DNA of 64,000 bases. It comes from Herbaspirillum aquaticum (GTDB lineage: Bacteria; Pseudomonadota; Gammaproteobacteria; Burkholderiales; Burkholderiaceae_D). The stretch lies in NCBI RefSeq assembly GCF_002213425.1, contig NZ_NJGV01000002.1, positions 248,001 through 312,000 of the forward strand, given 5' to 3'. The position numbers and the translations under genes were made by a program. Below the pieces are notes generated by a model that worked only from the letters and a program-made list of their open reading frames with translations, was not told the origin of the DNA and did not search any database. The first letter of the stretch is position 1. Each line of letters opens with the position of its first letter. Positions 1 through 64,000 of the stretch are shown here, one piece after another.

Positions 1-278
1 ACCGCGATTCATCCCTGTCCAAGATGTATAACAAATGATGTCCGGGTAGCTTTATACCATGAAACCATGCACGCGCCGTCATAAGTCAAACCATAAAGAT
101 GTTCGTCCGGTAAAATGCTTGCTTGTTCCCCGCTGGACAAAACTTCCGGGCGAACCGCGACAGGCAGGTCCATGGCGGCCTTGCCGCTCGCCGTGCGCAT
201 TGCCAGCCGAGATCGGCCGTTCGCCTGCCCGCGAACGCCCCCGTGAGCCATCTGCCCTCGTTACCGCCACTGCATATC
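1..278. other. Non-coding region upstream of alr
   Basis: No convincing gene is visible. Short open frames on both strands have no recognisable product and no plausible ribosome-binding site. A TAAAAT hexamer at 111-116 could be the -10 element of an alr promoter on the plus strand, but I see no good -35 element at the right distance. The gene to the left lies outside the window. Confidence 0.5.
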
Positions 279-1358
279 ATGCCAAGACCGATCGTCGCTT
301 CCATCAGCATTTCCGCACTTCAACACAATCTTGCCGTCGCCCGCGCCCATGCGCCCAACGCCCGCGTCTGGGGCGTGCTCAAGGCCAACGGCTATGGCCA
401 CGGGCTGGAACGTGCCATGCGCGGCTTTGCCGCCGCCGACGGGCTGGCGCTGGTCGAGCCGGATTACGCGGTACGCCTGCGCGAGCTGGGGTGGACCAAG
501 CCCATCCTGCTGCTGGAGGGTTTCTTTGATGCCGATGACCTGCCGGTGCTGGCCCGCCATGACATCCAGTTCGCCGTGCATTGCGATGAACAGATAGTGA
601 TGCTGGAACGATTCGTCACCGATGCCGGCTTTCATGTGCACTTGAAAATGAACAGCGGCATGAACCGCCTGGGTTTCAAGCCCGAGGCCTTTCACGCTGC
701 CCATGCGCGCGTGAGCAAGATCGCCAGCGTACGCAGCATCACCATGATGACCCACTTCGCCAATGCCGACGATGCGCTCAACCCGTCCTTGCCGCTGTCC
801 GAGCAGGTGCGCCGCTTCCAGGCCGGCACCGAAGGCCTGCCCGGTCCCCGCAGTCTTTGCAATTCCGCTGCCGACCTGATGCATGGCGAGCTGGCCCATG
901 ACTGGGTGCGTCCCGGCATCATGCTGTACGGCGGCACCCCGGGCGGTGGCAGTGCCGCCGATTTCGGCCTGCGCGCGGCGATGACGCTGGAAAGCCGGAT
1001 CATCGGCGTGCAGGACATCGTCCCGGGTGAAGCCATCGGCTACGGCAGCCGCTTCGTGGCCGACAAGCCGATGCGTGTCGGGGTGGTCGCCTGCGGCTAT
1101 GCCGACGGTTATCCGCGCCATGCACCCACCGGCACGCCCGTGCTGGTGGACGGCGTCAAGACCGGTACCGTGGGGCGGGTATCGATGGACATGCTGTGCG
1201 TGGACCTGACCGAGCTTGCCGGCGCCGGTGTGGGCAGCCGCGTCGAGCTGTGGGGCCAGCAGCTGCCCATCGATGAGGTCGCCTTTGCGGCGGGTACGAT
1301 CGGATATGAATTGATGTGCGCGCTGGCCCCACGGGTGGCGGTGCGTGAAGTGGACTGA
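279..1358 (+). CDS. alr: Alanine racemase
   Basis: A PLP-dependent racemase that interconverts L- and D-alanine in the cytoplasm and supplies D-Ala for peptidoglycan. The protein is 359 residues, usual for the family. The PLP-binding lysine is K35 in the motif VLKANGYGHG. The C-terminal beta domain carries IGYGSRF with the second catalytic tyrosine, and SMDMLCVDL follows. The open frame extends 52 codons further upstream, but that extension is low-complexity and unlike the family, so the ATG at 279 starting MPRPIVASI is preferred. radA follows on the same strand 88 nt downstream with a hairpin between, so the two may be co-transcribed. Whether a second racemase (dadX) exists elsewhere cannot be judged here. 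Confidence 0.95.
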   Translation: MPRPIVASISISALQHNLAVARAHAPNARVWGVLKANGYGHGLERAMRGFAAADGLALVEPDYAVRLRELGWTKPILLLEGFFDADDLPVLARHDIQFAVHCDEQIVMLERFVTDAGFHVHLKMNSGMNRLGFKPEAFHAAHARVSKIASVRSITMMTHFANADDALNPSLPLSEQVRRFQAGTEGLPGPRSLCNSAADLMHGELAHDWVRPGIMLYGGTPGGGSAADFGLRAAMTLESRIIGVQDIVPGEAIGYGSRFVADKPMRVGVVACGYADGYPRHAPTGTPVLVDGVKTGTVGRVSMDMLCVDLTELAGAGVGSRVELWGQQLPIDEVAFAAGTIGYELMCALAPRVAVREVD

Positions 1359-1372
1359 ACAAAAAAAGATGA

Positions 1373-1397
1373 ACTTCCCGGCAGATTTCCGGGAAGT
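1373..1397 (+). repeat. Intercistronic hairpin between alr and radA
   Basis: A perfect 9-bp inverted repeat, ACTTCCCGG and CCGGGAAGT, is separated by 7 nt. It lies just after the alr stop codon. An A-run precedes it but no T-run follows on the plus strand, so it is not a classical terminator for alr. It may be an mRNA-stabilising or weak attenuating stem. Confidence 0.5.
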
Positions 1398-1446
1398 GTC
1401 AGCAGGCATACCCAGGTAGAGTAGAGCAGAGAGCGGCAAGGCGACG

Positions 1447-2832
1447 ATGGCGAAGGTCAAGACCAATTACACCTGCACCGAATGCGGCGGGGTCAGCAAC
1501 AAATGGGCCGGCCAGTGTCCGGCCTGCGGCCAGTGGAATACCCTGGTCGAGACGCTGGTGGAGACGGGTGGCGGCAATCGCTATTCGTCGACCCCGCAAA
1601 GCCTGGCGCAGACCGCACCGGTGTTGAGCCTGGCTGATATCGAAGCGATCGACGTGCCGCGCTTTGGCACCGGCATCGAGGAATTCGACCGCGTGCTGGG
1701 CGGTGGCTTGGTGCCGGGCGGCGTGGCGCTGATCGGGGGCGACCCTGGCATCGGCAAGTCCACGCTGCTGCTGCAGGCGCTGGCCAATATCTCCAAACTG
1801 AAGAAGGTGCTCTATGTGAGCGGGGAAGAGTCCGGCTCGCAGATCGCCTTGCGCGCCAAGCGCCTGGCGGTGGATGCCCGTGAACTGCAACTGCAGGCCG
1901 AGATCCAGCTGGAAAAGATCCTGGCCACCCTGGCCGAGCACAAACCTGAAGTGGCCGTGATCGACTCGATCCAGACCGTCTACTCGGATGCCCTGACTTC
2001 GGCTCCCGGCTCGGTGGCGCAGGTGCGCGAATGCGCGGCGCAATTGACGCGGGTCGCCAAGACCTCCGGCATCACCATCATCATGGTCGGCCACGTGACC
2101 AAGGAAGGCGCGCTGGCCGGGCCACGCGTGCTGGAACACATCGTCGATACCGTGCTGTACTTCGAGGGCGACACCCATTCCAGCTTCCGCCTGGTGCGTG
2201 CCTTCAAGAACCGCTTCGGGGCAGTGAACGAACTGGGCGTGTTTGCGATGACCGAGAAGGGCCTCAAAGGGGTCTCCAATCCTTCGGCCCTGTTCCTTTC
2301 CCAGCACGAAAACCAGGTGCCCGGCTCCTGTGTCATGGTGACCCAGGAGGGCACGCGTCCGCTGCTGGTGGAAATCCAGGCGCTGGTGGACAGCTCGCAC
2401 GTTCCCAACGCGCGCCGCCTGTCGGTGGGCCTGGAGCAGAATCGCTTGGCCATGCTGCTGGCGGTACTGCACCGTCATGCGGGCGTAGCCGCTTTCGATC
2501 AGGATGTCTTCATCAATGCAGTCGGCGGAGTGAAGATTACTGAACCCGCCGCCGACCTGGCGGTGCTGCTGGCGATCAATTCTTCGATGCGCAACAAACC
2601 CCTGCCGCGTGGGCTGGTGGTCTTCGGGGAAGTCGGGCTGGCCGGCGAGATCCGTCCGGCACCGCGCGGCCAGGAGCGCTTGCGCGAGGCCGCCAAGCTG
2701 GGCTTCTCCATTGCCGTGATTCCCAAAGCGAATGCGCCCAAGCAGGCCATCGAGGGCTTGAAGGTGATTGCGGTGGAACGTATCGACGACGCCTTGCAGA
2801 AGGCGCGCGAGATCGACGACTACGCGGCCTGA
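1447..2832 (+). CDS. radA: DNA repair protein RadA (Sms)
   Basis: A RecA-related ATPase that promotes branch migration during recombinational repair. The 461-residue protein has the full family layout. A C4 zinc finger sits at C10, C13, C24 and C27. The P-loop GGDPGIGKST lies near residue 97. The RadA-specific KNRFG motif is present in FKNRFGAVNELGVF. The C-terminal third is the Lon-protease-like domain, including GEVGLAGEIRP. The ATG at 1447 follows a GGCAAGG-like ribosome-binding site. It converges with the minus-strand FlhE-like gene, only 30 nt away, with no obvious terminator between them. Confidence 0.97.
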   Translation: MAKVKTNYTCTECGGVSNKWAGQCPACGQWNTLVETLVETGGGNRYSSTPQSLAQTAPVLSLADIEAIDVPRFGTGIEEFDRVLGGGLVPGGVALIGGDPGIGKSTLLLQALANISKLKKVLYVSGEESGSQIALRAKRLAVDARELQLQAEIQLEKILATLAEHKPEVAVIDSIQTVYSDALTSAPGSVAQVRECAAQLTRVAKTSGITIIMVGHVTKEGALAGPRVLEHIVDTVLYFEGDTHSSFRLVRAFKNRFGAVNELGVFAMTEKGLKGVSNPSALFLSQHENQVPGSCVMVTQEGTRPLLVEIQALVDSSHVPNARRLSVGLEQNRLAMLLAVLHRHAGVAAFDQDVFINAVGGVKITEPAADLAVLLAINSSMRNKPLPRGLVVFGEVGLAGEIRPAPRGQERLREAAKLGFSIAVIPKANAPKQAIEGLKVIAVERIDDALQKAREIDDYAA

Positions 2833-2862
2833 ACCCCAAGCTGAGCCTGTGCTGGCACCGGA

Positions 2863-3432
2863 TCAGCCGGGCGTGTCGAAGGTGACGATGACCTGGTTGA
2901 CCTCGCCCTTGATGGGCGGCTCGCCTGTGCGGGCCGTACCACGCACGCTGTAGTGCAGCTGGAAAGGCTGGCCTGCATCGCGGCCATTGAAGAATTCGGT
3001 ACTGCCGGCATTGGCCTGGCTCACGTCCCAGCATACCCCCGCATCTTTCCAGCATAGCCTGGCCTCGAAGCCAGGCGGCTTGCTGGCCAGCGTATAGCGC
3101 CAGCTGACCCTGCGGATGATCGCGCCGGCCGGTATCTGTCCCACCACCTTGAATTGCGTGATGTAGTCGGCATTGCGGGCACGGATGTCCGGGCCGGGCT
3201 CGTCGGAGGCATAGGCGCCCGTCGGGCCGCCTTGTGGCGGCGCGATGCTGAGCGGCGAGGGGCTATTGGGAATGACAGGCGAAACGATCACGATGGGACG
3301 CTTGCTGCCGTCGCTTCCTGCTGCGGGGATGCTCAGGTTGCGGTCCGCGTGGGTCTGCGCCCACGCCAAAGCGGGCATAGAGGCGCACAGGAGCCAGGGC
3401 AGCAGGCGCCAGCGGGATGCCTGCTCAGGCAT
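2863..3432 (-). CDS. Exported FlhE-like protein, last gene of the envZ-ompR operon
   Basis: A 189-residue protein with a signal peptide of about 26 residues ending in ALAWAQ, then a proline-rich stretch (residues about 35-80), then a C-terminal domain of about 100 residues. That domain resembles flagellar FlhE: a VSWRYTLAS segment, the pair of cysteines in RLCWKDAGVC, and the ending NQVIVTF match FlhE landmarks VSWRYQLLS, RLC...RC and NQVIVNY as I remember them. FlhE is a periplasmic protein of about 130 residues encoded beside flhBA, so both the extension and the location are unusual. The ATG overlaps the envZ stop by 8 nt, implying translational coupling. The similarity is from memory, and a periplasmic function tied to EnvZ signalling is only inferred. 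Confidence 0.75.
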   Translation of the reverse strand: MPEQASRWRLLPWLLCASMPALAWAQTHADRNLSIPAAGSDGSKRPIVIVSPVIPNSPSPLSIAPPQGGPTGAYASDEPGPDIRARNADYITQFKVVGQIPAGAIIRRVSWRYTLASKPPGFEARLCWKDAGVCWDVSQANAGSTEFFNGRDAGQPFQLHYSVRGTARTGEPPIKGEVNQVIVTFDTPG

Positions 3433-4786
3433 GGCGGCGATGGCCCTTCAAGGGCAGGGAGATCTGTACCAGCAGCCCGCCGTGGGTTTCTTCATGGCCC
3501 TTCAGCAGCAGCTTGCCATTGTGCTTGAGTACGATGCGGTTGACGATGGCCAGGCCCAGGCCGGAGCCGTTGGCTTGCCCGCGGGCCGTATCCAGACGGG
3601 TGAAGGGGCGCAGCAGGCGTTCGCATTCGCTCTCGGGCACGCCCGGGCCATGGTCAAAGACGTCCACCACCACCTGATGGCCCTCGATACGGCTGCGTAC
3701 GTGGATTTCTGCGCAATCGGTGCCGGGCGTCTTGCCGTAGCGGCGTGCGTTCTCGATCAGGTTGCTGAAGACGCGCGCCAGCTCGGTGCCATTGCCTGCG
3801 ACCTCGGTGGCGGGCGTAATTTCGGTAGTGAGCTTGACGTCCGACAGACGGCCAGATTTGGCCGCCACGTCTTCCAGTACGCCTGCCAGGTCGATGCTTT
3901 CCAGGCTGTTGGCATCGAAGGGTTTTGCATAGTCGAGGAACTGGCCGATGATGCTGTCCATCTGCGCCAGGTCCGAATGCATGCCATCACGCGATTCATC
4001 GGACAGGTTGGCCATCTCCACTTCCAGCTGCATGCGCGCCAGGGGGGTGCGCAGGTCGTGCGAGATGCCGGCCAGGATCAGGGCGCGGTCCGATTCGATG
4101 CGATTGAGGTCGGCCACCATCTGGTTGAAGCTGCGGTTGGCTTCCTCGATCTCGGTCGGGCCGGATTCAGGCAGCGGTTCGGGCTGCCGTCCCTTGGCGA
4201 TGGCGCGGGCCGCCGCTGTCAGGCGGGCCAGGGGCTGGTTGATGAGGGTGGAGATGAAGACCGCGCCGATCAGCGACAGGAACAGCGCAATCGAACCCCA
4301 GCCCAGCCATTGCAGGCCGGAGGTGCGGTCCAGTCTTCCCCGGTCCAGCATCAGCCAGTATTGGTCGTCGTCGATGTTGAAACTGATCCAGAAGCCTTCC
4401 ACCTCATTCACGCTGGAGGCAAAGATGGTGTTCTCATCCAGCGACTGGCGCACGTAGTACTCCAATTCCGGGACGATGGGCGAATCCTCAGGCGGTACGA
4501 TGCGGTCGCTCTTTTCCAGCGGGTAGATGCGGATGCCTTCATTGCTGGCCAGGTCGAACAGCAGCTCCCGGCGCATCTCAGGGGCCGAGTGCGTCAGCGC
4601 AGCGCGGGTAATGGTGACCACCGAGACGATCTGGGCGGCCAGCTGCTCCGCACGCGGTCCGCGTTCGACCATGCGAAAGCTGGCCACCCAGGCCACCATG
4701 CTGGCGGTGATCAGGAAGGTCAGTAGGAAGAAGGTGCGCCAGAACAGGCCGTTGCTGAACCATCCGGATTGAGGGCGGGTTTTCAT
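3425..4786 (-). CDS. envZ: Sensor histidine kinase EnvZ
   Basis: An inner-membrane sensor kinase that phosphorylates and dephosphorylates OmpR. The N-terminal membrane helix spans about residues 14-36, a periplasmic region of about 125 residues follows, a second helix ends near residue 190, and then come HAMP, the phosphoacceptor motif GISHDLRTPLARMQ, and an ATPase domain with NLIENARRYG, DHGPGVP and GSGLGLAIV. The length is 453 residues, as usual for EnvZ. A TTG two codons upstream (4792) is possible; the ATG at 4786 is preferred because neither has a strong ribosome-binding site. The gene starts 37 nt after ompR, and its stop codon lies inside the start of the FlhE-like gene. Confidence 0.93.
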   Translation of the reverse strand: MKTRPQSGWFSNGLFWRTFFLLTFLITASMVAWVASFRMVERGPRAEQLAAQIVSVVTITRAALTHSAPEMRRELLFDLASNEGIRIYPLEKSDRIVPPEDSPIVPELEYYVRQSLDENTIFASSVNEVEGFWISFNIDDDQYWLMLDRGRLDRTSGLQWLGWGSIALFLSLIGAVFISTLINQPLARLTAAARAIAKGRQPEPLPESGPTEIEEANRSFNQMVADLNRIESDRALILAGISHDLRTPLARMQLEVEMANLSDESRDGMHSDLAQMDSIIGQFLDYAKPFDANSLESIDLAGVLEDVAAKSGRLSDVKLTTEITPATEVAGNGTELARVFSNLIENARRYGKTPGTDCAEIHVRSRIEGHQVVVDVFDHGPGVPESECERLLRPFTRLDTARGQANGSGLGLAIVNRIVLKHNGKLLLKGHEETHGGLLVQISLPLKGHRRHA

Positions 4787-4823
4787 CGGCAAACGGCCTG
4801 CAGGTCAGGGGTGAAGCGGGAGA

Positions 4824-5585
4824 TCAGCGCGGTTTCCCTTCCGGGATGAAGACATAGCCCAGGCCCCACACGGTCTGGATGTACAGCGGGTTGGCCGGAT
4901 CAGGTTCGATCAGCTTGCGCAGGCGCGAAATCTGCACATCCAGGCTGCGGTCGAAGACTTCATATTCGCGGCCGCGAGCCATTTCCATCAGCTTTTCACG
5001 CGACAGCGGTTGGCGGGCGTTGCGTGCAAATACCTTCAATACAGAAAATTCGCCCGTGGTCAGGGAAATGGTTTCGCCGTTCTTCTTCAGGGTACGGGTG
5101 CCCAGGTCAAGGATGAAATCGCCGAATTCAAAGGTCTCCGGGGTTTCCGAAGGCGCGCCCGGCAGTTCATCCGGACCCTTGCGGCGCAGCACCGCGTTGA
5201 TGCGGGCCACCAGTTCACGCGGGTTGAAGGGCTTGGGGAGATAGTCATCGGCGCCCATTTCCAGGCCGATGATGCGGTCCACGTCCTCGCCCTTGGCGGT
5301 GAGCATGATGATGGGTGTCTGGTCGCCGGCACCGCGCAGGCGGCGGCAGATGGCCAGGCCGTCTTCGCCGGGCAGCATCAGGTCCAATACCAGCAGGTCG
5401 TAGCGCTCGCGGATCCAGAGCTTGTTCATGGCCTGGGCGTTTTCGGCCGTGACCACGTTGAAACCTTGCTCGGTCAGGTAGCGGCGCAGCAGGTCGCGCA
5501 AGCGGATGTCATCATCCACCACCAACACTTTGAATTGATTGGCGGATGTTGTCGTATTAGTATTGTTGCCGTGGGTCGTATTCAT
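4824..5585 (-). CDS. ompR: Response regulator OmpR
   Basis: The DNA-binding partner of EnvZ. The receiver domain has the acidic cluster D24-D26, the phosphoacceptor D68 in LLVLDLMLPGEDG, and the lysine of PKPFNPREL. The winged-helix domain contains GREYEVFDRSLDVQISRLR and ends in VWGLGYVFIPEG. The sequence is very close to enterobacterial OmpR over its whole length, including the linker ELPGAPS. I chose the ATG at 5585, preceded by AGG-CACC, giving 253 residues with a short Asn/Thr-rich lead; the frame stays open 18 codons further upstream. It is first in the operon ompR-envZ-FlhE-like. TTAC repeats upstream suggest autoregulation. Confidence 0.95.
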   Translation of the reverse strand: MNTTHGNNTNTTTSANQFKVLVVDDDIRLRDLLRRYLTEQGFNVVTAENAQAMNKLWIRERYDLLVLDLMLPGEDGLAICRRLRGAGDQTPIIMLTAKGEDVDRIIGLEMGADDYLPKPFNPRELVARINAVLRRKGPDELPGAPSETPETFEFGDFILDLGTRTLKKNGETISLTTGEFSVLKVFARNARQPLSREKLMEMARGREYEVFDRSLDVQISRLRKLIEPDPANPLYIQTVWGLGYVFIPEGKPR

Positions 5586-5638
5586 GGTGCCTATGGTAGC
5601 GTCTTGGCGATTTTGAGCAAGTCGGGGCTGTTGATCCA

Positions 5639-5661
5639 TTACAAACTGTTACATACCTTAC
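5639..5661. promoter_or_regulatory. Phased TTAC direct repeats upstream of ompR (candidate regulator site)
   Basis: TTAC occurs at 5639, 5649 and 5658, a spacing of 10 then 9 bp, so all three lie on nearly the same helix face. Read on the minus strand they are GTAA repeats. OmpR/CpxR-family regulators bind such head-to-tail repeats with about one helical turn between half-sites. The block lies between ompR and the divergent exported gene, next to a TATAAG hexamer on the minus strand (plus positions 5671-5676) that could be the ompR -10 element. Binding is inferred. Confidence 0.4.
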
Positions 5662-5773
5662 CTTAATCATCTTATACCATCGCGGCCTGCGGCCTAAACT
5701 GGAATCACGTCGGGAAAGCAACGTTGTCACCGCTTTCTCTTCCCTGATTCTCTGTCTCCGGAAAAATCGCATT

Positions 5774-6055
5774 ATGAAGATTGCAGTCGTCAACAAGCTA
5801 TGTCTGGCAGCGATGCTGGCGCTCGGTGTGGGAGCGGCCGCGCTGGCTGGCCCCCCGCAGGGCGGCCGGCCGATGCCTGGGCAGCCGGGCGACTTCAGGC
5901 AGCATGCCGGTGATTTCAACCCGCAGGATCATCGCAACCAGATCGCCAGCGACCAGGAGCAGCGCCGCAACGGCAAGCTCAGTGCTGATGAGCGCCGCGA
6001 ATTGCGTCGCCAGATCAACGAAGTCGGCCAGGATATCTATCGCGTCAAACGTTGA
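5774..6055 (+). CDS. Small exported protein of unknown function
   Basis: A 93-residue protein. The first 25 residues are a signal peptide ending ALA before GPPQGG. The mature part is short, rich in Gly, Pro, Arg and Gln, then helical and highly charged in the C-terminal half (LSADERRELRRQINEVG). I do not recognise a named family, although small secreted proteins with a similar ERRELRRQI ending are common in Burkholderiales. It is divergent from ompR, shares the TTAC-repeat region with it, and is followed by a strong terminator, so it is a single-gene unit. A role as an OmpR-regulated envelope protein is conceivable but unproven. No strong ribosome-binding site is visible before the ATG. Confidence 0.7.
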   Translation: MKIAVVNKLCLAAMLALGVGAAALAGPPQGGRPMPGQPGDFRQHAGDFNPQDHRNQIASDQEQRRNGKLSADERRELRRQINEVGQDIYRVKR

Positions 6056-6102
6056 GTTCGCAGTGAGGGAAAGATTCCCGCTCAAGTGAACAAAAAGCTA
6101 AG

Positions 6103-6139
6103 GAAAAAGCCCGAGTGCAACGCATTCGGGCTTTTTCTT
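6103..6139. terminator. Bidirectional rho-independent terminator
   Basis: A stem of AAAAGCCCGAGTGC against GCATTCGGGCTTTT (one wobble pair) with a 3-nt loop is flanked by A and T runs on opposite sides. It lies between the convergent small exported gene and the permease gene and can serve both. Confidence 0.85.
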
Positions 6140-6166
6140 TGGCAAGGACTGGCGATGAGGCAGCAG

Positions 6167-6832
6167 TCAGTGCTGATGTGCCTTGCCCAGCCGTTTCTCC
6201 AGCCGGTGCTGCAGGGCCTCGAAGCACAGGCTCAACATCCAGTAAATGGCTGCAGCAGCCAGGTAGAGCGGCAGCGGACGGAAGGTCACGGCGATGACTT
6301 CCTTGGTGGCCAGCATCAGTTCGGTCACGTTGATGACCGACACCAGCGAGGTATCCTTGATGAGGCTGATGAGCGTATTGCTCATCGACGGCACCGCGAT
6401 GCGCACCGCCTGCGGCACGATGATGTAGCGCAGGGTCTGGAAGTAGGTCAGCCCGACGCTGTATGAAGCATTCCACTGTCCGTGCGTCACGCCCAGGATG
6501 GCACCGCGCAGGCTTTCCGAGAGGTAAGCCCCGGCGTTGAGACTCAAGGTCAGGACGCCTGCCGTCAGCGGCGAGAACTCGATGCCGATCCCCGGCAAGC
6601 CGTAATACACCACAAAGATCTGCACCAGCAGGGGCGTGCCACGCATCATGCTGACATAGACCGCGGCCGGCCAGTGGATAGGTCGCCAAGGAACGATGCG
6701 CGCCACCGCCAGCACGAAGCCCAGCAACAGTCCGCCGACCATTGAGGCCAGCGCAAAGAGCAGGGTGTAGCCCACGCCCTTGGCCAGGGTCGGGGCGGCT
6801 TGCTGCAGCAGTTCGAGGATTTCCATAAGCAT
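6167..6832 (-). CDS. tcyL: Polar amino acid (cystine-type) ABC transporter permease
   Basis: An inner-membrane permease of the His/Glu/Gln/Arg family, 221 residues. The first helix starts GVGYTLLFAL and the family MRGTPLLVQ motif follows. The signature loop is in LSLNAGAYLSESLRGAI, and the coupling segment ALRIAVPSMSN-like NTLISLIKDTSL is clear. Overall it most resembles E. coli YecS (TcyL), matching the FliY/TcyJ-like binding protein upstream. The start codon has no visible ribosome-binding site and begins six nt after the U-tract of a terminator-like hairpin, so its expression should be far below that of the binding protein. No ATPase gene (tcyN type) is adjacent. Confidence 0.85.
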   Translation of the reverse strand: MLMEILELLQQAAPTLAKGVGYTLLFALASMVGGLLLGFVLAVARIVPWRPIHWPAAVYVSMMRGTPLLVQIFVVYYGLPGIGIEFSPLTAGVLTLSLNAGAYLSESLRGAILGVTHGQWNASYSVGLTYFQTLRYIIVPQAVRIAVPSMSNTLISLIKDTSLVSVINVTELMLATKEVIAVTFRPLPLYLAAAAIYWMLSLCFEALQHRLEKRLGKAHQH

Positions 6833-6838
6833 TCGAAT

Positions 6839-6868
6839 AAAAAAATTATCCCCGCGATGCGGGGATAA
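6839..6868 (-). terminator. Intercistronic terminator/attenuator between tcyJ and tcyL
   Basis: On the minus strand a perfect 10-bp stem TTATCCCCGC/GCGGGGATAA with a 3-nt loop is followed directly by seven U residues, a textbook intrinsic terminator. It lies between the binding-protein gene and the permease gene. It would end most transcripts after tcyJ and allow partial read-through into tcyL. Confidence 0.85.
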
Positions 6869-6874
6869 GTCGGT

Positions 6875-6896
6875 CCGCCCGGATCGTCCCGGGCGG
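6875..6896 (-). repeat. GC-rich hairpin directly after tcyJ
   Basis: An 8-bp inverted repeat, CCGCCCGG and CCGGGCGG, sits 6 nt before the terminator stem and just downstream of the tcyJ stop. Such stems protect upstream mRNA from 3' exonucleases, as in histidine-transport operons. The role here is inferred. Confidence 0.5.
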
Positions 6897-6921
6897 GGTG
6901 CAGCGCGGGCTGGGGCGCGCC

Positions 6922-7725
6922 TTATTGTGCTTTCGGCGGCTGGCTCACGTCAATGCCGAACCACTTTTCGGAGGCGGCCTTGAAGCTGCCGTCGGCCTTG
7001 ATGTCGGCCAAGGCCTTGTTCAGCGCGGCCTTGAACTCCGGGTTGCCCTTGCGGAAGGGGATGCCGATCTTGTCGACGGTGCCGATGGGGCTACCGGCCT
7101 TCAGCGGCAGGTTGGTCGACTTCAGGATATAGCCGACCAGCAGGCTGTCGTTGAGGGCCGCATCGATACGGCCGGCGGCCAGGTCAGCCAGGTACTCGGG
7201 CGAACCCGGATAGGTACGCACGTCGATGCCCGCCACGGCCTTGGCCTTCTGTTCGAAGTTGGTGCCCTGGCCCAGGCCCAGCTTCTTGCCCTTCAGGTCG
7301 TCCAGGCTCTTGAACTCGCGCTTTTCGTCCTTGCGCACGATCAGCTGGGCGCTGGAGAGGGTGTACGGCTCGGAGAAATCAAAAGCTTTCTGGCGCTCGT
7401 CGGTGATGCCGACCTGGTTGATGATGACGTCATACTTGCCGGCGCCCAGGCCGGCCAGGATGCCGCTCCACTCGGTCGTGGTGAACACCGGCTTGACGCC
7501 CAGCTTGGCTGCCAGCAGCTTGGCTACGTCGACTTCGAAGCCGGTCAGTTCGCCCGTCTTGGCATCCTTGAAGTTGAACGGGGGATAGTTGCCCTCCAGG
7601 GCCACCTTCAGGGTGCCGCTGCTCTTGACCGATTCCAGCAGGTCGGCCGCCGACACGCTCAGGCTGGACGCCAGCAGGGTCGCGCCGACACCGGCCAGCA
7701 GCCATTGCTTGATATTCTTCTTCAT
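6922..7725 (-). CDS. tcyJ: Periplasmic cystine-type amino-acid binding protein
   Basis: A solute-binding protein of ABC family 3, 267 residues, with a signal peptide ending SVSA before ADLLE. Motifs typical of the cystine binder FliY/TcyJ are present: LKVALEGNYPPFNF, LTGFEVDVAKLLA, YDVIINQVGITDERQ, and GLGQGTNFE, then DVRTYPGSPEYLADLAAGRIDA. The ending SEKWFGIDVS also matches. The ATG at 7725 follows TAAGGA at good spacing. It is first in a two-gene unit with tcyL, separated by a terminator. Cystine is the likeliest ligand; related binders of other polar amino acids cannot be excluded. The old name fliY does not imply a flagellar role. Confidence 0.87.
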   Translation of the reverse strand: MKKNIKQWLLAGVGATLLASSLSVSAADLLESVKSSGTLKVALEGNYPPFNFKDAKTGELTGFEVDVAKLLAAKLGVKPVFTTTEWSGILAGLGAGKYDVIINQVGITDERQKAFDFSEPYTLSSAQLIVRKDEKREFKSLDDLKGKKLGLGQGTNFEQKAKAVAGIDVRTYPGSPEYLADLAAGRIDAALNDSLLVGYILKSTNLPLKAGSPIGTVDKIGIPFRKGNPEFKAALNKALADIKADGSFKAASEKWFGIDVSQPPKAQ

Positions 7726-7862
7726 AATTTGATGTCCTTATAAAAACTTTCGCCACAAAAACTGCAGCCAGGCGGCAATGATGCCCTCGTTTTGCCGAAC
7801 TGCAAGGGCTGGCTTAAGACTTTGATGTAGAAAGCTTATGCCCGACGCGGTTCCCGGTCGCC

Positions 7863-9845
7863 TCAGGCCTGCAATTGCTCCAGCGCCTCCTGCTGCTCCA
7901 GCCATTCATTTTCGAGCTGCTCCAGTTCCTTGCTGCAATAGGCTTGGTCGGTGATGAGGGTCTTCAGTTCTTCCTTGTTGGCGGCGTCGTAAATGTCGGG
8001 GCTGGCCAGGCGCGCGTCGATGTCGCCCTTGCGTGCATTGAGCTTGGCGATCTGCTCATCGAGGCGCTTGATGCGGGCTTCAATGGGCTTCTTCAGGGCC
8101 GACATCTTCTGGCGCTGCTCAGCCTCCAGGCGCTTCTGTTCCTTGCGGTCCACCAGCGCTGCCGGGGCCTCAGCCACCGGCTGGCTGGCCGCGGGCAAAG
8201 GCGCGGCAGCGGCCGCATCGTTGCGGGCGGCCAGCTTGGTCTTGAAGAGCCAGTCCTTGTAGTCGTCCAGGTCGCCATCAAAGGGTTGCAGCTTGCCCTC
8301 GGCCACGATCAGGAACTGGTCGGTCGTCGCGCGCAGCAGGTGGCGATCGTGCGAGACCAGGACCAGCGTGCCTTCAAACTGTGCCAGCGCCATCGTCAGC
8401 GCTTCACGGGTTTCCAGATCCAGGTGGTTGGTCGGTTCATCCAGCAGCAGCAGGTTGGGGCGCTGCCAGACGATCAGGGCCAGCGCCAGGCGTGCCTTTT
8501 CACCGCCCGAGAAGGGAGCGATGGAGGAGGTTGCCATGGTGCCGTTGAAGTTGAAGCTGCCCAGGAAGTTGCGCAATTCCTGCTCGCGCACATCCGGGGC
8601 CAGCCGCGTGAGATGCCACAGGGGCGATTCGTCATGGCGCAGCATTTCCACCTGATGCTGGGCGAAGTAGCCGATCACCAGCCCCTTGCCCAGGCGGGCC
8701 GTGCCGGACAGGGGATCGATCTCGCCGGCCACGGTCTTGATGAGCGTGGACTTGCCCGCCCCGTTGACGCCCAAGAGACCAATGCGCTGGCCGTTCTGCA
8801 GCGAGAAATCGATGCCATGGACGATGATCTTGTCCTGGTCCGGCGCACCGTTCTTGCCTTCGATGTGATAGCCGGCGTTGACCTTTTCCATCACCAGCAG
8901 CGGATTGGGTGCCGACAAGGGCTCACGGAATTCGAAGGAAAATTCGGCGGCCGCCCGCAGCGGCGCCAGCTCTTCCATCTTGGACAGGGCTTTCATGCGG
9001 CTCTGCGCCTGCCTGGCCTTGGTCGCCTTGGCCTTGAAGCGGTCGATGAAGGATTGCAGGTGCGCGCGCTGGCGCTGCTGCTTCTCGATCATGCCCGCCA
9101 TCAGCTCCAACTGGGCCGAGCGCTGGCGCTCGAAGCTGCTGTAGTTGCCGGAATATCGCTTCAATTTGCGATCGTCGATATGAACGATCACGTTCACCAC
9201 GCCATCCAGGAAATCGCGGTCGTGGGAAATGATGAGCAGGGTGCCTTCGTAGCGCTTCAACCAGTCTTCCAGCCAGATGATGGCATCCAGGTCCAGGTGG
9301 TTGGTCGGTTCATCCAGCAGCAGCAGGTCGGACGGGCACATCAGTGCCTGTGCCAGGTTCAGGCGCATGCGCCAGCCACCGGAGAAGCTGGCCACCGGCC
9401 GTTCCATCTGTTCCAGCGAAAACCCCAGGCCCAGCAGCAACTGCTCGGCGCGCGAGCGCACGGTGTAGGCATCGGCATCGGCCAGGGCGGTATGCAGCTC
9501 GGCGATGTGGTTGCCGTCGTGCTTGTCGTCCGGTTGTGCCTCGGCGCGGGCCAGGTCGGCTTCCAGCTGGCGCAGGTGGGCATCGCCGTCGATGGCATAT
9601 TCGATGGCCGGACGATCCAGCGCCGGGGTTTCCTGCGCCACGTAGGCCATGCGCCAGCGTGCCGGGAAATCGACATTGCCCTGGTCGGCATGCAGCTCGC
9701 CACGCAGCATCGCGAACAGGCTGGACTTGCCGGCGCCATTGGCGCCGATCAGGCCGATCTTGTCGCCCGGATTGAGCGTCAGGTCGACATTTTCCAGCAG
9801 CGGCTTGACGCCGCGCTGGAGGGAAACTTGCTGGAAACGGATCAT
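7863..9845 (-). CDS. yheS: ABC-F family ATPase YheS
   Basis: A cytoplasmic protein with two ATP-binding domains and no membrane segment, 660 residues, of the ABC-F class that acts on ribosomes rather than in transport. The first P-loop is GANGAGKSS, the second GVNGAGKST. The two signatures are SFSGGWRMRLNLAQAL and FSGGEKARLALAL. Each Walker B continues as LLLLDEPTNHLDL. Between the domains is the charged linker with RQRAHLQSFIDRFKAKATKARQ, as in YheS. A C-terminal coiled coil follows (residues about 560-655). The sequence matches E. coli YheS closely, including YVAQETPALDRPAIEY. The gene is upstream of tcyJ on the same strand, 137 nt away, so tcyJ probably has its own promoter. Confidence 0.93.
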   Translation of the reverse strand: MIRFQQVSLQRGVKPLLENVDLTLNPGDKIGLIGANGAGKSSLFAMLRGELHADQGNVDFPARWRMAYVAQETPALDRPAIEYAIDGDAHLRQLEADLARAEAQPDDKHDGNHIAELHTALADADAYTVRSRAEQLLLGLGFSLEQMERPVASFSGGWRMRLNLAQALMCPSDLLLLDEPTNHLDLDAIIWLEDWLKRYEGTLLIISHDRDFLDGVVNVIVHIDDRKLKRYSGNYSSFERQRSAQLELMAGMIEKQQRQRAHLQSFIDRFKAKATKARQAQSRMKALSKMEELAPLRAAAEFSFEFREPLSAPNPLLVMEKVNAGYHIEGKNGAPDQDKIIVHGIDFSLQNGQRIGLLGVNGAGKSTLIKTVAGEIDPLSGTARLGKGLVIGYFAQHQVEMLRHDESPLWHLTRLAPDVREQELRNFLGSFNFNGTMATSSIAPFSGGEKARLALALIVWQRPNLLLLDEPTNHLDLETREALTMALAQFEGTLVLVSHDRHLLRATTDQFLIVAEGKLQPFDGDLDDYKDWLFKTKLAARNDAAAAAPLPAASQPVAEAPAALVDRKEQKRLEAEQRQKMSALKKPIEARIKRLDEQIAKLNARKGDIDARLASPDIYDAANKEELKTLITDQAYCSKELEQLENEWLEQQEALEQLQA

Positions 9846-9896
9846 CGGTGATTCACAATCGTTGGAGCGCGCTAACGCGGATGCTGACGCTCAGGT

Positions 9897-10787
9897 TCAG
9901 GCCAGTTGCAGTTGTTCGGCCGTGACCAGGAACACCATGTCGTCGCCGGCGCTGGTGGTCAGCCAGGTCAGTTCCAGTTCCGGGAAGGCGGCTTCGGCGA
10001 AGGCGCGTTCATTGCCGATCTCGACGACCAGTACACCCTCGGGCGTCAAGCGCTCGGCAGCACCGGCCACGATCTTGCGTACCAGGTCCATGCCGTCCTC
10101 GCCACCGGCCAGGGCCAGTTGCGGTTCGCGCAGGTATTCCTGGGGCAGCTTGCTCATGGAGCCGGAATTCACATAGGGCGGATTGCTGATGATCAGATCG
10201 TACTTGCGCAGCGGCAGTTGCGTGTACAGGTCGGACTCGACCAGGTTGATGCGTTCCTGCAGCTGGTAGTCGTCCACGTTCTTGCGGGCCACGGCCAGCG
10301 CATCGGCGGAGATGTCGACCGCATCGATCTGCGCGTTCGGGAAGGCATCGGCCAGCAGGATCGGCAGGCAGCCGGAACCGGTACACAGGTCCAGCGCGTT
10401 GACGATGGCTTCCGGATCCTGGATCCAGGGCGAGAAATGCTGCGGAATCAGTTCGGCGATGAAGGAACGCGGCACGATCACGCGTTCATCCACGTAGAAG
10501 CGATAGGCGCCCAGCCAAGCTTCATTGGTGATGTAAGCAGCCGGGACGCGGTCCTTGCTGCGGCGTTCGATCACGCGCATGACGGAGGCGATTTCCTCGG
10601 GCAGCAGACGCGCATCGAGGAAGGGGTCGAGCTGGTCCAGCGGCAGCTTCAGGGTATGCAGGATCAGGTAGGCCGCTTCATCCAGCGCATTGCTGCTGCC
10701 GTGGCCGAAGAACAGCTGCTCGGTGTTGAAGCGGGTCACGGCGTAGCGCAGCAGGTCGCGCACGGTGGAGAAATTGTTGGGGGTCAT
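9897..10787 (-). CDS. prmB: Ribosomal protein L3 glutamine N5-methyltransferase PrmB
   Basis: A SAM-dependent methyltransferase that modifies a glutamine of ribosomal protein L3. The 296-residue protein has a helical N-terminal domain and a Rossmann-type catalytic domain with the SAM motif LDLCTGSGCLPI and the hallmark IISNPPYV that binds the target glutamine amide. The N-terminal region with RVPAAYITNEAWLG separates it from the release-factor enzyme PrmC. The ATG at 10787 follows AAGGGAA. It lies 29 nt after dapE in the minus-strand run dapC-dapD-yffB-dapE-prmB and is probably co-transcribed. Confidence 0.93.
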   Translation of the reverse strand: MTPNNFSTVRDLLRYAVTRFNTEQLFFGHGSSNALDEAAYLILHTLKLPLDQLDPFLDARLLPEEIASVMRVIERRSKDRVPAAYITNEAWLGAYRFYVDERVIVPRSFIAELIPQHFSPWIQDPEAIVNALDLCTGSGCLPILLADAFPNAQIDAVDISADALAVARKNVDDYQLQERINLVESDLYTQLPLRKYDLIISNPPYVNSGSMSKLPQEYLREPQLALAGGEDGMDLVRKIVAGAAERLTPEGVLVVEIGNERAFAEAAFPELELTWLTTSAGDDMVFLVTAEQLQLA

Positions 10788-10816
10788 GGTGTTCCCTTCA
10801 ATGCAAGGCTGCCCGC

Positions 10817-12312
<1,496 letters not shown>

Positions 12313-12340
12313 TCTTACAAAACAGGCCGCTAGAATACGA

Positions 12341-12371
12341 CGCCGCGCCGGACAGGACGACCGGCGCGGCG
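12341..12371 (-). repeat. Strong GC-rich hairpin between dapD and yffB
   Basis: A perfect 11-bp inverted repeat (CGCCGCGCCGG and CCGGCGCGGCG) with a 9-nt loop lies 41 nt after the dapD stop on the minus strand. No U-tract follows, so it is more likely a transcript stabiliser, pause site or weak attenuator than a full terminator. Confidence 0.55.
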
Positions 12372-12412
12372 CATGGGTGCTTCAGGACTTCAGGCAAGCC
12401 GCCGGTGCGAAA

Positions 12413-13246
12413 TTATTCGCCGCGCAGCAGTTCGTTGATGGAAGTCTTGGAGCGGGTCTGGGCATCGACCTTCTTGACGATGATGGCGGCATACAGGCTG
12501 TACTTGCCATCCTTGGAGGGCAGGTTGCCCGGCACCACCACCGAGCCCGCCGGCACGCGGCCGTAGTGCACTTCGCCGGTTTCGCGGTCATAGATCTTGG
12601 TCGATTGGCCGATGTAGACGCCCATGGACAGCACCGAGTTTTCTTCGATGATGACGCCTTCGACCACTTCAGAACGGGCACCGATGAAGCAGTTGTCTTC
12701 GATGATGACGGGGCCAGCCTGCACCGGCTCCAGCACGCCGCCGATGCCGACACCGCCGGATAAGTGAACATTCTTGCCGATCTGGGCAGCCGAACCGACG
12801 GTGGCCCAGGTATCGACCATCGTGCCTTCATCGACATAGGCGCCGATGTTGACGTAGGAGGGCATCAGCACCACGTTGCGGCCGATGAAGGAACCATGGC
12901 GGGCCACGGCAGGCGGCACCACGCGGAAGCCACCCTTGGCGAAATCTTCAGCGGTGTAGTTGGCGAACTTGGTGGGGACCTTGTCGTAGAACTGCGGGTA
13001 GCCGGTACCAGCCGACATCGGCACGTTGTCTTCCAGGCGGAAGGACAGCAGGATGGCTTTCTTCACCCATTGGTTGACTTCCCACTGGCCGACGCCTTGA
13101 CGGTTGGCGACGCGCAGGGTGCCATCGTTCAGGCCTGCGATCACTTCGGCCACCGCATTGCGGATGTCGGCCGGAGCGCTCTTGGGGGACAGGCTGGCGC
13201 GGTCTTCCCACGCCTGATCGATGATTTGCTGAATGGACTGTGTCAT
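12413..13246 (-). CDS. dapD: Tetrahydrodipicolinate N-succinyltransferase
   Basis: Transfers succinate from succinyl-CoA to tetrahydrodipicolinate, committing it to the succinylase branch of the diaminopimelate pathway. The 277-residue protein has the helical N-terminal domain ([16 protein letters not shown]) and a left-handed beta-helix of hexapeptide repeats from about residue 105, including [14 protein letters not shown] and [10 protein letters not shown]. The frame stays open 102 codons upstream in low-complexity sequence overlapping dapC, so the family start at 13246 was chosen; its ribosome-binding site is weak. It lies 58 nt after dapC. Confidence 0.96.
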
Positions 13247-13304
13247 GTTGATATCTATGAACGGTTGGGTGAAAGGGGAGCGAATCTGGCTTGCTTGACC
13301 AGGC

Positions 13305-14516
13305 TTATGCCTGGCTGGCCAGTTTCTTGGTGAAGGCGACGATGCGTTGCGCCGCCTCCAGGCATTCTTCGACTTCGGCCACCAGCGCCATGCGGATGCG
13401 GCCAGCACCCGGATTGACGCCATGCGCCTCGCGCGCCAGGTAGCTGCCGGGCAGTACCGTGACATTATATTCGGCGTACAGGCGTTGGGCGAATTCGGTG
13501 TCGCTGATATTGACCAGCTTGTCGACCTTGGCCCACAGGTAGAACGCCGCATCGGGCAAAGCGACCTCCATCACTTCCTGCAGCAGCGGTGTGACCTGCG
13601 AGAACTTGGTGACGTACTTGGCGATGTTGTCCTGGACGTGGGTTTCGTCCTGCCAGGCCAGCACGGAGGCGGCCTGGATCACCGGGCTCATGGCCGCGCC
13701 ATGGTAGGTGCGGTAGAGCAGGAATTTCTTGAGGATCGATGCATCGCCGGCCACGAAGCCCGAGCGCATGCCCGGCACGTTGGAGCGCTTGGACAGGCTG
13801 GAGAAGGACACGAGGTTGCGATAGTCGCGGCCCAGCAGGCGTGCAGCCTGCATGCCGCCCAGCGGCGGATCCTGCTTGAAATAGATCTCGGAATAGCACT
13901 CGTCGGAGGCGATCACGAAGCCATAGCGGTCCGACAGGGCGAACAGTTCCTTCCAGTCCTCCAGCGTCAGCACGGCACCGGTAGGGTTGCCGGGCGAGCA
14001 GACGAACAGCAGCTGCACGCGCTCCCACACGTCTTGCGGCACCTGGCTGAAGTCCGGCGCGAAGTTGCGGGCCGGGTCCGAATTGACGAAGTAGGGTTCG
14101 GCACCGGCCAGGTAGGCCGAGCCTTCGTAGATCTGGTAGAACGGGTTGGGACACATCACCAGCGCGCCCGGTCGGGTCGGGTCGACCACGGTCTGGGTCA
14201 GCGAGAACAGCGCCTCGCGCGAGCCGATCACCGGCAGGATCTCGGTGGCCGGGTCCGGGCGCGGGATGTCGTAACGCTTTTGCAGCCAGTCGGCGATTGC
14301 GCCGCGCAGGGCGTCGCTGCCCAGGGTGGCCGGATACGAGGCCAGGCCGGACAGGTTGTCCGTCAGTGCCTGCTGGATGAATGCGGGCGTCGGGTGCTTG
14401 GGCTCGCCGATGCCCAGGCTGATCGGGCGATAGGCCGGGTCGGGCGTGATGCCGGCGAAGAGCTTCTTGAGCTTTTCGAAGGGATAGGGCTGCAGTTTGT
14501 CGAGTAGGGGATTCAC
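13305..14516 (-). CDS. dapC: Succinyldiaminopimelate transaminase
   Basis: A PLP-dependent fold-type I aminotransferase, 403 residues, that makes N-succinyl-LL-diaminopimelate using glutamate. The PLP lysine is in [18 protein letters not shown]; other family landmarks are [22 protein letters not shown] and [10 protein letters not shown]. Its position directly before dapD and near dapE supports this assignment over other class I aminotransferases. It is the first gene of the minus-strand dap run. A TATAAT hexamer on the minus strand about 95 nt upstream is a likely -10 element. Confidence 0.93.
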
Positions 14517-14881
14517 GTCGCTGGACTGGAGTAAAGCTTTCCGGGCCAGCGTCTCGCGAGGGCGTCAGCGAGATCGGGCGGCCACGGCAAAGGGCTGGGA
14601 AAGCTTGCGATTATACCGTCATTTGATGGCATTGCCGCGCTCCGGGTCGGCCTGATGTTGAGTCCATGACATGCCTGGCTGACAAGAAAACGGCTGCGGC
14701 AATCCTGGCCGGGCGCGTGTTCACCTTCTTGCAGCCTGGCAAAGAAAAGGTGCAATCCGGAAAATCAGGGACTCTTACGCGGTGTATTCAGCGGATTGTC
14801 AGGGAGAGTCAGGGAGTATTGTGGGCGCTCGCCAAAACGGGACCGTTCACAAGGCGGCCCACCCATTCCCGGAGAACAAGA
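14517..14881. other. Divergent intergenic region between dapC and the chemoreceptor gene
   Basis: No gene is visible. On the minus strand TATAAT (plus positions 14610-14615) is a candidate dapC -10 element with a poor -35. On the plus strand the last 20 nt hold the chemoreceptor ribosome-binding site GGAGAACAAG. I looked for a flagellar sigma-28 promoter and found no convincing match. A short direct repeat, GTCAGGGAG, occurs twice near 14800-14816. Confidence 0.5.
14610..14615 (-). promoter_or_regulatory. Candidate -10 element for dapC
   Basis: The minus strand reads GGTATAATCGC, a perfect TATAAT hexamer about 95 nt before the dapC start. The region 16-18 nt further upstream does not match TTGACA well, so the promoter call is tentative. 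Confidence 0.35.
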
Positions 14882-16660
14882 ATGAAAAGCCTCAGGGCGC
14901 AGCTATTGTCTGCGCTGGTCGTGATGTGGATCGGTTTGCTGGCGCTGGCCGCCTGGTCCGCCTTCAGCGCCCGTGAAAACATGATGGATGAACGCAAGGA
15001 CGGCCTGCGCCGCGTGGTGGAAGCGGCCAATGGCGTGGTCAACAGCTATGTGGCCGATGTCGCGGCCGGCAGGATCTCCAAGGAAGAGGCCCAGAAGAAC
15101 GCCCTGGAGCGCATCGCCGCCATGCGCTATGACGGCGACAACTATCTCTTCATCTTCGACTCCCGCCCGGTGGTGCTGATGCTGCCGTCCAACAAGGCGA
15201 TGATCGGCAAGAACGTGGCCGACCGCAAGGATTCCGAGGGCAAGGCCTATTACGTCGAGATGATGAAGGTTGGCCAGGAAAAGGGGCATGGCTTCGTGCA
15301 ATACATGGGTCGCCTGCCCGGCACCGACGACAGCAACCGCACCCCCAAGATGAGCTACGTGGTGCACAACAAGACCTGGGACTGGTTCATCGTCACGGGC
15401 GTGTTCCTCTCCGATGTGCAGGCCCAGTTCCGGTCTGACCTCGTCAAGCTGCTCGGCATCCTGGTCGCGGTCGGCGTGCTGGTCTCGGTGATGATGCTGG
15501 CCATCATCCGCCGCATCACCGGCAGCCTCGGTGGTGAGCCGGCCTATGCGGTGGCCATTGCCACGCGCATTGCCAACGGCGACCTGACGGTGCGGGTCGA
15601 TACCCGCCCCGGTGACAACCGCAGCCTGCTCTTCGAGATGGCCAGCATGCGCGAGCGGCTGGGCGGTGTCATCAAGGGCATCCGCCAGGGTACCGATGCC
15701 ATCGATATCGGCGCGCGCGAGATTGCAGCGGGCAACCTGGACCTGTCTTCGCGCACCGAAGAGCAGGCCGGTTCGCTGGCCACTACAGCCTCCAACATGG
15801 ATACCCTGACTGCCACCGTCAAGCAGAACGCCGACAATGCCCGCCAGGCCGGCCAGCTGGCCAACAACGCTTCGGAAATCGCCAAGCGCGGCGGCGAAGT
15901 GGTGGGGCAGGTGGTGCAGACGATGGAAGGCATCACGGAAAGCTCGCGCAAGATCTCCGACATCATTGGCGTGATCGATGGCATTGCCTTCCAGACCAAT
16001 ATCCTGGCCCTGAATGCGGCAGTGGAAGCCGCCCGCGCCGGCGAGCAGGGCCGCGGCTTTGCGGTGGTGGCCTCCGAGGTGCGTTCGCTGGCCCAGCGCA
16101 GCGCCCAGGCGGCCAAGGAAATCAAGGCCTTGATCGAGGATTCGGTGCAGCGCGTGGGCGATGGCTCGGACCAGGTGGCCCGCGCCGGGGAGACCATGGG
16201 CGAGGTGGTGTCGGCGGTGCACCGCCTCACCGACATCGTCAGCGAGATCTCGGCTGCCTCCGAAGAGCAGCGTCGTGGTATCGAACAGGTCAACCTGGCC
16301 ATTGGCGAGATGGATCAGGTCACCCAGCAGAACGCCGCCCTGGTCGAAGAGGCAGCGGCGGCGGCCGGTTCACTGGAAGAGCAGGCAAGGCGCCTGAAGG
16401 CGGCAGTGGCGACTTTCCGCGTCGACGGCGAGGAAGCCGCAGTCGCCCCCGTCCCCGCACCGGTGGCTGCCCCCAAGGCGGTGCCTGTCGCCGCCAAGGC
16501 GCCGGGCCCGGTCAAGCCGCTGCCCAAGCCGGCGGCCAAGCCCCTGGTCAATGCAGCAGCGCCGCTTCCGCCACCAGGCAAGCCCGCAGCCCCCGCCAAA
16601 CCGGCCTCTGCGGGCAGGTCATCGCCCGCAAACGATGACGGGGATTGGGAAACCTTCTGA
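14882..16660 (+). CDS. Methyl-accepting chemotaxis protein with Cache domain and CheR tether
   Basis: An inner-membrane chemoreceptor of 592 residues. A first membrane helix (residues about 8-30) is followed by a single periplasmic Cache domain with [19 protein letters not shown] and [14 protein letters not shown], a second helix near 190-212, a HAMP domain, and a cytoplasmic signalling hairpin with the tip motif [20 protein letters not shown], conserved in chemoreceptors. After the signalling domain comes an Ala/Pro-rich linker of about 75 residues and the final pentapeptide DWETF, equivalent to the NWETF docking site for CheR and CheB. I chose the ATG at 14882 (GGAG upstream); the frame extends 72 codons further. 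Small organic acids are common ligands of this Cache type, but the ligand is unknown. Confidence 0.92.
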
Positions 16661-16687
16661 TTCGCTCTTGTCAGAATGAAGAAATGG

Positions 16688-16721
16688 ACGCCGTACCGGG
16701 TGCGCTCGGTGCGGCGTTTTT
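16688..16721 (+). terminator. Rho-independent terminator after the chemoreceptor gene
   Basis: An 11-bp stem ACGCCGTACCG/CGGTGCGGCGT with one G-U pair and an 8-nt loop is followed by TTTT. It lies 28 nt after the stop codon. The rest of the gap to smc (16722-16867) has no gene; a TATGAT at 16802-16807 could be part of an smc promoter. Confidence 0.8.
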
Positions 16722-16867
16722 CATGGCGCGGGTGCATGGGCCAAAAGGGCGGAAGCAGGCATGCTGGCGCGCTTTTTGGTCTTTCCGGGGCCGTGCGATG
16801 TTATGATACCGGCCGTTCCGGAAGCAAAAATCCCGCTTCCTCTTAACTGATTCAATTTGTCGATAAC

Positions 16868-19800
16868 GTGCGTCTAACTTCCATCAAATTATCTGGATTC
16901 AAGTCCTTCGTCGAGCCTACGCACTTCCAGGTTCCGGGGCAGCTGGTGGGTGTGGTCGGGCCCAATGGCTGCGGCAAATCCAATATCATCGACGCCGTGC
17001 GCTGGGTCCTGGGCGAATCCAAAGCTTCCGAGCTGCGCGGCGAGTCGATGCAGGACGTCATCTTCAACGGCTCCACCCATCGCAAGCCGGCCGGGCGCGC
17101 CTCGGTCGAACTGGTGTTCGACAACTCCGCCGGCAAAGCGGCCGGCCAGTGGGGCCAGTACGCTGAAATCGCCGTCAAGCGCACGCTCACGCGCGACGGC
17201 ACGTCGTCCTACTACATCAACAACCAGTCGGTGCGCCGCCGCGACATCCAGGACATCTTCCTCGGTACGGGCCTGGGCCCGCGCGCCTATGCCATCATCG
17301 GCCAGGGCATGATCTCGCGCATCATCGAGGCGCGTCCTGAGGAGCTGCGCATCTTCCTGGAGGAAGCCGCGGGCGTATCGAAGTACAAGGAACGCCGCCG
17401 CGAGACTGAAAACCGCCTGCACGACACCACCGAGAACCTGACGCGCCTGGAAGACATCCTGCGCGAACTCAACGCCAACTTGGAAAAGCTGGAAGCCCAG
17501 GCCGCCGTGGCCAAGAAATTCCACGAGCTGCAGAACGACCAGGAAGAAAAGCAGAAGCTGCTCTGGCTGCTGCGCAAGAATGAAGCCAAGGCCGAGCAGG
17601 AGCGCTTCTTCAAGGAAATCGAGCGTGCCCAGATCGACCTGGAAGAGCAGACCGCCAAGCTGCGCCACGTCGAAACCGAACTGGAGCACATGCGCCAGGC
17701 GCACTACGCCGCCGGCGACCGGCTGCACCAGGCGCAGGGTCACCTGTACCAGACCAACTCCGAGATCGGCAGCCTGGAAGCGCAGATCAAGTTCGTCATC
17801 GAATCCCGCAATCGCCTGCAGGCCCAGCTCAATTCGCTGGGCGCGCAGCGTGACCAATGGCAGCGCCAGGGCACGCAGCAGCAGGAAGAACTGGCCGAAG
17901 CGGAAATCCAGCTGGAAGAATTCGGCATGCGTGTGGAGCAATCCCAGCACGCCGTGCAGGACACCAGCGACCGCTTGCCCTCGCTGGAATCGGCCTGGCG
18001 CGAGTCCCAGGTCAAGACGACCGAGTCGCGCGGCAAGATCATGCAGGTGCAGCAGCAGATCGAACTGCAGTCCACGCACCAGCGCAATGCCTCCAACATC
18101 CTCTCGGGCCTGGCCGCGCGCCGTGAACGCCTGATGCAGGAAAAGAACGGCATGGCCCTGCCCGACGAGACGCACCTGTCCAACCTGCGCATGCAGCTGG
18201 AAGAAAAACAGGCCTCGCTGGAAGAGGCCAACATGTATCTGGAAGAGGCCCAGGAGCAGTTGCCGCGCCTGGAAGAAGAGCGCCGCACCGCCCAGGAACT
18301 GGTCAGCAAGGAAACCTCGGCCAATGCCCAGCTGGAAGCCCGCCTCACCGCCCTGAAGCAATTGCAGGAAAGCGTGCAGGCGCAAGGCAAGGTGCAACCC
18401 TGGCTGGAAAAGCACGGCCTGGCCGAGCTGCCGCGCCTGTGGCAGAAACTGCACATCGAATCCGGCTGGGAAACCGCGCTGGAAGCGGTGCTGCGCGAGC
18501 GCATGTCGGCGCTGGAAATGTCCAACCTGGACTGGGCCAAGGCCTTCTTCAGCGATGCCCCGCCGGCCAAGCTGGCGCTGTACGCGCCCAACGCCGGCCT
18601 GGCCCAGCCTGAATCCCAGCCGGTGGCGGGCCTGAAGCCCTTCGTGACCTTGCTGCAGCTCAACGATCCGGGCCTGCGTGCCCTGATGAACGACTGGCTC
18701 AACCACATCTACATCGCCGACGACACGGCCACCGCCTTTGCCGAGCGCTCCAAGCTGCCGCTGGGCGGCTTGTTCGTGACCCGCCAGGGCCATGTGGTGA
18801 GCAATGCCAGCGTACGGTTCTATGCCTCCGATTCGGAGCAGGATGGCATGCTGGCGCGCCAGCAGGAAATCGAGAACATCACCAAGCAGCAACGCGCCCA
18901 GGCTATGCTGGCCGAGGAAGCCAAGGGCCGCGCCGTGCGCGCCGAAGCCGCCCTGTCGGGGGCATCGCAGCGCCTGCAGGAATTGCGCCAGCGCGTCAAT
19001 TCGCTCACGCAATCGGCCCACAGCCTGCAGATCGAGGTCATGAAGCTGGCCGAGGTGCAGGAGCGCTTCAACCAGCGCAGCACCCAGATCGCCACCGACC
19101 TGGAAGAAATCTCGATGCAGGAAGCCGAGCAGCAGCAGGTGCAGGCCGAATCCGAGGCCCGCTTCGAAGAGCTGGACATCGAACTGGCCGAGCTGCAGGA
19201 GCAGCACGAGAACGGCCAGACCGATTACCTGAACAAGGAACAGCAGCTCAACGATGCCCGTACCCGCCTGCGCGAGCTGGAGCGTGCTGCCCAGGAAACC
19301 GAATTCGCCGAGAAGTCGCATCGCAACAAGATCGAGGAATTGAAGCGCGGCATCGCCACCGCCCTGGAACAGGCAGCGCAACTGTTTGCCAGCATGCAGC
19401 AAGGCTCGCTGGAACTGGAAAGCCTGGATGACCAGGCTGCCCAGGCCGGCCTGCAGGAATTGCTGGACCGCCGCAGCGAGCAGGAACGTGCGCTGGCCGA
19501 TGCGCGCCACGAGCTGGATCAGCTGTCGCAGCAACTTCGTTCACATGAAGAATCGCGCATGCAGGCTGAGCGCAGCCTGCAGCCCCAGCGTGACCGCATC
19601 ACCGAACTGCAACTGAAGGAACAGGCCGCGCGCCTGAACCAGGAGCAATTCTCCGAAGCGCTGGCGCAGACCCAGGCCGACGAGGCCGCGCTGTCGGAAA
19701 AGCTGACCAGCGACATGCGCCCGTCCTACCTGCAAGGCGAAGTGACGCGACTGACCAATGCCATCGCAGCGCTGGGCGCGGTCAACCTGGCCGCACTGGA

Positions 19801-20398
19801 CGAACTGGCCACCGCCTCCGAGCGCAAGCACTTCCTCGATGCCCAGCACGCCGACCTGAACGAAGCCATCACCACGCTGCAGGATGCGATCCACAAGATC
19901 GACATGGAAACCCGGGATCTGCTGCAGGACACCTTCGACAAGGTGAACCACCACTTCTCGGAACTGTTCCCGGTGCTCTTCGGCGGTGGCCAGGCCAAGC
20001 TCATCATGACCGGCGACGAGATCCTCGATTCCGGCGTGCAGGTCATGGCCCAGCCGCCAGGCAAGAAGAACGCCACGATTCACCTGCTCTCCGGTGGCGA
20101 AAAGGCGCTCACTGCAACGGCGCTGGTGTTCTCGATGTTCCAGCTCAACCCGGCCCCGTTCTGTTTGCTCGACGAAGTGGATGCGCCGCTGGACGACGCC
20201 AACACCGAGCGCTTCGCCAACATGGTCAAGCGCATGTCGGAGTACACCCAGTTCCTCTTCATCTCCCACAACAAGATCGCCATGGAAATGGCGCAGCAGT
20301 TGATCGGGGTGACCATGCAGGAACAGGGCGTGTCGCGGATCGTGGCGGTGGACATGGAGTCGGCCGCCAACTTCTCCAGCGCCGAGCAGGCTGCCTGA
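16868..20398 (+). CDS. smc: Chromosome segregation ATPase SMC
   Basis: The SMC subunit of bacterial condensin, 1176 residues. The N-terminal head has [15 protein letters not shown] and the Walker A [20 protein letters not shown]. Long coiled-coil arms flank a hinge at about residues 500-650. The C-terminal head has the signature [14 protein letters not shown] and Walker B [19 protein letters not shown]. Translation starts at GTG; the N-terminus aligns with the family, so no other start is plausible. scpA and scpB are not adjacent. zipA and ligA follow on the same strand, a usual betaproteobacterial order. Confidence 0.97.
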   Translation: [1176 protein letters not shown]

Positions 20399-20799
20399 TG
20401 ATTTGTGCTGCACGGGGCTGGAGCTTTGTCGGCTTGACAAGCAAGGGGTGTGACCGTACCCTGAAAGCCTTGCCGGCCAGCCCGCAGCGGGCGCAAGCCC
20501 CAGCTGGAACCGTTCTGATTTGGCCCCCACGGGCCATGGAAAAATAACAATATCTTGACCGCGCACTTGCCGTACCCGATCCGTTCGATTTCCCTGCATG
20601 GCTCCGTTGAGCCGGTGCAGGTGGCTGCCAGCGCTGCGGCAGCGTCGACGGAATCGCCGTGTGAGCGGCCCGCGCGGTCCAGGCCTTCTTGGATTGATAG
20701 GAATCGGATTTCTTCGATGAGCAGCTTTTCCCAGCCGACCATGCCACGCGGCGCCCATGATGGCGCCCTCCAGCCCGCCAGCCTGAAAGGTCGTGCAGC
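20399..20799 (+). other. Intergenic region smc-zipA
   Basis: A 401-nt stretch with no convincing gene. It contains TTGACA at 20434-20439 followed 17 nt later by TACCCT, a possible zipA promoter, and an AT-rich patch near 20540-20555. No intrinsic terminator for smc is visible. Confidence 0.5.
20434..20462 (+). promoter_or_regulatory. Candidate sigma-70 promoter for zipA
   Basis: A perfect -35 hexamer TTGACA, a 17-nt spacer and TACCCT as a weak -10 hexamer. This would give a long leader (about 330 nt) before zipA, so the call is tentative. Confidence 0.3.
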
Positions 20800-22128
20800 A
20801 TGATGATGGATCTCCAGACCAGCCTGATCATCTTGGGCGGCGTCTTCGTCGCCGGGGTCATCACTTACAACAAGTGGCAGGAGCACAAGGCGCGCAAGAC
20901 CGTGGAGCGCGCCTTTTCTTCGTCCCACGATGACGTATTGATGTCGCCGGACGAGCCCGCCGCCGAACCCGTCTTCGTGCCACCCACCGAACGCAGCGCG
21001 CCGGTGCCGCGCTCAGCCGAGCCCGTGCTCGACCCCGGTGCCGAGCGCGCCGAGCCGTCCCTGTACGACCTGCCCGAGCGCAAGCCGGTACCGGCCCCGG
21101 TGAAGGCCTACCAGGAGCAGGCCGAGTTCGAACCGCGTGAACCCTTCCTGGGCGAGCCGCCGGTCTCCGCAGCCCCTGCCACTGCGGCAGCCGATGAGGC
21201 CGTGCTGGGCGAGGCCGTGGCACAAGCGCCGCAATCGACGGTGGCCCAGGTCATCGCCGGTGCGCAAGAGCAGGGCGATGCCGTCCCGGTCTTCACCCCG
21301 CCGCCCGAAATGCAGGCCCGCCTGGCGCCCAAGCGCGAACTGCCGGTCGATGAACTGATCGACTGCAATATTCCCATCGCTCTGGACAATCCGCTGCGCG
21401 GCGAAAAGCTGCTGCCCATGCTGCAAGGCCTGCGCCATGTCGGCAACAAGCCGGTGCACTTCATCGGCCGCACCACCGACGGCGCCTGGGAAGCCATCGC
21501 CCACGGCAGCATCTACGACGCCTTGCTGGCCGGTGCGCAGTTGGCCAACCGCAGCAATGCCATCAACGAGATCGAGTATTCGGAACTGGTCATGCGCCTG
21601 CGCGACCTGACCGATGCGCTCTCGGGCGAGCCCGAATTGCCGGACATGCCCGATGTCATCCGCACCGCCCAGGCGCTGCACCAGTTCATCATCGACCATG
21701 ATGCGCAACTGTCGGTGAACGTGCGCTCGCAAGGCGCACCCTGGAGCCTGGCGACCCTGCTGGCGGCATTGACGCGCCAGGGCTTCGACCGCCGTACCGA
21801 AGGCTACCTGGTGATGCAGGATGGCGAAGGTGAAGTGCTCTTCGCGCTCTCCACCAATGCCACCCCGACCGATGAAACCACCGATCGCCTCACGCTCTTG
21901 CTGGACGTGCCGCGCGTGGCTCCTTCGCGTGATGGATATGGCGCTTTGGTGGCCTGCGCCAAGTCGCTGTCGGCGCGCCTGGGTGGCGTCATCGTCGATG
22001 ACAGCGACCAGCCGCTGACCGATGAAGCCCTCTCCGATATCGCCGAACAGGTGGCCGCGTTCTACAGCGCCATGGAATCGGCCGAGATTCCTGCCGGCTC
22101 CACCCGTGCCTTGCGCTTGTTCAGCTAA
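20800..22128 (+). CDS. zipA: Cell division protein ZipA
   Basis: A membrane anchor that binds the C-terminal tail of FtsZ. The 442-residue protein has an N-terminal membrane helix (residues about 4-22, SLIILGGVFVAGVITY), a charged segment, a Pro/Ala/Glu-rich linker to about residue 170, and a C-terminal domain of about 140 residues (from about 295) whose features (HQFIIDHDAQLSV, YLVMQDGEGEVLFALS, LTLLLDVPRV) fit the ZipA FtsZ-binding fold. The region between is less conserved. Three successive ATG codons (20800, 20803, 20806) follow AAAGG. The position between smc and ligA supports the call, since beta-proteobacterial ZipA is divergent. Confidence 0.85.
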   Translation: MMMDLQTSLIILGGVFVAGVITYNKWQEHKARKTVERAFSSSHDDVLMSPDEPAAEPVFVPPTERSAPVPRSAEPVLDPGAERAEPSLYDLPERKPVPAPVKAYQEQAEFEPREPFLGEPPVSAAPATAAADEAVLGEAVAQAPQSTVAQVIAGAQEQGDAVPVFTPPPEMQARLAPKRELPVDELIDCNIPIALDNPLRGEKLLPMLQGLRHVGNKPVHFIGRTTDGAWEAIAHGSIYDALLAGAQLANRSNAINEIEYSELVMRLRDLTDALSGEPELPDMPDVIRTAQALHQFIIDHDAQLSVNVRSQGAPWSLATLLAALTRQGFDRRTEGYLVMQDGEGEVLFALSTNATPTDETTDRLTLLLDVPRVAPSRDGYGALVACAKSLSARLGGVIVDDSDQPLTDEALSDIAEQVAAFYSAMESAEIPAGSTRALRLFS

Positions 22129-24225
<2,097 letters not shown>

Positions 24226-24264
24226 TCACCTTGTCTTTTTATTCATATAGAATGCCGCGCATAA

Positions 24265-24286
24265 GCAGTTCCGTTCCCGGAACTGC
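24265..24286 (+). repeat. Hairpin in the galU leader
   Basis: A perfect 9-bp inverted repeat GCAGTTCCG/CGGAACTGC with a TTCC loop lies 40 nt after ligA and 62 nt before galU. No T-run follows. It may be a transcript end signal for ligA or a structure in the galU leader. A CATATAGAAT sequence just upstream could be a galU -10 element. Confidence 0.45.
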
Positions 24287-24348
24287 GGTGCAGGACTCAC
24301 CGCATAACGACATAACCACATAACAAGACCCATCCTTACCTCGGAGTC

Positions 24349-25242
24349 ATGATGATCAAGAAGATCAAGAAAGCCGTTTTTCCTGTCGCCGGTCTCGGTA
24401 GCCGCTTCCTGCCTGCCACCAAGGCCCAGCCCAAGGAAATGCTGCCCATCGTCGACAAGCCGCTGATTCACTATGCAGTGGAAGAGGCGGTCGCCGCCGG
24501 CATCACGGAAATGGTGTTCATTACCGGCCGCAACAAGCGCGCCATCGAAGACCACTTCGACAAGGCCTACGAGCTGGAATCCGAACTGGAAGCTGCCGGC
24601 AAGAAGAAGCTGCTGGAGATCGTGCAGAACGTGGTACCCAAGAACGTCAATTGCATCTTCATCCGCCAGTCCGAGCCGCTGGGCCTGGGCCACGCCGTGC
24701 TGTGCGCGCGTCCGGTGGTGGGTGAAGAACCTTTCGCCATCCTGCTGGCCGATGACTTCATGGATACCGACGAGGGCGTCAAGCCGGTGCTGGCACAGAT
24801 GACCGACATCTATGCACGTGAAGGCATGAGCATGCTGGCCGTGCAGGAAGTACCGAAGAGCGATACCCGCCAATACGGCATCGTCAGCGCCACCCCTTAC
24901 CAGCCGGACCTCGAACGCATCAACGCCATCGTCGAAAAGCCGGCCCCGGAAGAAGCGCCGTCCACGCTGGCCGTGGTGGGGCGCTACGTGTTGAACAGCC
25001 GCATCTTCCACTACCTGGAAAACATCCCGCGCGGCGCCGGGGGCGAGATCCAGCTCACCGACGGCATCGCCAAGCTGATGCAGGCCGAATCCGTGCTGGC
25101 TTACCGTTACCAGGGCCAGCGTTATGATTGCGGTTCCAAGCTGGGTTACCTCAAGGCCATGGTGGCCATGGGCCTGAAGCACCCGGAAACCGGTCCGGCC
25201 TTCTCGGAATACCTGCAGGAAGTGGCCAGCAAGGCGCGCTGA
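24349..25242 (+). CDS. galU: UTP-glucose-1-phosphate uridylyltransferase
   Basis: Makes UDP-glucose from UTP and glucose-1-phosphate for polysaccharide, LPS and galactose metabolism. The 297-residue protein has the nucleotide-binding motif [20 protein letters not shown] at its N-terminus and later [24 protein letters not shown], and [13 protein letters not shown]. All are typical of bacterial GalU. The ATG at 24349 follows GGAG; a second ATG is the next codon. Confidence 0.96.
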
Positions 25243-25294
25243 TCGCTGCTGCTGTCCGGCGCCCGCATCTTGCGCGGCGCCTTGCTTGCACAAT

Positions 25295-25321
25295 GACGCC
25301 CGGTTCCTGCCGGGCGTCTTT
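25295..25321 (+). terminator. Terminator-like hairpin between galU and def
   Basis: A 9-bp stem GACGCCCGG/CCGGGCGTC with a 6-nt loop is followed by only three T residues before the def ribosome-binding site GGAGAG. It is probably a partial terminator. Confidence 0.6.
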
Positions 25322-25335
25322 CATGGAGAGCTTCA

Positions 25336-25872
25336 ATGGCAATACGCGAGATTCTCAAAATGGGCGACCCGCGCCTGCTGCGCCAGGCGCAGCCGGTCAC
25401 GCAATTCGGGTCGCCTGAATTGGCGCAGCTGGTGGACGACATGTTCGAGACCATGCGCGCCGTCAACGGTGCCGGGCTGGCCGCGCCCCAGATCGGGGTG
25501 GACCTGCAACTGGTGATCTTCGGCTTCGGCCACAACCAGCGCTATCCGGAGGCACCGGCAGTGCCGGAGACGGTGCTCATCAATCCGGTGCTGACGCCCT
25601 TGTCGGAGCAGGAAGAAGAGGGCTGGGAAGGCTGCCTGTCGGTACCCGGCATGCGCGGCGTGGTGCCACGCTGGAGCCGCTTGCGTTACCAGGGCGTGGA
25701 CTTGCACGGCAACGGGATCGACCGTACCGTCGACGGTTTCCATGCCCGCGTGGTGCAGCACGAGTGCGATCACCTGCAGGGCATCCTGTATCCGATGCGC
25801 ATCCGCGACTTCCGCCAGTTCGGCTTCACTGAAGTACTGTTCCCGGACCTGGATCCCAACCAGGACGACTGA
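25336..25872 (+). CDS. def: Peptide deformylase
   Basis: A metalloenzyme that removes the formyl group from the initiator methionine of new proteins. All three family motifs are present in order: [10 protein letters not shown] (near residue 46), EGCLSVPG with the metal-binding cysteine (near residue 100), and HECDH with the catalytic glutamate. The length of 178 residues is usual. It is not next to fmt here, so a second deformylase linked to fmt elsewhere is likely. The ribosome-binding site is GGAGAG. Confidence 0.95.
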
Positions 25873-25885
25873 ACGACGACACTGC

Positions 25886-25920
25886 AAAAAAAACATCCCG
25901 GCACCAGGCCGGGATGTTCG
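25886..25920. terminator. Bidirectional terminator between def and cphA1
   Basis: A perfect 10-bp stem ACATCCCGGC/GCCGGGATGT with a 5-nt loop is preceded by eight A residues, which form a U-tract for the minus-strand cphA transcript, and followed by TCGTTT for the def transcript. Confidence 0.85.
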
Positions 25921-25951
25921 TTTCAGGAGCGATGAAACCGCGTTCGGGGAA

Positions 25952-28525
25952 TCAGGCGCTTTCCTTCACGCGCCTGTCGATGTGGGCCAGCGCCTCTTCC
26001 ACCTGGTCGATCAGGATCAGGCACAGGTCGCCGGGTTGCAGCGTAGCGAGGGCGGTATCGATGGCGACGAATTCGCCGTTGATTTCCTTCACATCCTTCG
26101 TACGCTTGGCGCCTCCAAGTCCCTGGCGCAGCAGCGCGATCACTTCGCCGTCTTCGCGGCCGCGCTGGCACTGGTCTTGGTACAGCACCACTTCATCGAA
26201 GGCATCGCCCAGCAGTTCGGTCTGGCGGGTGATGTCGACGTCGCGGCGGTCACCGGCGCCGCTGATGACCACCGAGCGGCGGTTGGCGGGCATGCTGTCG
26301 ACAGCCTTGATGAGGGCCTGGATGGCGTCCGGGTTGTGGCCGTAGTCGGCGATCAGGGTGGCACCCTTGTAGTCGAACAGGTTGAAGCGGCCTGGTGCGG
26401 TGCCGCTGTCGCTGATGAAGCTGGCCAGGGCGCCGGTGATCTGTTCCCAGTCCAGGTTCAGCGCCCAGGCGGCACCGACCGAAGCCATCACGTTCTCGAC
26501 CTGGAAGCCGATGGCACCGCTGCGGGTCAACGGAATGCCGGAGAGCTTCAGGCGTTTTTCGAACGTACCCTGCGCGGCCACGATGGCGTCGCCGTCTTGA
26601 TAGACGATGCGATGGCCCTGTGCGCGGTGGGTGGCCATGATGGGGTGGGTCGGATCCAGCGCGAAGAAGGTTACCGAGCCGGGGCAGGAAGCGGCCATTT
26701 TGGAAACCATCGGGTCCGCTGCATTCAACACGGCAGTCCCGGTCGGTGCCACGTTCTCGACGATGACGCGCTTGACCACGGCCAGGTCTTCCACGGTGCT
26801 GATGTAGGACAGGTCCAGGTGGTCGCCCATGCCGATGTTGGTGACCACGGCCACGGCGCAGCGGTCAAAGCCCAGGCCTTCGCGCAGCACGCCGCCACGG
26901 GCGGTTTCCAGTACGGCGGCATCCACATCGGGGTGGAACAGCACATTGCGCGCGCTGCGCGGGCCGCTGCAGTCGCCGGTGTCGGTGCGCTGGCCATCGA
27001 TGTAGACGCCATCGGTATTGGTCATGCCCACGCGCAGGCCGGTCTTGGCCAGCAGGTGCGTGATCAGGCGCACGGTCGTGGTCTTGCCGTTGGTGCCGGC
27101 CACCGCTACCACGGGGATGCGGCCATCGTCGCCATCCTCGTACATGGTCGAGATGATGGCTTCGCCCACATCGCGCGCCTTGCCGTACGAGGGCGAGAGG
27201 TGCATGCGCAGGCCGGGCGCGGCGTTCACTTCGACGATGCCGCCGCCTTGCTCTTCCAGCGACATGTGCACCGAATTGCAGACCACGTCCACACCGCAGA
27301 TATCGAGCCCGACCATTTGCGCTGCCGCGATGGCGCGCGCGGCCACATCCGGATGGACGTCGTCGGTGACATCGGTGGCGGTGCCGCCGGTGGAGAGGTT
27401 GGCGTTGTTGCGCAGGACCACGCGCACGCCCTGGGCGGGAATGGCTTCCGGGTCCAGGTTCTGGCCGGACAGCACCGACAGCGCGATGTCGTCCAGGCGG
27501 ATCTTGGTCAGCGAAGTGGCGTGGCCGTCGCCGCGCAGCGGGTCGGCGTTGACCTGGTCGATCAACTGGCGGATGGTGTGCACGCCGTCGCCGATGACTT
27601 GCGGCGGATCGCGGCGGGCCGCAGCCACCAGGGTCTTGCCGATCACCAGCAGGCGGAAGTCGTGGCCCGGCAGGTAGCGCTCGACGATGACTTCATCGCT
27701 GATCAGGGCAGCGTTGTTGAAGGCGCGGGTGATCTGTTCCGGGGTGCTGATGTTGACGGCCACCCCCTTGCCCTGGTTGCCGTCCAGGGGCTTGATGACC
27801 ACGGCCGAGCCGATTTCCTCGGCGGCCTTGAGGGCATCTTCCACGGTCTCGACCACGCGGCCGTTGGGGACCGGCACGCCAGCGGCGTGCAGCAGCATCT
27901 TGGTCAGGTCCTTGTCTTGCGCAATCGATTCGGCAATCGCGCTGGTGTTGCTGGTTTCTGCAGCCTGGATACGCTTCTGGCGGCTGCCCCATCCGAACTG
28001 CACCATGCTGCCCTGGGTCAGGCGGCGATAGGGGATGCCACGCTTGATGGCGGCATTGACGATGGAGCCGGTAGAGGGACCGAGGCGCACGTCTTCATCC
28101 AGTTCGCGGATGCGGGCCAGCGCGCCGGTGAGGTCGAAGGGAGTGTCGGCCTGGGCGGCGCGTACCAGTTCCAGCGCGAGGTCGAAGGCCAGGCGGCCGA
28201 CTTCTTCTTCGCTGTATTCCACCACCACCTGGTAGATGCCGGTCTCGACGGTGGAGACGGTACGGCTGAAGGTTACCGGGCAGCCGGCCTGGCTTTGCAG
28301 CGCCAGGGCGGCAGCGGCCAGGGCATGCGCCATGGAGACGACCTGCTTGCCGCCATCGGGTTCGAGGAAGCCGATCTGCGGGAAGCGGGCGCGCAGGCGC
28401 AGTTCGAAGCCGGGCATGTCATCGATGACGCGCTCGTTTTCCGGACAGGAAACGATGGCCTCGATGGCAGTGTGTCTGCTCCAGAGATTGGGGCCGCGCA
28501 GGGCGCGAATGCGGGATACGTCCAT
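25952..28525 (-). CDS. cphA: Cyanophycin synthetase CphA1 (full length)
   Basis: Non-ribosomally polymerises aspartate and arginine into cyanophycin, an intracellular nitrogen reserve. The 857-residue protein has the three modules of CphA1: an N-terminal primer-binding domain (starting with RALRGPNLWSRH), an ATP-grasp domain (LGPSTGSIV, VVIKPLDGNQGKGVAVNI, VEVNAAPGLRMHL) that adds Asp, and a Mur-ligase-like domain with the P-loop AGTNGKTTT (K481) that adds Arg. Its C-terminal part is intact, with APGRFNLF, DYGHNPDA and GAGDRRDVDI. It lies 64 nt downstream of the shorter homologue and is probably co-transcribed. The start at 28525 follows AGGA and GAG. A function in nitrogen storage is known for the family; product composition here is not known. 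Confidence 0.94.
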   Translation of the reverse strand: MDVSRIRALRGPNLWSRHTAIEAIVSCPENERVIDDMPGFELRLRARFPQIGFLEPDGGKQVVSMAHALAAAALALQSQAGCPVTFSRTVSTVETGIYQVVVEYSEEEVGRLAFDLALELVRAAQADTPFDLTGALARIRELDEDVRLGPSTGSIVNAAIKRGIPYRRLTQGSMVQFGWGSRQKRIQAAETSNTSAIAESIAQDKDLTKMLLHAAGVPVPNGRVVETVEDALKAAEEIGSAVVIKPLDGNQGKGVAVNISTPEQITRAFNNAALISDEVIVERYLPGHDFRLLVIGKTLVAAARRDPPQVIGDGVHTIRQLIDQVNADPLRGDGHATSLTKIRLDDIALSVLSGQNLDPEAIPAQGVRVVLRNNANLSTGGTATDVTDDVHPDVAARAIAAAQMVGLDICGVDVVCNSVHMSLEEQGGGIVEVNAAPGLRMHLSPSYGKARDVGEAIISTMYEDGDDGRIPVVAVAGTNGKTTTVRLITHLLAKTGLRVGMTNTDGVYIDGQRTDTGDCSGPRSARNVLFHPDVDAAVLETARGGVLREGLGFDRCAVAVVTNIGMGDHLDLSYISTVEDLAVVKRVIVENVAPTGTAVLNAADPMVSKMAASCPGSVTFFALDPTHPIMATHRAQGHRIVYQDGDAIVAAQGTFEKRLKLSGIPLTRSGAIGFQVENVMASVGAAWALNLDWEQITGALASFISDSGTAPGRFNLFDYKGATLIADYGHNPDAIQALIKAVDSMPANRRSVVISGAGDRRDVDITRQTELLGDAFDEVVLYQDQCQRGREDGEVIALLRQGLGGAKRTKDVKEINGEFVAIDTALATLQPGDLCLILIDQVEEALAHIDRRVKESA

Positions 28526-28589
28526 GGACTCGTTTTCCTAGATGTCTCTTGATCTTGATTCAGTCAGTCTTGCAGCAGGGCGCGCCGGT

Positions 28590-30788
28590 TCAGGCGGCCT
28601 GGCTCTTGAACTTCAGGCCTTGCTCTTCGGCGCGCTCGGTGCCGAACAGCTCGATGCCGGCACGGATCACCTCAGGGCCGATGCCCAAGGCCCAGGCGGC
28701 ACCGACGGCCGCCAGCACGTTTTCGACCTGGTAGGCCACCGCGCCGTTTTCGGTCAGCGGAATGGCATCGACCGAGCTGACCTTGCATTGGCGCTCGCCC
28801 TCGGCCTGGATCAGGTCGCCATCGCGCAGGAACACGGCACGGCCGCCTTCCTTCAGGTGGCTGGTCAGCAGTTCGGAGGCCGGGTCGGTGCTGAAGAAGA
28901 TGACTTCGCCATCGCACAGCTGGGCCATGTCGGCCACCAGCGGATCGTCGGCATTGAGCACGGCGGCGCCTTCGGGCAGCACCAGGTCGACCTGGGTGCG
29001 CTTGACCTTGGTAGCGATCTGCTCGGCGTTTTCGATGTAGAACTCGGGCAGGCTGTCGGTGGGATCGATGTTGGCCACCACGCCGACCAGGCAGCGGTCG
29101 TAGGCCAGGCCTTCGGCCAGGATGGCGGCGCTGCCGTTCTCGAACACGGCGGCTTCCACCGCACGGTTCAGCAGCACGCGATGGGCGGCGTCCCAGGTGG
29201 CGCGGTTGCCGCGCTCGATCTGGCGTTCGCCGAAGTACAGGCCTTCACCGCAGGCCAGGCCCACGTGCTTGCCCGACAGGTGCACGATGCGGGCGATCAG
29301 GCGCGAAATGGTGGTCTTGCCATGGGTGCCGGTGACGCCGACGATGGGAATGCGGCCGTTTTCTTCCGGGCCGAACAGGTTGTCGATAATGGCTTCGCCG
29401 ACCGGACGCGGCTTGCCGTCGGAGGGTTTCAGGTGCATCAGCAGGCCGGGGCCGGCATTGACCTCGACGATGGCACCGCCCTGGTACTGCAGCGGACGCG
29501 AAATGTCTTCCGCCACGATGTCCACGCCGGCAATGTCCAGGCCCACGATGCGCGCGGCCAGGGAAGCGGCGGCCGCCACGCTGGGGTGGACCAGGTCGGT
29601 GATGTCGGAGGAGACGTTGCCATTGCGCAGCAGCAGGATGCGGCGGCCGGCGGCGGGGACCGATTCGGTGGTCAGGTTCTGGCGCTGCAGTTCCAGCACG
29701 GCAGCTGGTTCGCGGTCCAGCAGCACCGGGTCCAGCAGGTGTTCTTCCAGGAGGCCGCGGCGCGGGTCGCGGTTCAGTTCGTCCAGCAGGTCCTGCACGG
29801 TGGACTTGCCGTCGCCGACGATGAAGATCGGTTCACCACGGGCGGCGGCGGCCAGCTTGCCGCCGACGATCAGCAGGCGGTGTTCCAGGCCCGGCACGAA
29901 GCGCTCGACCAGCACGCCGCTGCCTTCTTCCAGGGCGACCTTGTAGGCGGTTTCGATTTCTTCCTGGGTGTTCAGGTCGATGAAAACGCCCCGGCCATGA
30001 TTGGCATCGCAGGGCTTGACCACCACCGGCAGGCCGATGTCCTGGGCTGCATCCCAGGCGTCTGCGGGACTATCCACCAGGCGGCCTTCGGGCACCGGCA
30101 CGCCACAGGTTTCCAGCAGGGACTTGGTCAGATCCTTGTCACGCGAGATGCCTTCGGCAATCGCGCCGGTCTGGTCGGATTCGGCCGTCCAGATGCGGCG
30201 CGACTTGCAGCCGTGGCCCAGCTGCACCAGGTTGCCTTCGGAGAGGCGGATGGTGGGGATGCGGCGCTCGTCGGCGGCGTCCACGATGCATGCGGTGCTG
30301 GGGCCCAGGCACAGGCGGTCCACCATGCGGCGCAGCTTGCGCAGGGTGCCGTCGAGGTCGTAAGGGCGGTCTTCGATGGCGGCCATCACCAGGTCACGGG
30401 CGGCGAAGAGCGCTGCGCGGGTGACTGTTTCATGGCGGGCACGCACCACCACCTTGTAGACGCCGCGCACATTGGTTTCGCGCGCCTTGCCGAAGCCGCC
30501 GGGCAGGCCGGCCAGGTTCTGCAGTTCCAGGGTGACGTGTTCCAGGATGTGGCCGGGCCAGGTACCTTCGTGCAGGCGGCGCACGAAGCCGCCGCGCTCT
30601 TCGTAGCTGCAGCGGTGTTCGATCAGGGTGGGCAGCCAGGTGGTGAGGCGGTCGACGAAGCCGGGAATGGTATTGGAGGGAAAATCTTCCAGTTCGCCGA
30701 TATCGATCCACACTTCGAGGGCGGAGCGGTAGGTCCAGATGTTGGGACCCTTGAGATTCAGAAAACGGAGGAATTCGATGTTTTTCAT
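28590..30788 (-). CDS. cphA2: Second cyanophycin synthetase homologue lacking the C-terminal part
   Basis: A 732-residue paralogue of CphA1. The N-terminal domain (FLNLKGPNIWTYRSALEVW) and the ATP-grasp module (LGPSTACIV, VVVKPCDANHGRGVFIDL, VEVNAGPGLLMHL) are complete. The Mur-ligase-like module keeps the P-loop TGTHGKTT (K491) but the protein stops soon after ENVLAAVGAAWALGIG, about 135 residues earlier than CphA1 relative to the P-loop lysine. The missing part in CphA1 carries the DYGHNP and GDRRD segments. Cyanobacterial CphA2 is also shortened and polymerises beta-Asp-Arg dipeptides, so this may be a similar enzyme; paired CphA proteins are known in other betaproteobacteria. No frameshift or remnant is seen, so the end looks natural. 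The start has a weak ribosome-binding site. Confidence 0.85.
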   Translation of the reverse strand: MKNIEFLRFLNLKGPNIWTYRSALEVWIDIGELEDFPSNTIPGFVDRLTTWLPTLIEHRCSYEERGGFVRRLHEGTWPGHILEHVTLELQNLAGLPGGFGKARETNVRGVYKVVVRARHETVTRAALFAARDLVMAAIEDRPYDLDGTLRKLRRMVDRLCLGPSTACIVDAADERRIPTIRLSEGNLVQLGHGCKSRRIWTAESDQTGAIAEGISRDKDLTKSLLETCGVPVPEGRLVDSPADAWDAAQDIGLPVVVKPCDANHGRGVFIDLNTQEEIETAYKVALEEGSGVLVERFVPGLEHRLLIVGGKLAAAARGEPIFIVGDGKSTVQDLLDELNRDPRRGLLEEHLLDPVLLDREPAAVLELQRQNLTTESVPAAGRRILLLRNGNVSSDITDLVHPSVAAAASLAARIVGLDIAGVDIVAEDISRPLQYQGGAIVEVNAGPGLLMHLKPSDGKPRPVGEAIIDNLFGPEENGRIPIVGVTGTHGKTTISRLIARIVHLSGKHVGLACGEGLYFGERQIERGNRATWDAAHRVLLNRAVEAAVFENGSAAILAEGLAYDRCLVGVVANIDPTDSLPEFYIENAEQIATKVKRTQVDLVLPEGAAVLNADDPLVADMAQLCDGEVIFFSTDPASELLTSHLKEGGRAVFLRDGDLIQAEGERQCKVSSVDAIPLTENGAVAYQVENVLAAVGAAWALGIGPEVIRAGIELFGTERAEEQGLKFKSQAA

Positions 30789-31431
30789 GTGTGGTGGATA
30801 GTCCGCTGTAATTGCCCAAGCCAGGATAGCGATGCTGGCTGCATCGCACGTGCCACCCTGCGCACGCCGGTCAGCGCTCTGTCAGAATAACGCATGGTTC
30901 ACTAACGCGCAGGACGGCTTTTGGTTTACTGCATTTGCCAGATGGTAGAACTGAATGAAAATTGATATTGCCCGGAAGAAATCAAATGAAGGTTTTGTAT
31001 CGTCAAAGGCGGGCAGGGTACAACGGTTGGAGCGACGGGGTGCATGCGGGCAGGGTGGTATGGAGATGAACGATATTGTCGCAGACTGTCCCGCTGCCGT
31101 GGCAATGCCGCCGAAAAATCCGCCAGGCTGCGCCCGAGATGAAGAGCTTGGCAGATCAGCCATTCGCATCATGCCGGAAAGATCATGCCGATGTGTCATC
31201 GGGTGAAGCCTCAGGTGCACCATTTGACGACCTCTCGCGTTATCGAATGGCTGCCGCAGGATGGGTGGGCAGATCGTGGATTGGCAGCGGGGGACGCTGC
31301 GCTATAATCGCGCGCTGCCCGCTGGCACATCCTTGCAGGCATCAAGACAACAAGACAACAGGTCCGGCGAGACCTGCACCTCCCAAAACAATAGCCAAAC
31401 TGCTCACTTCGGGCCTCAACGCTGCCGTTAC
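30789..31431. other. Divergent regulatory region of the cyanophycin locus
   Basis: A 643-nt stretch between cphA2 (minus) and the ABC transporter gene (plus), AT-richer than its surroundings at about 30900-31010. Short open frames exist on both strands (for example 30955-31206 plus) but have no recognisable product and no good codon bias. A strong promoter faces the transporter gene at 31281-31308. A promoter for the cph genes must also lie here, but I could not identify one by eye. Confidence 0.6.
31281..31308 (+). promoter_or_regulatory. Sigma-70 promoter for the cyanophycin-associated ABC transporter
   Basis: TTGGCA (31281-31286), a 16-nt spacer and a perfect TATAAT (31303-31308), the best promoter match I found in the window. 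Transcription would start near 31315, about 117 nt before the transporter start codon. Confidence 0.75.
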
Positions 31432-33708
31432 ATGACTACTGACTCAATTCCTTCCGCGACCGCCAGCCTGCCCGAGCGCTGGCAAACGGAAACTGCTGCC
31501 CGCCTGGCCCAGGGGGAAACCGTGCTGGCCTGGCTGGAACTGGACCTGGACGCCCAGCTGCACTTCAAGCCCTCACTGGTGCTCGCGACTGACCAGCGTC
31601 TGCTGGCCCTGGCCCCGGACGGCCAGCAATGGCAGGAGTGGGCCTACCGCCCGGACCTGCAACTCAAGCATGTCGACCATGCCGGTGTCGGTACCCTGGA
31701 GCTGTGCGACGGCGCCGGCCGCCTGGCGGCCTGGCGTTACACCCTGGCCCAGAATCCGCAGGCGCTGCGCCTGATCAAGCTCTTCGAGCAGCAGCGCGAT
31801 CTGCTGGCCTCGGGCGTGACGGCCGAGGAAGAGGGCGACGTCTGCCCAACCTGCAAGGCGGTGCTGCCGGAAGGCCAGGAAACCTGTGCCATCTGTCCGG
31901 AAACCAAGGAAGCGCCACCGTCGACCTGGGCGCTGTTCCGCCTGTCGCGCTTCGCCAAGCCCTACAAGGGCTCGCTGCTGCTGGGCTTCCTCCTGACGCT
32001 GGCTTCCACCGCCGCCACGCTGGTGCCGCCCTACATGACCATGCCCCTGATGGACAACGTGCTGATCCCGTTCCAGAACGGCACGCCCATCGATACCCAC
32101 CTGGCCACGCTTTACCTGTCGGGCCTGCTGGGCGCGGCGGTGCTGGCCTGGGGCCTGGGCTGGGCGCGCACCTACATCCTGGCGCTGGTGTCCGAGCGCA
32201 TCGGCGCGGACTTGCGCACGACTACCTATGCGCACCTGCTGCGGCTGTCGCAGGAATATTTCGGCGGCAAGCGTACCGGTGACCTGATGGCGCGCATCGG
32301 CTCGGAAACTGACCGCATCTGCGTGTTCCTGTCGCTGCACCTGCTCGATTTCGCCATTGATGTGCTGATGATCATCATGACGGCCGCCATCCTGATCTCG
32401 ATCAATCCCTGGCTGGCGCTGGTGACCTTGCTGCCGCTGCCGTTCATCGCCTGGATGATTCACGTGGTGCGGGATCGCCTGCGCCACGGTTTCGAGAAGA
32501 TCGACCGCATCTGGTCGGAAGTGACCAATGTGCTGGCCGATACGATTCCCGGCATCCGCGTGGTGAAGGCGTTTGCGCAGGAAAAGCGTGAAGTGGCGCG
32601 ATTCCGTGAAGCCAACCGCCACAACCTGATGGTCAATGACCGGGTCAACAAGATCTGGTCGCTCTTCACGCCCACGGTCACTTTCCTGACCGAGGTAGGC
32701 TTGCTGGTGGTATGGGTGTTCGGTATCTGGCAGGTCTCCAGCAACCAGATCACGGTCGGTGTGCTGACCGCCTTCCTGGCCTACATCAGCCGCTTCTATA
32801 CCCGCCTGGACTCGATGAGCCGCATCGTCTCGGTCACGCAGAAGGCTGCGGCCGGCGCCAAGCGCATCTTCGACATCCTGGACCATGTCTCCAGCGTGCC
32901 GGAGCCGGCCAATCCGGTGCACCTGGAAAACGTCAAGGGTGCCATCGAAGTGCGCAACATCGGTTTCCGCTACGGCAACCGCGCGGTGATCCGCAACATG
33001 AGCCTGTCCATTGCGCCGGGCGAGATGATCGGCCTGGTCGGCCACAGCGGTTCGGGCAAGTCCACCATGGTGAACCTGATCTGCCGCTTCTACGATGTCT
33101 CCGAAGGGGCGATCCGCATCGATGGCGTGGACATCCGCTCGCTGCCGATTTCCGAATACCGCCGCAACATCGGCCTGGTGCTGCAGGAACCCTTCCTGTT
33201 CTTCGGCACCATTGCCGAGAACATCGCCTACGGCAAGCCGGAAGCCACCCGCGAGGAAATCATCGCGGCGGCCCGTGCCGCCCACGCGCATGAATTCATC
33301 CTGCGCCTGCCGCAGGGATATGACTCGCTGGTGGGCGAGCGCGGACAGGCGTTGTCAGGCGGTGAACGCCAGCGCATCTCGATTGCGCGCGCGCTGCTGA
33401 TCGACCCGCGCATCCTGATCCTGGACGAGGCGACTTCCTCGGTCGATACCACCACCGAAAAGGAAATCCAGAAGGCGCTGGACAACTTGGTCCAGGGCCG
33501 TACCACGATTGCCATCGCCCACCGCCTGTCGACCCTGCGCAAGGCCGATCGCCTGGTGGTGCTGGATCGCGGGCAGGTGGTCGAGGTCGGCAACCACGAA
33601 GAACTGATGGCCCGTGAAGGGCATTACTACAAGCTCTACCAGGCCCAGGCGCGCAATCCTGATGGGGATGCCGAGGTGTCGGTGAGCGAAGAAGAGAAGG
33701 GCGAATAA
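31432..33708 (+). CDS. Cyanophycin-associated ABC exporter with N-terminal domain and zinc ribbon
   Basis: A 758-residue half-transporter of the MsbA/exporter type. Residues 1-130 form a soluble domain resembling a bacterial PH/GRAM-type fold (VLATDQRLLAL). Then comes a C4 ribbon: C138, C141, C152, C155 (CPTC...CAIC). A six-helix membrane domain follows (about 185-480), then an ATPase with Walker A GHSGSGKST (537-545), signature LSGGERQRISIARAL and Walker B ILILDEATSSVD. I recall orthologues being named cyanophycin metabolism-associated ABC transporter. The frame extends 57 codons upstream through the promoter, so the ATG at 31432 was chosen. The DUF1854 gene starts 3 nt after its stop. The substrate is unknown. 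Confidence 0.88.
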   Translation: MTTDSIPSATASLPERWQTETAARLAQGETVLAWLELDLDAQLHFKPSLVLATDQRLLALAPDGQQWQEWAYRPDLQLKHVDHAGVGTLELCDGAGRLAAWRYTLAQNPQALRLIKLFEQQRDLLASGVTAEEEGDVCPTCKAVLPEGQETCAICPETKEAPPSTWALFRLSRFAKPYKGSLLLGFLLTLASTAATLVPPYMTMPLMDNVLIPFQNGTPIDTHLATLYLSGLLGAAVLAWGLGWARTYILALVSERIGADLRTTTYAHLLRLSQEYFGGKRTGDLMARIGSETDRICVFLSLHLLDFAIDVLMIIMTAAILISINPWLALVTLLPLPFIAWMIHVVRDRLRHGFEKIDRIWSEVTNVLADTIPGIRVVKAFAQEKREVARFREANRHNLMVNDRVNKIWSLFTPTVTFLTEVGLLVVWVFGIWQVSSNQITVGVLTAFLAYISRFYTRLDSMSRIVSVTQKAAAGAKRIFDILDHVSSVPEPANPVHLENVKGAIEVRNIGFRYGNRAVIRNMSLSIAPGEMIGLVGHSGSGKSTMVNLICRFYDVSEGAIRIDGVDIRSLPISEYRRNIGLVLQEPFLFFGTIAENIAYGKPEATREEIIAAARAAHAHEFILRLPQGYDSLVGERGQALSGGERQRISIARALLIDPRILILDEATSSVDTTTEKEIQKALDNLVQGRTTIAIAHRLSTLRKADRLVVLDRGQVVEVGNHEELMAREGHYYKLYQAQARNPDGDAEVSVSEEEKGE

Positions 33709-33711
33709 GCC

Positions 33712-34197
33712 ATGAGCACCACGATCAATTCTGCCCAAACCTTCACCCTGGAGCGCAACGCTTTTGGACGCCTGGTGTTGACCGATGCCCAGGGCGGGCT
33801 GCATGAGCACGTGATTCCGGTGCGTGCATTTCCGATCACCTCGCCTGAACGCGGCCTGTCCCTGGTCAGCAGCGACGGTCACGAACTGGCCTGGATCGAT
33901 ACCCTGGATGAAGTGGATGCGCCGACGCGCCGCCTGATCGAGGAAGAGCTGGCCAGCCGCGAGTTCATGCCGGAGATCCAGCGCATCGTCAGCGTGTCGA
34001 CCTTCGCCACGCCCAGCGACTGGACCGTGCAGACCACGCGCGGCACCACCACCTTTACGCTCAAGGGCGAGGAAGATATCCGCCGCCTGGCCGCACCGGC
34101 GCTGCTGATCGCCGACAGCCACGGCATCCAGTTCCTGATCCGCGACCAGAAGGCGCTGGACAAGCACAGCCGCAAGATCCTGGATCGTTTCCTCTGA
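33712..34197 (+). CDS. DUF1854 protein, partner of the cyanophycin-associated ABC transporter
   Basis: A 161-residue cytoplasmic protein without signal peptide or membrane segment. Sequence features that fit DUF1854 are LHEHVIPVRAFPITSPERGLSL-type text near the start (positions 33805-33860), LAWIDTLDEVD, and the end ADSHGIQFLIRDQKALD. The family is small, has no known activity, and occurs beside this type of ABC transporter and cphA genes. It begins 3 nt after the transporter stop, so the two are surely co-expressed. It may be a regulatory or accessory subunit of the transporter; this is inferred from context only. Confidence 0.85.
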   Translation: MSTTINSAQTFTLERNAFGRLVLTDAQGGLHEHVIPVRAFPITSPERGLSLVSSDGHELAWIDTLDEVDAPTRRLIEEELASREFMPEIQRIVSVSTFATPSDWTVQTTRGTTTFTLKGEEDIRRLAAPALLIADSHGIQFLIRDQKALDKHSRKILDRFL

Positions 34198-34221
34198 TCC
34201 TTTTTGCCTGCCGCAAAGGAG

Positions 34222-34254
34222 AACGGCCCTGATGGTGAATCAGGGCCGTTTTTC
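34222..34254. terminator. Rho-independent terminator after the DUF1854 gene
   Basis: A perfect 12-bp stem AACGGCCCTGAT/ATCAGGGCCGTT with a 5-nt loop is followed by a T-run. It also lies before the 3' end of the convergent pseudouridine synthase gene. Confidence 0.88.
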
Positions 34255-34276
34255 ATTTTCATTCAGTGGATCGCGT

Positions 34277-35023
34277 TCAGAACTTCTCGTCCGGTCGCAG
34301 ATAACGCCACTGGCCCGTGGGCAGCTCGCCCAGCTTCACCCCACCGATACGCACGCGCTTCAAGCCGATCACCTTCAGTCCGACCATGTCGCACATGCGG
34401 CGGATCTGGCGCTTCTTGCCTTCGCGCAGGGTAAAGCGCAGCTGATCCTCGTTCTGCCATACCACTTTGGCCGGACGCAGCGGCTTGCCGTCCATGATCA
34501 GGCCGTGGTTCAGGCGCTTGAGGTCCGATTCGGGCAGCTTGCCGGGACGGGTGTATTGCACGCGCACCAGGTATTCCTTGTCGACCGCCGAATCCTCGCC
34601 GATCAGCTGCTTGGCAATGCGGCCATCCTGGGTCAGCACCAGCAGGCCCACCGAATCGATGTCCAGCCGTCCGGCCGGTACCAGGCTCTTCAACTGGCGC
34701 GGGTGGAAGCGCATCTCGGTCTGGTCTTCGGCCCAGCGCGACTGTTCGTTGACCAGCACCATGGCCGGCTTGTAGCCATCCTCGGCCTGGCCGCTGACGT
34801 AGCCCATGGGCTTGTTGATCAGGATGGTCACGCGCTGGGCCTGCTCGGCGCTGGCCTGGCGTTCCACGGTCACCTTCTGGTGCGGCAGCACCTTGCTGCC
34901 CAGCACCGACACCACCTGGCCATCCACGCGCACCCAGCCCTTTTCTATCCATTCGTCGGCTTCGCGGCGCGAGCACAGGCCGAGTTCGGACATGCGTTTG
35001 GAAAGTCGTACAGGTTCAGTCAT
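34277..35023 (-). CDS. RluB/RluE/RluF-family pseudouridine synthase
   Basis: Converts specific uridines of RNA, most likely 23S rRNA, to pseudouridine. The 248-residue protein has an N-terminal S4 RNA-binding domain (LSKRMSELGLCSRREADEWI) and the catalytic domain with the active aspartate in AGRLDIDSVGLL, then KEYLVRV and the family end LREGKKRQIRRMCDMVGL. It most resembles RluF, which modifies U2604 of 23S rRNA and also tRNA-Tyr, but RluB or RluE assignments cannot be excluded. The gene is monocistronic, convergent with the DUF1854 gene. Confidence 0.88.
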   Translation of the reverse strand: MTEPVRLSKRMSELGLCSRREADEWIEKGWVRVDGQVVSVLGSKVLPHQKVTVERQASAEQAQRVTILINKPMGYVSGQAEDGYKPAMVLVNEQSRWAEDQTEMRFHPRQLKSLVPAGRLDIDSVGLLVLTQDGRIAKQLIGEDSAVDKEYLVRVQYTRPGKLPESDLKRLNHGLIMDGKPLRPAKVVWQNEDQLRFTLREGKKRQIRRMCDMVGLKVIGLKRVRIGGVKLGELPTGQWRYLRPDEKF

Positions 35024-35134
35024 GGGGATTGCCTTGCGAAAAACGGAGGGCCGGCCAGCGGCGAGGGTGAGATTGTACGGCCAGCCGCGCCGCCGCGCCA
35101 GACTTGGGCGACAGCGCGGACAAGGTGAGGCGGG

Positions 35135-37687
35135 TCAGATGCGCAGGGTCTGCAGCAGTTCGGTTTCCAGCATGATCTGGTTGCGCGGCTGGGACAGGCC
35201 GGGACCGTCGATGAGGAACACGTCTTCCACGCGCTCGCCCAGGGTCATGACCTTGGCCGTATGCAGGTTGATGCGGTACTTGGCCAGCACGTTGGAGATC
35301 GAATACAGCAACCCGGCGCGGTCATTGGCCGAGACCGACAGCAGGTAGTACTGGCCGCGCTCATCGGGGCGCAGGTCCACCGAGGGATTGACCGGGAAGG
35401 TGCGCGACAGGCGCGACAGGCGGGCCTTGGAAGGCGCCGGCAGCGGAGCGTCGGACTGCAGCAGGGCGCCCAGTTCGTGTTCGATCAGGTTGATGATGTC
35501 GCGGTAGTTCTTGGCGAAGACCGGGGCATTGATCAGGAAGGCGTCCAGCGCGTAATCGTTGCGGGTCGTGTGGATCTTGGCGTCGAAGATGCTGAAGCTC
35601 TTTTCGTCGAAGTAGCTGCAGATGCGCGCAAACAGGTCAGGGCGGTCGGGCGTGTAGACCGCCACCTGAACGCCTTCGCCAATCGGTGCCAGGCGGCAGC
35701 GCACCAGCGGAACCCCGGTGTCGACCTTGTCGTAGAAGCAGCGCGTCTGCCAGGCGATGTCGGAGGCGTCGTGACGCAGGAAGTAGGCCACGTCGAGCTG
35801 CTTCCACAGCGCCTCGTGGGCGTCGGCCGGCAGGCCGTACAGGCGCAGGGTCTTGATGGCTTCCTGCTGGGTGTTCTTCAGTTCGCGGTCGGCCGAGGGT
35901 GCCTCGCCGCCCAGCACGCGCAGGGTCATGCGGTACAGGTCTTCCAGCAGCTTGCCCTTCCAGGCGTTCCAGACCTTGGGGCTGGTGCCGCGGATATCGG
36001 CCACCGTCAGCAGGTAGAGCGCGGTCAGGTGGCGCTCGTCCTTGACCAACTGCGCGAAGGCGGTGATGACATCGGGGTCCGACATGTCCTGCTTCTGCGC
36101 CACGTGCGACATGGCCAGATGCTGCTCCACCAGGAACACGATCAGCTCGGTATTGTCCGGCGAGATGCCATGCTGCTCGCAGAAGGCCCGCGCGTCGGCC
36201 ATGCCCAGCTTGGAGTGGTCGCCGCCACGGCCCTTGGCGATGTCGTGGAACAGGGCCGCGATGTAGAGCACCCAGGGCTGGCCAAAGTTGGCCATGAGCT
36301 GGCTGCAGAAGGGATATTCATGCGCATGTTCGCTCATCGTGAAGCGGCGCACATTGCGCACCACCATCAGGATGTGCTGGTCCACCGTGTAGACGTGGAA
36401 CAGGTCATGCTGCATTTGGCCGACGATCTGGCGGAAGTTCGGCAGGTAGCGTCCCAGCACGCTGGTGCTGTTCATCCCGCGCAGGGCGTGGGTGATACCG
36501 CGCTTGCTCTGGATGATCTGCATGAACAGGCGGTGATTTTCCGGATTGGCACGGAAGGCATTGTCGATCTTGAAACGCGCATGCCATAGCGCCCGCAGGG
36601 TACGTGCCGACATATCCTTCAGTTCCGGATGCTCGGAAAGCACCAGGAAGACTTCCAGCATGGCCGAAGGCGTCTCCTCGAAGACCTTGTCATGGGCGAT
36701 GTCGACGAAGCCGTTGACTTCGTTGAAGCGCTCGTTGAGCGGACGCGGTACAGCCTGCTGCGGGAACAGGTGCGCTTCGATGTTCTGCAGCAGGATGGTG
36801 TTGAGCTGCGTGACTGCCTTGGCTGCCCAGTAATAGCGCTGCATCAGGTATTCGCTGGCGCGGCGGGTATCGGTGGTCTTGAAGCCGAAGGTCTCGGCGA
36901 TCTGGGTCTGGATGTCGAAGACCAGCCGGTCTTCGCGGCGGTCGGTGAGGATGTGCAGGCGGATGCGGATGTCCTTGAAGGCGCGTTCCTTCTGGCGCAA
37001 CTGGCGCGCCTCGGTGGAGGTCAGCATGCCGTGTTCGGCCAGCTCGCCCCAGGAGTTGCCCAGGCCCGCCGCCTTGGCCACCCACAGGATCACCTGCAGG
37101 TCGCGCAGGCCGCCGGGGCTTTCCTTGCAGTTGGGTTCGAGGCTGTAGGGCGTGTCTTCATATTTGATGTGGCGCTGGCGCATTTCCAGGGTCTTGGCCT
37201 GGAAGAAGGCCAGCGGGTCCAGCGCCGCATGGTAGCGCTCCTGCAATTTCTTGAAGAGCGCGCGGTTGCCGGTCACCAGGCGGGCTTCCAGGAGGCTGGT
37301 CTGCACCGTGATGTCGGCGGCGGATTCATCCAGGCACTCGTCGATGGTGCGGATGCTGTGGCCGATTTCCAGTCCGATGTCCCAGAACAGCTGCACCAGG
37401 GATTCCAGCTTTTCCTTCTTGGCCGCATCCGGGGCCTGGTCCAGCAGGATCAGCACGTCCACATCCGAGTGCGGGAACAGCTCGCCGCGGCCATATCCAC
37501 CCACGGCCACCAGGGCGGCATTGCCGGACATGCCCAGTTCTTCCCAGGCAGTAGTGAGGGCTTCGTCCACGTTGCGGCGCAACTGGGCCAGCAACTGCTC
37601 GGTCTTGTGGTTGGACTGGAACACCTCGATGGCTTGCTGGCGCGCGGCCTTGAGCTGTTTCTTGAGCGTGATGGCGAGTGTGGGCAT
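35135..37687 (-). CDS. glnD: PII uridylyltransferase/uridylyl-removing enzyme
   Basis: The nitrogen sensor that adds UMP to PII proteins (GlnB/GlnK) under nitrogen limitation and removes it when glutamine is high. The 850-residue protein has the nucleotidyltransferase motif [19 protein letters not shown], a GlnD helical domain, an HD hydrolase domain ([17 protein letters not shown]) and two C-terminal ACT domains. A TTG start at 37699 is possible; the ATG at 37687 is preferred. It is 145 nt downstream of map on the same strand. Its neighbourhood to a cyanophycin locus may be coincidence, although both concern nitrogen. Confidence 0.96.
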
Positions 37688-37737
37688 CGTGGTAGGCAAT
37701 CAGGGCAAGCAGGGCGGCGGGGCGGCGCCTATATGAA

Positions 37738-37763
37738 CAAAGCCGCATCCCCATGCGGCTTTG
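37738..37763. repeat. Hairpin between map and glnD
   Basis: A perfect 11-bp inverted repeat CAAAGCCGCAT/ATGCGGCTTTG with a CCCC loop lies between the two minus-strand genes. No T-run follows on either strand, so it is a stem of unknown role, perhaps a weak terminator. Confidence 0.5.
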
Positions 37764-37832
37764 CGCCCCAAGCAGGTTTCGTGCCGGAAACTGTGTGCAG
37801 GCGGGATGGGCACATGGTTCCGGCGGCCAGGA

Positions 37833-38657
37833 TCACGCCGGGGAGGCGACCTGGTTCTGGATGAAGGCCGGCGGTGCCGGCATGCCGGGCGAGACCGTCA
37901 GCACTTCGAAGCCGGTCTCGGTCACCAGCACGGTGTGTTCCCATTGGGCCGAGAGGCTGCGGTCCTTGGTCTTGATGGTCCAGCCATCGCCCATTTCGCG
38001 GATTTCGCGGCGGCCGGCGTTGATCATCGGTTCCACCGTGAAGATCATGCCGGCTTCCAGCTTCTCCAGCGTGCCGGGGCGGCCGTAGTGCAGGACCTGC
38101 GGTTCTTCATGGAAGACCTTGCCGATGCCGTGGCCGCAGAACTCGCGCACCACGCTGTAACCGGCCTTTTCGGCGTGCTGCTGGATGACGTGGCCGATAT
38201 CGCCCAGGTGTGCGCCCGGCTTGATCTTGGAGATGCCCAGCCACATGCATTCGTAAGTGATCTCGGTCAGGCGGCGCGCCAGGATGGACGGTTCGCCCAG
38301 GAAGAACATGCGGCTGGTGTCGCCGTGGTAGCCATTCTTGATGATGGTGACGTCGATGTTGAGGACGTCGCCGTTCTTCATCACCTTGTCGCCGGGGATG
38401 CCGTGGCAGATCACGTCGTTGAGGGAGGTGCAGATGGCCTTGGGGTAGGGCGTGTAACCCGGCGGGCAGTAGTTCAGCGGGGCCGGGATGCTGCCTTGTA
38501 CGTTGGTCATGTACTCGTGGCAGAGGCGGTCGATCTCGCCGGTGCTTACGCCCGGTTTCACGAAGGGGGTGATGTAGTCCAGCACCTCGGCGGCCAGGCG
38601 GCCGGCCACGCGCATGCCTTCGATGTCTTCGGCGGTCTTGATGGTGATGTTGCCCAT
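37833..38657 (-). CDS. map: Methionine aminopeptidase, type I
   Basis: Removes the N-terminal methionine of new proteins. The 274-residue protein has the metal ligands in their usual settings: NIDVTIIKNGYHGDTSRMF (two Asp), GHGIGKVFHEEP (His), FTVEPMIN (Glu) and QWEHTVLV (Glu). The start at 38657 (MGNITIKTAED) fits the family; a TTG four codons upstream opens the frame further. The gene is divergent from rpsB, as in E. coli and many proteobacteria. Confidence 0.96.
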   Translation of the reverse strand: MGNITIKTAEDIEGMRVAGRLAAEVLDYITPFVKPGVSTGEIDRLCHEYMTNVQGSIPAPLNYCPPGYTPYPKAICTSLNDVICHGIPGDKVMKNGDVLNIDVTIIKNGYHGDTSRMFFLGEPSILARRLTEITYECMWLGISKIKPGAHLGDIGHVIQQHAEKAGYSVVREFCGHGIGKVFHEEPQVLHYGRPGTLEKLEAGMIFTVEPMINAGRREIREMGDGWTIKTKDRSLSAQWEHTVLVTETGFEVLTVSPGMPAPPAFIQNQVASPA

Positions 38658-38786
38658 GATGAATCGCAATTCGCTAGAAAATCGTCAAGACGGGATTATA
38701 GACGACAGGGGTGGTTTCTGTTTTGCCCGCTCCGGGCGGGATGGCGCGGAGCGGTAATGGCTGTCCAGTCCGGTTTGATGTGCTAC

Positions 38787-38815
38787 TTGAACAAAAGTGT
38801 AGGGTCGAGTAGAAT
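38787..38815 (+). promoter_or_regulatory. Sigma-70 promoter for rpsB-tsf
   Basis: TTGAAC (38787-38792), a 17-nt spacer and TAGAAT (38810-38815), with GC-rich sequence at the expected start near 38822. The leader to the rpsB start would be about 177 nt. It includes an AT-rich block at 38890-38915 and a hairpin before the ribosome-binding site. Confidence 0.65.
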
Positions 38816-38942
38816 GCCGGGCTGATCTGAAAACCACAGATTGGTTGTCGAATGCGGTGTGCGGAATGATTCTTCATGTCTGTTTGGCAATAAGTGTTGT
38901 AATTTATTTTTTGAAACGCGAATCCGTTCGCTAAAAGGGTGT

Positions 38943-38959
38943 CCGGCTGCATGAGCCGG
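38943..38959 (+). promoter_or_regulatory. Leader hairpin upstream of rpsB
   Basis: CCGGCT and AGCCGG form a 6-bp stem with a GCATG loop, about 30 nt before the GGAG of rpsB. In E. coli a structured leader allows S2 to repress its own operon; this stem could serve the same purpose, but the similarity is only positional. Confidence 0.4.
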
Positions 38960-38998
38960 ATGACCGAGCGGATTCCAGACCTAACCCTGGAGAAATTC

Positions 38999-39739
38999 AT
39001 GTCCGTTACCATGCGCGAAATGCTGGAAGCCGGTGTCCACTTCGGTCACCAAACCCGCTTCTGGAACCCCAAGATGGCCCCCTTCATTTTCGGCCATCGC
39101 AACAAGATTCACATCGTCAATCTGGAAAAGACCCTGGGCATGTACCAGGAAGCCGTCAAGTACGTGCGCCAGCTGTCGGCCAACCGCGGCACCATCCTGT
39201 TCGTCGGTACCAAGCGTCAAGCCCGCGAAATCCTGGCCACCGAAGCGCAGCGCGCTGGCGTGCCCTACGTTGACCAGCGCTGGCTGGGCGGCATGCTGAC
39301 CAACTTCAAGACCATCAAGACCTCCATCAAGCGCCTGAAGGACATGGAAGCTGCCCTGGAAGACGGTTCGGTCGAGAAGCTGTCCAAGAAGGAAGCCCTG
39401 CTGTTCAGCCGCGAGCAAGAAAAGCTGCAGAAGGCCATCGGCGGCATCAAGGACATGGGCGGCATTCCTGACGCCATCTTCGTCATCGACGTCGGCTACC
39501 ACAAGGGCGCCATCACCGAAGCTGCCAAGCTGGGCATCCCGGTCATCGGCGTGGTCGATACCAACCACTCGCCCGAAGGCGTCACCTACGTGATCCCGGG
39601 TAACGACGACTCCGCCAAGGCGATCGCACTGTACGCTCGCGGCATGGCTGACGCCGTGCTGGAAGGCCGCGCTAACGCCGTCAACGACGTCGTTGAAGCA
39701 GTCAAGGGCGATGAATTCGTCGAGGTCGAGCAGGCTTGA
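38999..39739 (+). CDS. rpsB: Ribosomal protein S2
   Basis: A protein of the small ribosomal subunit, bound near S1. The 246-residue sequence is typical: [22 protein letters not shown]-type start (positions 39011-39075), [24 protein letters not shown], and [16 protein letters not shown]. The ATG at 38999 follows GGAGAAATTC. It is the first gene of the long plus-strand translation and envelope cluster and is separated from tsf by an attenuator-like hairpin. Confidence 0.98.
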
Positions 39740-39767
39740 TTCTGCTCTTCCGGTAGTACGGTAGTCC

Positions 39768-39812
39768 AAAAAGGGGTGACAGCGGGTAGTGACGCAGTGG
39801 CCCCTTTTTTTT
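39768..39812 (+). terminator. Attenuator between rpsB and tsf
   Basis: AAAAAGGGG (39768-39776) can pair with CCCCTTTTT (39801-39809), closing a 24-nt loop region, and the stem ends in eight T residues. It lies between rpsB and tsf, where partial termination is known in E. coli. Confidence 0.65.
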
Positions 39813-39875
39813 GATTCAATTTTCGAGTTTCAGGCATGCCGCATGCGCGGGATGCCTCCAAGTCAGGAGAAAAGT

Positions 39876-40763
39876 ATGGCGGCAATTACCGCAGCAATGG
39901 TGGGCGATCTGCGCGCGAAGACCGACGCGCCGATGATGGAATGCAAGAAGGCGCTGACCGAAGCCGATGGCGACATGGCCAAGGCCGAAGAAATCCTGCG
40001 CGTCAAGCTGGGCAGCAAGGCTTCCAAGGCCTCTTCCCGCATCACCGCAGAAGGCGTCATCTCGACCTACATCGCTGGCAACGTCGGCGCCCTGGTCGAA
40101 GTGAACTGCGAAACCGACTTCGTGACCAAGAACGACGAGTTCATCGGTCTGGTCGAAGCCGCTGCCAAGCTGGTGGTCGAACAGAACCCGGCTGACGTGG
40201 CTGCCCTGGGCGCCTGCAAGCTGCCCGACGGCAAGACCCTGGAAGAACTGCGCACCGAACTGATCGGCCGCATCGGCGAGAACATGTCGTTCCGTCGCTT
40301 CCAGCGTTTCGAAACCACCGGCAAGCTGGCTTCCTACCTGCACGGCACCCGCATCGGCGTGATCGTCGAGTTCGACGGCGCCGAAGAGCAGGTCGGCAAG
40401 GATGTGGCCATGCACATCGCCGCCATGAAGCCGGTCGCCCTGTCGGCCGAGCAAGTGCCGGCCGACCTGATCGAGAAGGAACGCTCGGTCGCGGCCCTGA
40501 AGGCTGCCGAATCCGGCAAGCCGGCTGAGATCGTCGCCAAGATGGTCGACGGTTCGGTGCAGAAGTACCTGAAGGAAGTGTCCCTGTTCAACCAGGCTTT
40601 CGTGAAGAACGACAAGCAAAGCGTCGAACAGATGCTCAAGGCGGCCAATACCACCGTCAAGTCGTTCGCCATGTACGTGGTTGGCGAAGGCATCGAGAAG
40701 AAGCAGGACGACTTCGCAGCTGAAGTGGCAGCGCAAGTGGCTGCAGCGAAACAAGCTCAGTAA
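39876..40763 (+). CDS. tsf: Translation elongation factor Ts
   Basis: The nucleotide exchange factor of EF-Tu. The 295-residue protein begins [20 protein letters not shown], has the [10 protein letters not shown] core segment and the family signature near residue 80, and ends in a coiled-coil and dimer domain. The ATG at 39876 follows AGGAGAAAAG. The frame extends 29 codons upstream through the attenuator, so that start is rejected. Confidence 0.98.
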
Positions 40764-40773
40764 GCGTCGCAGG

Positions 40774-40801
40774 AAAAACGGGCCGAGAGGCCCGTTTTTT
40801 T
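40774..40801 (+). terminator. Rho-independent terminator after tsf
   Basis: A stem AAAAACGGGCC/GGCCCGTTTTT with a GAGA tetraloop and seven or more T residues. It ends the rpsB-tsf unit. The 277-nt stretch up to pyrH holds small inverted repeats, for example GACGAAA/TTTCGTC at 40992-41013, and must contain the pyrH promoter, which I could not pinpoint. Confidence 0.9.
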
Positions 40802-41078
40802 AAGCCGGGCTCCGGAACTTTCGGGGCCGCCTGCATCTACAGTCAGGATCATCCGTCGGATGAATGCTGACATGCAGCGGCAGGCCCGGCAGCAGTAGCC
40901 GGCAGGCAGCAAGCAGCAAAGCGTGCAGTAGCAGCAAGACGAAACAGGGCGCAGCAGCACAATCCCCTCATGCGTTCGGACGCCTCCTGATGACGAAACA
41001 GCGCCATTTCGTCGGGTGATGGCCAGTGCCGGCGCGTCAATACGTAATTCAACCTCGGACAGAACACGGAGCCCTGCA

Positions 41079-41795
41079 ATGACAACACCAGCGTACAAGC
41101 GCGTACTCCTCAAACTCTCCGGCGAAGCACTGATGGGCGACGACGCCTACGGTATCAATCGCGCGACCATCGAACGCATGGTCGCGGATGTAGCAGAAAT
41201 CAGCAAACTGGGTGTGGAGCTGGCCATCGTGATCGGTGGCGGCAACATTTTCCGCGGCGTGGCGCCGGGTGCCCAGGGCATGGATCGGGCGACCGCCGAC
41301 TACATGGGCATGCTGGCCACCGTCATGAACTCGCTGGCCCTGGCCGATGCGATGCGCCAGGCTGGCCTGACGGCCCGCGTGATGTCGGCCATCGGCATCG
41401 AGCAGGTGGTCGAGCCCTATGTGCGCCCCAAGGCGCTGCAATACCTGGAAGAAGGCAAGATCGTGGTCTTCGCCGCCGGTACCGGCAACCCCTTCTTCAC
41501 CACCGATACTGCCGCCGCCCTGCGTGGCTCGGAAATCGGTGCGCAGATCGTGTTGAAGGCGACCAAGGTCGACGGCGTCTACACGGCTGACCCGAAGAAG
41601 GACCCGGCGGCCACCCGCTACCAGTCGATTTCCTTCGATGAAGCCATCGCCAAGCACCTGCAGGTGATGGATGCAACCGCCTTTGCCCTGTGCCGCGACC
41701 AGAAACTGCCGATCAAGGTGTTTTCCATCGTCAAGCCGGGCGCATTGAAGAGCGTGGTCATGGGTGCCGACGAAGGGACCCTGGTCCACGTCTGA
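41079..41795 (+). CDS. pyrH: UMP kinase
   Basis: Phosphorylates UMP to UDP; a hexameric enzyme of the amino-acid kinase fold. The 238-residue protein has [16 protein letters not shown] near the start, [10 protein letters not shown], the [14 protein letters not shown] segment, and [17 protein letters not shown]. The ATG at 41079 follows GGAG; the frame extends 21 codons upstream without family similarity. It is followed by frr, the usual order. Confidence 0.97.
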
Positions 41796-41922
41796 AGCAC
41801 CGCGCAACGATATTGCAGATCAGAAACCGGCCGCAGGCCGGGATTCCCGTTTACAATGCCCGTCTTTCAGGCATTTGCCATCAAGACAAGCCAAGTTATT
41901 GCACCAAAGTTAGGAGAGCAGC

Positions 41923-42483
41923 ATGAGTGTCGCTGACGTCAAGAAAAATACCGAACAGAAGATGGCCAAGTCCATCGAAACCCTGAAGGCCAACCTGGCC
42001 AAGGTCCGTACCGGCCGTGCCCACACCGGCCTGCTGGACCAGGTCATGGTCGAATACTATGGTTCGCCCACCGGCCTGTCGCAGGTCGCCAACCTGACCC
42101 TGATCGACGCCCGCACCATCGGTGTGCAGCCTTTCGAGAAGAAAATGGCGGCCGTCATCGAAAAGGCCATCCGTGAAGCCGACCTGGGCCTGAACCCGGC
42201 CACCCACGGCGACCTGATCCGCGTGCCGATGCCCGCGCTGACCGAAGAACGCCGCAAGGAAATGGTCAAGCTGGTCAAGAGCGAAGCCGAAGATGCCAAG
42301 ATCGCCGTGCGCAACATCCGCCGCGAAGGCAATGAAGGCCTCAAGAAGCTGGTCAAGGACAAGATCGCCTCGGAAGACGAAGAGCGCCGTGGCCAGGACG
42401 AGATCCAGAAGCTGACCGACAAGTTCGTGGCCGACATCGACAAGATGGTCACGGAGAAGGAAAAGGAAGTGATGACGGTGTAA
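41923..42483 (+). CDS. frr: Ribosome recycling factor
   Basis: With EF-G it splits the post-termination ribosome. The 186-residue protein has the conserved segments [49 protein letters not shown]-like text, and a helical end. The ATG at 41923 follows the strong site TTAGGAGAG. Confidence 0.98.
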
Positions 42484-42501
42484 GCCGTCCTGCAGGGCCC
42501 A

Positions 42502-42527
42502 AGCGCGGCTGCCATGGCGGCCGCGCT
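42502..42527 (+). repeat. Long GC-rich palindrome between frr and uppS
   Basis: AGCGCGGC, GCCATGGC and GCCGCGCT together form a 26-nt nearly perfect palindrome 18 nt after the frr stop. There is no T-run. It could fold as an mRNA hairpin. The remaining 147 nt to uppS have no gene. Confidence 0.45.
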
Positions 42528-42674
42528 GCACGAACAAGTCCAAGACAGCAAAAGTGCAGGCGGGGAGCGGGAGAGACGATGGAGATGAAGGCGGGCCGGT
42601 TTGTCAAAGCGGCTGCGGCCCGTTACCATGTTGCGCTTCGCTGTCCGTGCACGGAAAAGTAATAAATCATTTAC

Positions 42675-43433
42675 ATGAAGCACCAAAGCTCAACTCTGGC
42701 GGTTCCGGAGACTTCCGCGGTTCCGCGCCATGTTGCCATCATCATGGACGGCAACGGTCGTTGGGCGACCAAACGTTTCCTGCCGCGCGTGGCGGGGCAT
42801 GCCAAGGGCGTGGATGCGGTGCGCTCCATCGTCGAGGCCAGCGCTGAACGCGGCATCGAATTCCTGACGCTGTTTGCCTTCAGTTCCGAGAACTGGCGCC
42901 GCCCGCCCGACGAGGTGTCGGTCCTGATGCGCCTGTTCATGACGGTGCTCGAACGCGAAGTCGGCAAGATGGCCAACAACGGCATCCGCCTGCGCATCGT
43001 CGGCGACATGAGCCGCTTCGATCCCAAACTGCAGGAAATGGCCACCAAGGCCGAAGAGCAGACTGCCGGCAACAGTCGCCTGACGCTGACCGTCTGCGCC
43101 AACTATGGCGGCCGCTGGGATGTCATGCAGGCCGTCTCCCGGATGGTCAAGGACAAGCCGGGCGCGACCGACTACACCGAAGAAGAGCTGGCCCCGTACC
43201 TGGCCATGGCCTATGCCCCCGAGCCCGACCTCTTCATCCGCACCGGCGGCGAGCAACGCATCTCCAATTTCCTGTTGTGGCAGCTGGCTTACAGCGAGCT
43301 GTATTTCACCGAGACCTTCTGGCCTGATTTCGACGCCAAGGCGCTGGACCAGGCCATCGGCTCCTACCAACAACGCGAGCGCCGCTTCGGGCGCACCAGC
43401 GCCCAGGTGCTGGACCAGAAAAAGGCTTCCTGA
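42675..43433 (+). CDS. uppS: Undecaprenyl diphosphate synthase
   Basis: A cis-prenyltransferase that builds the C55 lipid carrier for peptidoglycan and polysaccharides. The 252-residue protein has the catalytic D25 in [24 protein letters not shown], and the C-terminal [15 protein letters not shown] and ETFWPDF motifs. Its stop codon overlaps the cdsA start by 1 nt (TGATG). Confidence 0.97.
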
Positions 43434-44260
43434 TGCTCAAGACGCGTGTCATCACGGCGTTGATCCTCCTGGCAATCCTGCTGCCCATCCTGTATTTCGG
43501 TTATTTCCCTGCCTTCGCCATGGCGGTGCTGGTGTTCTTTGCAGCTGGTGCGTGGGAATGCTTCCGCCTCTTCAAGAGCCCGCGTCCTACGGTGTGGGCG
43601 CTGGTTTGGACGCTGGTGTTCAGTGTGATCCTGTTCTTCTCCGGCCTGCCCAGCGTGCGTGCGCTGTACGTGCTGTGCGTGCTGCTGTGGGCGCTGCGCT
43701 TCGTGCCGGCGCTCGGGCTGGGCCTGCCCAGGATCGAGGCCTTTGGCAATCGCCTGCTCAACGGCACCTACATGCTCTCCATCCTCGGTTGCTTCGTGGC
43801 CATCGTGGACCTGTTCCAGCATTCGCCGCTGTACCTGCTCTCGGTGATGGCCGTGGTGTGGGTGGCTGATATCGGTGCCTACTTCTCCGGCAAGGGTTTC
43901 GGCCGCCACAAGCTGGCGCCGACCATTTCCCCGGGCAAGTCCTGGGAGGGCGCCATTGGCGGCTGGCTGGCCGTGCTGGTGATTTCGGCGGCGGTCGCCA
44001 TGTCGATGAGCGGCGGCGAGACCTTCCAGTATCACCTGTTCAATCGCTGGGGCTGGGGCGGCTTTGTCGGTATCCTCAGCCTGATGGTGGTAGCCAGCGT
44101 CGTCGGCGACCTCTTCGAGTCGCAACTGAAGCGCCGCGCCGGCATGAAGGACAGCAGCAACCTCTTGCCCGGCCATGGCGGCGTGCTCGATCGTATCGAT
44201 GCGCTCATCCCGGTGCTGCCGCTGGCAGCACTGGTCGACCTCTGGCTGGCGGCTTCCTGA
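43433..44260 (+). CDS. cdsA: Phosphatidate cytidylyltransferase
   Basis: An inner-membrane enzyme that makes CDP-diacylglycerol from phosphatidate and CTP for phospholipid synthesis. The 275-residue protein has about eight hydrophobic segments and the family signature [20 protein letters not shown] near its C-terminus. [20 protein letters not shown] and [12 protein letters not shown] precede it. The start overlaps the uppS stop, implying coupled translation. Confidence 0.96.
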
Positions 44261-44286
44261 GCCGCCGCTTTCGTCCTGGAAATTCC

Positions 44287-45459
44287 ATGCAGTCCATCAG
44301 CATTCTTGGCTCCACCGGCTCCATCGGCGTGTCCACGCTGGATGTGGTGGCCCGCCACCCCGATCGTTATCGCGTTTTCGCGTTGAGCGCCCATGCCCGG
44401 GTGGCTGAACTGGCCGAGCAATGCCAGCGTTTCCGCCCGCAAGTGGCGGTGGTGGGCTCGGCCGACGCGGCGGCGCAATTGCAGGCCCTGCTGCGCGCAG
44501 CCAAGCTGTCCACCGAAGTGGCCTATGGCCCGCAAGCCTTGTGCGACATCGCCTCGGCCGACGGCTGCGACATGGTCATGGCGGCCATCGTCGGCGCCGC
44601 CGGGCTGGCCTCCACCCTGGCCGCAGCGCGTGCCGGCAAGAAGATCCTGCTGGCCAACAAGGAGGCACTGGTCATCTCCGGCCAGTTGCTCATGGATGCG
44701 GTGCAGGCGCACGGCGCCAGCCTGCTGCCAATCGACAGCGAACACAACGCCATCTTCCAGTGCCTGCCGGCCGGCTATAGCCGCTCGATGGCGGCCCATG
44801 GTGTCGAAAAGATCCTGCTGACGGCTTCGGGTGGCCCGTTCCTCAACCGCGATGTGAATACCCTTGAGGAGGTCACGGTGGAAGAGGCCGTGGCCCATCC
44901 CAAGTGGGTGATGGGGCGCAAGATCTCGGTGGATTCGGCCACCATGATGAACAAGGGCCTGGAAGTGATCGAGGCCCACTGGCTCTTCGGTGCGCCGGCC
45001 GACAAGATCGAGGTGGTGATCCATCCGCAGAGCGTGATCCACTCCATGGTTTCCTATGCCGATGGCTCGGTGCTGGCGCAGCTGGGCAACCCTGACATGC
45101 GTACGCCCATTGCCAATGCACTGGCCTATCCGGAGCGCATCGCCTCGGGCGTGGCGCCGCTGGACCTGGCGCAGATTGCCCAGCTGTCCTTCTTCCCGCC
45201 CGATTACCAGCGCTTCCCCTGCCTGAAACTGGCGTATGATGCCCTGCGAGCCGGCGGGACGCTGGCGGCCATCCTCAATGCCGCCAATGAAGTCGCCGTG
45301 CAAGCCTTCCTGGATCGCCGCATCGGCTTCGGGAAGATCGCTCCCCTGATCCAAGCGGTCATGTCCGCCATCCCCAACCGGCAAGCCGATGACATCACGG
45401 CCCTGCTGGAGCAGGACCGGCAGGCGCGTGATCATGCCGAGGCCCTGATTTCACGATGA
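44287..45459 (+). CDS. dxr: 1-deoxy-D-xylulose 5-phosphate reductoisomerase
   Basis: Makes MEP, the second step of the non-mevalonate isoprenoid pathway that feeds UppS. The 390-residue protein has the NADPH motif GSTGSIG (8-14), LLANKEALV, and the metal-binding stretch [21 protein letters not shown] and the hallmark [18 protein letters not shown] follow. The stop overlaps the rseP start by 4 nt (ATGA). Confidence 0.97.
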
Positions 45460-46829
45460 ACCTGCTGCATACCCTGATCGCTTTCTTCGTCGCCCTGGGC
45501 AGCCTGGTGGTTGTCCATGAGCTGGGGCATTACCTGGTGGCGCGCTGGTGCGGCGTGAAGGTATTGCGTTTCTCGGTGGGCATGGGCCGGGTGATCTGGT
45601 CGCGCCGTTTCGGCCGGGATCAGACCGAATGGGCGCTTTCGGTCTTGCCGCTGGGCGGCTACGTGAAGATGCTGGACGCCCGCGAACAGCCTCTGGAAGA
45701 CATCCCGGAAGCGGATCTCAAGCGCGAATTCACCCGTCAATCCGTCTGGCGTCGCATCGCCATCGTGGCCGCCGGCCCGATCGCCAATTTCCTGCTGGCC
45801 ATCGTGCTGTTTGCCGGTCTCTACATGCACGGCGTGCCCGAGCCGGTGCCCGTACTGCGCGCCGCGGCCGAACAGACGGCCGCCTACCAGGCCGGCCTGC
45901 GGGCGGGCGACCGCATCACGGCCATCAATGGCGCGCCGGTGCAGGTCTGGTCGGAAGTGCGCTGGAAGCTGATGCAGCTGGTGCTGGAAAAGGCGGACGC
46001 CCGCATCGATGTCGAGCGCCCCAATCCCAATGGCAGCGGCAAGCTGCTCAATACCGTCACCTTGCGCCTGGGCGGCATCGACAGCAATGAACTGGAAGGC
46101 GACTTCCTGGCCAAGCTGGGCTTGTCCCTGGCGCGTCCGCCGGCCGTGCTGGGCAAGATCATGGACGGCCCGGCCAAGACCGCGGGCCTGCAGAGCGGCG
46201 ACCGCATCACCGCCATCGATGGCGTGCCGGTGCAGGATGGCCTGGCCTTTGTCGAGAAGGTGCGGGAGTCGGCTGGCAAGCCCTTGTTGCTGCAAGCCGT
46301 ACGCGGCAGCACGCCGCTGGAAGTGCGCGTGACGCCCGATACGGTGGAAGAGGGCGAGAGTGGCAAACGCATCGGCCGCATCAAGGTCGAAGTGCCGCTG
46401 GCACCCGAGATGGCCACCGTCAGCGACGATCCCCTGACGGCCGTGGCCAAGGGCGCGCAGCGCACCTGGGATACCAGCGTGATGACCATCAAGATGATCG
46501 GCAAGATGATCGTCGGGCAGGTCTCGTTGAAGAACATCACCGGTCCCATCACCATCGCCGACTATGCCGGACAGACTGCCCGCGTGGGCTTGGTGAGCTA
46601 CCTCAGCTTCCTGGCCTTCATCAGTATCAGCTTGGGTGTGATGAATCTGTTGCCAATCCCGGTTTTAGACGGCGGTCATTTGCTGTATTATGCGCTGGAG
46701 ATTTTGACAGGACGGCCCGTTTCCGAGCGGTTTGGGGAAATCGCGCAGCGTGCCGGCCTGGGTTTACTGATGGCGCTGATGCTCGTTGCTGCATTCAACG
46801 ATATCGTGCGACTGATGTTCCAAGGATGA
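45456..46829 (+). CDS. rseP: Site-2 protease RseP
   Basis: An inner-membrane zinc metalloprotease that cleaves anti-sigma factor RseA (releasing sigma-E) and remnant signal peptides. The 457-residue protein has the zinc motif HELGH (21-25) in the first membrane helix, two periplasmic PDZ domains (around 130-215 and 225-305), and the third zinc ligand in [11 protein letters not shown] near the C-terminus. It lies directly before bamA, a conserved order. Confidence 0.96.
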
Positions 46830-46930
46830 ATCCGGCCTGATGCCATCCCCGTCTTGCACGCGAGCAGCGGCGAGGATGGCGAGAAAGACCGGATTTTTTA
46901 CATTTGCCGGCCACCCCCGATGGCAGTTGT

Positions 46931-46973
46931 TAAGCAATTGGCAATGGATCAGGAATCCGTTTTCAATTGCTTA
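46931..46973 (+). promoter_or_regulatory. Inverted repeat in the bamA leader
   Basis: TAAGCAATTG (46931-46940) and CAATTGCTTA (46964-46973) are perfect 10-bp inverted repeats, with an inner GGAT/ATCC pair. They are unusually AT-rich for the region and lie 51-94 nt before the bamA start. They can form a leader hairpin or a protein-binding palindrome. No terminator T-run is present. Confidence 0.45.
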
Positions 46974-47024
46974 CCAGCATCATGTCAGGCAGTGCCGCAG
47001 CGAAAAACTGTTGATGAACGATAG

Positions 47025-49406
47025 ATGAAATTACACCCTGCGCAACATCCCATTCCGACTCTCTCCCGTCGCCTGATTGCCGCTGCCGCCTTTGCCCTGT
47101 GCTCCAGCCAGGCCATGGCGATCACGCCGTTCGTGGTCAAGGACATCCGCGTCGAAGGCATCCAGCGTACTGAAGCCGGTACCGTCTTCAGCTACCTGCC
47201 GATGCGCGTGGGCGACACCTTCAACGACGAAAAGGCGACCGCCGCGATCAAGGCGCTGTATGCCACCGGTTTCTTCCGTGACGTGCGCATCGAAGCCGAA
47301 GGCGACGTGCTGGTGGTGCAGGTGGTCGAGCGCCCGGCCATTGCCAGCGTCGACTTCTCCGGCATCAAGGAGTTCGACAAGGAACAGCTGACCAAGGCCT
47401 TGAAGGAAATCGGCGTGGCGGAGTCGCGCATCTTCGACCGTTCGCAGGTCGATCGTGCCGAACAGGAATTGAAGCGCCAATACCTCTCGCGCGGCCTCTA
47501 TGGCGCCAAGGTGACCACCACCGTCACCCCGGTGGAGCGCAATCGCGTGGCCATTACCTTTGGCGTGGATGAAGGTGAAGTCTCGCGCATCAAGCAGATC
47601 AACTTCGTCGGCAACAAGGTCTTCTCCGACAGCACCCTGCGTGACCAGATCAAGCTGACCACCCCTGGCTGGTTCACCTGGTACACCAAGGCCGACCAGT
47701 ATTCCAAGGAAAAGCTGCAGGGCGACATCGAAACCCTGCGTTCCTACTACCTGGATCGCGGCTACCTGGAAATGCAGGTCGAGTCGACCCAGGTGTCGAT
47801 CACGCCCGACAAGAAAGACATCTACATCACCGTCAACATCAAGGAAGGTGAGAAGTACACCGTCTCCGACATCAAGCTGGAAGGCGAGATGTTCGGCATG
47901 GAGCCGGAACTGGCCAAGCTGGTGCAACTGAAGAAGGGCGACGTCTATTCTGGCGCCAAACTGACCGACAGCACCAAGAAGATCGGCGAACGCCTGGGCA
48001 ACTTCGGCTACGCCTTCGCCAACGTCAACGCCAACCCCAACGTGGACCGCGAGAAGAAGGAAGTCGCCTTCACCATCATGGTCGACCCGGGCAAGCGCGT
48101 CTACGTGCGTCACGTCAACATCGCCGGCAATACCAAGACCCGCGATGAGGTGATCCGCCGCGAATTCCGCCAGTTCGAGGATTCCTGGTACGACGGCGAA
48201 AAGATCAAGCTCTCGCGCGACCGCGTGGACCGCCTGGGCTACTTCAAGGAAGTCACGGTTGATACCCCCGAAGTGCCGGGCACCAGCGATCAGGTCGACG
48301 TGAACATGAAGGTCGAAGAAAAGCCGACCGGCAACATCATGGTCGGTGCCGGCTTCTCGCAGTCGGACAAGCTCAGCCTGACCGGCTCGATCTCGCAGGA
48401 AAACGCCTTCGGCAGCGGTAACACGGTTGGTATCGACATCAACACCAGCTCGCGCTATCGCACGATTTCGGTCTCGACCACCAACCCGTACTTCACCGAT
48501 GACGGCATCAGCCGCACCTATGAAGTCTACCTGCGCACCGTTCGTCCGTCGGTCTACACGACCGGTGACTACCGCGTCAAGACGCTGGGCGGCAGCATCA
48601 AGTTCGGCGTGCCGTTCTCGGAACTGGACCGCGTGTTCTTCGGTATCGGGGTGGAAAATACCGATGTCAGCACCGATAACACCAGCCCCACGCTGTACCG
48701 TCAATACGTGCGCGACTTCGGTGGCGCCGGCGGTGCCGGTTGCGATGTGACGGACGTTTCCTCGACCGCGACTTGCGGCATCGGCAGCGCCCGTACCACC
48801 AGCATCCCGCTGACCATCGCATGGCAGCGTGACGGTCGTGACTCGGCCCTGGTGCCGACCACCGGCCGCTACCAGCGCGCCAACTTCGAGGTTTCCTACG
48901 TGGGTACCCTGAAGTACTACCGTGCCAGCTACCAGCACCAGTATTTCCAGCCCTTCTTCAGCAAGGCCGTGACCCTGGCCCTGAATGGTGAAGTGGATTA
49001 TGGCCGCGGCATCGGCAGCAAGCCCTATCCGGTGTTCAAGAACTACTATGCCGGCGGTATCGGCACCGTGCGTGGCTATGAAGCCTCCTCGCTGGGCAGC
49101 CTGAAGGACCAGTACGGCGACTCCATGGGCGGCGCTTCGCGTCTGTACGGCAATGCCGAACTGCAGTTCCCGTTCCCGGGTTCGGGCCAGGACCGCACGC
49201 TGCGCTGGTTCACCTTCTTTGACGGCGGCAACGTCTTCGCCGATGGCCAGAACATCAAGTTGAACGACCTGCGCTATTCAGCCGGTGTGGGTATCAGCTG
49301 GGTGTCGCCGATTGGCCCGTTGAAGCTCAGCTTCGGCAAGCCATTGAACCTGAAGACGGGTGACAAGTCTCAAACCTTCCAGTTCCAACTGGGTACCGGC
49401 TTCTAA
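47025..49406 (+). CDS. bamA: Outer membrane assembly factor BamA
   Basis: The essential beta-barrel that inserts outer-membrane proteins. The 793-residue precursor has a signal peptide of 32 residues ending SQAMA, five POTRA domains (about 33-430; first begins FVVKDIRVEGIQRTEAGTVF), and a 16-strand barrel with the VRGYEASSLGSLKD loop motif and the C-terminal phenylalanine of the insertion signal (FQLGTGF). No strong ribosome-binding site precedes the ATG at 47025, so leader structure may matter. skp follows 36 nt downstream. Confidence 0.97.
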   Translation: MKLHPAQHPIPTLSRRLIAAAAFALCSSQAMAITPFVVKDIRVEGIQRTEAGTVFSYLPMRVGDTFNDEKATAAIKALYATGFFRDVRIEAEGDVLVVQVVERPAIASVDFSGIKEFDKEQLTKALKEIGVAESRIFDRSQVDRAEQELKRQYLSRGLYGAKVTTTVTPVERNRVAITFGVDEGEVSRIKQINFVGNKVFSDSTLRDQIKLTTPGWFTWYTKADQYSKEKLQGDIETLRSYYLDRGYLEMQVESTQVSITPDKKDIYITVNIKEGEKYTVSDIKLEGEMFGMEPELAKLVQLKKGDVYSGAKLTDSTKKIGERLGNFGYAFANVNANPNVDREKKEVAFTIMVDPGKRVYVRHVNIAGNTKTRDEVIRREFRQFEDSWYDGEKIKLSRDRVDRLGYFKEVTVDTPEVPGTSDQVDVNMKVEEKPTGNIMVGAGFSQSDKLSLTGSISQENAFGSGNTVGIDINTSSRYRTISVSTTNPYFTDDGISRTYEVYLRTVRPSVYTTGDYRVKTLGGSIKFGVPFSELDRVFFGIGVENTDVSTDNTSPTLYRQYVRDFGGAGGAGCDVTDVSSTATCGIGSARTTSIPLTIAWQRDGRDSALVPTTGRYQRANFEVSYVGTLKYYRASYQHQYFQPFFSKAVTLALNGEVDYGRGIGSKPYPVFKNYYAGGIGTVRGYEASSLGSLKDQYGDSMGGASRLYGNAELQFPFPGSGQDRTLRWFTFFDGGNVFADGQNIKLNDLRYSAGVGISWVSPIGPLKLSFGKPLNLKTGDKSQTFQFQLGTGF

Positions 49407-49442
49407 AGCGGTCATCATTGATTCGTAATACGGAGAGTAATC

Positions 49443-49961
49443 TTGAAGTTCATGACCAAATCGTTCCTGTCCCTGCAGACCGTCGTGATGGCTGCCTGCC
49501 TGTTGAGCTTTGCCCCTGCCCATGCGCAGGAAAGCTCGAAAATCGCCTTCGTGAGCACCGAGCGCATCTTCCGCGAAGCGGCGCCTGCCAAGGCTGCCCA
49601 AACCAAGCTGGAAGCCGAGTTCGCCAAGCGTGACCGTGACCTGCAAGACATGGCTGCACGTCTGAAGGCCCAGTCCGACAAGCTGGACAAGGATGCCGCC
49701 GTGCTGTCGGATTCCGACCGCGCCAAGCGCCAGCGTGACCTGTCCGACCTGGACAAGGAATTCCAGCGCAAGCAGCGCGAATTCCGTGAAGACCTGAACC
49801 AGCGCCGCAACGAGGAACTGTCCGTGGTCCTGGAACGCACCAACAAGGTGATCCGCCAGATCGCCGAAGCCGAGAAATACGACATCGTCTTCCAGGAAGC
49901 CGTCTACGCTTCCAAGCGCATCGACATCACCGACAAGGTGTTGAAGGAACTGGCCAAGTAA
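49443..49961 (+). CDS. skp: Periplasmic chaperone Skp (OmpH)
   Basis: A trimeric periplasmic holdase that carries unfolded outer-membrane proteins to BamA. The 172-residue precursor has a signal peptide ending PAHA, the segment KIAFVSTERIFREA, a long charged coiled coil, and the returning IAEAEKYDIVFQEAVYASK. The start is a TTG at 49443: GGAGAG lies 7 nt upstream, while the first ATG (49452) would be 16 nt away, too far. Two hairpins follow before lpxD. Confidence 0.94.
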   Translation: MKFMTKSFLSLQTVVMAACLLSFAPAHAQESSKIAFVSTERIFREAAPAKAAQTKLEAEFAKRDRDLQDMAARLKAQSDKLDKDAAVLSDSDRAKRQRDLSDLDKEFQRKQREFREDLNQRRNEELSVVLERTNKVIRQIAEAEKYDIVFQEAVYASKRIDITDKVLKELAK

Positions 49962-49974
49962 TTGCTGCCTCAAC

Positions 49975-50013
49975 CATGCGGGCGCAGGGCGGAAACGTCC
50001 CTGCGCCCGCATG
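49975..50013 (+). repeat. Very stable hairpin after skp
   Basis: A perfect 15-bp inverted repeat CATGCGGGCGCAGGG/CCCTGCGCCCGCATG with a 9-nt loop lies 13 nt after the skp stop. It is the longest perfect stem in the window. No T-run follows directly; the second hairpin does the termination-like job. Confidence 0.7.
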
Positions 50014-50022
50014 TCGCTTCAG

Positions 50023-50050
50023 AGGCTGCCGTCAGGGCAGCCTTTGTTCT
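50023..50050 (+). terminator. Terminator-like hairpin between skp and lpxD
   Basis: An 8-bp stem AGGCTGCC/GGCAGCCT with a 5-nt loop is followed by TTGTTCT, a short and interrupted U-tract. Together with the preceding long stem it probably lowers expression of lpxD relative to skp. Confidence 0.6.
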
Positions 50051-50090
50051 ACCGTAAGCCAAGCAACGCCTATCATTCGGAAAAGCCAAG

Positions 50091-51179
50091 ATGAGTATTC
50101 GACTGCAGCAACTGGTCGAGCGCCTGGGCGGACAGTTGAAGGGTGATGCGACCATCGCCGTCGAGGGCATCGCCCCGCTGGACGCCGCGGGTGCCAGCCA
50201 CATCACCTTCCTCTCCAACCCCAAGTTCCGTGCGCAAGCCGACCAGACCCAGGCGGCCGCATTGATCCTGTCCGAGGCGGACGACCCCCAGGTGCAAGGC
50301 TATGCCGGAGCCCGTATCGTCACGCGCAACCCCTACGCCTATTTCGCCCGGGCGGCCCAGCTGTTCCAGGCCGAAGCCGAGGTGCGCCCGGCCGCCGGCA
50401 TCCACGCCAGCGCCGTAGTCGATCCGTCGGCCCAGGTCGCGCCGGACGCCGTGATCGGCCCGCTGGTGGTGATCGAAGCCGGTGCCGTCATCGGCGCGCG
50501 TGCGCGTATCGATGCCGGCAGCTTCATCGGCCATCACGCCAAGGTCGGAGCGGACACCCATTTCCATGCCCGCGCCACCTTGCATCACGCCTGCGAGATC
50601 GGCGCGCGCGGCATCGTCCATTCGGGCGCCGTGATCGGGGCCGATGGCTTCGGTTTCGCCAATGAAGCCGGACAATGGATCAAGATCCCGCAAGTCGGCC
50701 GCGTCATGATCGGTGATGACGTCGAAATCGGCGCCAATACCACCATCGACCGTGGTGCCCTGGCCGATACCGTGATCGAGGAGGGCGTCAAGCTCGACAA
50801 CCAGATCCAGATCGCCCACAACTGCCACATTGGCGCCCATACTGCCATTGCCGCCTGTGCCGGCATCGCCGGCAGCGCCAAGATCGGCAAATACTGCTCC
50901 ATCGGCGGCGCGGCCATGATCCACGGCCACATCACCATCGTGGACAAGGTGCACGTCTCGGCCGGTACGCTGGCCCTGCGCTCCATCCTTGAGCCAGGGC
51001 AATACACCGGCTTCTATCCCATCACCGAACACCGCGACTGGGAAAAATCCGCTGCATTGGTGCGCAATCTGGGCACGATGCGTGAGAAAATCCGGGCGTT
51101 GGAAAAATCGCTTAAAACGTTGACACAAGAACAAGCAGGCCAAGCCCCGCTTTCAGAGAATCAAGAAGAGAATGAATAG
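50091..51179 (+). CDS. lpxD: UDP-3-O-acylglucosamine N-acyltransferase
   Basis: Adds the second hydroxyacyl chain in lipid A synthesis. The 362-residue protein has the uridine-binding N-terminal domain ([12 protein letters not shown]), then left-handed beta-helix hexapeptide repeats from about residue 105, with the catalytic histidine region around [16 protein letters not shown] and the [10 protein letters not shown] segment. It ends in a helical tail. The last 8 nt overlap the fabZ start, so translation is coupled. Confidence 0.97.
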
Positions 51180-51636
51180 CCTCGACATCAATCAAATCAA
51201 ACAGTACCTGCCGCACCGTTATCCGCTGCTGCTGGTTGATCGCGTGCTGAACTGGGAGAGCGGCAAGACCATCACCGCGATCAAGAACGTGACCGTGAAT
51301 GAAGAATTCTTCAACGGCCACTTCCCGCACAAGCCGGTGATGCCGGGCGTGCTGATGATCGAGGCGCTGGCCCAGACGGCGGCCCTGCTTTCCTTCCTGA
51401 CCGAAGGCCGCAAGCCCGATGAAAACACCGTGGTCTACTTCGTCGGCATCGACAATGCCCGCTTCAAGCGTCCGGTGGAGCCGGGCGACCAGCTGAAGAT
51501 GGAAGTGGAAATCACCCGCCGTGCCCGTGGCATCTGGAAGTACCGTGCCGTGGCCACCGTGGATGGCCAGGTGGCCGTGGAAGGCGACCTGATGTGCACC
51601 ATGCGCAGCGCCGCCGACGCCAGCCAGAGCGCCTGA
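51172..51636 (+). CDS. fabZ: 3-hydroxyacyl-ACP dehydratase FabZ
   Basis: Dehydrates beta-hydroxyacyl-ACP in fatty acid synthesis and competes with LpxA for hydroxyacyl-ACP. The 154-residue hot-dog-fold protein has [14 protein letters not shown], the catalytic histidine in [19 protein letters not shown], and [17 protein letters not shown]. It overlaps lpxD by 8 nt and precedes lpxA, the conserved lipid A cluster order. Confidence 0.97.
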
Positions 51637-51653
51637 GTCCAGGCCTGCCTGCA

Positions 51654-51708
51654 GGCTTGACGCATCAAGCCAGGCCCGGCGGTGATCGGCAAGATCGCGC
51701 CGGGCCTG
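51654..51708 (+). repeat. Two adjacent hairpins between fabZ and lpxA
   Basis: The first stem is GGCTTGA/TCAAGCC (51654-51671) with a 4-nt loop. The second is a perfect 11-bp stem CAGGCCCGGCG/CGCCGGGCCTG (51671-51708), extended inside by a GATC/GATC pair. No clear T-run follows. They may tune the ratio of FabZ to LpxA, which share a substrate. Confidence 0.55.
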
Positions 51709-51771
51709 ATTCATTGTGCAGATTGCTTCATTGCAAAATGCGCAACAAGTGAACCCATCGAAGCACAGGAC

Positions 51772-52560
51772 ATGTCCAAGATCCATCCCAGCGCAGTGAT
51801 CGCCTCCGGCGCGCAGATCGACGAATCGGTCGAGATCGGTGCCTACGCCGTCATCGGTCCTGACGTGCGCATCGGCGCGGGCACCCGCATCGGTCCCCAC
51901 GTGGTGATCGAAGGCCACACCACCATTGGCCGTGACAACGAGATTTTCCAGTTCGCCTCCATCGGCGCGGCGCCGCAGGACAAGAAGTACGCGGGCGAGC
52001 CGACCACCATGGAGATCGGCGACCGCAACACCATCCGCGAATTCGTCACCTTCAACCGGGGCACCGTCCAGGACGGCGGCGCGACCCGTATCGGCAACGA
52101 CAACTGGATCATGGCCTACGTCCACCTGGCGCACGACTGCCAGCTGGGCAGCCACATCATCCTGGCCAACAATGCCACGCTGGCCGGCCACGTGCACCTG
52201 GGTGACCACGTGTTCCTGGGCGGTTTCACCACGGTGCACCAGTTCTGCCATATCGGTGCCCATGCCATGACCGCCTTTACGGCGGCCGTGAGCCAGGACG
52301 TGCCGCCCTTCGTGACGGCCGCCGGCAACCGTGCGGTGCCGGCCGGCATCAACAGCGAGGGCCTGAAGCGCCGCGGCTTCACCAGCGAGCAGATCATGGA
52401 GATCAAGCGCGCCTACAAGGTGATCTACCGCGCCGGGCTGCCGCTGGAAGAAGCCAAGCAGCAACTGGCGGACATGGAAGCCAAGTCGGCCCACAGCCCC
52501 GAACATATCCGCCTGCTGCGCGAATTCATCGAGGCTTCGGCCCGTGGCATCATCCGCTGA
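51772..52560 (+). CDS. lpxA: UDP-N-acetylglucosamine acyltransferase LpxA
   Basis: The first step of lipid A synthesis. The 262-residue length equals E. coli LpxA. Hexapeptide repeats run from residue 3 to about 185, with the catalytic histidine in [13 protein letters not shown] and [14 protein letters not shown]. The C-terminal helical domain includes [19 protein letters not shown]. The ATG at 51772 follows AGGAC; the open frame extends 30 codons upstream through the hairpins. lpxB overlaps its end by 17 nt. Confidence 0.97.
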
Positions 52561-53719
52561 CATCACGCGCCGCCAGTCGATTGCACTGGTGGCCGGCGAA
52601 AGCTCGGGCGACCTGCTGGGCAGCCGCCTGCTGGCCGGCGTGCGCGAGCGCCTGCCGGAAGTACGTCTGTACGGCATTGGCGGCGAGCACATGATGGCCC
52701 AGGGTTTTGCCAGCGACTGGCCGATGGACAAGCTGACCGTGCGGGGCCTGTTCGAAGTGATTCCGCGTTACCGCGAGATCAAGGGCATCCAGGAGGCGCT
52801 GCGCGACAAACTGCTGGCGGACCGGCCGGATGTCTTCGTAGGCGTGGACTATCCCGGCTTCAACCTGGGCCTGGAAGAACAGCTCAAGAAGGCCGGCATC
52901 CCGACCATCCACTTCATCGGCCCGCAGATCTGGGCGTGGCGCGGCTGGCGCATCAAGAAGATCCAGCGTGCGGTGTCGCACATGCTGGTGATCTTTCCCT
53001 TCGAGGAAAACCTGTATCGCCAGGCGGGCGTCCCCGTGACCTACGTCGGCCATCCGCTGGCGGAGGTGATCCCGCTGCAGCCGGATACCGCAGGCGCACG
53101 CCAGCGCCTCGGACTGACCGGGCCGGGCAGGGTGGTGGCCATCCTTCCGGGTAGCCGCATGAGCGAGCTGAAGCAGAATGGCGAAGGCTTCCTGGCGGCG
53201 GCGCGTCTGTTGCGGCAGCGTGATGCGCAATTGCAGTTCGTCACGCCCATGGCGGGCGAGCGCCAGATGGCCTTTTTTGAAGAGCAGATTCGCCAGGGCG
53301 GATATGAAGATCTTGGCATCAGTGTCATTCGCGGCCAGTCGCACAGTGCGATGGAGGCCTCGGATGCGGTGCTGGTAGCTTCCGGAACGGCCTCGCTGGA
53401 AGTGGCGCTGTACAAGAAGCCGATGGTGATCTCCTACAAGGTCAATTGGGCCTCCTACCAGATCATGCGGCACATGGCCTACCAGCCCTGGGTGGGCCTG
53501 CCCAATATCCTGGCGCGCGACTTCCTGGTGCCGGAGCTGCTGCAGCACCAGGCCACGCCCCAGGCCCTGGCCGATGCCATGTGGCACCAGCTGGAAGACC
53601 ATGCGCACCAGCAGCGTCTGGTGCGGCGCTTTGCCGACATGCACCAGTCCCTGCTGCGCGATACCAGCCGGGAGAGCGCCAACGCGGTCTGTGAAGTCAT
53701 TGGTGCGCGCCGTCGCTGA
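52544..53719 (+). CDS. lpxB: Lipid A disaccharide synthase LpxB
   Basis: A peripheral inner-membrane glycosyltransferase that joins lipid X and UDP-diacylglucosamine. The 391-residue protein has the N-terminal [15 protein letters not shown], the [17 protein letters not shown] segment, [11 protein letters not shown], and [19 protein letters not shown]. Translation starts at GTG (52544) within lpxA, a 17-nt overlap; no in-frame ATG near the conserved N-terminus offers an alternative. Confidence 0.95.
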
Positions 53720-53778
53720 CGGGCCGAAAGAAGGATCGCTGTGGCGATCCGTTTGAGAGTTTGATGAAGGAAATTGCT

Positions 53779-54411
53779 ATGCCCAAGGCGGCCCCCCAGA
53801 CCCTGGCGTTGTTTGACGACCATTCCGGCGAGATCATCTGCGGCGTCGATGAGGCCGGCCGTGGTCCGCTGGCCGGTCCGGTGTTCGCCGCCGCCGTGAT
53901 CCTTGATCCGGCGCGTCCGGTCAAGGGCCTGCGCGACTCCAAGAAGCTCTCCGAAGCCGCGCGCGACAGCCTGGCGCTGGAGATCAAGGAATCGGCCCTG
54001 GCCTGGGCCATTGCGTCCTGCAACGAGCAGGAGATCGACGAACTCAACATCCTGCACGCCAGCATGCTGGCCATGCGCCGCGCGGTGGAAGCGCTCTCGA
54101 CGCTGCCCACCCTGGCCTTGATCGATGGCAACCGCTGCCCGGTCATGAGCATCCGCTCCGAAGCCATCGTCAAGGGCGACGACAAGGTGCCGGCCATCTC
54201 GGCCGCCTCCATCCTCGCCAAGACCGCGCGCGATGCGGCGCTGCTGGTCTTGCACGACACCTATCCGCACTACGGTTTCGACCGCCACAAGGGCTATCCG
54301 ACCCCCTTGCACCTGGAAATGCTGCGCCTGCATGGGGTCTCGCCGGTGCATCGGCGCTCCTATGCGCCGGTCAAGGCCTTGCTGTCCGGCCAGACGGTGG
54401 TGATGGCATGA
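53779..54411 (+). CDS. rnhB: Ribonuclease HII
   Basis: Cleaves RNA in RNA-DNA hybrids and removes single ribonucleotides from DNA. The 210-residue protein has the catalytic acidic motif [15 protein letters not shown], the [10 protein letters not shown] segment, [19 protein letters not shown], and the [15 protein letters not shown] motif. The frame begins at TTG 53761 and ATG 53764, but AAGGA at 53767-53771 sits 7 nt before the ATG at 53779, so that start is preferred. It follows lpxB as in many proteobacteria. Confidence 0.95.
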
Positions 54412-55214
54412 GCGAGACAGGCATGAAACTGATCACCTCCAAGGACAACCCGGTCTTCAAGGACCTGAAGCAACTGGCCACCAGCAGCCAGTCCCGCCGC
54501 CGCGCCGGCCAGAGCCTGCTGGATGGCGTGCACCTGGCGCAGGCCTGGCTGCAGCATCGCGGCGCGCCGCAGGTGTGCGTGGTGGCGGAAAGTGCCCAGT
54601 ATCACCCTGAAGTAGCGCCCATCCTGGCGCAATGTGAAGCTTTGCACGCGCAATGCCTGGTGCTGGCCGACAAGCTGTATGACACCATCAGCACCGTGGA
54701 AAACGGCGTAGGCCTGCTGTTGCTGGTGAGTACGCCCGCGCCGGTGGCCCCGGCGGCGTTGAAGGAATCGGCCGTGCTGCTCGATGGCCTGCAGGACCCT
54801 GGCAATCTCGGTTCCATCCTGCGCAGCGCCGCAGCGGCGGGCTTGAAGCAGGTGTTCTGTTCGCCCGGCACGGCGGCGGCCTGGTCGCCCAAGGTGCTGC
54901 GGGCCGGCATGGGCGCGCATTTCGTGCTGGACATCTTCGAGAACGCCGACCTGGTCGCCCTGTGCGCCGCCAGCCGCATCCCCTTGCTGGCCACCAGTTC
55001 GCACGCGGCCCAGACCATTTATGATTGCGACCTCTCCGGTCCGGTGGCCTGGCTGCTGGGGCATGAAGGGCAGGGCGTGTCGCCGGCCTTGCAGGATGCG
55101 GCCACCCATGAAGTGGTGATTCCGCACCTGGGTGAGATGGAGTCGCTCAACGTGGCGGCCGCAGCGGCAGTCTGCCTGTTCGAACAACTGCGCCAGCGTA
55201 CCGTCGGGCGCTGA
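54408..55214 (+). CDS. TrmH-family RNA 2'-O-methyltransferase
   Basis: A SPOUT-class, SAM-dependent RNA methyltransferase of 268 residues. The N-terminal part ([20 protein letters not shown]) is the substrate-binding domain seen in RlmB-like enzymes, and the C-terminal knotted domain has the three motifs [28 protein letters not shown] and [19 protein letters not shown]. The target could be 23S rRNA or tRNA and cannot be told from the sequence. The ATG overlaps the rnhB stop by 4 nt (ATGA), so the two are coupled. Confidence 0.9.
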
Positions 55215-55228
55215 GGACGGCGCGCATC

Positions 55229-55723
55229 ATGGCTGCCTTTGTTCCCGCCGATCTGGCCGCCATGGCCGATTGCTTCCTCGGGGAATGGACCTTCAGCCGC
55301 ACGATCTGGGAAGGCAGCGCAAGCCCGCAAGCGACGGCCACAGGTGAACTAAGTTTCACTACAGGCCAGATACCGGGTCAGCTGGTCTACCGCGAGCAGG
55401 GCCAACTGCGCATGGCCGCCGCGCCTGCGCGCTTGATTCCGTTTTCCCGTGTCTTCGACTATCGCTTTGGCGCGGATCGCCTGTGCGTGCTGTTCGCCGA
55501 CGGCGAGCGCGTCGGCCAGCCTTATCAGGACTATCTGTTGCGTGGGCATGAACTGATACCGGCCGCCGATCACCTGTGCGGCCCGGACTGCTACAGCGCA
55601 GTGTATGAAGTCCATAGTGAAGACTCCTTCACGATGGAAACCACCATCAACGGCCCGAAGAAGCGCACTCGCGTGCGCACTGAATTTTCACGCCGACAGT
55701 CGGTCAGCGCGTCTCCAGCTTGA
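55229..55723 (+). CDS. DUF6314 family protein
   Basis: A 164-residue soluble protein of unknown function. It fits DUF6314 by the features [14 protein letters not shown] near the start, a central YREQGQLRM with a run of beta strands, FADGERVGQ, and the [14 protein letters not shown] segment near the end. A lipocalin-like beta-barrel is plausible from the pattern, but this is inference. It begins 15 nt after the methyltransferase gene, and its last 20 nt overlap the 3' end of the minus-strand ppsR gene. Confidence 0.75.
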
Positions 55724-56558
55724 TCTCCTGCAGGATGGTGGCGGCGATCTCTTCGATGGACTTGGTGGTCGACGACATCCAGCGGATTCCTTCGCGCCGC
55801 ATCATCTTCTCGGCCTCATTGATTTCATAGCGGCAATTTTCCAGCGCGGCGTACTTGCTGCCGGGACGGCGTTCGTTGCGCACTTCCGAGAGGCGTTCGG
55901 CGGCGATGGTCAGTCCGAAGATCTTCTTCTTGTGCAGCACCAGCCCGCTGGGCAGCTTTTCGCGTTCGAAATCCTCGGGGATCAGCGGATAGTTGGCGCA
56001 CTTGATGCCGAACTGCATGGCCAGGTACAGGCTGGTCGGGGTCTTGCCCGAGCGCGACACGCCCACCAGGATCACGTCGGCTTCCGACAGGTTCTTGTTG
56101 GACTGGCCGTCATCGTGTGCCAGCGAGAAATTGATGGCCTCGATGCGGTTGCGATATTCCTCGGAATCGGTGGTGTTGTGGCTGCGGCCGATGGTGTGGG
56201 TGGACTTCATCTCCAGTTCCTGCTCCAGCGGCTCCACGAAGGTCTGGAACAGGTCCATGTGCATGGCCTTGGCGCGGCGGATCACCGAGGACAGTTCCGA
56301 CTTCACCAGCGTAGAGAAAACGATGGGCAGCTTGCCATCCACCGCATAGGCCTCATTGATCTTGCGGGTGGCATCGTGGGCCTTTTCCAGGGTATCGATG
56401 AAGGGCAGGCGGATCTGCTTGAAACGCAGCTCGAACTGGCTCAGCACCGAATGCCCGAAGGTCTCCGCAGTGATGCCGGTACCGTCGGAGACGAAGAACA
56501 CGGTGCGGTTGGCGGCCACGACGGGGGAAGGGTGCGGGATCGGCATGGGGTCGAGCAT
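55704..56558 (-). CDS. ppsR: PEP synthetase regulatory protein (kinase/pyrophosphorylase)
   Basis: A bifunctional enzyme that inactivates PEP synthase by ADP-dependent phosphorylation of a threonine and reactivates it by phosphorolysis. The 284-residue protein has [17 protein letters not shown] near the N-terminus, [21 protein letters not shown]-like sequence (minus strand near 56190-56130), and the P-loop [25 protein letters not shown] is near the C-terminus. It is divergent from its target gene ppsA, the common proteobacterial arrangement, and its 3' end overlaps the DUF6314 gene. Confidence 0.95.
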
Positions 56559-56621
56559 TTAGTTGTCTTTTGGAAAATAGAAAAAGTATTAGGTGCTACG
56601 AACAAAAATGATTTCACGCGG

Positions 56622-56627
56622 TACAAT
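56622..56627 (+). promoter_or_regulatory. Candidate -10 element for ppsA
   Basis: GGTACAATGC contains TACAAT, one mismatch from consensus, in the divergent region between ppsR and ppsA. At 17 nt upstream CGAACA shares three of six positions with TTGACA. The start would be about 230 nt before ppsA and would include the small open frame described separately. Confidence 0.35.
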
Positions 56628-56658
56628 GCTTGGCAACAATTTCGAGAAGCCCATCTTG

Positions 56659-56913
56659 ATGACCGTCATGTCGCTGCGCAATTTGCCCGAATTCCTGATG
56701 ATGTTTGCACTGGCGAACGTCCTCGGTGTGGCTGCGCGCCTGATGCTGTCCCTGGGCTGGTCCTCGAAGCCGCACCTGCTGCCGCAACCGTCGCAGAATA
56801 ACAAAAATAAACCGACCCATGCCGCGCCCGCGAAGATTTCTTATCATCAAGCTAGGGGTTGTCATGTCCAACGCAGTAAACACCCAGGGGGCAGTATACG
56901 TAGCCTCCTTTGA
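56659..56913 (+). CDS. Possible small open frame upstream of and overlapping ppsA
   Basis: An 84-codon frame that begins at ATG 56659 after a weak GAGAAG site and runs 50 nt into ppsA in another frame. The first 45 codons use GC-rich third positions like real genes here (CTG, CGC, GCG, GTC) and encode a hydrophobic segment [20 protein letters not shown]. After that, codon use becomes poor (AAT, AAA, CAT). It may be a small membrane protein, a leader peptide, or the remnant of a longer gene. I recognise no family. Confidence 0.25.
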
Positions 56914-59278
56914 AACTCTTCGCATGACGGACGTCGAGTCCGTCGGTGGCAAAAACGCATCGCTGGGAGAAATGATTTCCCAGTTGGCCGGCGCCGGTGT
57001 CCGCGTGCCGGGCGGTTTCGCCACGACTGCGCAAGCTTTCCGTGATTTCCTGGAGCACTCCGCCGATGGCGGCCCGACCCTGGCCGCCCGCATTGCCCAG
57101 CGCCTCGAGGGCCTGGACATTGATGACGTGCGTTCGCTGGCGCAAGCCGGTGCGGAGATCCGTCAATGGATCATCGAGACCCCGTTCCAGCCCCGCCTGG
57201 ACCAGGAGATCCGTGCCTTCTACGACAAGCTGGTGGCCGATTCGACCGCCGAGATGTCCTTCGCCGTGCGTTCGTCCGCCACCGCAGAAGACCTGCCTGA
57301 CGCGTCCTTCGCCGGCCAGCAGGAAACCTTCCTGAACGTGGTCGGCATCGACAACGTGCTCGAAGCCATGAAGCACGTCTTCGCCTCGCTCTACAACGAC
57401 CGCGCGATCTCTTATCGCGTCCACAAGGGCTTCACCCACGCGGAAGTGGCCCTGTCGGCCGGCGTGCAGCGCATGGTCCGTTCGGACGTGGGCGCGGCTG
57501 GCGTGATGTTCACCATCGACACCGAATCCGGCTTCAAGGATGTGGTCTTCATCACCTCCAGCTATGGCCTGGGTGAAACCGTGGTGCAGGGCGCCGTCAA
57601 CCCGGACGAATACTACGTCCACAAGCCCATGCTGGAACTGGGCAAGCAGCCGGTGATCCGCCGCAACCTGGGTTCCAAGCTGATCAAGATGGAATTCACC
57701 GGCGAAGCCAAGGCCGGCCGCTCGGTCAAGACCGTGGATGTGCCGGTGGAACTGCGCAACCGCTATTCCCTGACCGACGCCGAAGTGGTGGAACTGGCCA
57801 AGTACGCCACCATCATCGAGAAGCACTACCAGCGTCCGATGGACATCGAATGGGGCAAGGACGGCCGCGACGGCAAGCTCTACATCCTGCAGGCCCGTCC
57901 GGAAACGGTGAAGTCGCAGCAGAAGGCCACCGATGCGCAACAGCGCTTCAAGCTCAAGAGCTCGGGCACCGTGCTGGCCACCGGCCGTGCCATCGGCCAG
58001 AAGATCGGCGCCGGTCCGGTGCGCGTCATCAACGATCCGGCTGAAATGGAACGCGTGCAGCCCGGCGACGTGCTGGTGGCCGACATGACCGACCCCAACT
58101 GGGAACCGGTCATGAAGCGTGCCTCGGCCATCGTCACCAACCGTGGCGGCCGTACCTGCCACGCCGCCATCATCGCGCGTGAGTTGGGCGTGCCGGCCGT
58201 GGTCGGCTGTGGCGACGCCACCGACGTGCTGAAGGATGGCACCCTGGTGACGGTCTCCTGCGCCGAAGGCGACGAAGGCAAGATCTATGACGGCCTGCTG
58301 GAAACCGAAGTGACCGAAGTGGCCCGTGGCGAACTGCCCCCGATCCCGCTGAAGGTGATGATGAACGTGGGCAATCCGCAGCTGGCCTTCGACTTCCAGT
58401 CGATCCCCAACGGCGGTGTCGGCCTGGCGCGTCTGGAATTCATCATCAACAACAACATCGGTGTGCACCCCAAGGCCATCCTGGAATACCCGAACATCGA
58501 CGCCGACCTGAAGAAGGCCGTCGAATCGGTAGCCCGCGGCCATGCTTCGCCCAAGGCCTTCTACGTCGACAAGCTGGCTGAAGGCATCGCCACCATCGCT
58601 GCGGCCTTCTGGCCCAAGCCGGTGATCGTGCGCCTGTCGGACTTCAAGTCCAACGAGTACAAGAAGCTGATCGGTGGTTCGCGCTACGAGCCGGACGAAG
58701 AAAACCCGATGCTGGGCTTCCGTGGCGCCGCGCGTTACCTGGCCGACGACTTTGCCGAAGCCTTCCAGATGGAATGCCAGGCCATGAAGCGCGTGCGCGA
58801 AGACATGGGCCTGACCAACGTCGAGGTGATGGTGCCCTTCGTGCGTACCCTGGGCCAGGCCGAGAAGGTCATTGGTCTGTTGGGCAAGTATGGCCTCAAG
58901 CGTGGCGAGAACGGCCTGCGCGTCATCATGATGTGCGAAGTCCCGTCCAATGCCATCCTGGCCGAGCAGTTCCTGGAGCACTTCGACGGCTTCTCCATCG
59001 GTTCCAACGACCTGACCCAGCTGACCCTGGGCCTGGACCGCGATTCCGGCATGGAACTGCTGGCCGCCGACTTCGACGAGCGCGATCCGGCCGTGCAGGC
59101 CTTGCTGACCAAGGTCATCGCGACTTGCCGTGCAAAGGGCAAGTACGTCGGCATCTGCGGCCAGGGCCCCTCGGACCATCCGGACTTCGCCGAATGGCTG
59201 ATGGACCAGGGCATCGAGTCCATCTCGCTGAACCCGGATACCGTCATCGACACCTGGCAGCAACTGGCCAAGAAGTGA
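56864..59278 (+). CDS. ppsA: Phosphoenolpyruvate synthase
   Basis: Makes PEP from pyruvate, ATP and water in gluconeogenesis. The 804-residue protein has the N-terminal ATP-grasp domain ([36 protein letters not shown]), the phosphohistidine domain with the catalytic histidine in [20 protein letters not shown], and the PEP/pyruvate-binding barrel ending with [19 protein letters not shown] and the active cysteine in [13 protein letters not shown]. The ATG at 56864 follows AGGGG; the frame extends 15 codons upstream. The regulator PpsR is encoded divergently. Confidence 0.97.
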
Positions 59279-59320
59279 TGAAGCTTTAAGCGTCACTCAC
59301 GACGGACTTCGAAAGAAGTA

Positions 59321-59360
59321 AAAGGCGCGGGCAGAAATGTCCGCGCCTTTGTTTTATTTT
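59321..59360 (+). terminator. Rho-independent terminator after ppsA
   Basis: A 13-bp stem AAAGGCGCGGGCA/TGTCCGCGCCTTT with one G-U pair and a stable GAAA tetraloop is followed by GTTTTATTTT. It separates ppsA from the nfeD unit. Confidence 0.9.
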
Positions 59361-59411
59361 CTCAAGCTGCAGTAGACTGCGGGTGTTTGCAGTTTTCTTC
59401 ATGGGGATTCG

Positions 59412-59849
59412 ATGATGACGGACTGGTCACTCTGGCTGGTGCTGGCCGGCGCGCTGCTGGGTGCAGAACTCTTCACAGGCACCTTTTACCTGCTCATGAT
59501 CGCGCTGGGCCTGGTGGCCGGTGCCGTGGCCGCCTGGTGCGGCTTGATGCCGGAGTGGCAGTTGCTGGTGGCCGCCGTGGTCGGCGTGGCGGCGGTGCTC
59601 GGTCTGCGCCGCAGTCCTTATGGCCGTCTGCGCCGCAGCAGCGCCAACGATGATCCCAACCTGCTGCTGGATATCGGGCAGAGCGTCGAGGTTGCGGCCT
59701 GGCAGGTGCACGGCAACCAGTTCATGGCGCGCGTGCCTTATCGCGGCGCGCAGTGGGATGTGGAGCTGCTGCCCGGCCATCATGCCAGCCCCGGCAGCTT
59801 CGTCATCCGCGAAATCCGTGGCAGCCGCTTGCTGGTGGCGCCGCGTTGA
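59412..59849 (+). CDS. NfeD-family membrane protein
   Basis: A short NfeD protein of 145 residues with two to three hydrophobic segments at the N-terminus (WLVLAGALLGAELFTGTFYL and LLVAAVVGVAAVLGL) and a soluble C-terminal OB-fold domain (DIGQSVEVAAWQVHGNQFMA, VRYRGAQWDVEL-like). These proteins pair with SPFH/stomatin proteins and are thought to form membrane microdomain complexes. The SPFH gene follows after 45 nt, supporting the assignment. The long protease-containing NfeD form is absent here. Confidence 0.88.
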   Translation: MMTDWSLWLVLAGALLGAELFTGTFYLLMIALGLVAGAVAAWCGLMPEWQLLVAAVVGVAAVLGLRRSPYGRLRRSSANDDPNLLLDIGQSVEVAAWQVHGNQFMARVPYRGAQWDVELLPGHHASPGSFVIREIRGSRLLVAPR

Positions 59850-59894
59850 TCGGCATCTTCATTTCTTCCCCCCTCTCGTTTTCAGGAGAATTCC

Positions 59895-60806
59895 ATGCTG
59901 GGTAGCGTTACTCTGGTCATTTTCTTCCTTGCCATCGTCTTCGTCGTGCAGACGGTCAAGGTGGTCCCGCAGCAGCACGCCTGGGTGGTCGAACGTCTTG
60001 GCAAATACCACGCCACGCTGGCCCCGGGCCTGAACATCGTGGTCCCCTTCATCGATCGCGTGGCCTACAAGCACATCCTCAAGGAAATCCCGCTGGATGT
60101 GCCGCCGCAGGTCTGCATCACCAAGGACAACACCCAATTGCAGGTCGACGGCATCCTGTATTTCCAGATCACCGATCCGATGCGCGCCTCCTATGGTTCC
60201 TCCAACTACATCGCCGCCATCACGCAGCTGGCGCAGACCACGCTGCGCTCGGTGATCGGCAAGATGGAACTGGATAAAACCTTCGAGGAACGCGACCACA
60301 TCAACACCGCCATTGTCAGCGCCATCGATGAATCGGCCGAGAACTGGGGCGTGAAGGTGCTGCGCTATGAGATCAAGGACCTGACCCCGCCCAAGGAAAT
60401 CCTCCACGCCATGCAGGCCCAGATCACGGCTGAACGCGAGAAGCGCGCCCTGATCGCCGCCTCCGAAGGTCGCAAGCAGGAACAGATCAACATTGCCACC
60501 GGTGAGCGCGAAGCCGCGATTGCCCGTTCCGAAGGCGAGAAGCAGGCGTCGATCAATCGCGCCGAAGGCCAGGCCGCCGCCATTCTCGCCATCGCCGAGG
60601 CCAGCGCTGAAGCGATCCGCAAGACCGCCGCCGCCATCGAGCAGCCGGGTGGTTCCGATGCGGTCAACCTGAAGGTCGCCGAGCAGTACGTGGATGCCTT
60701 CGGCAAGCTGGCCAAGACCAATAACTCCATCATCGTGCCGGCCAACCTGGCGGACATGAGCGGGCTGATCGCCTCGGCCCTGCAAGTCGTCAAGCAGCAG
60801 AAGTAA
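59895..60806 (+). CDS. qmcA: SPFH/stomatin-family protein (QmcA-like)
   Basis: A 303-residue membrane protein with a single N-terminal hydrophobic anchor (residues about 3-21) and an SPFH domain: VPQQHAWVVERLGKYHATLAPGL at the start of the domain, TKDNTQLQVDGILYFQITDP, and VLRYEIKDLTPPKEI. A charged coiled coil rich in Glu, Ala and Lys follows (residues about 175-245). It is closest to QmcA/paraslipin proteins, which assemble into large cages with NfeD or FtsH. The strong site AGGAG precedes the ATG. The serine hydrolase gene starts 3 nt after its stop. Confidence 0.9.
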   Translation: MLGSVTLVIFFLAIVFVVQTVKVVPQQHAWVVERLGKYHATLAPGLNIVVPFIDRVAYKHILKEIPLDVPPQVCITKDNTQLQVDGILYFQITDPMRASYGSSNYIAAITQLAQTTLRSVIGKMELDKTFEERDHINTAIVSAIDESAENWGVKVLRYEIKDLTPPKEILHAMQAQITAEREKRALIAASEGRKQEQINIATGEREAAIARSEGEKQASINRAEGQAAAILAIAEASAEAIRKTAAAIEQPGGSDAVNLKVAEQYVDAFGKLAKTNNSIIVPANLADMSGLIASALQVVKQQK

Positions 60807-60809
60807 GCC

Positions 60810-62096
60810 ATGCGTCCACGTTTCATTTCGGTGTTGTCTTCCAAGCCGTGGGCGGCGCTGATGGCGGCCGGCTTGCTGTCGGCCTGCATTTCCACGCAGG
60901 CCCAGGAAACCGCCGACACCGCCGCTCTGGCCGAACGGGTCGACCAGCAGATGACGCAATTGCTGGGCCGATATCCGGTGCCCGGCGCCAGCATCGCCAT
61001 CGCCTACCAGGGCAAGCTGGTTTACCAGCGCGGCTACGGCATGGCGGTGACGGAATCCAATACGCCGGTCACGCCGCTGACGCGTTTTCGTATCGGCAGC
61101 GTCTCCAAGCCGGTGACGGCGGTGGCGGTGCTCAAGCTCTTCGAGAAGGAGTTGCCGCAGGTGCTGGATCGGCCCGTGTTCGGCCCGGATGGTTTGTTGC
61201 CCGATGCTGCCTATCCGGACTTTGCCGGTCCACTGGACCGCCGTGTGCTCAAGATCACCTTGCGTGATCTCCTGCAGCACACCAGCGGCTGGGGAGGCAG
61301 TGACTACGATCCGCAATATGACCTGGTCAATATTGCCAAGGCGCGCCAGGTGGCCGCGCCGGCCTCGGCCCGCGACGTGATCGCCTACGTGCTCAAGCAG
61401 CGCCTGCTGGATGCGGCGCCCGGTACGGAGTACTTCTACAGCAATTTCGCCTACAACGTTCTCGGACGCCTGGTCGAGCAGAAGTCCGGCATGTCCTATG
61501 AAGAGGCCGTGCAAGCGCTGGTCTTCAAGCCTGCTGCCGTGGAGGATGCCGCCATTGCCGGCGACCGCCGCATCGAGCGCGCCGCCAACGAGACCGTCTA
61601 CTACGATGACCCGCGCTGGCCCGCCGTGGCCGATCGCGATGGCAGTGGGGCCACCGGTCCGGAGTCCTATTCGGCCCTGCATTTCAAGTCCATGGATGCG
61701 ACCGCCGGCTGGATTGCCACGGCTGCCGACCTGGTGCACTTTGCCGATGCGACCCAGGGACGCGGTGGCCCCGCCTTGCTGCAGCCGCAGGCGCTGGCGC
61801 TGATGAAACAACGCAATCCCGCGCAGGCAGAGAACAACTATGGCCTGGGCTGGGTGGTGACCCGCAGCAATGGCGTGGAGATACTCTCCCACAGCGGCGC
61901 GCTCACCACCGGTACTTACGCCTACCTGCAATCGCGCGCTGATGGCTGGACCTGGGCCGTGCTGATGAACCGCCTGCCGATTCCTTATCCGCCGGAGCAG
62001 GGCGTGGGCGAGTTGCAGGCCTTCCAGGTGGCGGTGCAGCGCGGACTGATGAATGCCATCGTCAATCCGGCGGCTGTGCCTTCTCCTGCACGATGA
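60810..62096 (+). CDS. Beta-lactamase-family serine hydrolase, probable lipoprotein
   Basis: A 428-residue penicillin-binding-protein-like hydrolase. The N-terminal signal has a lipobox LLSAC, so C26 is probably lipidated, although a signal peptidase I site cannot be excluded. The catalytic serine and lysine are in SVSK (97-100), and the tyrosine motif is YSN (210-212). A third motif is likely HSG in ILSHSGALTTGTY. This pattern fits class C-type beta-lactamases, D-aminopeptidases and esterases, so substrate cannot be told; resistance to beta-lactams should not be assumed. It starts 3 nt after the SPFH gene and ends the three-gene unit at a terminator. Confidence 0.85.
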   Translation: MRPRFISVLSSKPWAALMAAGLLSACISTQAQETADTAALAERVDQQMTQLLGRYPVPGASIAIAYQGKLVYQRGYGMAVTESNTPVTPLTRFRIGSVSKPVTAVAVLKLFEKELPQVLDRPVFGPDGLLPDAAYPDFAGPLDRRVLKITLRDLLQHTSGWGGSDYDPQYDLVNIAKARQVAAPASARDVIAYVLKQRLLDAAPGTEYFYSNFAYNVLGRLVEQKSGMSYEEAVQALVFKPAAVEDAAIAGDRRIERAANETVYYDDPRWPAVADRDGSGATGPESYSALHFKSMDATAGWIATAADLVHFADATQGRGGPALLQPQALALMKQRNPAQAENNYGLGWVVTRSNGVEILSHSGALTTGTYAYLQSRADGWTWAVLMNRLPIPYPPEQGVGELQAFQVAVQRGLMNAIVNPAAVPSPAR

Positions 62097-62118
62097 TTCA
62101 CTGAGCAAACATGCATTG

Positions 62119-62156
62119 AAAAGCCCCGTCCGGCGCGAAACCGGACGGGGCTTTGT
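62119..62156. terminator. Bidirectional rho-independent terminator
   Basis: A perfect 14-bp stem AAAGCCCCGTCCGG/CCGGACGGGGCTTT with a 7-nt loop, flanked by A and T residues. It lies between the convergent serine hydrolase gene and the sensor kinase gene. The stretch 62165-62205 holds imperfect TTCATATCC-type direct repeats of no clear role. Confidence 0.88.
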
Positions 62157-62227
62157 TCTGGTGTATCTCCTTCATATCCTTCATATCGTGCGTATCGCGC
62201 ACATCTCCATCGCCAGCGAGGCGGCAA

Positions 62228-63652
62228 TCAGATCGCGGCAGTCGCTCCCCGCGCCGGCTCATCGGCCATGAAGGGCAGGGTGATGTCCACGCGCAGTCCG
62301 CCATCGGGCCGGTTGGCGGCGCGGATGAAGCCTTGATGCGCCTCCACGATGCGCCTGGCGATCGACAGCCCCAGGCCATGTCCGGCACTGTTGCTCTTGG
62401 TGCGGCTGCTGCGGAAGAACAGTTCGAAGATGCTGTCCATCTCCTCCTCCGGCACGCCCGGTCCGCGATCGAGGATGGACAGGTGCAACAGCTTGTTGAC
62501 CTCGTCGAGTTCGGCCACGAACTGCACCGCCGTGTCGGGCGCGGTGTGCTTGATGGCATTGCGCAGCACGTTTTCGATGGCGCGATACAGCAGCTCAGGA
62601 TTGCCCTTGACCTGCACCCGGCCTTCGATGCGGCTTTCCACCCGCTTGCCCAGGGCTTCGGCTTCGAAGCTGGCGTCATTGGTCATGTCGGCCAGCATGG
62701 CCTCGATGGCAATGGCTTCTTCCATCGAACCGGGGACGTTGGCTTCCAGCCGCGAGAGGGTCAGCAATTCGCCCACCAGCTTGTCCATGCGCACACTTTC
62801 GCGTTCGATGCGTTCCAGGGTCAGTTCCAGCTTGTCCTTGTCCTGCACGCGCGCCAGGCCGATAGCCATCTGCAGGCGCGCAATGGGCGAGCGCAGCTCG
62901 TGCGAGACGTCGTGCAGCAGGCGGCGCTGGCTTTCCATCAAGGTGCGCAGCTTGGCCGTCATGGCGTCGAAATCGCGGCCCAGGTCGGCCAGCTCATCGT
63001 TGCGCGCACTCATGACCGGTTCCAGTTCCTGGTCCAGGTTGCCGTTGGCAGCCTGGTTGAAGGCATTCTTGAGGTGCCGGATCGGGTGCGAGAAATACCA
63101 GGCCAGCAGCAGCGCAAACACCAGGCTGGCCACCAGTGCCACGGCAATGGGCATGGTGGGGAAGAACAGCGGCTTGGGTCCGCCGCGATCCTTCATGTAG
63201 CGCGGTTCGCGGCCCGGCATGCCGCCCGGGGGCGGGCCGAACTCGTCATTGGGCGTGGGGATGAACATCAGGTAGCTGTGGCCGTTGGCCGCCTTGACCA
63301 GTTCCACCACGCGGCGCTCGCGTTCGCTGGCCAGTACGCGGCGCGCTTGCTCCACCAGGTGCGGCGAGACCTCGCGGCCCATCAGGTCCTGGTTGTCTTC
63401 GTCCACCGCGTAGAGCTGCAGGCGATGCGGCCGGCCCTCGTTGATCAGGCTGCGCAAGGCTTCCGGGCCACCGAACTGCAGGGTGGCGGCGGCCGCGCGG
63501 ATCATGAAGGAGGCCGGCGGACTGAGGTCGATCTCCGAATTGCGGTTGCTGCGTTCCAGGTTCTCGATCCAGAACAGCACGCCCACGCCGAAGGTGGCGG
63601 TGATCTGGGCGATCGCGATGAAGAAGAAGAACTTCCAGAAAAGCCGGCCCAC
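62228..63652 (-). CDS. CpxA-like sensor histidine kinase
   Basis: An inner-membrane kinase of 474 residues. A first membrane helix (residues about 5-28, WKFFFFIAIAQITATFGVGV) and a periplasmic domain of about 135 residues are followed by a second helix (MPIAVALVASLVFALLLAW), HAMP, the phosphoacceptor motif HDVSHELRSPIARLQ and an ATPase domain with NVLRNAIKHT, DRGPGVPEEEM and GHGLGLSIAR. The best start is GTG at 63652, only 1 nt after the response regulator stop and 6 nt after AAGGA; the ATG-like longer frame reads into the regulator gene. The core is close to CpxA. The stimulus is unknown. Confidence 0.88.
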   Translation of the reverse strand: MGRLFWKFFFFIAIAQITATFGVGVLFWIENLERSNRNSEIDLSPPASFMIRAAAATLQFGGPEALRSLINEGRPHRLQLYAVDEDNQDLMGREVSPHLVEQARRVLASERERRVVELVKAANGHSYLMFIPTPNDEFGPPPGGMPGREPRYMKDRGGPKPLFFPTMPIAVALVASLVFALLLAWYFSHPIRHLKNAFNQAANGNLDQELEPVMSARNDELADLGRDFDAMTAKLRTLMESQRRLLHDVSHELRSPIARLQMAIGLARVQDKDKLELTLERIERESVRMDKLVGELLTLSRLEANVPGSMEEAIAIEAMLADMTNDASFEAEALGKRVESRIEGRVQVKGNPELLYRAIENVLRNAIKHTAPDTAVQFVAELDEVNKLLHLSILDRGPGVPEEEMDSIFELFFRSSRTKSNSAGHGLGLSIARRIVEAHQGFIRAANRPDGGLRVDITLPFMADEPARGATAAI

Positions 63653-63653
63653 T

Positions 63654-64000
63654 TTATTCCTTGATGAACTGGTAGCCCAGGCGGTAGACGGTCTGGATGC
63701 AGCTCTTGTCGCTGCCCAGCGCGGCGATCTTCTGGCGGATGCTGGAGAGGTGCACGTCGATGTTGCGGTCGAAGCGCGCCAGCGGACGACCCAGGCCCTG
63801 TTCGGACAAGGTTTGCTTGCTGACCGGCTTGCCGGCATTGCGGGCCAGCACTTCGAGCAGGTTGAATTCGCTGCTGGTCAGTTCCAGCGGACGGCCGTTC
63901 CAGGTGGCGCGGCGTTGTTCCGGCCACATCGACAGGGCGCCCACGGCCAGCGGCGAATAGGGCGCCTGCTCGCTGCTTTCGGCCGAGGCGCGGCGCAGGA
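63654..64000 (-). CDS. CpxR-like response regulator (C-terminal part, cut by window edge)
   Basis: The last 115 codons of an OmpR-family regulator; the frame stays open to the window edge, so the receiver domain lies outside. The visible part is a linker with SAESSEQAPYSPLA and a winged-helix DNA-binding domain: ELTSSEFNLLEVLARNAGKP, the recognition region GRPLARFDRNIDVHLSSIRQ, and the terminal YRLGYQFIKE. The segment resembles CpxR/RstA. Its stop is 1 nt before the kinase GTG, so the two proteins are made from one transcript. Confidence 0.88.
   Translation of the reverse strand, partial: LRRASAESSEQAPYSPLAVGALSMWPEQRRATWNGRPLELTSSEFNLLEVLARNAGKPVSKQTLSEQGLGRPLARFDRNIDVHLSSIRQKIAALGSDKSCIQTVYRLGYQFIKE

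Follow-up and report, generated by a model that had tools for sequence, protein, structure and literature searches.

Why is a gene for an FlhE-family protein placed directly behind a sensor kinase gene, and what may its product do there? A chaperone model has been published for flagellar FlhE (Halte et al. 2024, PMC11247099) and a solved structure is available (4QXL), and the same paper describes FlhE domains encoded away from flagellar operons as sporadic, with a function that is unclear. Here we analyzed a stretch of 64,000 nucleotides of the Herbaspirillum aquaticum genome (contig NZ_NJGV01000002.1, positions 248,001 to 312,000), called the window below, in which an open reading frame with an ATG start encodes an FlhE-like protein of 189 residues as the third gene of an operon with the order risA-risS-flhE-like (Table 1).

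A sequence-only reading of this DNA had placed the gene in an envZ-ompR operon, overlapping the kinase gene by 8 nt and with no flagellar gene nearby. The overlap is borne out by the coordinates of the open reading frames, and the neighbourhood indeed consists of radA, alr, risS and risA; flhA is on this contig too, separated from the gene by about 128 kb. As to the operon, the regulator scores above the equivalog cut-off for OmpR; the kinase stays well below the one for EnvZ (267 against 415 bits), and its periplasmic domain matched RisS_PPD with 137.9 bits. RisS is the better name for the kinase because it carries the RisS_PPD, HAMP, HisKA and HATPase_c domains.

The longest open reading frame of risA/ompR extends to 5639, the ATG at 5585 being the likelier start, and about 30 bases separate this gene from risS. 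On the other side, radA converges on the FlhE-like gene, with 30 bases between the ends of the two genes; radA is also found downstream of the FlhE-like gene in the loci L009, L010, L040, L113 and L114. No terminators or promoters were found in a scan of window positions 2700-5900. We infer that risA, risS and the FlhE-like gene are co-transcribed and that the FlhE-like protein is produced in step with RisS.

Table 1. Features of the risA-risS-flhE-like locus and its convergent neighbour, in positions of the window
Feature	Position	Strand	Basis
radA, convergent neighbour	1447..2832	+	ORF and Pfam
FlhE-like gene (FlhE-family secreted protein)	2863..3432	-	ORF; PF06366 match above cut-off; dN/dS
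FlhE beta-sandwich domain (predicted), residues 69-188, with Cys127 and Cys134	2869..3228	-	AlphaFold, 4QXL, Foldseek, hhalign
Variable proline-rich linker, residues 35-68	3229..3330	-	Column entropy; AlphaFold pLDDT < 50 across residues 14-63
Conserved motif Q-x3-[DE]-R-[NT]-[LF]-S at the probable mature N-terminus, residues 26-34	3331..3357	-	Alignment
Signal-peptide-like N-terminus, residues 1-25	3358..3432	-	Read from the sequence
Overlap of risS stop and FlhE-like gene start, 8 nt, ATGCCTGA	3425..3432	-	ORF coordinates
risS, sensor histidine kinase of EnvZ/RisS kind	3425..4792	-	RisS_PPD, HAMP, HisKA, HATPase_c
Periplasmic domain of RisS, coding part	4334-4651	-	RisS_PPD
risA/ompR response regulator	4824..5585	-	NF007005 OmpR 421.5 bits, cut-off 331

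The protein belongs to the FlhE domain family by the sequence cut-off and by its predicted fold. Residues 96-185 matched PF06366 (FlhE, Pfam) with 47.9 bits and an E-value of 1.5e-12, above the curated cut-off of 25 bits; the NCBIfam equivalog for flagellar FlhE (NF047946) gave 35.8 bits, far under its cut-off of 150, which may be narrow. The landmarks on which the family likeness had first been noticed, VSWRY, the cysteine pair and NQVIV, are real and are also kept in the Salmonella FlhE alignment. The profile and structure comparisons that had been proposed as a check both returned FlhE. The profile-profile alignment by hhalign gave a probability of 99.6% against flagellar FlhE, and the AlphaFold model, which was built from a 22-sequence alignment, has a disordered N-terminal part and a block-mean pLDDT of 84-95 from residue 71 onward. 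Residues 69-187 of this model superpose on 4QXL with Z 17.5 and an rmsd of 1.4 Å over 112 of 115 residues (VIA-align 2). The same structure was ranked first by both Foldseek (E 1.1e-9) and VIA-align 2, and the next matches were the Kex2 and furin domains, with Z of 11.9 and lower.

In front of this domain, a probable cleavage site after AxA and before Gln26 was read from the sequence, with A25 invariant in 19 of 19 and Q26 in 21 of 21 alignment rows covering each position, and the FlhE-like protein is probably exported to the periplasm. The mature protein would begin with a conserved peptide in which R31 and S34 are invariant in 21 alignment rows. The mean column entropy is 0.87 bits for residues 26-36, 1.65 bits for the linker and 0.92 bits for the FlhE domain; the peptide of residues 26-34 is thus about as conserved as the folded domain, though a variable linker intervenes, and in this it looks like a docking motif.

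The same-operon linkage of the FlhE-like gene with a sensor kinase is conserved. In a family sample of 392 genomes, 34 belong to the Herbaspirillum group, which is the genus of the window and which was identified from the records as Herbaspirillum huttiense, frisingense, robiniae, lusitanum, autotrophicum, rhizosphaerae, chlorophenolicum and other strains. Exactly one FlhE gene is present in 32 of these 34 genomes, and by match coordinates the FlhE-like gene immediately follows risS in 31 of the 32 carriers; in the remaining one (G1433) the two genes are on separate contigs. The sequence-only reading had named adjacency in this strain alone as a refuting result, and the adjacency turned out to be genus-wide. 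At the 23 junctions compared (22 relatives and the window) the genes overlap by 8 nt (ATGnnTGA) or 4 nt (ATGA, GTGA), or are separated by a gap of a few bases, and the overlap or near-overlap with risS persists in deep members whose FlhE domain is only about 40% identical.

An FlhE match is absent from two of the 34 genomes: G1448, which is 63% complete and in which risS runs off the contig end, and G1379, a complete genome with risS and flhA. Behind risS of G1379 (L111), Hsp20-like, BON-domain and FNR-like genes replace the FlhE-like gene and radA. A metagenome bin labelled Duganella (L040, JAMFSU010000053.1) has the Herbaspirillum-type order risA-risS-flhE-like-radA; this label is probably wrong, and the bin falls in the genus code of the window because its match (G550) has the same position as that of G1423. 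In the sister genera RisS occurs without an adjoining FlhE-like gene, and in the three sister-genus loci read (L047, L048 and L051) no FlhE gene lies directly beside risS. There risA-risS adjoins ispD-ispF or ispF, and in Herbaspirillum radA-alr, so that the risAS locus has been rearranged. This distribution is best explained if the FlhE-like gene became established early in the history of Herbaspirillum, as a translation-coupled third gene of risA-risS.

The flagellar locus of the window genome has the order cheRDBYZ-flhBAFG-fliA, followed by flgN, flgM and flgA on the opposite strand. No flhE is present between its fliA and flgN, where the sister genera carry one, and the FlhE-like gene does not follow flhA or fliA in a flagellar operon. 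The first comparison covered seven genomes of sister genera, and in these FlhE is close to flhA and distant from risS; the other four genomes outside the genus with a match above the cut-off in the 392-genome sample, counted by match only, all belong to one sister genus (g28). Relocation of a flagellar flhE into the risAS operon was initially preferred in view of the empty fliA-flgN gap of the window genome, and it was then rejected by the trees after deep RisS-linked members had been added. In the first tree, from which these members were left out, the RisS-linked proteins stood beside orphan FlhE-domain genes with support that was not decisive, and a clade with Oxalobacteraceae flagellar FlhE had a p-AU of 0.0995. 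With the deep members included this clade was rejected (p-AU 0.0013, log-likelihood difference 34), and the same test with copies of family f31 added gave a p-AU of 0.034. The flagellar FlhE of three families (f31, the window's own, and f232, which we take to be Enterobacteriaceae) formed a supported clade (97/93) that excludes the RisS-linked proteins. By these sequence trees the FlhE-like gene is placed as a member of a separate, non-flagellar FlhE branch.

The FlhE-like protein thus has in common with flagellar FlhE the beta-sandwich fold, the Cys pair, the core motifs and a probable periplasmic location, whereas it differs in its place outside the flagellar operon, its tree branch, its score under the FlhE equivalog cut-off, and the added N-terminal peptide and linker. 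The loop between the cysteines also differs, having six residues in the RisS-linked proteins, six or seven in the orphans and four in most flagellar FlhE; as a diagnostic of flagellar and non-flagellar proteins its length was ruled out, since six residues also occur in one flagellar copy, that of L058. Likeness of the N-terminal tail may be a weak counter-signal to separate descent: three of eight flagellar tails tested, these three being from one sister genus, resemble the RisS-linked motif (p 0.0006 to 0.02), and the five others were negative.

The orphan FlhE-domain genes found here are scattered singletons without a fixed or informative neighbour: one adjoins an AHL synthase gene, another lies between panB/panC and a mutT-like gene, a third is next to valS, and a Pantoea plasmid carries one as well. 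The grouping of RisS-linked and orphan proteins is weakly supported (40/82) and contains several long orphan branches. Besides this grouping, both have a long Cys loop and often K-N where flagellar FlhE has R-G, but the FlhE-like gene is tied to risA-risS across a genus and the orphans have no such partner. One genome (L016, G076:C65) has a flagellar FlhE and, in the neighbourhood of an AHL-synthase-like gene, another FlhE-domain gene of the orphan kind. The Pantoea gene, on a plasmid of 204 kb (L116, NZ_CP034477.1), is annotated as flagellar FlhE and adjoins an ABC transporter ATPase gene. A match in Cupriavidus metallidurans, considered among the plasmid relatives, turned out to be flagellar (fliA-flhE).

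The FlhE-like gene is under purifying selection, with dN/dS of 0.14-0.28 in six orthologues. Within the genus the periplasmic domain of RisS is almost invariant (mean column identity of 92%, and 84% for the kinase core), and the FlhE domain diverges faster than RisS. With the kinase core allowed for, the distances of the FlhE domain and the RisS periplasmic domain showed no sign of excess co-evolution (partial r 0.127, permutation p 0.16).

From these data we tentatively put first, at somewhat less than an even chance, that the FlhE-like protein may be an accessory or feedback factor of RisAS signalling, in line with the suggestion of the sequence-only reading that it might tune the kinase. 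It would be produced in step with RisS and exported to the side of the membrane on which RisS senses, where it may bind the RisS periplasmic domain, or may bind an envelope ligand and present that ligand, and the binding would shift the kinase/phosphatase balance of RisS on RisA. By analogy, QseG acting on QseE and CpxP acting on CpxA may serve as models. This role is taken as the most likely one because the protein would be made together with RisS and would share a compartment with its sensing domain, and because nothing else kept over the genus is as specific as the coupling to the stop codon of the kinase gene. We also count in its favour the family and fold, the genus-wide linkage with its overlaps, the dN/dS, the separation in the trees, the docking-like peptide and the precedent of QseG-QseE. 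Against it we count the occurrence of RisS without the FlhE-like gene in sister genera and in the complete genome G1379, the lack of excess co-evolution, and the near-invariant RisS periplasmic domain set beside a fast-diverging FlhE domain; a place in the operon is also what a merely co-produced protein would show.

CpxP and MzrA are accessory proteins of sensor kinases, and together with QseG they resemble the FlhE-like protein as small envelope proteins with a membrane kinase, a partnership which is only proposed here. There is no detected sequence relation between them and the FlhE-like protein, and QseG is a lipoprotein, whereas the FlhE-like protein has no lipobox. As an FlhE-fold regulator of a sensor kinase, the FlhE-like protein would have no counterpart known to us. 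QseG is encoded with its kinase, and QseG-QseE is the precedent for an accessory protein from a kinase operon (PMC12691602).

It is nearly as likely, given that RisS is found elsewhere without the gene and that co-evolution gave no signal, that the FlhE-like protein is an envelope effector or chaperone which is co-produced with RisAS and acts as output of the system on another periplasmic or outer-membrane structure, without touching RisS. The faster divergence of the FlhE domain agrees with such a role, as do the orphan FlhE-domain genes in settings as unrelated as an AHL synthase, panB/panC and mutT-like genes, valS and the ABC transporter of the Pantoea plasmid. By itself, however, an effector role leaves unexplained why the gene is strictly coupled to the kinase stop codon across the genus rather than placed elsewhere in the RisA regulon.

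A flagellar role is improbable, and less likely than either an accessory or an effector role; in that case the protein would still be a rod-cap chaperone for the flagella of the cell, now expressed from the risAS operon. It would agree with the complete FlhE fold and with the presence of flhA in all carriers tested (flhA was found in 21 named genomes and eight first-sampled genus genomes, these two sets overlapping, and in a set of ten genomes), as well as with the empty fliA-flgN gap where relatives have flhE, the two FlhE types never being found together in a genome of the family sample. The RisS-linked-like tails of the three flagellar proteins in one sister genus, though not the five others, point the same way, and RisA affects motility in Bordetella (PMC10955343). 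Flagellar assembly is nevertheless not likely to be its job: the trees reject grouping with Oxalobacteraceae flagellar FlhE, the NCBIfam equivalog cut-off is not reached, and some flagellated genomes lack FlhE altogether (G012, a relative, and G1379, from the genus itself), so FlhE is not needed for flagella there. It also speaks against a flagellar role that at high phosphate risA and ompR, as named in H. seropedicae, either of which may correspond to the regulator of the window, fell while flagellar genes rose (PMC8222739). That the gene is a selfish or barely useful passenger which chance fixed next to risS is very improbable, as its fast divergence and its absence from the complete genome G1379 are outweighed by the low dN/dS, its retention in 32 of 34 genomes and the risS overlap maintained at about 40% domain identity.

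Returning to the accessory role, a wider form of it is also conceivable, though rather unlikely as a whole: the FlhE fold may be a general periplasmic binding module of which flagellar FlhE is one specialised branch, and in Herbaspirillum it may have become a dedicated third component of RisAS, docking through the N-terminal peptide and reporting the envelope state to RisS. If RisS is modulated in such a manner, a new fold would be added to the short list of envelope proteins which tune two-component sensors. The expectation of the sequence-only reading that this gene would widen the roles of FlhE-type domains is strengthened by the trees, which separate it from flagellar FlhE; the occurrence of non-flagellar FlhE domains had already been published (PMC11247099). 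What is new is the fixed, translation-coupled home of an FlhE-domain gene beside a sensor kinase, a setting which we did not find reported; our literature search gave nothing relevant that links Herbaspirillum with FlhE or sensor kinases with FlhE domains. The literature openly leaves unexplained what FlhE domains do when encoded away from flagellar operons (PMC11247099), and Herbaspirillum, in which the gene is kinase-coupled and no second FlhE is present, provides a clean test case for the FlhE fold apart from flagella.

The risA-risS pair shares with Bordetella RisA/RisS (PMC10955343, PMC5020355) the family of the kinase periplasmic domain and an OmpR-type regulator. Divergent from risA, at window positions 5774-6055, lies a gene for a small secreted Gly/Pro/Arg-rich protein, which is a candidate RisA target.
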